Source: Comamonadaceae bacterium (lineage in GTDB: Bacteria > Pseudomonadota > Gammaproteobacteria > Burkholderiales > Burkholderiaceae_C). Taken from it: DNA of 40,995 bases. Shown one piece after another: positions 1 through 40,995 of the stretch. How positions within the stretch are numbered: the first letter of the stretch is position 1; each line of letters begins with the position of its first letter. Position numbers and translations under genes: made by a program. The DNA lies in the NCBI GenBank assembly GCA_021298995.1, contig JAJTGB010000036.1, positions 1 through 40,995 on the forward strand. Direction: 5' to 3'. Below the pieces are notes generated by a model. The model saw only the letters and a program-made list of their open reading frames with translations. It searched no databases and had not been told where the DNA came from.

Positions 1-1105
1 CCAGCGAATGGTTGTCGGGTTTGAGGCCAGACTCTTTGATCATGGCGATCAATTCAATGAGGACATCTTTCACGTCGCCCACGATAGGCACATCAACCTT
101 CACGCGCTTTGAAATGCTGGAGGGGTCGATGTCGATGTGAATGATCTTGCGCTCGTTTTGCGCAAAGTGTTTGGGGTTGCCAATGACGCGATCGTCAAAG
201 CGCGCACCCACGGCCAGCAACACGTCGCAGTGTTGCATGGCGTTGTTGGCTTCCCATGTACCGTGCATACCGAGCATGCCCAAAAACTTGGGGTCAGTGG
301 CCGGAAATGCGCCAAGGCCCATGAGCGTGTTGGTAACAGGGTAGCCGAGCATGTTGACCAACTGGCGCAACTCAGCGGAAGCATTGCTTAAAAGAACGCC
401 ACCACCCGTGTAAATGTAGGGGCGCTTGGCAGCCATCAGCAACTGGAGGGCTTTGCGAATTTGGCCACTGTGTCCCTTGCGCACTGGGTTGTAAGAGCGC
501 ATTTCAACGGAGTCAGGGTAGCCGTGATAGGGCACCTTGTTGAAAGAAACGTCCTTTGGAACATCGACCACAACAGGGCCGGGTCGACCGCTTCGGGCAA
601 TGTGAAAGGCCTTCTTCATGATCATGGCCATGTCTCGGGCGTCTTTGACCAAAAAGTTGTGTTTGACAATGGGGCGGGTGATGCCAACGGTGTCGCACTC
701 TTGAAAAGCATCAAGGCCAATGGCCGCAGTGGGAACTTGCCCACTGATGATGACCATGGGAATGCTGTCCATGTAGGCCGTTGCAATTCCCGTGACGGCA
801 TTGGTCAGACCAGGCCCGGAAGTGACCATGGCAACACCCACATCGCCAGTAGCGCGCGCATAGCCGTCGGCTGCATGCACAGCAGCCTGCTCATGTCGAA
901 CCAGCACATGCTGAATGGTGTCTTGTTTGAAGAAAGCGTCGTAGATGTGCAATACCGCACCGCCTGGGTAACCCCAGATGTACTTGACGTTCTCGGCTTG
1001 GAGGGCTTTGACGAGGATTTCGCCACCCCGCAATTCAGCGGGAGACGACGAGGCTGCAGCAGCAGCATGGGCCGCATTGGCCATTTCAGCTTTGGAGATT
1101 TCCAT
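1..1105 (-). CDS. ilvI: acetolactate synthase large subunit, partial (runs off the window start)
   Basis: Reverse-strand translation from ATG at 1105: MEISKAEMANAAHAAAA..GGEILVKALQAENVKYIWGYPGGAVLHIYDAF..HVLVRHEQAAVHAADGYARATGDVGVAMVTSGPGLTNAVTGIATAYMDSIPMVIISGQV; ThDP-enzyme/AHAS hallmarks. Not in the ORF track because its stop is outside the window. Confidence 0.95.
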   Translation of the reverse strand, partial: MEISKAEMANAAHAAAAASSSPAELRGGEILVKALQAENVKYIWGYPGGAVLHIYDAFFKQDTIQHVLVRHEQAAVHAADGYARATGDVGVAMVTSGPGLTNAVTGIATAYMDSIPMVIISGQVPTAAIGLDAFQECDTVGITRPIVKHNFLVKDARDMAMIMKKAFHIARSGRPGPVVVDVPKDVSFNKVPYHGYPDSVEMRSYNPVRKGHSGQIRKALQLLMAAKRPYIYTGGGVLLSNASAELRQLVNMLGYPVTNTLMGLGAFPATDPKFLGMLGMHGTWEANNAMQHCDVLLAVGARFDDRVIGNPKHFAQNERKIIHIDIDPSSISKRVKVDVPIVGDVKDVLIELIAMIKESGLKPDNHSL

Positions 1106-1192
1106 ATTCAACCTTTGTGAATTTCTCTAACGAAAAACCTTGGGTGCTCTTTTGCAGGACTCTTGTGAAGTTGCAGAATTTGGTTACGAACT

Positions 1193-1759
1193 TTGGCCAC
1201 CGAACAAGAACTTTCAGATTTCCTCAAAACCACGGAGAAGCGCGCCTTCAAACGCACGCTGTATCACGTGCGCAATGAAGAATCTGCCTTGGACATTGTG
1301 CAAGACAGCATGATCAAGCTGGCTACTCACTATGGCGACAAACCGTCAACAGAGCTGCCCATGCTCTTCCAGCGAATCTTGTCCAACACCACCCTCGATT
1401 GGTTTCGCCGCCAAAAAACCCGCAACGCCCTGTTTTCAAACATGAGTGACTTTGGCACGGATGCCGACGGTGACGATTTGGACTTTTTGGAGAATTTAGG
1501 CGGGCTGAGTGAGCCTGGTCTTGGTGAAAGTGCGGAAGATTTAACCCAACGGAAACAAATTTTTCACCAAATTGAGGCAGAAATACAAGAATTGCCGCCC
1601 CGTCAACGTGAAGCCTTCCTGCTGCGTTATTGGGAGGAGATGAACCTTTCTGAGACGGCAGTTGCCATGGGCTGCACTGAGGGCAGTGTCAAAACTCACT
1701 GTTCTCGGGCTGTTCAAGCGCTGAGTAAAGCACTTCGCGCCAAAGGATTTAACAAATGA
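1193..1759 (+). CDS. ECF-type RNA polymerase sigma factor (TTG start)
   Basis: Region 2/4 signature: ALDIVQDSMIKLATHY, WFRRQKTRNAL, ELPPRQREAFLLRYWEEMNLSETAVAMGCTEGSVKTHCSRAVQAL. Confidence 0.92.
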   Translation: MATEQELSDFLKTTEKRAFKRTLYHVRNEESALDIVQDSMIKLATHYGDKPSTELPMLFQRILSNTTLDWFRRQKTRNALFSNMSDFGTDADGDDLDFLENLGGLSEPGLGESAEDLTQRKQIFHQIEAEIQELPPRQREAFLLRYWEEMNLSETAVAMGCTEGSVKTHCSRAVQALSKALRAKGFNK

Positions 1760-2199
1760 AATCGCACGCCATTTCAAACATACATCGAATTGACCAGGTG
1801 GGTCAGGCTATCGCACGCCAGCTCAACGAGCACGCCATCGACCTGCCACACGACATCAGCGAACGTCTTCGGGTGGCCAGAATCCAGGCTGTTTCCATGC
1901 GCAAGCCTGAGCCTGTGCGCATCCTCGCTCCTCAGCTGGTCCCTGCCATCGGCACCAGCATTGGCAACCTCGATGAGGGTTTGAGCCTTTGGAGTCGCCT
2001 CGCCTCAGCACTGCCGCTGGTCGCTTTGCTTTTTGGTTTGGCCACCATCCACATCTTTCAAAATGAGTTTCGCGCCAACGAAATTGCCCAAGTCGATGCC
2101 GAGCTGCTCACAGACGACCTCCCCCCCAGCGCCTACACAGACCCTGGTTTCCTGATCTTCCTCAAGTCCACCCCTGCTGAATCCAAGGGCTCAGATTGA
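1756..2199 (+). CDS. DUF3619-like single-TM protein
   Basis: ATGA overlap with the sigma factor; cytoplasmic-type N-terminus, one TM segment (LASALPLVALLFGLATIHIF), short C-terminal part. Family assignment by recall. Confidence 0.75.
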   Translation: MKSHAISNIHRIDQVGQAIARQLNEHAIDLPHDISERLRVARIQAVSMRKPEPVRILAPQLVPAIGTSIGNLDEGLSLWSRLASALPLVALLFGLATIHIFQNEFRANEIAQVDAELLTDDLPPSAYTDPGFLIFLKSTPAESKGSD

Positions 2200-2807
2200 T
2201 GTTTTCGCGCGTTTTTGCTGCTTTTGTCATTGCCACCCTTGGATGGGGTGGCGGGCTTGCGCTTGCGCAAAACGCAACCCAGCAAACAAACCCAAACATC
2301 TCTGCCAAAGTGCCCAATTCACTTTGGCAAAATCTAACGCAATCGCAAAAAAAAGCTCTGGCACCCCTCGCCCCCCATTGGGCTCAAATCAGTCCCGCTC
2401 AAAGAAACAAATGGTTGGCAATGTCCAACAATTTTGACAATCTATCGCCACGCGAACAAGCAACGCTGCACAACCGAATGGCCGATTGGGCTTCACTCAG
2501 CCCTCAGCAAAGAGCACAAGCTCGACTCAATTTCAACGAAACCAAGATCCTTGGGGCAGACCAAAAGAAAAGCCAGTGGGAAGCTTACCAAGCCCTCAGC
2601 CAAGATGACAGGAAAAAACTGGCTGCACAGCAAACCACCAGAATTCAAGGCGCAGCCACAGCCTCACAGCCCGCTTCGCCTCAAAAAGTCATCCCTTTGC
2701 AGGGCAAATCCCCTCCCACAGAGAGCATCAGCAAAACAACACCCGTGATTGTGATCGACAAGAAAACGTTGTTGCCCACGACGGTGGCAATCCCCGAGGG
2801 CACTTGA
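2199..2807 (+). CDS. DUF3106-like secreted protein
   Basis: Signal peptide (FSRVFAAFVIATLGWGGGLALAQ), then W/LSPxQR-type repeats (LAPLAPHWAQISPAQRNKWLAMSNNFDNLSPREQATLHNRMADWASLSPQQRAQAR). TGATG overlap with upstream gene. Confidence 0.75.
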   Translation: MFSRVFAAFVIATLGWGGGLALAQNATQQTNPNISAKVPNSLWQNLTQSQKKALAPLAPHWAQISPAQRNKWLAMSNNFDNLSPREQATLHNRMADWASLSPQQRAQARLNFNETKILGADQKKSQWEAYQALSQDDRKKLAAQQTTRIQGAATASQPASPQKVIPLQGKSPPTESISKTTPVIVIDKKTLLPTTVAIPEGT

Positions 2808-2808
2808 G

Positions 2809-3375
2809 TTGAGTGACGCACCCATTCTGCAAAATGAGCAGACAGAAGAGCAGGTCAAGCAGTCGTTAGACACCCAAGCTCAACTCACGCCAACATGGAC
2901 CACCCCCTCATTGAGAAGGCGGATGGCCTGCTGGTTGTACGAAGGCATGCTGCTGTTTGGCGTGGTTTTTGTTGCGGGTTACTTGTTTGGCACGCTCAGC
3001 CAAACCAAGCACGCCCTTGATAATCGCCATGGCCTTCAAGCTTTTTTGTTTCTTGTTTTTGGCATCTATTTCACTTGGCTATGGTCCAAGGGTCAAACAC
3101 TCGCCATGAAAACTTGGCACATTCGAGTGTTGGATGCCAACGGCCAGCCCCTCACTCAAGCCCGCGCATTGTGGCGGTATGTCCTCAGTTGGGTTTGGTT
3201 CCTTCCGCCCATCGCATTGGCATTCCCATTCAAACTTCCACCGGCCACAGTCGGTTTGCTGGTTTTCGTCTGGGTCTTTGTTTGGGCGCTTTCAAGTCGC
3301 TTTCAATTGCATCGACAATATTGGCATGACGTGTGGGCCGGTACGCAACTGGTGGATGCTCGTCAAAAAACCTGA
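2809..3375 (+). CDS. RDD family membrane protein
   Basis: LRRRMACWLYEGMLLFGVVFVAGYLFG...WSKGQTLAMKTWHIRVLDANGQPLTQARALWRYVL; RDD-like membrane architecture; TTG start. Confidence 0.8.
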   Translation: MSDAPILQNEQTEEQVKQSLDTQAQLTPTWTTPSLRRRMACWLYEGMLLFGVVFVAGYLFGTLSQTKHALDNRHGLQAFLFLVFGIYFTWLWSKGQTLAMKTWHIRVLDANGQPLTQARALWRYVLSWVWFLPPIALAFPFKLPPATVGLLVFVWVFVWALSSRFQLHRQYWHDVWAGTQLVDARQKT

Positions 3376-3396
3376 ACGGTACCCACTACTCGCGCT

Positions 3397-3786
3397 ATGA
3401 CCACTGACAACGTGAATCCCCAAAAGGCCCGAAAGGGTCTGTCCAGAATTTTTCATGCTGGGGGATACTCACTTGCAGGTCTCAAAGCTGGCTGGGGTGA
3501 AACAGCTTTTCGGCAAGAAGCTTTGCTGGCCATTTTTCTCATTCCTGCCGCCTTTTGGCTGGGCCAGACTTGGGTTGAAGTGGCCCTGTTGTGTGGCTCC
3601 GTGATTTTTGTCATGGTGGTCGAATTGCTCAATACTGGCATTGAGACGGCCATCGACCGAATTGGTACCGAATGGCATGCATTGTCTAAACGGGCCAAAG
3701 ACATGGGCAGTGCTGCTGTGCTCTTGAGTCTCTTGCTTTGTCTCGGTATTTGGGGCGCAGCAATTTGGAAATACATCCATGGCTAA
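3397..3786 (+). CDS. dgkA: diacylglycerol kinase
   Basis: 129 aa, three TMs, EVALLCGSVIFVMVVELLNTGIETAIDRIGTEWHALSKRAKDMGSAAVLLSLL is the DgkA signature. Confidence 0.93.
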   Translation: MTTDNVNPQKARKGLSRIFHAGGYSLAGLKAGWGETAFRQEALLAIFLIPAAFWLGQTWVEVALLCGSVIFVMVVELLNTGIETAIDRIGTEWHALSKRAKDMGSAAVLLSLLLCLGIWGAAIWKYIHG

Positions 3787-4366
3787 GCCAACATTTTCAC
3801 TTTGTGTTTACTGCGGCTCTAAGCCTGGCGATGATTCAAGCTTTGCAGAATCGGCCGTGCAAGTTGGGCAGTGGATTGCCCAGCATGGTGGTCAACTGGT
3901 GTACGGTGGAGGCAGAAATGGCCTCATGGGCGTGGTGGCTGATGCCACCCTGGCAGCAGGCGGCCAGGTGGTGGGCATCATTCCCCAAGCCTTGGTGGAA
4001 AAAGAATGGGCCCATCAAGGTTGCACCGAACTGCATGTGGTTGAAAACATGCACGATCGCAAAAGAATGATGGCTGAGCGGGCCGATGCATTCATCGCCT
4101 TGCCAGGCGGCATTGGCACTTTCGAAGAGTTTTATGAAGTTTGGACTTGGCGTCAGTTGGGCTATCACAACAAGCCTATAGGCTTACTCAACCTGAACGG
4201 TTACTACGATCCCATGTTGCTGTTTCTCAACAATGTTGTGAAGCATCGTTTTATGGACACATGGCAAATGGATTTGATTCAATCCGACACAGATGCCAAC
4301 CGGCTGCTTCCAGGCCTGATACAAGCAGCAGGCCTGCCTACACCTTTCTTGAGTCAGTCTATTTAA
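3779..4366 (+). CDS. TIGR00730/LOG family Rossmann-fold protein
   Basis: VYGGGRNGLMGVVADATLAAGGQVVGIIP...ALPGGIGTFEEFYEVWTWRQLGYHNKPIGLLN (PGGxGTxxE motif). Confidence 0.93.
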   Translation: MAKPTFSLCVYCGSKPGDDSSFAESAVQVGQWIAQHGGQLVYGGGRNGLMGVVADATLAAGGQVVGIIPQALVEKEWAHQGCTELHVVENMHDRKRMMAERADAFIALPGGIGTFEEFYEVWTWRQLGYHNKPIGLLNLNGYYDPMLLFLNNVVKHRFMDTWQMDLIQSDTDANRLLPGLIQAAGLPTPFLSQSI

Positions 4367-4369
4367 GGC

Positions 4370-4732
<363 letters not shown>

Positions 4733-6406
4733 TTAAGCTCGAAATCGATTGGTAATAGGATAACGCCAATCCTTGCCAAAACTGCGGTGTGTGACACGAA
4801 TTCCCACTGGCGATTGCCGGCGTTTGTACTCGTTGAGTTTGATGAGCCGGGTGACTTTCTCGACATCAGCCTGATCGAAGCCATCGGCCACCAAGGCTTG
4901 GATGCCCTCATCGTTTTCCATGTACCTTTGAACGATGGCATCTAGGACCTCATAGGGCGGCAAGCTGTCTTGGTCTTTTTGATCGGCGCGCAGTTCAGCA
5001 CTAGGAGGCCGCGTGATGATTCTCTCGGGAATAGGATTTTTCCCAGTGCCATAGGGGTCATTGTGATTGCGCCACTCGGCCAATTGAAAAACTTGCGTTT
5101 TCACCACATCTTTGATGACGGCAAAGCCACCGGCCATATCGCCATACAGCGTGCAGTAGCCCGTGGCCATTTCGCTTTTATTGCCCGTAGTAAGCACAAT
5201 GGCGCCCGTTTTGTTGGACATGGCCATGAGCAAGGTGCCGCGCACGCGCGCCTGAATATTTTCTTCAGTGGTGTCTTCTGCCAAGCCTTTGAATTGGTCT
5301 GACAAGGCGGATTTGAAACCCTCAAACAAAGGGGCAATGGCAATTTCGTCGTATCGAACGCCCAGACGCTTGACCATTTCGCGAGAATCAATCCAACTGA
5401 TGTCTGCGGTGTAGGGGGATGGCATCATGACTGCATGAAGTTTGTCTGCCCCGAGGGCATCTACGGCCAAAGCCAAGACCAACGCAGAATCAATTCCGCC
5501 CGACAGGCCCAAAATAGCGCCCGGGAATCCGTTCTTGCCTAAGTAATCTCGAATACCCAAGACCAAGGCGTGCCACAGGTCCTCTTGCCAAGAACTGCTG
5601 CCGCTGGACAGCGTACCCGAAATACTCAATTGGCCATCACCAGCTGTCGAATCAACGCTGATTGTTGGCAAGCACTCTTGGAATGCAGGTGCGCGCGCAA
5701 CAACTTCGGCTTTGGCGTTCAAAGCGAACGAGCGGCCTTCAAAAATAACTTCATCTTGCCCCCCCACCAAATGCGCGTAAACCAATGGCAGGCCGCACTC
5801 TTGAACGCGCTGCCCCATTTGAACTTCGCGCTCAAGCCCTTTGCCCACATGAAACGGGGAAGCATTCAAGACGAGCAACAACTGAGCGCCGGCCTCCCGT
5901 GCTTTTTGGGCAGGCTTTTCAAACCAAGCGTCTTCACAAATGAGCAATCCCATCTTGACGCCTGCCACCTCAAAAACACAAGGCTCGCTTCCAGGGGTGA
6001 AGTACCGCCGCTCGTCAAAAACTTGGTAATTGGGCAATTCTTGCTTGGCGTAGGTGGCCACGACCTGGCCTTCGCACAAAACACTGGCTCGGTTGAAGCG
6101 TTGGGTCACGGACACACTTCGGCTTTGAATACCACCGCCCTCGGGATGTCCCACCACCACATGCAAGCCTTTTAACCCAGCCAGCTCTCGGGCCACTGTT
6201 TTCAGGGCATCATCGCAGGCATCGATAAACGCTGGCCGAAGCAAGAGGTCTTCGGCTGCATAGCCGCAAATGGCCAATTCGGGGGTTAAGACCAGCCTTG
6301 TGCCTTGGCTGTAGGCCGTGCGAGCAGCGTCGATCATTTTGCGAGCGTTGCCCGGCATGTCGCCGACGACGAAGTTAAGTTGGGCAATACAAAGTTGAAG
6401 GGTCAT
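4733..6406 (-). CDS. nadE: glutamine-dependent NAD+ synthetase
   Basis: N-terminal CN-hydrolase domain (MTLQLCIAQLNFVVGDMPGNARKM) plus NAD synthase domain (GAILGLSGGIDSALVLALAVDALG). Start taken at internal MTLQLCIAQ (6406), not the longer ORF start. Confidence 0.93.
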   Translation of the reverse strand: MTLQLCIAQLNFVVGDMPGNARKMIDAARTAYSQGTRLVLTPELAICGYAAEDLLLRPAFIDACDDALKTVARELAGLKGLHVVVGHPEGGGIQSRSVSVTQRFNRASVLCEGQVVATYAKQELPNYQVFDERRYFTPGSEPCVFEVAGVKMGLLICEDAWFEKPAQKAREAGAQLLLVLNASPFHVGKGLEREVQMGQRVQECGLPLVYAHLVGGQDEVIFEGRSFALNAKAEVVARAPAFQECLPTISVDSTAGDGQLSISGTLSSGSSSWQEDLWHALVLGIRDYLGKNGFPGAILGLSGGIDSALVLALAVDALGADKLHAVMMPSPYTADISWIDSREMVKRLGVRYDEIAIAPLFEGFKSALSDQFKGLAEDTTEENIQARVRGTLLMAMSNKTGAIVLTTGNKSEMATGYCTLYGDMAGGFAVIKDVVKTQVFQLAEWRNHNDPYGTGKNPIPERIITRPPSAELRADQKDQDSLPPYEVLDAIVQRYMENDEGIQALVADGFDQADVEKVTRLIKLNEYKRRQSPVGIRVTHRSFGKDWRYPITNRFRA

Positions 6407-6410
6407 ACAG

Positions 6411-7592
6411 GTGAAGGAATTCAATTCCAACAATTATGTCATTGAGGTGCAGGATTCGATGCACGATGTTTCTGCAAAGGATTGGGATTCTTTGTTGGGG
6501 CAGCAAACCGAACCGACCCCCTTCATGTCCCATGCTTACCTGAGCGCCATGGAAGACAGCGGTTCAGCCTCCGTCAAATCAGGCTGGAAACTTCGCCTAC
6601 TGACCCTGCGACATTCGGGGCTTGGCATAGCAGGCGCCGAGAGTGGTCGCTTGGCGGGCGCTGCAGCCCTTTACATCAAACCTCATTCTTACGGAGAGTA
6701 TGTTTTCGACTGGGCTTGGGCAGACGCCTACCAAAGACACGGTTTGAACTACTACCCCAAGGCCGTTGCCGCCGTGCCCTTTACCCCGGTGCCAGGCTCT
6801 CGTTTATTGGCGGACTCCCCTGCCAGCCAATCTGCCCTTTTGTCTGCCATGGTTGAGTTGGCCCAGCAAGAAGACTGGTCCTCTTTGCACGTGCTGTTTT
6901 TGTCAAACGAAGAAGTCAAGGCCACCGAGGCAGCTGGCTGGCTCAGCCGGCACACCGTTCAGTTTCATTGGCACAACGACTCATACTCAGACTTTGAGCA
7001 TTTTCTGAGCGCCATGAACCAGGAAAAACGCAAAAAAATCAAGCAAGAAAAAAGAAAGGTGAGCGAGGCAGGCGTGACGTTCAAAGCTTTAGAAGGCGCA
7101 CAAATTCAGAGCACCGATTGGGACTTTTTCTACAAATGTTATTCACAAACCTATTTTGAACATGGCAATGCGCCCTATCTCAGCCGAGATTTTTTTCAAC
7201 GCATGCAAGACCACATGGCAGAGAACTGGGTGCTGTTTATTGCTGAAAAAGACGGGCAACGCATTGCTTGCAGCCTGATTGGACTGGCCAACCAGGTGGC
7301 CTACGGGCGCTATTGGGGCGCATTAGAGCGAGTCGATTGCCTGCATTTTGAGGCATGCTATTACCAGCCCATTGAGTGGTGCATTCGCAAAGGGGTTGTG
7401 CGCTTTGAAGGAGGTGCTCAAGGCGAACACAAAATGGCCCGGGCGCTCTTACCCGTCAAGGCCAACAGCGCGCATTGGCTTGCGCACCCTGGGTTTGCCG
7501 ATGCGGTCGAAAAGTATTTAGAAAAAGAAGGCCACGGCGTGGCGGCCTACTTGGAAAACTTGGAAGCCCGATCACCCCTGAAGGTGAAGTGA
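6411..7592 (+). CDS. FemAB/GNAT-like (DUF482-type) acyltransferase
   Basis: 393 aa; NQEKRKKIKQEKRKVSEAGV, YWGALERVDCLHFEACYYQPIEWCIRKGVVRFEGGAQGEHKMARALLPVKANSAHWLAHPGF. GTG start at 6411; an ATG at 6462 is an alternative. Confidence 0.85.
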   Translation: MKEFNSNNYVIEVQDSMHDVSAKDWDSLLGQQTEPTPFMSHAYLSAMEDSGSASVKSGWKLRLLTLRHSGLGIAGAESGRLAGAAALYIKPHSYGEYVFDWAWADAYQRHGLNYYPKAVAAVPFTPVPGSRLLADSPASQSALLSAMVELAQQEDWSSLHVLFLSNEEVKATEAAGWLSRHTVQFHWHNDSYSDFEHFLSAMNQEKRKKIKQEKRKVSEAGVTFKALEGAQIQSTDWDFFYKCYSQTYFEHGNAPYLSRDFFQRMQDHMAENWVLFIAEKDGQRIACSLIGLANQVAYGRYWGALERVDCLHFEACYYQPIEWCIRKGVVRFEGGAQGEHKMARALLPVKANSAHWLAHPGFADAVEKYLEKEGHGVAAYLENLEARSPLKVK

Positions 7593-7605
7593 TCGACCGC
7601 AAAAC

Positions 7606-8142
7606 TCAGGCGTGGGCCTTTTGGTAGTTGGCAATGCCATCCAAGATTTCTTTCTTGGCTGACTCTGGGCCTTCCCAGCCCAAAATCTTGACCCACTTGC
7701 CCACTTCCAAATCTTTGTAGTGCTCAAAGAAGTGGGCAATGGTTTTCAAACGCAGTGGATTCAAATCTTCAGGTTTTTGCCATTGGGTGTAGATCGACAA
7801 AATTTTGTCGGTGGGCACAGCCAAGATTTTTCCGTCTTCGCCAGCTTCATCAAGCATTTTCAGTATGCCAATGGGACGACAAGGCACCACCACACCCGGG
7901 ATCAGGGGCACTGGCGTGATAACCAAGACGTCCACAGGATCGCCGTCACCACTGATGGTTTTGGGCACATAACCATAGTTGGTTGGGTAGTGCATGGCGG
8001 TGCTCATGAAACGGTCGACAAAAATAGCGCCAGTGGCCTTGTCCACCTCGTATTTCACAGGATCGGCATTCATCGGAATTTCGATGATGACGTTGAATTG
8101 TTCGGGAACTTTGCTGCCAGGGGTAACGTTGTCTAGGGACAT
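7606..8142 (-). CDS. ppa: inorganic diphosphatase (family I)
   Basis: 178 aa; [70 protein letters not shown]. Confidence 0.96.
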
Positions 8143-8214
8143 TTTTCAGAAATATAAAAAGTTGAAGTAAACCTAAGAAGCTTAGGATTAACCCCGATTT
8201 TACTTTCACAGGGC

Positions 8215-8243
8215 TTGCTTCTTCCGAACATTGCCCTTTTAAT
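8215..8243 (+). promoter_or_regulatory. candidate sigma70 promoter for hppA
   Basis: TTGCTT (8215-8220), 17-bp spacer, TTTAAT (8238-8243). Confidence 0.45.
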
Positions 8244-8282
8244 GCTTTAGTTGGCCAATCGACTCCTTGTGGGAGCGAGGAA

Positions 8283-8343
8283 GCAACGCAGGGAGGTGTT
8301 CCTCAAGCGTTGCACCTCCTCCTAGCAGTAAAAAACTAAGGAG
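8283..8343 (+). promoter_or_regulatory. structured hppA leader with interlocking stems and SD-sequestering hairpin
   Basis: GCAACGC (8283-8289)/GCGTTGC (8307-8313); GGAGGTG (8292-8298)/CACCTCC (8313-8319); CTCCTAG (8319-8325)/CTAAGGAG (8336-8343, includes the SD AAGGAG, one bulged A). Confidence 0.5.
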
Positions 8344-8351
8344 ATTGATTT

Positions 8352-10418
8352 ATGACAGGCAACTCAGCGTTGATTTTGGCGCTCGTTTGCGGGCTCATCG
8401 CCGTAATTTATGGCGTTTGGGCACGCGGTTGGATTTTGGCCCAAGACCCTGGCAATGCCCGGATGCAAGAAATTGCAGCCGCCATTCAAGCAGGTGCAGC
8501 GGCTTATCTGGCCAGACAATACAAAACCATTGCCATCGTAGGCGTCGTCTTGGCCATCCTCATGGGTGTGTTCCTGGACAGCATGACCGCCATTGGCTTC
8601 GTCATTGGCGCCGTTCTTTCGGGAGCCTGTGGTTTCATTGGCATGAACATCTCTGTTCGAGCCAATGTGCGCACCGCGCAAGCGGCCACAAAAGGCATCG
8701 GCCCTGCCCTTGATGTTGCATTCCGCGGCGGTGCCATTACTGGCATGTTGGTGGTGGGCCTAGGTCTTCTGGGCGTTACTGGCTTTTACTGGTTCTTAGC
8801 TGGCAATGGCAACCACACCCCAGACGTCAAATTGTCTGTCATCTTGAACCCCCTCATTGGCTTTGCCTTTGGCTCTTCCCTCATTTCCATCTTCGCCCGT
8901 TTGGGCGGTGGCATCTTCACCAAAGGTGCCGACGTGGGTGCCGACCTGGTTGGTAAGGTAGAGGCCGGCATTCCAGAGGACGACCCTCGCAACCCTGCCG
9001 TGATTGCCGATAACGTGGGTGACAACGTGGGCGACTGCGCTGGCATGGCCGCCGACTTGTTTGAAACCTATGCCGTCACCTTGATTGCCACCATGGTCTT
9101 GGGCTCACTCCTCATTGCCGGCGCGCCTGGCAATGCAGTGATGTACCCCCTCGCCCTAGGCGCTGTGTCCATTTTGGCCTCCATCATTGGTTGCTTCTTT
9201 GTCAAAGCCTCACCTGGCATGACCAACGTGATGCCCGCCTTGTACAAAGGTTTGGCCATTGCAGGCGTTTTGTCACTCATCGCTTTCTACTTCGTCACCA
9301 TTTGGATCATGCCGGACAATGCCATCACGGCCAGCGGTAGCCAAATGAAGTTGTTCGGTGCTTGCGCCGTCGGCTTGATTTTGACTGCAGCCTTGGTGTG
9401 GATCACCGAGTTTTACACCGGCACCCAGTACAGCCCTGTTCAACACATTGCACAGGCCTCCACCACGGGTCATGGCACCAACATCATTGCCGGCTTGGGC
9501 GTTTCAATGCGCTCCACAGCCTGGCCCGTGATTTTTGTGTGTTTGGCTATTTTGGCATCTTACAACTTGGCTGGTTTGTACGGCATTGCCGTGGCGGCCA
9601 TGTCCATGCTTTCCATGGCCGGTATCGTGGTGGCTTTGGACGCATATGGTCCTATCACCGACAACGCTGGCGGTATTGCCGAAATGGCAGAACTGCCCAG
9701 CAGTGTGCGCGACATCACAGACCCCTTGGATGCCGTGGGCAACACCACCAAAGCCGTGACCAAAGGCTATGCCATTGGCTCTGCAGGTTTGGCTTCCTTG
9801 GTATTGTTTGCCGACTACACCCACAAACTTGAAACCTACGGCAAAGCCATCTCCTTTGACTTGTCCGACCCCATGGTTATTGTGGGCTTGTTCATTGGCG
9901 GCCTCATTCCCTACTTGTTTGGCGCCATGGCCATGGAGGCCGTGGGCCGCGCAGCAGGTGCCGTGGTGGTTGAGGTGCGCCGTCAGTTCAGCGAAATCAA
10001 GGGCATCATGGAAGGCACAGCCAAGCCAGAATACGGCCGCGCTGTTGACATGCTGACCACGGCTGCCATCAAAGAAATGGTCATTCCTAGCTTGCTGCCT
10101 GTGGTGGTGCCTGTTGTGGTGGGTCTGGTTCTGGGCCCCAAAGCCCTGGGCGGCCTGCTCATGGGAACCATTGTGACCGGCTTGTTTGTGGCCATTTCCA
10201 TGTGTACCGGCGGCGGTGCTTGGGACAATGCCAAGAAATACATCGAAGACGGCCATCACGGCGGCAAAGGCTCAGAGGCTCACAAAGCCGCTGTGACCGG
10301 CGACACCGTGGGTGACCCTTACAAAGACACAGCAGGCCCTGCCATCAACCCGTTGATCAAGATCATCAACATTGTGGCCTTGCTCATTGTGCCTTTGATG
10401 ATGCAATTCCACGGCTAA
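8352..10418 (+). CDS. hppA: membrane-bound proton-translocating pyrophosphatase
   Basis: 688 aa polytopic protein; [83 protein letters not shown]. Confidence 0.97.
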
Positions 10419-10437
10419 ACCAGGCCTCAGTTAACAC

Positions 10438-10472
10438 AAAGCCCGATCATGGCGACATGATCGGGCTTTTTT
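10438..10472 (+). terminator. intrinsic terminator after hppA
   Basis: aaagcccgatcat-ggcgac-atgatcgggcttttttt: 13-bp stem, 6-nt loop, T-tract. Confidence 0.9.
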
Positions 10473-10535
10473 ACGAGCAAAATACAGGCATGCAAATCAA
10501 CTTGATTCACAACCATTCGGTGGCCGAGGCTCCTT

Positions 10536-11693
10536 GTGTCTGAACGCGTCATTCCCATCATCAGTCAGCCCCTCGGAAATTTGCCAGTTCCAGAGGTCTT
10601 GGAAGAGCACGCCTGGCAGTCTGGACACGTTATTCGAGATCAAAGAAAACGGCCCTTGCGCGATCTGCGAATCAGCGTCACGGACCGATGCAATTTCCGT
10701 TGCAGTTATTGCATGCCCAAAGAAATCTTCAACAACGACTACGTGTATTTGCCGCACAGTGCCCTGCTGAGTTTTGAGGAAATCACACGCACAGCGAAGA
10801 GCTTCATTGAACTAGGGGTTGAAAAGATTCGACTCACGGGTGGCGAGCCCTTGCTGCGAAAAAATTTGGAAATTTTGATTGAGCAGTTAGCCGCCTTGAA
10901 AACGCTTGAAGGTCATCCACTTGACATCACGCTGACCACCAATGGCTCTTTGCTGGCTCGCAAAGCGCAAGCACTCAAGGACGCTGGCCTAAAACGGGTC
11001 ACGGTAAGCTTAGACGGCCTCGACGACGCTGTTTTCAAACGCATGAACGATGTTGACTTTCCAGTCAGCGATGTACTTGAAGGCATTGAAGCCGCCAAAG
11101 CGGCCGGGCTTGGTCCCATCAAAGTCAACATGGTGGTCAAGCGGGGCACCAACGAACAAGAAATATTGCCTATGGCGCGGTATTTCAAGGGCAAAGGCAT
11201 TGCACTTCGATTCATTGAGTACATGGATGTGGGTGCAACCAACGGTTGGCGCATGAACGAGGTCATGCCAAGCGCCGACATCCTGAAGCTTTTGCAAGCC
11301 GAAATGTCGCTCATGCCGCTTGAAGCCAGCCAGCCCGGCGAAACCGCCGAACGCTGGGCTTATGTGAATGAACACGGCCAACACGAAGAAGCCTTGGGTG
11401 AAATTGGTTTCATCAGCAGTGTCACCAAGGCCTTTTGCAGCGATTGCAATCGCGCTCGCTTAACCACGGAAGGCCAGCTTTATTTGTGTTTGTTTGCCAC
11501 CCAAGGCTACGACCTCAAACCTCTGGTGCGAAGTGCTACAGACCCCAAGGCTTTGACGCACGCCATCGCCGCCATTTGGGCGCAAAGAGATGACAGATAC
11601 TCCGAGCTGCGCGTCTCAGAGCCCATGACAGGCGACCCCTCAACGCCCAGCGGCATCAAACGCAAGGTCGAGATGAGTTACATCGGTGGCTGA
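10536..11693 (+). CDS. moaA: GTP 3',8-cyclase MoaA
   Basis: Radical SAM motif [32 protein letters not shown]-terminal [21 protein letters not shown]. Confidence 0.96.
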
Positions 11694-11724
11694 CTGAGTT
11701 CCACGCAAAGAAACACTTTTATTT

Positions 11725-12348
11725 ATGAACGATCTCAGCATCACAGGATTGATATTGGCCGGAGGCCGAGGTGCCCGCATGGGCGGCGTCGACAAAGGAT
11801 TGCAGAACTTCAACGGGACGCCACTCACTCTTCACACCCTCATGCGCCTGCAAATGCAAGACGCAGCGACTCTGTCTGAGTTGATGGTTGTTGCCAATCG
11901 AAATTTGTCGGCCTACGAGTCTTTCGGCGTTCAGGTCTGGCCCGACAGCACCGATGGCTTTGCCGGACCACTTGCTGGATTTTTAACGGGACTGGAGCGT
12001 TGCGAAACAGATTTGCTGCTTACCGTTCCGTGCGATAGCCCTTTGTTTCCTTTGAATTTAACGCAACGCTTGCTAGATGATTTGATCGCTGAAGATGCCG
12101 AGATTGCAGTGGCCGCTGCCAAAGAAGAAGACGGCAGTGTTCGGGCACAACCCGTCTTTTGCTTGATGCGAGTGAGTTTATTAGAAAGCCTTGTGAAGTT
12201 CATGCAAACTGGCGGCCGAAAAATTGATGCCTGGACAGCTCAGCACAAAACAGTGCTGGTGCCCTTTGACACCGACGATGTCGATCCCAGAGCTTTCTTC
12301 AATGCCAACACCCTAGAAGAATTGCACCGCTTAGAACAATCCAAATGA
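11725..12348 (+). CDS. mobA: molybdenum cofactor guanylyltransferase
   Basis: GLILAGGRGARMGGVDKGLQNFNGTPL; FAGPLAGFLTGLE; LLLTVPCDSPLFP. Confidence 0.95.
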   Translation: MNDLSITGLILAGGRGARMGGVDKGLQNFNGTPLTLHTLMRLQMQDAATLSELMVVANRNLSAYESFGVQVWPDSTDGFAGPLAGFLTGLERCETDLLLTVPCDSPLFPLNLTQRLLDDLIAEDAEIAVAAAKEEDGSVRAQPVFCLMRVSLLESLVKFMQTGGRKIDAWTAQHKTVLVPFDTDDVDPRAFFNANTLEELHRLEQSK

Positions 12349-13520
12349 CACACTCACCGTCACTGGCTGACATTGCGGCCAAACTAGAAGCGTATGACCC
12401 TCAAGCGCTGCCAGCCAGCGAAGTCTTGAAGTTGCCGCCACATGACAACTCTGCCATGGACGGATACGCCTTTCATGGCTCTGCACTGAACAAGGCGCAA
12501 GCCCTGTCACTCAAAGTGGTTGGTACCGCTTTGGCCGGCAAAGCCTGGCAAGGTCAGGTCCAAGAAGGCGAATGCGTGAAGATCATGACGGGCGCCATCA
12601 TGCCTCAAGGCTTGAACACCGTGGTACCCCAAGAGCTTTGCAAGATGAGCGCCGAAAATGAAATTGAAATACCAGCTGGCCTGCTTCAAGTTGGCGACAA
12701 CCGCAGATTGTGCGGTGAGGACATCATGCAAGGCAAAGCGGCTCTCCACAAGGGTGCCTTGATTACCCCTGCGGCTGCCGGACTGCTAGCGAGCTTAGGC
12801 GTTCCAAGGGTGTCGGTGGTCAGACGCTTGCGCGTAGCCTACTTCTCTACGGGCGATGAAATTTTAAGTTTGGGTGAGTCTCCCAGAGAAGGCGCTGTCT
12901 ACGACAGCAATCGGTATACAGTGCATGGCATGTTGCAATCACTGGGTTGCGAGATGGTGGACATGGGGGTGGTCAAAGACGACCCCCTCTTGCTGGAACA
13001 AGCATTCAATCAAGCTGCCGAACAAGCCGACGCCATCATTACCAGCGGCGGCGTGAGTGTGGGAGAAGCCGACTTCACCAAAGCCATGATGAAAAAATTG
13101 GGCGATGTGGTGTTTTGGAAAATTGCCATGCGCCCGGGTCGCCCCATGGCGGTGGGGCGCATTCAAAAAGACAATCGGTCTGCTATTTTGTTTGGCCTGC
13201 CTGGTAATCCAGTGGCCGTCATGGTTACATTTTTGGCGTTCGTCAAACCAGCCTTGCTGAAAATGATGGGCAGCAGCGCAAGCCCTGAGCCCATGATGAG
13301 GGCCAAAACGCTGGAAGTCTTGAGAAAAAAACCGGGCCGAACCGAATACCAAAGAGGCCTTGTGTCGCGCAATGCCAATGGTGAGCTTGAAGTGGTGACC
13401 ACTGGCAATCAAGGCTCTGGTGTTTTAAGTTCCATGGTGCAAGCCAATGCACTGATTGTTTTGTCGCATCAACAAGGCACCGCCCAATTGGGTGATTGGG
13501 TAGACGTTCTGATGCTTTAA
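12345..13520 (+). CDS. moeA: molybdopterin molybdotransferase, apparently missing a conserved N-terminal segment
   Basis: PPHDNSAMDGYAF, YFSTGDEIL, YDSNRYTVHGML, ITSGGVSVGEADFTK, FGLPGNPVAVMVTF. Overlaps mobA by ATGA. The usual ALGRVLAxDV-type block before DNSAMDG is absent. Confidence 0.92.
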   Translation: MTHSPSLADIAAKLEAYDPQALPASEVLKLPPHDNSAMDGYAFHGSALNKAQALSLKVVGTALAGKAWQGQVQEGECVKIMTGAIMPQGLNTVVPQELCKMSAENEIEIPAGLLQVGDNRRLCGEDIMQGKAALHKGALITPAAAGLLASLGVPRVSVVRRLRVAYFSTGDEILSLGESPREGAVYDSNRYTVHGMLQSLGCEMVDMGVVKDDPLLLEQAFNQAAEQADAIITSGGVSVGEADFTKAMMKKLGDVVFWKIAMRPGRPMAVGRIQKDNRSAILFGLPGNPVAVMVTFLAFVKPALLKMMGSSASPEPMMRAKTLEVLRKKPGRTEYQRGLVSRNANGELEVVTTGNQGSGVLSSMVQANALIVLSHQQGTAQLGDWVDVLML

Positions 13521-13527
13521 CTCAGAC

Positions 13528-13566
13528 CTCAAAAAAAATAGCGCCCTGAGGCGCTATTTTTTTGAG
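13528..13566. terminator. bidirectional intrinsic terminator between convergent moeA and RND operon
   Basis: ctcaaaaaaaatagcgcc-ctga-ggcgctatttttttgag: near-symmetric A-tract/stem/T-tract. Confidence 0.9.
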
Positions 13567-13577
13567 CTGTGAAAGAA

Positions 13578-16500
13578 TCAATGTGCGTGTGCTGACTCAG
13601 CAGCTTCTTCTTTGACATCCGTTTTGTTCGGGCCAGGGACCTTTTTGCGAGCAAATAGGGAGTACATGGTAGGTACCACAAAGACAGTCAGCAGCGTTCC
13701 AAAACTCATGCCACCCACAATCACCCAACCGATTTGAATGCGACTCTCTGCGCCTGCACCTGTGGCCAAGGCCAATGGCAATGCACCCAGCACCATTGCA
13801 CCGGTGGTCATCAAAATAGGACGCAAGCGTTGGCTGGAGGCTTTCACAATGGCATCGAAAGTATCCACACCTTGCTCCCGCAATTGATTGGTAAATTCAA
13901 CAATCAAAATGCCGTGCTTGGTGATCAAACCAACCAAGGTAATCAAACCAATTTGCGAGTAGACGTTGAGTGTTCCACCCGTTAACTTCAATGTGATGAG
14001 GGCCCCAAACATGGACAAAGGAACCGACAACATGATCACCAAGGGGTCAATGAAGCTTTCAAATTGAGCGGCCAGCACCAAAAAGATAAAGAACAAAGCC
14101 AACACAAAAACGATCACCAACGCACCCTGAGAATTTCTAAATTCACGCGAGGTGCCATTGAGTTCCGTGGTGTAGCCCGTCTTGAGAATGCCCGCGGCAG
14201 TTTTGTCTAAAAAGTTCAAGGCTTCACCCAAGGCGTAGTCGGGCGCCAAGTTGGCTGTGATGGTCACGGAACGGCGCTGTCCAAAGTGGTTCAATTCGCG
14301 CGGTGAAACGCTCTCTCGCACTTTGACCAAAGCACTCAGAGGGATCACGGTGTCGTTGCGACCGCGAACGTAAATGTTGTCAATGTCTTCAGGCGTGTTG
14401 CGCCCTGTTGCCTGAGTTTGAACAATGACATCGTATTGTTCAGCATCACGCTTGTAACGTGTCACATTGCGCCCGCCCAGCATGGTTTCGACGGCCCTGG
14501 CCACCACATCCACACTGACACCCAACTCTGCAGCCTTGACTCGATCGATATCGATGCGCAGTTCGGGCTTGTTTAATCGCAAATCAACATCGGGGGCAAT
14601 GAAGCCAGGGTTTTTGGCAATCTCATCCAGCATTTGACGCGTGACAGCATTCAAATTTTGATAGCTGTCAGACGTTTGAATCACGAAATTGACTGGACGC
14701 TCCCTGAAGCCTTGTCCCAGTGATGGCGGTGTAATGGGAAACGCATTGACGCCCGGGATGCCACTGAATTTGCCCTGCATCTCACGCGCAATTTCAAGCG
14801 TGGTTCGCTTGCGTTCATCCCAATCGACCGCGCGGTATATGACGCTGCCTTGGGCCACGGTGGGATTGCCCAGATTGGCAAAGATTCTGTCAAATTCAGG
14901 GTAAGCGCTGCCAATCCTCTCTAACATTTTGGCGTATTTGTCGGTGAAGTCCAAAGTTGAGCCATCGGGGGCCGTCACAGAGGCCAAGATGGTGCCACGG
15001 TCTTCTAAGGGTGACAGCTCTTGCTTCATGGTGGGATACACCATTGCAATGCCAACACCACAAGATACCATGATCAATACCACCACCCATCGGGCTTTTC
15101 TAAGGATAAATCGCAATAGTTTCTCGTACCCATTGGACAAACCATTTAGCAAGGTCTCCATAAAACGGTCGAAACGGTTTGGATTGGGATTGTGTTTGAG
15201 CAACAAGGAACTCATCATGGGAGACAAAGTCAAAGCCACAAAGCCCGATACCAACACAGCACCAGCCAGCGCCAACGCAAATTCACTGAACAGCTTGCCT
15301 GTTCTTCCCGGGGTGAACGCCAGAGGCGCAAAAACAGCAACCAGCGTGAGTGACATGGCCACAATGGCAAAGCCAATTTCCTTGGCCCCCTTGATAGATG
15401 CCGAGAAAGGATCCATGCCTTCTTCGATGTGCCGATAAATGTTTTCTAACATCACAATGGCATCGTCCACCACCAAACCGATGGCCAACACCAGCGCCAA
15501 CAAGGTCAGTGTGTTGATGGTGAAACCTGCCAACGCCATCATGGCAAAGGTGCCGATCAAGCTCACAGGAATGGTGATGATGGGGATGATGGAGGCGCGG
15601 AAAGTTCGCAAGAAAACAAAGATCACCAAAGCAACCAAAACGACTGCTTCAGCAATGGTTTTAAACACGCTATTGATGGACCTGTCGATAAAAACAGAGT
15701 TGTCGTTGGCCACATTGATGGTCAAATCGGCCGGCAAATCTTGTTGCAAGCGTGGCATCATTTCCCGAACACCTTTGGACAATTCCAAGGGATTGGCAGT
15801 GGCTTGGCGGATCACGCCTGCCGAGATAGAAGGTATGCCATTCAAACGCACGCGGCTTCGATCATCGGCTGTGCCCTCTTCTACTTTGGCAACATCGCGA
15901 ATCTTGATAGGGAATCCATTCACATTGCGAATGGTGATGTCACCAAACTGTCCGGGCCTGATCAGGTCAGTTTGAGAGGTCACGCTGAACTCTCGCAGCT
16001 GCGATTCAATGCGACCTGCTGGCAATTCCAAATTGTTGCGTCGAATTGCGTCCTCAACATCCTGAGACGTGAGCCTGTATGCCGCCATGCGTTCAGCATC
16101 CAGCCAAACGCGCATGGCATATTTGCGTTCGCCAAAAATTCGAACATCTGCCACACCTGTCACTGTTTGAAGTCGGGGCTTCACCACCCGATTGATCAAA
16201 TCATTGATTTGCAACGGCGACAAGGTTTCGCTGGAGAATGCCAACCAAATCACAGGAAAGGCATCGGCCTCTACTTTGGCAATGACAGGCTCTTCAATGG
16301 CTTGTGGCAAGCGGCCGCGAATTCGGGAAGTTCGATCGCGCACCTCCGCAGCAGCTGTGTCGGCATCTTTTTCCAAACGAAACTTGACGGTGATTTGGGA
16401 CTGATCTGCACGGCTGATGGAAGTGATGACATCAACAGCATCTATGCCCGCAATGGAGTCTTCCAAGGGTTTGGTCACCTGAGACTCTATAACCTCTGCA

Positions 16501-16664
16501 GACGCGCCAGGGTATCTGACGCTGACGGTCACAGTGGGTTCATCGATTTTCGGATATTCGCGAAGCGAAAGACTGTTGAAACTGACCGAGCCGATCAGGA
16601 GAATCAGCAAGGACAGAACGGTGGCAAAAACGGGCCGCCGTATGGATGTTTCAGCGAGCTGCAT
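13578..16664 (-). CDS. efflux RND transporter permease subunit
   Basis: 1028 aa; MQLAETSIRRPVFATVLSLLILLIGSVSFNSLSLREYPKIDEPTVTVSVRYPGASAEVIE, LALVLAIGLVVDDAIVMLENIYRHIEEG. Confidence 0.95.
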   Translation of the reverse strand: MQLAETSIRRPVFATVLSLLILLIGSVSFNSLSLREYPKIDEPTVTVSVRYPGASAEVIESQVTKPLEDSIAGIDAVDVITSISRADQSQITVKFRLEKDADTAAAEVRDRTSRIRGRLPQAIEEPVIAKVEADAFPVIWLAFSSETLSPLQINDLINRVVKPRLQTVTGVADVRIFGERKYAMRVWLDAERMAAYRLTSQDVEDAIRRNNLELPAGRIESQLREFSVTSQTDLIRPGQFGDITIRNVNGFPIKIRDVAKVEEGTADDRSRVRLNGIPSISAGVIRQATANPLELSKGVREMMPRLQQDLPADLTINVANDNSVFIDRSINSVFKTIAEAVVLVALVIFVFLRTFRASIIPIITIPVSLIGTFAMMALAGFTINTLTLLALVLAIGLVVDDAIVMLENIYRHIEEGMDPFSASIKGAKEIGFAIVAMSLTLVAVFAPLAFTPGRTGKLFSEFALALAGAVLVSGFVALTLSPMMSSLLLKHNPNPNRFDRFMETLLNGLSNGYEKLLRFILRKARWVVVLIMVSCGVGIAMVYPTMKQELSPLEDRGTILASVTAPDGSTLDFTDKYAKMLERIGSAYPEFDRIFANLGNPTVAQGSVIYRAVDWDERKRTTLEIAREMQGKFSGIPGVNAFPITPPSLGQGFRERPVNFVIQTSDSYQNLNAVTRQMLDEIAKNPGFIAPDVDLRLNKPELRIDIDRVKAAELGVSVDVVARAVETMLGGRNVTRYKRDAEQYDVIVQTQATGRNTPEDIDNIYVRGRNDTVIPLSALVKVRESVSPRELNHFGQRRSVTITANLAPDYALGEALNFLDKTAAGILKTGYTTELNGTSREFRNSQGALVIVFVLALFFIFLVLAAQFESFIDPLVIMLSVPLSMFGALITLKLTGGTLNVYSQIGLITLVGLITKHGILIVEFTNQLREQGVDTFDAIVKASSQRLRPILMTTGAMVLGALPLALATGAGAESRIQIGWVIVGGMSFGTLLTVFVVPTMYSLFARKKVPGPNKTDVKEEAAESAHAH

Positions 16665-18036
16665 TCATACCTCGCGTACATGGATTCTCACCTGCAGGTG
16701 CTTGCGCCTGAGGGCCTTTGCCTTGTGCGGCTCTTGCGCCTCCTTGAGGCGCTGCTTTGTCAGCAGGCTTGGTTGCATTAGGTGCTGCATTGGGTGCTGC
16801 ATTGGGTGCGCCTCCTGGCTTACCTCCGGGAGGTCCGCCGGCAGAGCCGCCCTGAGCTTTTGAAGTGTCAACCACGCGAACGATGCTGCCATCTCTTTGC
16901 AAGCGCTGCTGTCCGGCGACAACCACGGAATCACCGATGGACAAACCCTCGAGGACTTCAACTTTGCCAGGCTGGCGAATCCCAATTTTGACAGTCACTC
17001 TTTCAGAGACGAGCTCATCTTTGTTGGCACCAGGCACAATTCGAATAACGGTTGAGCGGCCGCCCTGTGGCACGATGGCTTCTTCAGGAATGACCAGTGC
17101 ATCAGCCCGCTCACCAAACACCGCATTCACTCTGGCGAACATGCCAGGCCGCAATTGCATTTGCCGATTGTCAATGCAGCCGCGCACGCCTACAGAGCGA
17201 CCATTGGCATCAATCAGAGGGTCAATGGCTTGGATGGTGGCCGTGAATTTGCGACCTGGTACCGCATCCATGGTCACTTGTGCTTTTTGACCTGGCTTGA
17301 TTTTGTTTTGGAAGCGTTCGGGCAAACGGAAATCCAACAAGACTGCTTCAATGTCTTCCACATTGACCATGTCGGTGCCGTCTTTCAAATAATCACCCAC
17401 GTTAATTTGACGCAAACCTGCGGTGCCATCAAACGGAGCCAATACTTTCAGACGCTGCAAGGTGGCTTGGGCCAAGGCCAATTTGGCCTGTGCCACCTGA
17501 AGTGCTGCGTCCGACTCGTCCAGTGAGCGTTTGCTGATGAAATTTTGGGCAACCAGTTCTTGATTGCGAGTGTGGTTGGCTTGGGCAATGGACAACTCAG
17601 CTTTGGCCTGAGCTACTTGAGCAGCTGGCAATTGATCGTCAAACTGGACCAACACCTGCCCTTTTTTCACTTTTTGACCATCCTTGAACAAGACCTGACT
17701 GACACGCCCTCCCACTTCAGGACGCAACATCACACCTTGAAATGAACGCAAGCTGCCAACAGATTGGGTCTCATCAACCAACAAGGCCGATTCCACTTTG
17801 GCAACCTCTACGGCCGCTGGCCTCTGAGGACCGCCCGGGCCGCCAGGGCCAGGGGCCGAGGTGGCAGGAGCCCCTGAACCTGCGCCTTGGGTAGGGCTAT
17901 TTGGAGTATTTCCAGCTTTTGCTGAAACCTCTGCACTTGTAGATACGGGTTTATTTTGTAGCCACCAAGCAGCGCCTGAAGCAGCCACCACACCAAGGAC
18001 CGCAATTGCAAGATAAGGTTTTTTGAATGACATCAA
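16651..18036 (-). CDS. efflux RND transporter periplasmic adaptor subunit
   Basis: 461 aa; GRVSQVLFKDGQKVKKGQVLVQFDDQLPAAQVAQAKAELSIAQANHTRNQELV; GIRQPGKVEVLEGLSIGDSVVVAGQQRLQ. Overlaps the permease start by 14 nt. Confidence 0.93.
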   Translation of the reverse strand: MMSFKKPYLAIAVLGVVAASGAAWWLQNKPVSTSAEVSAKAGNTPNSPTQGAGSGAPATSAPGPGGPGGPQRPAAVEVAKVESALLVDETQSVGSLRSFQGVMLRPEVGGRVSQVLFKDGQKVKKGQVLVQFDDQLPAAQVAQAKAELSIAQANHTRNQELVAQNFISKRSLDESDAALQVAQAKLALAQATLQRLKVLAPFDGTAGLRQINVGDYLKDGTDMVNVEDIEAVLLDFRLPERFQNKIKPGQKAQVTMDAVPGRKFTATIQAIDPLIDANGRSVGVRGCIDNRQMQLRPGMFARVNAVFGERADALVIPEEAIVPQGGRSTVIRIVPGANKDELVSERVTVKIGIRQPGKVEVLEGLSIGDSVVVAGQQRLQRDGSIVRVVDTSKAQGGSAGGPPGGKPGGAPNAAPNAAPNATKPADKAAPQGGARAAQGKGPQAQAPAGENPCTRGMNAAR

Positions 18037-18183
18037 TGATTCCGAACAGTACCCAAAACAGCTTGGAAATGTAACAGTTGTTGAGAATCTTATGTAGTGG
18101 CAAAAACCTCAGGACTTATGACAAAAACTCTTAGCTTACATTAACTTTACAAAAGCAAGTACACCCCGATCAATTGTTTGGCG

Positions 18184-18633
18184 TTAAGCCCTACCTAGGG
18201 CTTGATCCACCCCTTTGTTTGCAAGTGCATCGGCTCTCTCGTTGCCTGGGTCACCCGCATGGCCTTTGACCCACCGCCATTCAATTTGATGGCCAGAATT
18301 TGCAACCAAATGGTCTAATTTTTGCCAAAGGTCGGCATTCTTAACAGCTTGTTTTGAGGCGGTTCGCCAGCCCCTGGCTTTCCAGCCATGTATCCACTCC
18401 GTGATTCCTTTGCGAACATACTCACTGTCCAAATACAAAGTGACCTTGCAGGGACGCTTCAATGCGAGCAAGGCCTCAATCACCGCTGTGAGCTCCATTC
18501 GGTTGTTGGTGGTATCTAGCTCGCCCCCACAAATTTCTCTGACATGCTCAGCAGAACGCAGCAATGCACCCCACCCTCCTGGTCCCGGATTGCCTTTACA
18601 GGCGCCATCGGTGTGAATTTCAACGTGGTTCAA
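18184..18633 (-). CDS. rnhA: ribonuclease HI
   Basis: 149 aa; [55 protein letters not shown]. Confidence 0.97.
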
Positions 18634-19450
18634 TTGGGCTCTTTCTTTGGGCGACTGAGTCCCCTTGAATTTGATTTTGGCGTCGGGCCAGTGTCACGGC
18701 AGTCTTGCCATGAGGCACACGGTGCTTCCAGGTCGCCCCCAAAATGCGACCGCCTTGGACCTTTTTAACGGCCACAATGACATAAGCGCCGCCCAAAATA
18801 GGCCACCATTGAGCGCCCAATTTGTCCATGAACGACCAGCGGTCAAACCATTTGGACTTCTCAAGTGCGGGGCGCCAACAGCCAAACCGGCTGACTTTGA
18901 CTTCAAAACCCAACAATCGAAGCCAATCCCGCAATCGCCAATAGCCAATGAGCTCTTCGCAGGGTGGCGCAGTCAATCCTTCAAACCCCCAGCGCTGGTA
19001 CCACTGAGAACGCTTGTGACGCCAACCCCAAAGACTGGCAGGGTTCAAACCCGTCATGATCAGATGCCCTTCGGGCATCAAGACGCGCTCGGCTTCCCTC
19101 AAGCTGGCATGAGCATCCAAGCTCAACTCGAGGCTGTGGGGCATCACCAGCAAGTCCATGCTGTCCGCTTGAAATGGCAGCGCAATGCTGTGTGCGGCAA
19201 ATTGATAATTGAGCGTCTCTGGAACGTCCTCGGTCTCAGAAAGAGCAAGCCATTGGTGCGGCATGCGATTGGTCTTAAGGCCATTGAGCTCCGGCATGCC
19301 CAACTGAAGCGCGTGATAACCAAAGATATCGGACACCAATTCATCCAATTGGGACTGCTCCCAGTTCAACAAAAAAGAACCCGCAGGCGTGGTGAGCCAT
19401 TGACGCCAGTTTTGCGCCACAGAGTTGGTTTCTATAATAGGGGGATTCAT
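18620..19450 (-). CDS. SAM-dependent methyltransferase (YafS-like by synteny)
   Basis: [52 protein letters not shown]. Start chosen at internal ATG 19450 ([19 protein letters not shown]). Confidence 0.85.
19433..19438 (+). promoter_or_regulatory. consensus -10 (TATAAT) just upstream of gloB
   Basis: TATAAT at 19433-19438, 10 nt before the gloB ATG; no clear -35. Confidence 0.4.
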
Positions 19451-20222
19451 GAACCTTTTACCGCTACCTGCATTCTCCGACAATTACATTTGGCTATTGC
19501 AACACCAAGGCTTGGCCTTGGTTGTCGATCCAGGTGAATCGACGCCTGTCAGCCACTGGTTAAAAGAAAACAACCACCGGCTCGACTGCATTTTAGTCAC
19601 GCATCACCATGGCGATCACACTGGCGGTGTAAGCGCACTTCAACGCGAATGGGGTGCCAAGGTCTATGGACCCGCCAACGAAAAACTGGGTTTTGAATAT
19701 CAGGCCATGGCACAGGGCAGCGAATTGAGCTGGCAAGGCTTGAACTTTCGCACCATCGATGTTCCAGGTCACACGGCTGGGCACGTTGCCTATTATGCAG
19801 AGCCTGGCGATCAAACTCCCCTGCTTTTTTGTGGCGACACCCTTTTCTCGGGTGGCTGCGGCCGTTTGTTCGAGGGCACCGCCGCACAAATGTTGCAGTC
19901 AATGGACAAGCTGGCTGCGCTGCCCAGCTCAACACGTGTCTGCTGTGCACATGAATACACATTGAGCAATTTGAAATTTGCCAATGCCGTAGAGCCTGAC
20001 AACCTCGTCTTAAAAGACTACATCAGCAAGTGCCAACAACTCAGGTCTCAAAACTTGCCAACATTGCCCGCCGAACTAGGCAATGAGTTGCAAATCAACC
20101 CTTTTCTGCGAACGCGCAAGCCGTCAGTGATCAATGCCGTCAAAAAAATGGCGCCCCGAGGCACTGACAACGAAGCTGAAATTTTTGCACAATTGCGAAT
20201 CTGGAAAAACGAATACAAATGA
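19449..20222 (+). CDS. gloB: hydroxyacylglutathione hydrolase (glyoxalase II)
   Basis: [71 protein letters not shown]. Confidence 0.96.
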   Translation: MNLLPLPAFSDNYIWLLQHQGLALVVDPGESTPVSHWLKENNHRLDCILVTHHHGDHTGGVSALQREWGAKVYGPANEKLGFEYQAMAQGSELSWQGLNFRTIDVPGHTAGHVAYYAEPGDQTPLLFCGDTLFSGGCGRLFEGTAAQMLQSMDKLAALPSSTRVCCAHEYTLSNLKFANAVEPDNLVLKDYISKCQQLRSQNLPTLPAELGNELQINPFLRTRKPSVINAVKKMAPRGTDNEAEIFAQLRIWKNEYK

Positions 20223-21847
20223 ACCACTCTCCATTGGCCAACACTCTGAAATTTCCCCTCAGCCTGTGCCTTGCCTTGTTGGTTGCAGGATGCGCCAATT
20301 TGGGGTCAATGATCCCGACAAACGAGAAATCAGCGGCAATTGCCACAGAGCCCCCTGTGCTAGCAAGCCCTTCAACGCCGGACTCCTCAGCCCCTGCGAC
20401 AACGGCCAATGTCAATTCAGCCGATGCCTCGAAAGCCAATCTAGCTGCCAAGCCGGTTGTGGCTCAGCCCAAAATGGAGATGAGTACAGAACCACCCGCA
20501 GACATCTGGGTTCGAATACGCCAAGGCTTTGCCATGCCTGATTTGGAAACAGATTTGGTGAAAGATCGTGAAGATTGGTATGCCGCAAGACCTGACTACA
20601 TGGTTCGGATGACCGAGCGCTCGCGAAGGTATTTGTTTCACATTGTTGAAGAACTCGAGCGCAGAAACATGCCCACCGAGTTGGCTCTGTTGCCTTTCAT
20701 TGAATCGGCCTTCAACCCCGAAGCCGTCTCCTCTGCCAAGGCTGCTGGCATGTGGCAATTCATGCCAGCAACGGGGAAATACTTCGATTTGAAACAAAAC
20801 GTTTTTAGAGACGAGCGGCGCGGCGTGATTGAGTCAACCCGCGCTGCACTGGATTACCTGCAAAAACTCTACAACATGTTTGGTGATTGGCATTTGGCTT
20901 TGGCGGCTTACAACTGGGGCGAAGGCAGCGTTGGGCGCGCTATTGCAAAGAACAAAGCCGCGGGCTTGGGTGTGAGTTACACCGATCTAAAAATGCCCAA
21001 CGAGACACGTTACTACGTGCCCAAATTACAAGCAGTTAAAAATATCATTGCCCAACCGCAAAATTTCAACGCCCGTCTGCCCCTGATTCAAAACCACCCC
21101 TACTTTAAATCTGTGAACATCACCCGTGACATCGATGTCAAGCTGGCTGCCAACTTTGCAGGTGTGACCATCGATGACTTCAAAGCACTAAACCCTTCCA
21201 TGAGCAGACCGGTGATATTGGCTGCAGGCACGCCTGAAATTTTGCTCCCCTGGGATAATGCCGATCGTTTCCAACGCAGATTGGAAGAACATGCGCAAAA
21301 ACCTCTGGCAAGTTGGACGGCTTGGCCCGTGCCAAAAACCATGAAAGTTTCTGAGGCCAGCAAGCTGGTCAACATGCCAGAGAACGAATTGCGAGCAATC
21401 AACCAAATTCCCAAAGGCATGCAAGTGAAACAGGGCTCAACCTTGTTGGTTGCCAGGCAGGGCGCTCTTGACGCAGATGTCACAGAGCATTTGGCAGATA
21501 ACGCTCAAATTGCCTTTGCGCCTGAAATTGTATTGCGCCGAATTATGGTGAAGGTTCAAAAGGGAGACACACTGGCAACACTGGCCAGCAGACATGATGT
21601 AACGCCTACCAGCATTGCGGCTTGGAACAAACTCAAAATGCCTGTGGCCCTCAAACCCGGACAATCGATTGCTATTTTGGTCCCCACCACAGCCAGCTCT
21701 CGAGGTAGCAAACAGACCACTAAGAAAGCAACCAACAAACAAGGTACCAAGCATGGCACCAAGCCAGCCACCAAACAGGGCACCAAAGTACCCGCAGCGT
21801 CCGCGAGCACTTCAAAGTCCAAAGAAAAATCCAACGCTAAAAACTAG
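20219..21847 (+). CDS. mltD: membrane-bound lytic murein transglycosylase D-like (lipoprotein, SLT and LysM domains)
   Basis: Lipobox LLVAGC; RNMPTELALLPFIESAFNPEAVSSAKAAGMWQFMPATGKYF; AYNWGEGSVGRAI; LysM-like VKVQKGDTLATLASRHDVTPTSIAAWNKL. ATGA overlap with gloB. Confidence 0.92.
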   Translation: MNHSPLANTLKFPLSLCLALLVAGCANLGSMIPTNEKSAAIATEPPVLASPSTPDSSAPATTANVNSADASKANLAAKPVVAQPKMEMSTEPPADIWVRIRQGFAMPDLETDLVKDREDWYAARPDYMVRMTERSRRYLFHIVEELERRNMPTELALLPFIESAFNPEAVSSAKAAGMWQFMPATGKYFDLKQNVFRDERRGVIESTRAALDYLQKLYNMFGDWHLALAAYNWGEGSVGRAIAKNKAAGLGVSYTDLKMPNETRYYVPKLQAVKNIIAQPQNFNARLPLIQNHPYFKSVNITRDIDVKLAANFAGVTIDDFKALNPSMSRPVILAAGTPEILLPWDNADRFQRRLEEHAQKPLASWTAWPVPKTMKVSEASKLVNMPENELRAINQIPKGMQVKQGSTLLVARQGALDADVTEHLADNAQIAFAPEIVLRRIMVKVQKGDTLATLASRHDVTPTSIAAWNKLKMPVALKPGQSIAILVPTTASSRGSKQTTKKATNKQGTKHGTKPATKQGTKVPAASASTSKSKEKSNAKN

Positions 21848-21851
21848 ACCC

Positions 21852-22979
21852 TTATGCACTGAATTTGCGCTTGGCAATCAAAGCAAATTCGTTGGTAAAG
21901 GATTGCCCCAAGGTGGTCCAATTGGCACGATCGTTTGTCACCCTGCTGGCTCTCACTCGCCATGTATTTTGCAAGGCATCCGCAGAAAACACGCCGTCCA
22001 AGCTGTAGCTGTCACGCACCTTGTCCAAGGCGCCTAAATAGATGGCACGATCGCCCATCCAGTTGACCGAAGGCACCAATTTGAGAATATCGGAGGGACC
22101 GGCTGTTTTGAGCCATTGAAGCGCTCGCACCACACCCAGTGTCAAAATGAGCCCAACATCTGCGCGTTTTTGCAAAAACTCTGCTTTGCCAATCAAACAT
22201 GCAGAGAGCATTGATCCACCAAACATTCTTTGCGAACTGAGAAATGATCGGGTGTCTGTCAAAAGCCGCAAATCATTTTTTTGCTCCAAGTAATGCATGA
22301 TGGGATCGACATAACACAGCGCGTCTACTGAGCTTGATCTGATGGCTTCCATGACGTTGGATGTATTGGCGCCAAGTTCCACAAACTGAAAATTGTCGGC
22401 GGACAAATTGGACTTGTAAATCCAGTGCTGTGCAAGCCAATGCGTCGCAGAACCCAAGGAAGAAATACCCAAGCGCACAGATTTCAAATCGGTCAATGAC
22501 TTCATAGCAATGGCCTTGCGAGAGACCAGGCCGACGCTCATTTGGGGCGTTCGACCTTGCAATACAAAAGCCCGGTAATTCAAGCCCCGGGCCTGCAAAT
22601 CAAGGGCATGTTCAAACGCACCCGAAATCACATCGGCTTGTCCATTGAGGGCCGCCTGCACAGCTTGAAGGCCTGAATCACATTCGAGCCAATCAATTTG
22701 CAAATTTTCAGTTTTGAACATGCCAAGCTGATCTGCCAAGACCAAGGGCAAGTGATAAAGGCTGCTTTTGGCAGCCAATGCAATGGTGACCTTTTGAGGG
22801 GATGAGGCGGCATTTGACAAATTTGGCGACAGACAAGCGCTGGCCATGGCCACGCCCACGCCCATTGCTGAAAACTCACGCCGTCGCAACCGCTCCACCA
22901 CGCCAAGACCCTTTATTTTGCAGCCATGAAAGATGGCTTCAGCATACAAAGGTATCGATATCAGCACATTGGGAAACAT
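21852..22979 (-). CDS. ABC transporter substrate-binding protein (NMT1/SsuA-like), Tat-like signal
   Basis: RRREFSAMGVGVAMASACL then KVTIALAAKSSLYHLPLVLADQLGMFKTENLQIDWLECDSGLQAVQAALNGQADVISGAFEHAL. True start probably downstream of the listed ATG. Confidence 0.82.
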   Translation of the reverse strand: MFPNVLISIPLYAEAIFHGCKIKGLGVVERLRRREFSAMGVGVAMASACLSPNLSNAASSPQKVTIALAAKSSLYHLPLVLADQLGMFKTENLQIDWLECDSGLQAVQAALNGQADVISGAFEHALDLQARGLNYRAFVLQGRTPQMSVGLVSRKAIAMKSLTDLKSVRLGISSLGSATHWLAQHWIYKSNLSADNFQFVELGANTSNVMEAIRSSSVDALCYVDPIMHYLEQKNDLRLLTDTRSFLSSQRMFGGSMLSACLIGKAEFLQKRADVGLILTLGVVRALQWLKTAGPSDILKLVPSVNWMGDRAIYLGALDKVRDSYSLDGVFSADALQNTWRVRASRVTNDRANWTTLGQSFTNEFALIAKRKFSA

Positions 22980-23040
22980 CCCAAGCGGGTAATTACGTAA
23001 TGTTGAACACCAATGAAAAAGCAGTGATCAAGTTTGGTGT

Positions 23041-23637
23041 TTAGCGACGATCGACCAATGCATGGGCGATGGTGCCCAAATCGACATATTCCAACTCACT
23101 GCCAGCCGGTACGCCCCTGGCCAAGCGTGTAACGCGCAAACCCCGTTTTTTCAACATTTCTGCAATGACATGGGCTGTCGCCTCGCCTTCGCCGGTGAAA
23201 TTGGTGGCCAGAATGACTTCTTGTACCAAACCATCGTTGCAACGCTCTGACAACTTGGCAAAGCCCAAATCCTTAGGACCCAAACCATCTAGAGGGCTCA
23301 GTTTTCCCATGAGAACGAAGTACAGCCCTTTGAATGTCGAAGTGCGCTCGATTGCTGCTTGGTCGGCGGGCGTTTCCACAACACACAATTGCGAACGGTC
23401 ACGCTCTGGGTCGGCGCACATGCTGCACACGTCGGACTCCGTCAAGGTGTGACAGGTTGCGCAATGATGAACATTGGCACAGGCATGCTCTAGTGCTTTG
23501 GCCAGCACAATTGCAGCGGATCGCTCATGCTGCATGAGGTGAAACGCCATGCGAGATGCAGACTTTGCACCCACCCCTGGCAAAACCCGCAGCGCTTGTA
23601 TCAACGCATCTAAAGCGTGGGCGTTGGATTTTTGCAT
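23041..23637 (-). CDS. recR: recombination mediator RecR
   Basis: [20 protein letters not shown], Cys4 zinc finger, [56 protein letters not shown]. Confidence 0.97.
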
Positions 23638-23651
23638 GGCGTTGAGACCCC

Positions 23652-23975
23652 TTAAAAGGGCAGCTTCATGCCTGGCGGCAAGCCAGCGGTCAGTTTGCCC
23701 ATTTTCTGTTGCGAAACTTCCTCAGCTAGACGCACAGCATCATTGAAAGCTGCGGCCACCAAATCTTCCAGCATGTCCTTGTCGTCCGCCAACAATGAGG
23801 GATCGATTGTGACGCGCTTAACCGCATGTTTGCACGTCATCAATACTTTCACCATGCCACTGCCAGAGGAGCCTTCCACTTCGACAAAAGCCAATTCATC
23901 TTGTGCTTTTTTCAGGTTGTCTTGCATGGCCTGTGCTTGCTTCATCAAGCCGGCGAGTTGACCTTTGTTGAACAT
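23652..23975 (-). CDS. YbaB/EbfC family nucleoid-associated protein
   Basis: [62 protein letters not shown]. Confidence 0.95.
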
Positions 23976-23995
23976 CTTTTTTCCTTCAGTGAAAT

Positions 23996-24775
23996 TTAGG
24001 AGATAAGCCTGATTGTGCCTGGCACTATTTTGGCGCCAAAATTTTGAATCATGTCTTGAACCAATGGATCAGATTGAATCAAATTCTCTGCGGCATTTTG
24101 CTTTTCTGCCATCGCAGCGGCATTGCGTTGGGCGGGTGAATCAGTCACCTTGCCTATTTCGACCACCAACTTGACGACAAAACCCTGGGCATTCAAGGCT
24201 GCTTGGAGGCGTTCACGTGCTGTGCCTTGATTCAAAGATTCGCTTTCAATTCTCAAATGCCATTGATCGATGTCGCGGGCAATCAATTGGGATTGCAATG
24301 CCAACTCACGCACCAAGGCGGTCACAGCCTCATTGGCGACCAATTGGCGAACTGTTTGCGCCCAAAAATGCCCCTCTTCTGTCATGAGCAACACCTTGGG
24401 TGTTGTTCTTTCTGAGGGTTCGGTGGCTTCACGAATAGGCAAATTGCGAATCTGGACCGGTGTAGCACTTGGCAACGCAGGTGCTACCGGCGTTCCCGAC
24501 ATTTCGTTAGACGCTGCCGGCGCTTCAATGGGGCTAAGGGGTGCTGTCGTTAAAGTTTTTTTTTGAGCAACAGGCGCCAAGGCTTGTTGTACTTTTGGCG
24601 CTTGAGGTTTGAAAGCCAACAACCTCAGCAAAACCATGGTGAGCGCAGCATACTCATCAGGAGCCAACCCCAATTCTGTTCGGCCGTGCAAACACAAGCT
24701 GTAGAGCAATTGCGTTTCATCGGCAGGCATGACCTGAGACATCAATAAGGCCCAGGACATGGCTTCGATCCACAC
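23996..24775 (-). pseudogene. dnaX: dnaX C-terminal fragment (DNA polymerase III gamma/tau), frame-shifted from the N-terminal fragment
   Basis: MPADETQLLYSLCLHGRTELGLAPDEYAALTMVLLRLLAFKP is the end of domain III plus tau-type C-terminus; overlaps the N-terminal ORF in a different frame. Confidence 0.85.
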
Positions 24776-25466
24776 TGCCCAACATCAAACGCACGGTTGC
24801 CTCTTGCAACTGCCCACTGCCAAATGCAATGGCTTGATCGGTGAGACTCAGCGCGTCCCGCATGGAGCCCCTGGCTGCGCGAGATAGCAACTTAAGCGCC
24901 ATCGGCTCCGCGGGCAAATTCTCTTTCGCCAAGACCTGCGTCAAATGTTCAAAGACGGTTTCTGGCGCCATAGGCCGCAAATTAAATTGCAAACATCGCG
25001 ACAAAACAGTGACTGGCACTTTTTGCGGGTCGGTGGTGGCCAAGACAAACTTGAGGTACTCGGGCGGCTCTTCCAAGGTCTTCAACATGGCATTGAATGC
25101 CGTGTTGGTCAACATGTGAACCTCGTCAATCATGAAGACTTTGAATCGGCCTTGAACAGGCTTGTAAACCGCCTGCTCTAGCAAACTTTGAACCTCATCA
25201 ACGCCACGATTGGAAGCTGCGTCTAGTTCTGTGTAATCGACAAACCGACCTGAATCAATGTCCTTGCAAGCTTGGCAGACACCGCAGGGCTCAGCCGTGA
25301 TACCGCCTTGCCCATCGACTCCTTGGCAATTGAGTGATTTGGCCAAAATGCGAGAGACCGTGGTTTTGCCAACACCTCGTGTGCCTGTGAACAAATACGC
25401 ATGGTGCAACCGCTGTTGCACCAGAGCATTGGTCAGGGCTTGCACCACATGCTCTTGCCCCACCAT
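24717..25466 (-). pseudogene. dnaX: dnaX N-terminal fragment (AAA+ ATPase domains)
   Basis: MVGQEHVVQALTNALVQQRLHHAYLFTGTRGVGKTTVSRILAKSLNCQ...KVFMIDEVHMLTNTAFNAMLKTLEEPPEYLKFVLATTDPQKVPVTVLSRCLQF...GSVDRSHVLGLID then frame change and stop. Confidence 0.9.
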
Positions 25467-25502
25467 TTCAGTGATGTCGAGATTCTAAGGGTGTCTTACA
25501 AT

Positions 25503-25600
25503 AGCCCTCGACGGGCCTTCCCGCATGGTAAAGCGGCCAACCGAGTCAGGTGGGGAACCAAGCAGCTCTAACTGCAGAGCCAGTGCCGGGGTCAAGGCTC
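25503..25600 (+). ncRNA. ffs: bacterial small signal recognition particle RNA (4.5S)
   Basis: Conserved GTCAGGTGGGGAACCAAGCAGC tip motif and CCAGTGCCGGGG; terminal stem AGCCCTCGAC/GTCAAGGCT closes with one mismatch. Ends approximate. Confidence 0.9.
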
Positions 25601-26932
25601 GTCACCTTTCATTTCAGCATGGACAGACAGAGCGGCTTTGTAGCCAGTGGCCATGCAAGCAGTCAACAAATAGCCCCCAGTTGGGGCCTCCCAATCCAGC
25701 ATTTCCCCAGCCACATAGACGCCGGGCATCACTTTGGTTTGCAGCCCCGCATCCAAACCACCCCAAGCCACGCCACCAGCCGTGCTGATGGCCTCGTCCA
25801 TGGGTCTGGTGGCAGTGAGTTTGATGCTCAAGCCCTTGATGGCTTTAGCCAGTTCAGCCGAATTTTGCAATACCGCAGGTGATAAAAGTTCGTTCAAGAG
25901 CGCCATCTTGATACCGTCTATGCCCAAGCGCCCCTTCAAATGCGAGGACAAACTGCGAGACCCTCTCGGGTGCGAAACCGCTTGAACCACTCTGTCCAGC
26001 GTCCAATCTGGCAACAAGTCCAGTTTTAATTCTGCACTCCCATGAGCTTGAATGGCTTTGCGCAAGTCTGCTGAGGCGGCATAAATCAGACTCCCCTCCA
26101 GCCCATAAGAGCTGGCCACAAACTCTCCTTGTCGCCTTGCAATCTGACCCGAAGGTGCCGACCACGCCATGGCAACAGATTTCAGGGGTTTGCCAGCAAA
26201 ACGGGAAATGAAAAAAGGCGTCCAACCAATTCCCTCTCGCCCGGCCACATGAAAGCCACAGTTGGAGGGCAGGAGTGGATTCACTGAAATGCCTGCGGCT
26301 TGTAGCCAGGGCACCCAAGCCCCATCTGATCCCAGGCGGGACCAACTCCCTCCCCCCAGAGCCAAAACCACAGACTTTGCGCTCCATTGCCGCACTTCTA
26401 CCTGTTTAGATGACAGATCCCGAACTTCAAAAGTCAATTGAACTTGGGAATGGTCAGACTCGGCGCCAGAACAGGCCTTGATGCCAATGAGGCGGTGACG
26501 CGTGTGAAATTCAACAGGCTTGCCACTCAGAGGATGACGCAGACGAGACAACCAAGCCCTCAACAAAGGCGCGGCTTTCATTTCCATGGGGAAAACTCGA
26601 CCTGAAGTGCCGACGAAGGTGTCAACGCCCAACTCTTGTGCCCAAGACCGCAATTGATCTGCGCCCCAATCACTCAAAATTGGCTTTAGCTGCGATTCTT
26701 GCTCGCCATATCGATGCACAAAGTGCTCAAAAGCCTCTGAATGCGTGAGATTGAGACCGCCGCGGCCAGCCAATAAAAACTTACGACCGACTGAGGGCAT
26801 GGCATCAAACAGGTGCACGGAATGGCCAAGACTGGACAAGACTTGTGCCGCCATGAGTCCTGCTGGGCCGCCGCCAACGACCGCCACAGCCACGTGATGC
26901 GGCTTTGAGGACTCATGGGGGATGTTGTTCAT
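25592..26932 (-). CDS. BaiN/HI0933-like (TIGR03862-type) NAD(P)/FAD-dependent flavoprotein
   Basis: [81 protein letters not shown]. Confidence 0.93.
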
Positions 26933-27050
26933 TGTGCCAAAAAGTAAGGGGAGGCCCTGCCATCAGAGCGGCTTTGCGTGTTTCTGTCAAAATACGGGAA
27001 GTTTACAAACAGAACCTCGCAGTAATTTCAATCTCTCTAAGGAAAAGGCC

Positions 27051-27443
27051 ATGGCCAGCGATTTGATCAAACACACAACCGACGCCACTTTTGACAACGA
27101 TGTGCTCAAGGCCGACAAGCCAGTCATCGTCGACTTTTGGGCCGAATGGTGCGGCCCCTGCAAAATGATTGCACCCATTTTGGACGAAGTTGCCACTGGC
27201 TACGCAGGCAAATTGCAAATTACCAAAATGAATGTCGATGAAAACCGCGATATCCCCGCTAAATTTGGCATTCGGGGCATTCCCACACTCATGGTTTTCA
27301 AAGACGGTCAGTTGGCAGCCACCAAAGTGGGCGCCATGAGCAAATCTCAACTCACCGCTTTCATTGACCAACATCAAAGACGGTCAGTTGGCAGCCACCA
27401 AAGTGGGCGCCATGAGCAAATCTCAACTCACCGCTTTCATTGA
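27051..27443 (+). CDS. trxA: thioredoxin with altered C-terminus
   Basis: [107 protein letters not shown] then a frame-shifted [23 protein letters not shown] tail. Confidence 0.95.
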
Positions 27444-27449
27444 CCAACA
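27298..27449 (+). repeat. perfect 2 x 76-bp direct tandem duplication
   Basis: 27298-27373 and 27374-27449 are identical (tcaaagacggtcagttggcagccacc...tttcattgaccaaca). Confidence 0.98.
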
Positions 27450-27476
27450 ATTGGCTTGAACCTCCAAAATTCCTGT

Positions 27477-27482
27477 CATAAT
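27477..27482 (+). promoter_or_regulatory. candidate extended -10 of rho promoter
   Basis: TGTCATAAT (TGN-CATAAT), with TTGAAC 15 bp upstream. Confidence 0.4.
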
Positions 27483-27670
27483 CCAAACCGCTGAGCCCCA
27501 CAAGGGCTTCAGCACAGTTTCAAGATAGCAACTTTGAAAAGCCACCAGCACCAAGCTTATTTCAGGTGCAAATACCAGGCTTTGGTTTCTAGACGTTTGA
27601 AATTTCGGCTTTCTCCTCCCCCAGATTTTTGACATCAACCCCTCTAGGGTTGCTTTACGCAGGTAAATCC

Positions 27671-28933
27671 ATGCATTTAAACGAACTCAAGGCACTCCAC
27701 GTGTCTGAAGTCCTCAAGCAAGCTGATGCGCTTGAGATTGAAAACACCGGCCGCATGCGCAAACAGGAGCTGATGTTTGCCATCATCAAAAAGCGCGCCC
27801 GCGCAGGCGAACAAGTGTTTGCCGATGGCGTTTTGGAAATCTTGCCCGACGGCTTTGGTTTCTTGCGCAGCCCCGACACCAGCTACACAGCCAGTACCGA
27901 CGACATCTACATTAGTCCGAGCCAAGTGCGCCGATTCAATCTGCACACCGGCGACATGATTGAAGGCGAAGTTCGCATCCCAAAAGATGGCGAGCGTTAC
28001 TTTGCCCTAACCAAGCTTGACAAGGTCAATGGCGATTTGCCAGAGAACAACAAGCACAAAATCATGTTTGAGAACTTGACGCCCTTGTTCCCCAACATTC
28101 AAATGCGCCTTGAGCGTGACATCAAGGCCGACGAGAACATCACCAGCCGCGTGATTGACATCATTGCCCCCATCGGAAAAGGTCAGCGCGCCTTGATCGT
28201 GGCCCAGCCCAAGTCAGGCAAAACGGTCATGATGCAGCACATTGCACACGCCATCACGGCCAACAACCCCGACGTTCACCTCATGGTGCTGCTGGTTGAC
28301 GAGCGCCCTGAAGAGGTCACAGAAATGCAGCGCACAGTGCGCGGCGAAGTCATTGCTTCTACCTTTGATGAACCCGCTGCCCGCCACGTGCACGTGGCCG
28401 AGATGGTCATTGAGCGCGCCAAGCGTTTGGTGGAATTGAAAAAAGACGTAGTCATTTTGCTCGACTCGATTACCCGTTTGGCGCGTGCCTACAACAACGT
28501 GGTGCCCAGCTCAGGCAAGGTCTTGACGGGTGGTGTCGACGCCAATGCATTGCAGCGCCCCAAGCGTTTCTTCGGTGCAGCTCGCAATGTGGAAGAAGGC
28601 GGCAGCTTGACCATCATTGCAACCGCTCTGGTAGATACTGGTAGCCGCATGGACGAGGTGATCTTTGAAGAATTCAAAGGCACGGGCAATTGCGAAATCC
28701 ATTTGGAACGCCGTTTGTACGAAAAACGCGTGTTCCCTGCCATCAACTTGAACCGCAGTGGTACCCGCCGAGAAGAGTTGTTGCTGCAACCTGAAGTGCT
28801 GCAAAAAACACGCATCTTGCGTCAATTCATGTACAACATGGACGAAATAGAGGCCATGGAAATGGTCTTGAAGAGCATGAAAGCCACCAAGAGCAACGTC
28901 GAATTTTTCGACATGATGCGCCGCGGCGGCTAA
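27671..28933 (+). CDS. rho: transcription termination factor Rho
   Basis: [113 protein letters not shown]. Start set at the internal ATG. Confidence 0.98.
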
Positions 28934-29059
28934 AGAACGGCTTTTTCAGCCCCAGATTGGCCTGCAAGTCATTGATTTCATGCCATAATCTCGTGTTTCG
29001 CGAAAAGTACCCCGGATGGTCCGAGGGCGGCTGTCGCATCTGACCTCAAGGAATAGATC

Positions 29060-29320
29060 ATGAAAGAAGGCATTCACCCCAACTACCGAGAAGTTTGCTT
29101 CTTGGATTTGTCTAACGGCTTCAAGTTCGTCACACGTTCTTGCGTCAATGCCAAAGAAATGGTGAAGATGGACGACGGCCGCGAGTTGCCTTTGTTCAAG
29201 TTGGATACCTCCAGCGAATCACACCCTTTCTACACAGGCACTCAAAAATCTGTCGACAACATGGGCGGCCGCGTTGAGAAGTTCCGCAACCGTTTCGGCA
29301 AAACGTCTGTGACCAAGTAA
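29060..29320 (+). CDS. rpmE2: 50S ribosomal protein L31 type B
   Basis: 86 aa [33 protein letters not shown]...[27 protein letters not shown]. Confidence 0.96.
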
Positions 29321-29348
29321 TTTCAAATTACGTCACTTGGTGACCCCA

Positions 29349-29385
29349 CAGGGCAGCCCGGGCAACCGGCCTGCCCTTGTTTTTT
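29349..29385 (+). terminator. intrinsic terminator after rpmE2
   Basis: cagggcagcccgggcaaccggcctgcccttgtttttt: GGGCAG/CTGCCC with inner CCGG/CCGG, then T6. Confidence 0.85.
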
Positions 29386-29448
29386 GATTGTCCAACTCAG
29401 TTGGCAATTGCTTGTAGTTTTAGTACCGACTCTGCTATCTTCTGAATT

Positions 29449-31212
29449 GTGAACGCCTACTCATCAGATACCTCTTCCAACCCTGCCATCGTGGCGCAAA
29501 GTGCCGTACGGCGTTTGCCACGTTGGGTTTTGTGGACGCTCTGCCTGGCCTATGTATTGCCTGGCTTCGTAGGCCGAACACCTTGGAAGGCCGAGGACAT
29601 GCAGGCCTTTGGTTTCATGCGAAATTTGGCGGTGTCGGTCGCACCAGAAAACATAGCTTGGCTTAAACCCACACTCCTTGGTCAAGTTGATCAAGCCGGC
29701 GCACTTTTGCCCTATTGGCTAGGTGCTTGGGCCATTCAATTGGCCCCCATCGGATTACCATCCGACACGGCCGCTCACTTGCCCTTCATTGCTTTGTTGG
29801 GCCTCACCCTAGTAGCCACTTGGTACGCGGTATATGCCTTGGCTCGCACACCTGCTGCACAACCCGTCAGCTTCGCCTTTGGCGGAGAAGCCAAACCTGC
29901 AGACTACGCCAGAGCCATCGCAGATGGTGGGCTACTTGCCTTGATTGCCAGCTTGGGCTTGGCCAGGCTTTCCCATGAAGCCACGCCAGCGCTTGCGCAA
30001 CTAGCCTTTGCTGCCCTCCTGTTTTTTGCATTGGCCAACTTGGCTCGCCGAAGAATCCCTGCGCTCTTATGCTCTGCCATCGGCATTGTTGGCTTAGCGC
30101 TTTCTGGCGCACCTGCTTTGGCCATGTTTCTGGGTGCCGGTGGCGCCATAGTGCTTGCGCTTGATTCTCACAAGCCTCATTCAGTGCAAGTCAGGCGTGT
30201 CGACGTTGCCTGGGTTTTGATCTTTTGTCTTGCCACTGCGGCCATCACAAGCAAGCTAGATTTGTGGCAATGGCGCATTGACCTGCCTTACCTCTTTGAA
30301 ATCAAGTCCATGGCCAGATTGCTTTTGTGGTTCACATGGCCAACCTGGCCCTTGGCACTGTGGACACTTTGGCGTTGGCGCTACCAGCTAAAAAATCTTT
30401 CAGCCAACCCCCATTTGTCATTGCCACTCTGGTTCTTGAGTGTGGCCATTGTCAGCACATGGCTATCTGGCGTCAGCGATCGTGCGCTGCTCTTGGCTTT
30501 ACCCGCTTTGGCCACATTGGCCGCCTTTGCTTTGCCCACTTTAAAACGCAGCATGAGCGCATTCATTGATTGGTTCACGCTTTTGTTTTTCAGTGTAGGT
30601 GCTCTGATCATTTGGACAGTCTGGCTCTCGATGCAAACCGGCTTTCCAGCCCAACCAGCGATCAATGTCGCCAGACTGGCGCCTGGCTTTGTCAGTCAGT
30701 TTTCATGGGCAGCTTTCATCATTGCTGGCATGGCAACGCTAGCTTGGGCCAGTCTTGTGAAATGGCGTGCTGGCAGACACCGCTCGGCCCTTTGGAAAAG
30801 CATGGTGTTGCCCGCAAGTGGCGCCAGCTTGTGCTGGTTGTTGATCATGACCCTTTGGTTACCACTCTTAGATTTTGCAAGAAGTTATGCACCCCTGGTT
30901 CACCAAGTTCGAAGCATGATGGGTGACACAGAATGTGTTCAGTACCATGGACTGACCAAGGCACAAGGCGCGGCCTTTGAGTTTCACGGCAATTTAAAGT
31001 TGTACCCTGCCGTGAGTCAATCTGAGAAGTCCAGATCTGAGTCAAAGCAATGTGCTTGGCTCATCGTTGATACACAAGCACTGGCTTCACTCTCTCAAGA
31101 AGTCAATGTCAGTTTGTGGACGCGACACGCTACCGTGCGCCGCCCTTCTGACAACAACGAAGACATCGTTTTGTTCAGAGCACTGAGCTCCAACAACGCC
31201 GCCCAACCCTGA
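29449..31212 (+). CDS. polytopic membrane protein, possibly glycosyltransferase-39/ArnT-like
   Basis: 587 aa, many TMs; N-terminal CLAYVLPGFVGRTPWKAEDMQAFGFMRN resembles the first periplasmic loop of ArnT-like proteins. GTG start. Confidence 0.65.
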   Translation: MNAYSSDTSSNPAIVAQSAVRRLPRWVLWTLCLAYVLPGFVGRTPWKAEDMQAFGFMRNLAVSVAPENIAWLKPTLLGQVDQAGALLPYWLGAWAIQLAPIGLPSDTAAHLPFIALLGLTLVATWYAVYALARTPAAQPVSFAFGGEAKPADYARAIADGGLLALIASLGLARLSHEATPALAQLAFAALLFFALANLARRRIPALLCSAIGIVGLALSGAPALAMFLGAGGAIVLALDSHKPHSVQVRRVDVAWVLIFCLATAAITSKLDLWQWRIDLPYLFEIKSMARLLLWFTWPTWPLALWTLWRWRYQLKNLSANPHLSLPLWFLSVAIVSTWLSGVSDRALLLALPALATLAAFALPTLKRSMSAFIDWFTLLFFSVGALIIWTVWLSMQTGFPAQPAINVARLAPGFVSQFSWAAFIIAGMATLAWASLVKWRAGRHRSALWKSMVLPASGASLCWLLIMTLWLPLLDFARSYAPLVHQVRSMMGDTECVQYHGLTKAQGAAFEFHGNLKLYPAVSQSEKSRSESKQCAWLIVDTQALASLSQEVNVSLWTRHATVRRPSDNNEDIVLFRALSSNNAAQP

Positions 31213-31226
31213 TATTTCATTGCGGT

Positions 31227-32567
31227 ATGTTTGAAGCACGCACCATCATCCGTCACGCCGGTACGGTTTTAGTGGGGCAACTTGCTGTGATGGCCTTTGG
31301 TGTTGTTGACACTCTGGTTGCGGGTCGATACAGCGCATCTGCGCTGGCCGCTTTGTCGGTGGGTTCGGCCATTTACATCAGTATTTATGTGTCCTTGAAT
31401 GGCTTGATCACCGCCCTGCTCCCCGTATGGGCAGAATTGCGGGGCGCTGGCGCACACGCAGCGCTTGGCAAATCGGTTCGGCAAGCTTTGTATTTGTGCC
31501 TTGGCGTGAGTCTCTTAGGGACTCTGGCCTTGTTGTTTCCAGATCCATGGCTGAACGCCACAGGAGTTCCTGAAACTCTGCAAAATGATGTTCGAGATTA
31601 CCTGCTGGTTTTGGCAATTGCAGTGGGGCCCTCGCTGCTGTTTCGGATGTACTCAACGCTCAACCAAAGCCTAGGAATGCCGCTTTGGGTCACGGTCCTT
31701 CAAATTGCAGGCTTGGGCATCAAAATTCCACTTTCAATTTGGTTCACTTTGGGCGGCTTGGGTCTACCTGCGCAAGGCGTGGTAGGTTGCGCTTGGGCGA
31801 CCTTGGCGGTCAACACGTGGTTGATGCTCATGGGCATCTACTTCTTACGCTCACAAAAGGTCTATCAAGAGTTCAAAATATGGCAAGGGATGGAAGCGCC
31901 CAATTGGAAAATGCTCAAAGAGTTTTTGCGCTTGGGCATTCCGGCCGCTCTGTCCGTATTGGTTGAGGTCACCGCCTTCACCATGATGGCGCTCTTCATT
32001 TCCAGGCAAGGTGTGGTGGCATCGGCCAGCCACCAAATTGCAACCAGCATTGCCACTTTGTTGTACATGATTCCGCTTGCACTTGGCATCGCTTGCAGTG
32101 CTCGGGTTGGCTATTGGATCGGTGCCAATGACGCTGGGCAAGCCGAAAAAGCCGCTCACACGGGCTTGAAGTTGACCCTCATACTTGCCTTGCTGTTCAG
32201 TACTGCGCTGGCTTTGAGCAAAGAAACCATGGCGGGCTGGTTTTCAACTGACGCCGCAGTGACATTGGCTGCCACAGTTGTTTTGGGATGGGTGGCTATT
32301 TATCACTTGGTAGATGCTTTGCAAGCGGTTTGCGCCTTTATTTTGAGGTGCTACCGCATGACTTTGCTACCCCTCATCATCTACAGCATCATGTTGTGGG
32401 GGGCGGGGCTTTGGGGTGCTTTTGTCTGGGCCTATGAAGGCATTGGGCCTCTAACTGCTCGGCCTGAAGTGAGTACTTTTTGGGCGGCCGCCAGTTTTGC
32501 GCTGAGCATCGTCAGCCTCGCCTTCATTGCGCTGGTTTTATGGGTTGCGAAACAGCGCCGACTTTGA
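31227..32567 (+). CDS. MATE family efflux transporter
   Basis: 446 aa, 12 TM; GQLAVMAFGVVDTLVAGRYSASALAALSVGSAIYISIYVSLNGLITALLPVWAELRGAG; ASASHQIATSIATLLYMIPLALGIACSARVGYWIGA. Confidence 0.93.
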   Translation: MFEARTIIRHAGTVLVGQLAVMAFGVVDTLVAGRYSASALAALSVGSAIYISIYVSLNGLITALLPVWAELRGAGAHAALGKSVRQALYLCLGVSLLGTLALLFPDPWLNATGVPETLQNDVRDYLLVLAIAVGPSLLFRMYSTLNQSLGMPLWVTVLQIAGLGIKIPLSIWFTLGGLGLPAQGVVGCAWATLAVNTWLMLMGIYFLRSQKVYQEFKIWQGMEAPNWKMLKEFLRLGIPAALSVLVEVTAFTMMALFISRQGVVASASHQIATSIATLLYMIPLALGIACSARVGYWIGANDAGQAEKAAHTGLKLTLILALLFSTALALSKETMAGWFSTDAAVTLAATVVLGWVAIYHLVDALQAVCAFILRCYRMTLLPLIIYSIMLWGAGLWGAFVWAYEGIGPLTARPEVSTFWAAASFALSIVSLAFIALVLWVAKQRRL

Positions 32568-32667
32568 TGCCGGCTTTTTTGCCACAATAAGGTATCTGTC
32601 CAATTGACAGCGACACCTCAAATTGCGCCACAATTTCATTTTTCACTGACATTTAACCAGGACCATC

Positions 32668-32967
32668 ATGATTCTTGAATTAGCAGACATCCGCATCAAA
32701 CCCGGCCAAGAAGCAGCTTTTGAAGAAGCCATTGCACGCGGAATTCAAACTGCGATCTCAAAGGCCAAGGGCTTTCAAGGGGCCAAAGTGAACAAAGGGA
32801 TTGAAAGTCCAGACCGATTTGTTTTGCAAATTTTCTGGGACACCTTGGAAGATCACACCATCGGATTTAGGGAGTCAGCCTTGTTCACAGAATGGCGCGC
32901 CATTGTGGGGCCATTTTTTGCAGGCCCTCCTGTGGTGGAACACTTTGTACTCACCTACAAAAGCTAA
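32668..32967 (+). CDS. antibiotic biosynthesis monooxygenase (ABM) domain protein
   Basis: 99 aa MILELADIRIKPGQEAAFEEAIARGIQTAISKAKGFQGAKVNKGIESPDRFVLQIFWDTLEDH. Confidence 0.88.
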   Translation: MILELADIRIKPGQEAAFEEAIARGIQTAISKAKGFQGAKVNKGIESPDRFVLQIFWDTLEDHTIGFRESALFTEWRAIVGPFFAGPPVVEHFVLTYKS

Positions 32968-32972
32968 AGTAC

Positions 32973-33404
32973 TCAATCATGGCCGTCAACTAATTTGGAA
33001 AGCAAGCCCACAAGTTGTTGGGCTTCTTGCTGATTCAGCGGCTTGAGTAATTTGTCTTGCACCCGCTCTACGGCAGTTTTCATGAGCAGGGTGGCCTCTT
33101 GGCCTGACGGCGTTAACCACAAAAGTTTACGCCGACGGTCCACCCGATCTGCCTCACGCTGAATCCATCCTTTGGCTTCCAATCGTCCAATCACAGAACC
33201 AGAGGTGGCTGCGTCAAACGCCACGCGCCCAGACAAGGTAATTTGATCAATGCCCGGAGTGTCCATCACAGCATTCAAGATGGCAAACTGAACTGGCGTC
33301 ACATCCTCTGCGGCCAGCTCAGTCATGAACAAGGCAACCGCAATTTGCTGTGCACGGCGCACCAAGTGACCTGGTGCATGCGCAAAATCAAAACTCTTCT
33401 CCAT
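32973..33404 (-). CDS. MarR family transcriptional regulator
   Basis: Winged-helix VTPVQFAILNAVMDTPGIDQITLSGRVAFDAATSGSVIGRLEAKGWIQREADRVDRRRKLLWLTPSGQEA. Start at MEKSFDF (33404). Confidence 0.9.
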   Translation of the reverse strand: MEKSFDFAHAPGHLVRRAQQIAVALFMTELAAEDVTPVQFAILNAVMDTPGIDQITLSGRVAFDAATSGSVIGRLEAKGWIQREADRVDRRRKLLWLTPSGQEATLLMKTAVERVQDKLLKPLNQQEAQQLVGLLSKLVDGHD

Positions 33405-33443
33405 GCAACTATGATTGAACGTTTGCGACAAAATCGTCGAATA

Positions 33444-33470
33444 ATAAGTATACTTATGAAAATCGATTTT
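33444..33470. promoter_or_regulatory. two adjacent palindromes, candidate MarR operator
   Basis: ATAAGTATACTTAT (33444-33457) and AAAATCGATTTT (33459-33470), both perfect palindromes between divergent MarR and FAH genes. Confidence 0.6.
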
Positions 33471-33502
33471 GGGTGTCCTCATTTTTTGCTTGAAAGGTCT
33501 TT

Positions 33503-34207
33503 ATGAGTTTTGTTTTCTCTCCAGCCCCGGTGGCCTCCGTGCCTGTCTTGGGACAAGCTGAACGTTATCCTGTTCGCCGTATTTATTGCGTGGGTCGCAA
33601 TTACGAAGAACACGCGAAAGAAATGGGTTTCACAGGCAGAGAGCCACCTTTTTTCTTTCTGAAACCTGCTGACGCCTTGGTCGTGGTCAATGAAGGCGAA
33701 ACAGGTGCGATGCCCTACCCCAGCTTGACTCAAAACTTTCACCATGAAATTGAGCTGGTGGTCGCCATTGGCACTGGTGGTCGTAACATCAAAGCCGCAG
33801 ATGCAGAAAAACACATTTTTGGCTATGCCGTTGGCTTGGACATGACGCGCCGTGACTTGCAAAACGACATGAAGAAACAAGGTCGCCCGTGGTGCATTGG
33901 CAAAGCCTTCGATCATTCTGCGCCAATTGGCCCTATCACCCCCAAAGCCAAGGCCGGCAATGTCAACGAAGCAGAAATCGATCTGTTGGTGAACGGTGCA
34001 GTTCGACAAAAAAGCAGTGTGGCCAAACTCATTTGGAACGTGGCTGAAACCATCGAACACCTGTCTGCCGCCTGGGAGTTGCAGCCTGGTGATTTGATTT
34101 ACACAGGCACACCCGAGGGCGTGGCTGCAGTGGTTGCCGGCGATACATTGGTTGGCCGCGTGGCAGGCCTCGGAACCTTGACTGTCAAAGTTGACCCCGC
34201 CAAATAA
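33503..34207 (+). CDS. fumarylacetoacetate hydrolase family protein (fumarylpyruvate hydrolase-like)
   Basis: YPVRRIYCVGRNYEEHAKEMGFTGREPPFFFLKPADALV...HHEIELVVAIG...YAVGLDMTRRDLQNDMKKQGRPWCIGKAFDHSAPIGPI...GDLIYTGTPEGVAAV. Confidence 0.93.
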   Translation: MSFVFSPAPVASVPVLGQAERYPVRRIYCVGRNYEEHAKEMGFTGREPPFFFLKPADALVVVNEGETGAMPYPSLTQNFHHEIELVVAIGTGGRNIKAADAEKHIFGYAVGLDMTRRDLQNDMKKQGRPWCIGKAFDHSAPIGPITPKAKAGNVNEAEIDLLVNGAVRQKSSVAKLIWNVAETIEHLSAAWELQPGDLIYTGTPEGVAAVVAGDTLVGRVAGLGTLTVKVDPAK

Positions 34208-34218
34208 ATCGCAAATTA

Positions 34219-34237
34219 GCCGGGCCCTGGGCCCGGC
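34219..34237 (+). promoter_or_regulatory. GC-rich inverted repeat between FAH gene and TRAP small subunit
   Basis: GCCGGGCCC-T-GGGCCCGGC, 9-bp perfect arms, no T-tract. Confidence 0.7.
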
Positions 34238-34254
34238 GATGTGAAAGGTAAAGA

Positions 34255-34743
34255 TTGAAAATTCTTGAGCTACTGGCGAAACTTTGCAGCATCTTGGCAG
34301 GCACATTACTGACCTTCATCACTTTGATGACTTGCTATAGCCTCATTGGTCGCAATACCAGTGGCTCCACCATAGTGGGTGATTTTGAATTAACGGGCGT
34401 TGCCACTGGTGCTGCCATTGCATTGTTCATGCCCCTTTGCCAATTCAAAAAAGCCAACATCGTTGTTGACTTTTTCACTGCCAAGGCAAGTCCAGCCACC
34501 ATTGCTCAATTGGACAGACTGGGCGCCCTGTTCATGGCTGCAGCTTTTGCTTTGCTGACTTGGCGAACTTTTTTGGGTGGTATGAATGCTTGGACTTCGC
34601 AATCGGGCTCCATGATGCTGGGATTTCCTGAGTGGATCGTTTATGCGGCCATGACTCCCCCTTTGGCTCTCAGTGCTGCCATTGCTTTGACTCAAGCCTT
34701 GTTGGGTGAGAACTTTAGAAGGTTAGAAGAGGCATCTGCATGA
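34255..34743 (+). CDS. TRAP transporter small permease (DctQ-like)
   Basis: 162 aa, 4 TM; SLIGRNTSGSTIVGDFELTGVATGAAIALFMPLCQFKKANIVVDFFT. TTG start. Confidence 0.9.
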   Translation: MKILELLAKLCSILAGTLLTFITLMTCYSLIGRNTSGSTIVGDFELTGVATGAAIALFMPLCQFKKANIVVDFFTAKASPATIAQLDRLGALFMAAAFALLTWRTFLGGMNAWTSQSGSMMLGFPEWIVYAAMTPPLALSAAIALTQALLGENFRRLEEASA

Positions 34744-36059
34744 GCGCCTTGACTCTCTGCGCAATTATCTTTGGTGCCATGTTGGTTCTCATGGCCATGC
34801 GCATCCCCATTGCTGTCTCGATGTTTGCAGCAGGCACGCTGGGTTATCTCGTTCAAACGGGTTGGGTGCCCTATTCAAGCTTTCTCAACAATTTGGCATT
34901 TGCCAGATTTGCAAGTTATGACCTGTCGGTTATTCCTTTGTTCATCTTGATGGGCCACTTTGCAACCCAAGGCGGTATCAGTAAAGCCTTGTTTCAATTT
35001 GCGGCCAGTGTCATGGCACGCTTCAAGGGCGGTCTGGCCATGGCTGCTGTTTTAGCCAGTGCGGCCTTTGGCTCTATTTGCGGCTCCTCGGTAGCCACCG
35101 CAGCCACCATCACGGGTGTGGCCTTGCCAGAAATGAAACGCCATGGCTACTCGGGTCGCTTGTCCACAGGCACCTTGGCTGCAGGCGGTACTTTGGGCAT
35201 CTTGATTCCGCCTTCAGTACCCTTGGTGATTTATGCCATTTTGACCGAGCAAAACATTGCCAAGCTGTTTGCAGCCGCCATGGTGCCTGGCATGATTGCC
35301 ATGCTGGGCTATATGGTTGCCATTGCCATTTATGTTCGGGTGGTGCCAGGTCAAGCGCCTGAAGTCGATAACGACCTAGAGAAATTTTCTGTGGCTGCCC
35401 TCGCCGGCATTGCCCCCATAGCAAGCATTTTTATCATTGTCTTTGGTGGCATTTACGGTGGCTTTTTCACACCCACAGAAGGCGCAGGCGTTGGAGCTGC
35501 TTCAACTTTTGTGGCCGCCCTGCTGAAGCGCGAAATGAACTGGGCCAAATTCAAGCAATGCTTTTATGCCACCGCCGAAAGCTCAGCCATGATCTTCATG
35601 ATCTTCATTGGCGCAGACGTCATGAATTCCTCATTGGCGCTCACGCAAGTGCCCAACCAGTTGGCAGCCGTGGTGAGCAGCTGGGGGCTTTCCCCTCTCA
35701 TGATTGTGAGCGCCATCTTGCTGTTTTACGTGGTCCTGGGGGCTGTGATGGACGAGCTCAGCATGATTTTGCTAACCATTCCTATTTTCTTTCCCTTGAT
35801 CATGGGACTTGACTTTGGCATGGCCAAAGAACCCACGGCCATTTGGTTTGGCATCATGGTGCTCATGACCGTGGGCTTTGGCATGTTGGCCCCCCCTGTC
35901 GGGCTGAATGTGTACGTGGTCAACAGTATGGCCAAGGATGTGCCTATCTCTGAAAGTTACAAGGGCGTCATGCCCTTCCTCATCAGCGACACCATTCGAA
36001 CCATCTTGATACTCTTCTTCCCTGGGATTTCCCTGTGGTTGATTCAATACGTTGCCTAA
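34740..36059 (+). CDS. TRAP transporter large permease (DctM-like)
   Basis: 439 aa; LMGHFATQGGISKALFQFAASVMARFKGGLAMAAVLASAAFGSICGSSVATAATITGVALPEMKRHGYSGRLSTGTLAAGGTLGILIPPSVPLVIYAILTEQNI. Confidence 0.96.
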   Translation: MSALTLCAIIFGAMLVLMAMRIPIAVSMFAAGTLGYLVQTGWVPYSSFLNNLAFARFASYDLSVIPLFILMGHFATQGGISKALFQFAASVMARFKGGLAMAAVLASAAFGSICGSSVATAATITGVALPEMKRHGYSGRLSTGTLAAGGTLGILIPPSVPLVIYAILTEQNIAKLFAAAMVPGMIAMLGYMVAIAIYVRVVPGQAPEVDNDLEKFSVAALAGIAPIASIFIIVFGGIYGGFFTPTEGAGVGAASTFVAALLKREMNWAKFKQCFYATAESSAMIFMIFIGADVMNSSLALTQVPNQLAAVVSSWGLSPLMIVSAILLFYVVLGAVMDELSMILLTIPIFFPLIMGLDFGMAKEPTAIWFGIMVLMTVGFGMLAPPVGLNVYVVNSMAKDVPISESYKGVMPFLISDTIRTILILFFPGISLWLIQYVA

Positions 36060-36123
36060 CTGGATGCCTCATTTTTGAGGCTCTGATCCGTTAACATTCA
36101 GACATTACCAACCGGAGACAGTC

Positions 36124-37197
36124 ATGATCAAACGTCGCTCAATTTTAAAGTCAGGTGCTGCAGCCGCCATCGCAACGCCAGCCCTCACAGGTTTTGCCCA
36201 ACAAACGGTCACTTTGAAGTTCCACACCTTCATGGCCCCACAGTCCAATGTGTGGCTCAACATGCACAAAGCGTGGATGAACAAAGTGGAAAAGGAATCC
36301 GGCGGCCGAATCAAATTTGAAGCCTATCCCGCTATGCAACTTGGCGGAACGCCCGTTCAGTTGTATGACCAAGCCCGCGATGGCGTGGTGGACATCGTCT
36401 GGACCTTGCCTGGCAACACTGCCGGTCGGTTCCCACGCATTGAAGTGTTTGAACTGCCGTTCATGATGACCAATGCAGAAGCCGCATCCAAGGCTTATTG
36501 GGAATATGTGCAAACCATGGCACCCGATGAATTCAAAGAAACACACCTAATTGCTTTGCATGTGCACGGCCCAGGCGCCATTCACACTGTCGACAAAGCC
36601 GTCAAAAGTGTTGCTGACATGAGAGGTTTGAAAATGCGTGCCCCGACTCGCCAAGTGACCAAGCTGCTGGGAACATTGGGCGCCATCCCTGTCGGCATGC
36701 CTTTGCCCGGTATTCCAGATGCCTTGTCCAAAGGAACCATCAATGGCGCCGTCATTCCTTGGGAAGTTGTGCCTGCTGTGAAGGTCAACGAGCTCACCAA
36801 GTTCCACGCCGAGTTTGACCCTGCCGGTGGTTGCTTGTACACCACCACTTTTGTGATGACCATGAACAAGGCCAAATACAACTCTCTGCCAGCCGATTTG
36901 AAAAAAATCATCGATAACAACAGTGGCATTGAAACATCAGGCTGGTTGGGCAAAGTTCAACAAGAAGGCGATGTGCCAGGCCGCAAATCTGCCAGCGATC
37001 GCAACAATGCCATCTTCACAGTTGGCCCCGCTGAAGCGCAAGAGTTCCGTCGCAAATCACGTGCCCTGGAAATTGAGTGGCAGGAAGACATGAACAAGCG
37101 CGGCTACGACGGTCGCAAACTGATCGACACAGCGCGCGCTTTGATAGAGAAGCATTCCAAGGCGCCAGCTGCCAAAACACCTGCGAAAAAGGCTTGA
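36124..37197 (+). CDS. TRAP transporter substrate-binding protein (DctP-like)
   Basis: Signal peptide; VTLKFHTFMAPQSNVWLNMHKAWMNKVEKESGGRIKFEAYPAMQLGGTPVQLYDQARDGVVDIVWTLPGNTAGRFPRIEVFELPF. Confidence 0.95.
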   Translation: MIKRRSILKSGAAAAIATPALTGFAQQTVTLKFHTFMAPQSNVWLNMHKAWMNKVEKESGGRIKFEAYPAMQLGGTPVQLYDQARDGVVDIVWTLPGNTAGRFPRIEVFELPFMMTNAEAASKAYWEYVQTMAPDEFKETHLIALHVHGPGAIHTVDKAVKSVADMRGLKMRAPTRQVTKLLGTLGAIPVGMPLPGIPDALSKGTINGAVIPWEVVPAVKVNELTKFHAEFDPAGGCLYTTTFVMTMNKAKYNSLPADLKKIIDNNSGIETSGWLGKVQQEGDVPGRKSASDRNNAIFTVGPAEAQEFRRKSRALEIEWQEDMNKRGYDGRKLIDTARALIEKHSKAPAAKTPAKKA

Positions 37198-37211
37198 ACT
37201 ATCAACGCCAA

Positions 37212-37745
37212 TTGATCAAACACTGCCGAGCCTGTGGCTCGGCGGTTTTGTATCGACTTCCCGATGATGGCGACACCAAGCAGCGCGCCATCTGCACCGA
37301 GTGCCAATTGGTACATTACGAAAATCCCCTCAATGTGGTTGGTACAGTACCTTACCTTGGGCATAAAGTTTTGCTGTGCAGGCGCAATATTGAACCTCGA
37401 AAAGGTAAATGGACCTTGCCGGCTGGCTTCATGGAGTTGGGCGAAACCACTTCACAGGGCGCTGCACGTGAGACCACCGAAGAAGCTGGTGCCCAATTCA
37501 AAATGGGCTCCCTATTCACCGTCATGAGTGTGCCTCGAGTTGGCCAAGTTCATCTGTATTTTTTGGCGGAATTAGACAACGAAAACTTCGAGCCTGGCTT
37601 TGAAACTCAAGAAGCCCGAATGTTTGCCGAAGATGAAATTCCCTGGGGCGAATTGGCTTTCAGAACCGTTCAAGAAACTTTGCAGCATTATTTTGCAGAC
37701 AAAAAATCAGGGGCTTTTGAGGTCCATACTCTGACGATTGATTGA
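37212..37745 (+). CDS. Nudix hydrolase with N-terminal zinc ribbon
   Basis: HCRACG...CTECQ zinc ribbon; Nudix box GFMELGETTSQGAARETTEEAGA. Start assigned to TTG at 37212 (MIKHCRACG). Confidence 0.9.
   Translation: MIKHCRACGSAVLYRLPDDGDTKQRAICTECQLVHYENPLNVVGTVPYLGHKVLLCRRNIEPRKGKWTLPAGFMELGETTSQGAARETTEEAGAQFKMGSLFTVMSVPRVGQVHLYFLAELDNENFEPGFETQEARMFAEDEIPWGELAFRTVQETLQHYFADKKSGAFEVHTLTID
37225..37247 (+). terminator. terminator-like hairpin at the 5' end of the Nudix CDS
   Basis: GCCGAGCC-TGT-GGCTCGGC followed by GGTTTTGT. Confidence 0.5.
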
Positions 37746-37788
37746 CTTTTTTGTCCATTGAAGCCCCAACTTGGGCGAAAATACGGAC

Positions 37789-39816
37789 GTGGCCATTCCT
37801 CAGTCTTTTATTCAAGAACTTCTCTCCCGCGTAGATGTGGTGGAGGTTGTGGGCCGCTATGTCCAATTGAAAAAAGGTGGCGCCAACTTGATGGGGCTTT
37901 GCCCCTTTCACGGCGAAAAATCACCCAGCTTTACAGTCAGCCCTACCAAGCAGTTTTTCCACTGTTTTGGATGCGGAAAAAATGGCAACGCGCTTGGTTT
38001 TCTGATGGACCATGCAGGCATGACCTTCATTGAAGCCGTGAAAGATTTGGCACAACAAACGGGTATGACGGTCCCCGAAGACGATCTCTCACCTCAAGAC
38101 AAAGCAAAAGCGATCGCTCAAAAACAAAAGCAAAGCACTTTGAGCGACATGTTGGAAAAAGCGGCCAGCGCTTATCAACAACAACTCAGAATTGCGCCCA
38201 AGGCAGTTGCTTACTTGAAGGGGCGCGGCTTGTCGGGGCAAATTGCAAAACGATTTGGCTTGGGTTATTCACCTGAAGGCTGGCGCAGTTTGGCCAGCGT
38301 CTTTCCCGACTACGACGACCCACTTTTGGCTGAAAGTGGTTTGGTCATTGTCAATGAAGAAGATGGCAAACGATACGATCGTTTCAGAGATCGGGTGATG
38401 TTTCCAATTCGAAACATCAAGGGTGAGTGCATAGGTTTTGGAGGGCGTGTGATGGGGGACGGTACCCCCAAATATTTGAACTCTCCTGAGACGCCCGTCT
38501 TTCACAAAGGACGCGAGCTTTATGGTTTGTTTGAAGCGCGCGACAGCATTCACAGCACAGGCTATGTGCTGGTCACTGAAGGCTACATGGATGTCGTGGC
38601 TTTGGCGCAATGGGGTTTTCCCAATGCAGTCGCAACGCTTGGCACCGCTTGTACGCCAGACCATGTTCAAAAACTGTTCCGTTTTACAGATTCCGTCGTC
38701 TTTGGTTTTGACGGTGACGCAGCTGGCCGCAGGGCCGCTCGAAAAGCCCTAGACGGCGCTTTAACCTATGCAACCGATGTGCGAAGCATTAAATTTTTGT
38801 TCTTGCCGCAAGAACATGACCCCGACAGTTTTATCAGAGAAAAAGGCTCAGAGGCGTTTTCGCTTGCAGTTACCAATGCCACGCCTCTGTCTAAGTTTTT
38901 AATTGAAGTCGCCTCCGAAGGATGTGATTTGAATTCAGCAGAAGGAAGAGCCCATCTTTCAAGCAATGCCAGCCCCCTTTGGCGCGCTCTTCCAGATGGT
39001 GCTTTAAAGCGTCAGCTTCTTTCGGAATTGGCGCAAATGATTCAGCTTGACGCTTCAGAGCTGGCGGGACTTTGGCTTCAACAGGCAGAAGCTGCTGCAA
39101 CGCGCAGTAGCACGCGAGGTGCGGCGTCAGGGCAGCCCAACGGTTTGGCGGCAGTGCCATCCATGGGCAGCCAAGGATCCCATTCAGCGTTTGATCCTGA
39201 GGGAATGCCCTCGCCCTTTGAACAACCCAAAAGCCAGGGGTATCAAAAATCATCACGTGCTCGCCCTGATGGCAAAACTTGGCAGAAAGATTCCAACGGC
39301 AAATGGCGACTGGTCAGCCGGACAGATGCCCTTCAAGCATCCGATCTTGGACCCAGAGTCCAGCCTGCAAGCCGAGCAGACCATGCAGTCAGGCTGATTC
39401 TCAGCAACATGGCCCTGTGGGATGGTTTGTCTGCCGAAGATCACTCACTTCTGTCCCATTTACCTGGCCAGCATGGCGACATCATGCGGTGGATTGAAAG
39501 TCAATTTCTGGATCATGGCCCCTTGGCTTGGGGAACTTTAAAAGCTGAATTGCAACATTTAAGTTTTTCCAGCTTGGCTGACAAGCTCATGGGCTCCCAT
39601 GCGCCTAGCCAACCCGAAGGACACATCGACATGGAGCCTGGAGAGGCTCACAAAGAACTGCGACTGCTGCTCAACCTGATGCTGATCGATCAGCTCAAAG
39701 AGCAGGAAACTGTCGCCCTGCAAAATGCTGAAAGTTCGCAAAGCCCCGAGGCTTTTCAAAAATGGCGAGAGATACACCAACGGCGCCGAAACCTCATGAG
39801 CGCTGAAATTTTGTAG
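37789..39816 (+). CDS. dnaG: DNA primase
   Basis: IPQSFIQELLSRVDVVEVVGRYVQLKKGGANLMGLCPFHGEKSPSFTVSPTKQFFHCFGCGKNGNALGF; TOPRIM VLVTEGYMDVVALAQWGFPNAVATLGTACT. GTG start at 37789 favoured over 37771. Confidence 0.97.
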   Translation: MAIPQSFIQELLSRVDVVEVVGRYVQLKKGGANLMGLCPFHGEKSPSFTVSPTKQFFHCFGCGKNGNALGFLMDHAGMTFIEAVKDLAQQTGMTVPEDDLSPQDKAKAIAQKQKQSTLSDMLEKAASAYQQQLRIAPKAVAYLKGRGLSGQIAKRFGLGYSPEGWRSLASVFPDYDDPLLAESGLVIVNEEDGKRYDRFRDRVMFPIRNIKGECIGFGGRVMGDGTPKYLNSPETPVFHKGRELYGLFEARDSIHSTGYVLVTEGYMDVVALAQWGFPNAVATLGTACTPDHVQKLFRFTDSVVFGFDGDAAGRRAARKALDGALTYATDVRSIKFLFLPQEHDPDSFIREKGSEAFSLAVTNATPLSKFLIEVASEGCDLNSAEGRAHLSSNASPLWRALPDGALKRQLLSELAQMIQLDASELAGLWLQQAEAAATRSSTRGAASGQPNGLAAVPSMGSQGSHSAFDPEGMPSPFEQPKSQGYQKSSRARPDGKTWQKDSNGKWRLVSRTDALQASDLGPRVQPASRADHAVRLILSNMALWDGLSAEDHSLLSHLPGQHGDIMRWIESQFLDHGPLAWGTLKAELQHLSFSSLADKLMGSHAPSQPEGHIDMEPGEAHKELRLLLNLMLIDQLKEQETVALQNAESSQSPEAFQKWREIHQRRRNLMSAEIL

Positions 39817-39836
39817 GTTTTTTCCCCTTGTTTGGG

Positions 39837-39842
39837 TATAAT
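39837..39842 (+). promoter_or_regulatory. consensus -10 (TATAAT) of a candidate rpoD promoter
   Basis: TATAAT 21 bp after the dnaG stop; weak -35. Confidence 0.5.
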
Positions 39843-39961
39843 CCTTTTTTCAGGCAAGAGCGACAGCAGCACCTCCGGACCCGGCCAACGCCACAGCGCA
39901 CCTCCCTCCCTGGGACGGCCCCATTACCGCAAGGACTGCATTCCAAATGTTCGCCCATCCA

Positions 39962-40017
39962 TCTTGCCTATTTGGTCTTGGCTATTTAGTCTTGCCAATA
40001 AGATCTTGCAAATTTAG
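39962..40017 (+). repeat. 4 x 14-bp imperfect tandem repeat in the rpoD leader
   Basis: TCTTGCCTATTTGG / TCTTGGCTATTTAG / TCTTGCCAATAAGA / TCTTGCAAATTTAG. Confidence 0.85.
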
Positions 40018-40113
40018 CCACCTGCCCTCAGGTGCTTATTTGCTTTTCCTCTCGCGCCAGAAGTTTGTGGCGCAGCGTTTGTTTCCATTCAGTTTGAAGT
40101 ATTGAGGTCCATC

Positions 40114-40995
40114 ATGCCCGCTCAAAAGCCGAAGAAGCCCGTTAAAGCACAAGCCAAGTCTGTCGCAAGCAAAGTTACCAAATCCGTTGCCAAACCAGCC
40201 GCCAAATCGGCTGCCAAACCTGTGGCAAAACCTGCCCTAAAAGCAACGACCAAAACAAGTCCGGTCAAAGCCAAAGCACCTGCGAAGGCTCCTGCCAAAA
40301 AGCCTGCCAAGCCAACTGCCAAAGCAGTGGCAAAACCAGTCGCTAAATCAGCCGCAAAGCCTGCTGCCAAAGCTGCCTCACCGGCCAAGAAAGTTAGTTC
40401 AGTGCCCTTATCCAAAAAAACAATGGCCTCTAAAGCACCATCGAAGGTGCCAGCCAAGACTGTCAAGCCAGAAGTCAAAAAAGCCAGTCACAAAATTGCT
40501 GCCAAACCTATCGCCAAGCCGGCCCCTAAACCTGTTGTTAAAGCTGCCGCCAAACCTGCTGTTAAACCTACAGCCAAAGTTGCAACAAAGCCTGATGTCA
40601 AGCCAGCTGTCAAAGCTGCTGACAAAAAAGCTGTCACACCAGCGGTCAAAATACCTGCGGCCAAGCCCGGCAAAACAACGGCACCCGAACCAGCAGCCCA
40701 AACTGCAGGTGCCAAGCGTGGCCGAAAGCCGAAAGCAGATGCGGCACCCCTTCACGATGACATGAGTGACATTGAGGACGACTTGGCGGGTGAGCCCATT
40801 GCAGAGTCCACTGAAAAGGTCAAACCGCTTCGCATGAAGATCAGCAAGGCCAAAGAACGCGCCTTGATGAAAGAGTTTGGTTTAGACGAAACAGTCTTGT
40901 CGGAAGAAGACATGGCCAAGCGCCGTCAACGCCTCAAGGCTTTGATCAAGTTGGGCAAAACACGTGGCTATCTCACACACGGTGAAATTTCCGAC
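40114..40995 (+). CDS. rpoD: RNA polymerase sigma factor RpoD, partial, with long Lys/Ala/Pro-rich N-terminal extension
   Basis: MPAQKPKKPVKAQAKSVASKVTKSVAKPAAKSAAKP...EKVKPLRMKISKAKERALMKEFGLDETVLSEEDMAKRRQRLKALIKLGKTRGYLTHGEISD; follows dnaG. Absent from the ORF track because it runs off the window. Confidence 0.93.
   Translation, partial: MPAQKPKKPVKAQAKSVASKVTKSVAKPAAKSAAKPVAKPALKATTKTSPVKAKAPAKAPAKKPAKPTAKAVAKPVAKSAAKPAAKAASPAKKVSSVPLSKKTMASKAPSKVPAKTVKPEVKKASHKIAAKPIAKPAPKPVVKAAAKPAVKPTAKVATKPDVKPAVKAADKKAVTPAVKIPAAKPGKTTAPEPAAQTAGAKRGRKPKADAAPLHDDMSDIEDDLAGEPIAESTEKVKPLRMKISKAKERALMKEFGLDETVLSEEDMAKRRQRLKALIKLGKTRGYLTHGEISD

Follow-up and report, generated by a model that had tools for sequence, protein, structure and literature searches.

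The window, the whole 40,995-nt stretch analysed here, comes from a Comamonadaceae genome (contig JAJTGB010000036.1) and encodes a membrane pyrophosphatase, HppA. The ppa gene is encoded on the minus strand at 7606-8142, divergent from hppA. Between ppa and hppA lie a promoter and then a 102-nt leader (Table 1), close to the length of about 100 nt given in a preliminary description of this locus. Downstream of hppA, on the plus strand, there is a cluster resembling genes for molybdenum cofactor synthesis (10536-13520; moaA-, mobA- and moeA-like, assigned by eye). The only match in the window at an Rfam gathering threshold is the bacterial small SRP RNA (RF00169; 25510-25606).

Table 1. Features of the hppA gene and its leader, numbered from the first nucleotide of the window.
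Feature	Position	Strand	Details
Promoter	8215-8243	+	-35 TTGCTT 8215-8220; 17-nt spacer; -10 TTTAAT 8238-8243; from sequence
Putative transcription start G+1	8250	+	Placed from its distance to the -10 box; G in 55/55 genera
Invariant 5' strand GUUGGCCAAUC	8250-8260	+	No variation at the first 10 positions across 55 genera; invariant columns in the A1 alignment
P1, variable terminal hairpin	8261-8276	+	Here CTCC 8263-8266 with GGAG 8272-8275; closing pair G8261-C8276
5' arm, alternative SD partner to P1	8261-8270	+	CTCCTTG 8263-8269 with TAAGGAG 8337-8343; swap z -5.2
Invariant core GAGGAAGCAACGC	8277-8289	+	3' strand of the 5' domain, P2 5' arm GAGG 8277-8280 and stem A 5' strand
Stem A (S1)	8283-8313	+	GCAACGC 8283-8289 with GCGTTGC 8307-8313; 86.8% of cells paired
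Stem B (S2)	8292-8319	+	GGAGGTG 8292-8298 with CACCTCC 8313-8319
P2 3' region and linker	8314-8335	+	CCTC 8315-8318 pairs with GAGG 8277-8280 in the minimum free energy (MFE) fold; weak support
Shine-Dalgarno (SD) AAGGAG of hppA	8338-8343	+	8 nt ahead of ATG 8352
hppA, K+-independent H+-pumping membrane pyrophosphatase	8352-10418	+	688 aa; closest solved structure 8b37

The type of pyrophosphatase was assigned from diagnostic residues. The GNTTKAVT motif of HppA aligns to GNTTKATTKG of 8b37, a K(+)-insensitive pyrophosphate-energized proton pump and the nearest solved structure, and this places Lys at position 12.46 and Thr at position 12.49. The combination of Lys 12.46 and Thr 12.49 is the mark of K+-independent H+-PPases (PMC10897367), and the protein in the window has both. 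By these residues and the closest structure, HppA is a K+-independent proton pump. The NCBIfam label for the product of 8352-10418 is sodium-translocating pyrophosphatase, a name that looks misleading given the same residues and structure. Full-length-like membrane pyrophosphatases that are approximately 50% identical are also encoded on two IMG/VR contigs (L310 and L311), which may be viral or misassigned.

The promoter proposed in the preliminary description, TTGCTT and TTTAAT separated by 17 nt, is present in the sequence. When one leader per genus was compared across 55 genera, a TANANT box was found at exactly -12 to -7 from an invariant G, so the register of the -10 box is kept; the -35 box showed no conservation across genera, and a simple sigma-70 scan did not detect a promoter. 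In the same leaders the invariant G is followed by TTGGCCAAT; the G and the -10 box were outside the search pattern, and the TTGGCCAAT block was demanded by the pattern for most leaders. Because the -10 box is conserved in register, the transcript most likely begins at G8250 with GUUGGCCAAUC. This probable start lies upstream, not downstream, of 8283, where the structures first described begin.

Across the 55 genera, the first block of the leader is an invariant GUUGGCCAAU. It is followed, from 5' to 3', by a variable hairpin (P1), an invariant GAGGAAGCAAC, stem A, stem B and the SD. Approximately 21 nucleotides are invariant, divided between two strands, and the columns of the core GAGGAAGCAACGC are invariant also among leaders that were fetched by protein alone. 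The interval initially delimited, 8283-8351, does contain stems A and B, but left out the most conserved part of the leader, 8250-8282. The invariant 5' domain formed by GUUGGCCAAUC...GAGGAAGCAAC, a competitor of stem A for CAAC, was missed. Specifically, GUUG 8250-8253 is able to pair with CAAC 8284-8287. This pairing never varies, so covariation can neither prove nor reject the helix.

Helices were evaluated with an alignment-free swap test, in which the arm of each leader is paired with its own partner versus that of another genus; controls gave z values of -0.4, -0.1 and -1.9. By this measure P1 is supported (z -4.3, 55 genera), and its closing pair changes among genera (G-C, A-U, G-U and U-A). 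The helix P2 has a z of -3.2 in the 55 genera. Stems A and B, both of 7 bp, occur where they were first reported, and C8313 is common to the two. The 3' strand of stem A, GCGTTG, is retained in 41 of the 55 genera, though it was outside the search pattern. Stem A is otherwise largely invariant, with one double-sided change (AACGA/UCGUU) in genus g31 (L266, L268, L273 and L274). The leaders of this genus are a topological variant in which stem B is nested within stem A and P1 is a short clean hairpin. In leaders L112, L115, L176-L179 and L215, an insert of ~20-50 nt separates the 3' strands of A and B, and both stems are retained.

The preliminary description had called for a covariation analysis; the arms of stems A and B proved to be conserved, and stem B covaries. 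We used our own R-scape-like test, in which substitutions are redistributed on a tree. In an alignment fitted to the covariance model, four stacked pairs of stem B lead the ranking of all column pairs (E 0, 0.013, 0.013 and 0.13). As that alignment is biased toward stem B, the test was repeated on a structure-blind MAFFT alignment, where stem B provides the top two of 5,460 pairs, yet with E values of only 0.75 and 1.3. RNAalifold found only the 5' domain in the MAFFT alignment because stem B is out of register there. The swap test gave z values of -11 to -12.6 for stem B (55 genera). Among the 18 most divergent leaders, stem B (z -3.6 to -5.3) and P1 (z -2.7) are still supported; the SD helix (z -0.6) and P2 (z -1.0) lose support. 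Overall, the conserved pairing with covariation that is expected of a riboswitch is found for stem B and is weaker for P1, the SD helix and P2. The other expected feature, a highly conserved core with variable helices in the 5' leader of an mRNA, is present.

The leader is unusually stable and is predicted to hide the SD, which precedes the start codon as first reported. The 125-nt leader region has a folding energy of -46 kcal/mol versus a shuffle mean of -33 kcal/mol (z -3.5), beating 200 of 200 dinucleotide shuffles. Averaged over genera, the probability that the SD is unpaired is 0.23, versus 0.41 in shuffles (p 6e-8) and 0.42 in element-less hppA leaders of other bacteria. In 95% of leaders the default fold pairs the SD, and the mean folding energy is -44 kcal/mol. 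SD burial, as originally claimed, is therefore above the level of controls, but its conserved partner is the 5' arm (approximately 8261-8270) and not the hairpin first proposed, stem C. The pairing of this arm with the SD is present in the MFE fold of the window leader and has a swap z of -5.2 (55 genera), although it is not obvious in genus g31. The complementarity of stem C (CTCCTAG 8319-8325 with CTAAGGAG 8336-8343) exists in the window but is not conserved (swap z +1.1), and we rejected it as a conserved SD sequestrator. Two other suggestions also failed: the CACCTCC taken for an anti-SD mimic occurs in just 3 of 55 genera and the GGAGGTG taken for an upstream decoy SD in just 1 of 55, so both are local by-products of the sequence of stem B.

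Two segments of the leader have competing partners. CAAC can pair with GUUG or within GCGUUGC, and the 5' arm can close P1 or bind the SD. Left unconstrained, the ensembles of 99 leaders place CAAC in stem A with a probability of 0.83 and pair the SD with a probability of 0.80. When the GUUG/CAAC pairing is imposed on these leaders, the mean cost is 7.2 kcal/mol and SD pairing drops to 0.60; several of the examples shown, including the window leader, then form stem B and P1.

The element has a narrow distribution. In a DNA search of 90 genomes of the window's genus, 56 gave matches; two essentially complete genomes of this genus (G002 and G022) have neither hppA nor the element. When hppA loci were fetched by protein alone, the same blocks were found ahead of hppA in Polaromonas, Ramlibacter, Hydrogenophaga, Variovorax, Rhodoferax, Diaphorobacter, Curvibacter and Extensimonas, and were absent in Methylibium, Leptothrix, Ideonella, Massilia, Oxalobacter and others. 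A pattern search recovered the element in 139 of 401 genomes of the family, with one site each and none for the reversed control. With a covariance model (R1) the count rose to 160 of 401 genomes, which fall in 66 of 141 sampled genera of the GTDB family. The hppA gene is present in 297 of the 401 genomes, including all 160 with the element, and none of the 104 family genomes that lack hppA has the element (Fisher p 1e-28). In every leader read, among which the weak match L276 (E 2e-4) is not counted, the element is directly upstream of hppA, and it was not found ahead of other genes in the 401 family genomes or in 300 genomes of the order. Outside the family, these 300 genomes yielded nothing convincing. 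Four weak matches outside the family are at chance level. The intergenic one of the four, in another family (L226, 1475-1640, E 0.004), is upstream of a cyanase-like gene; this region shows no conservation in 9 relatives and the match is probably due to chance.

Taken on comparative sequence evidence, the hppA leader is a real, conserved RNA that is uncatalogued in Rfam 15. We give a probability of roughly 0.6 to the interpretation that it is a clade-specific cis-regulatory RNA switch that acts at the level of translation at the 5' end of the hppA mRNA. Of the translation switch originally suggested, the cis-regulatory leader and SD burial are supported, and mutually exclusive pairings that control the SD are plausible; the leader is a strong orphan candidate for a ligand-binding riboswitch.

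A possible mechanism, the first two steps of which are partly supported, begins with a rod-like resting fold. This would comprise the helix of the 5' arm with the SD, GAGG paired with CCUC, and stem A, so that the SD is hidden and HppA levels are low. In the alternative fold, the 5'-terminal GUUG would pair with CAAC and displace stem A, the 5' arm would close as P1, stem B would form and the SD would be freed. Given the invariance of GUUG/CAAC, this fold is without covariation support. We speculate that a binder of the invariant GCCAA/GGAAG internal loop stabilizes the alternative fold and switches on HppA synthesis. As a guess, the likeliest binder is a small molecule or an ion linked to energy or pyrophosphate metabolism. 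The gene context gives no clue to a ligand because the element precedes only one gene. In R. rubrum, low energy and high salt induce the membrane pyrophosphatase (PMC11210485), which makes an energy- or pyrophosphate-related signal a reasonable guess, but no more than that. The bolder version, a new riboswitch class that turns on HppA translation in response to pyrophosphate or a metabolite reporting the energy state, with the first transcribed nucleotide as the start of its aptamer, is a tentative proposal that we consider possible but do not favor.

Instead of alternating, stems A and B might form at the same time, giving a compact H-type pseudoknot, either constitutive or stabilized by a ligand. 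We consider this somewhat unlikely, despite the fact that each stem has an arm within the loop of the other and both are conserved. Most leaders have 0 nt between the 3' strands of A and B (and one nucleotide is shared in the window), which would strain a pseudoknot of 7 + 7 bp. The exceptions are informative in the opposite sense: where the 3' strand of B is displaced by a further 30-50 nt, as in leaders of the L112, L115 and L176 type, a classical pseudoknot could form readily and neither stem is lost, and the nested arrangement in g31 would let the two coexist.

A less probable explanation is that the leader is a site for an RNA-binding protein or trans-acting small RNA, and a CsrA-like or dedicated repressor would fit. 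The GAGGA of the core (GAGGAAG) and the GGAG of the SD are GGA motifs, the SD is buried, and restriction to one clade and one gene is often seen for protein-controlled leaders. Yet the ~21 invariant nucleotides on two strands exceed what GGA motifs need, and no partner was identified. It is improbable that GTTGGCCAATC is a DNA operator at +1, with the remaining leader passive and its structure incidental. TTGGCCAA is a perfect palindrome at the probable start site, but invariance extends past the variable-length hairpin to GAGGAAGCAAC, and the covariation of stem B is at the RNA level. Moreover, for most of 22 genomes the 11-mer occurs elsewhere at about chance frequency, which gives no sign of a regulon. 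An RNA thermometer, in which SD burial melts with temperature, would account for the paired SD in default folds, but thermometers do not need invariant unpaired strands and the folds are very stable; we regard this explanation as very improbable. A conserved leader peptide is not supported, because loop lengths between invariant blocks differ by non-multiples of three (judged by eye); a count of SD-plus-start combinations was uninformative, as it also catches starts that overlap hppA.

The regulation of bacterial membrane pyrophosphatases has been little studied, and the translation switch proposed here is a well-delimited orphan leader RNA with testable competing helices. If a ligand is bound, it would reveal the signal by which these abundant freshwater and soil bacteria decide to draw energy from pyrophosphate.

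No Rfam 15 family matched the element at gathering threshold, either in the window leader or in 10 leaders. Literature searches returned nothing relevant on a riboswitch or RNA motif at hppA, or on mapped start sites, and hppA is unmentioned in the main text of three genome-wide noncoding RNA discovery papers. These results agree with the initial remark that no hppA riboswitch of this form was known in betaproteobacteria. The R. rubrum membrane pyrophosphatase belongs to the same enzyme family as HppA, but its control is reported as transcriptional, via RegA, and the review mentions no riboswitch (PMC11210485). The best sub-threshold Rfam match is the PreQ1 riboswitch (RF00522), also a small pseudoknot-like leader near an SD, but it scores 16.8 bits versus a gathering score of 39 and covers only 8322-8345, not the conserved core. 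The SAH riboswitch (RF01057) is known from Burkholderiales. This RNA has a CGAGGAG-like conserved stretch, as the element does, and a pseudoknot, which stems A and B may also form, but it was not matched up to an E value of 5 in the window leader and is associated with another gene. More generally, the hppA element resembles translational riboswitches in having an invariant core in a 5' leader and competing helices, one of which holds the SD. It differs from them in occurring at a single gene in one family, with an aptamer-like part that begins at nucleotide +1.
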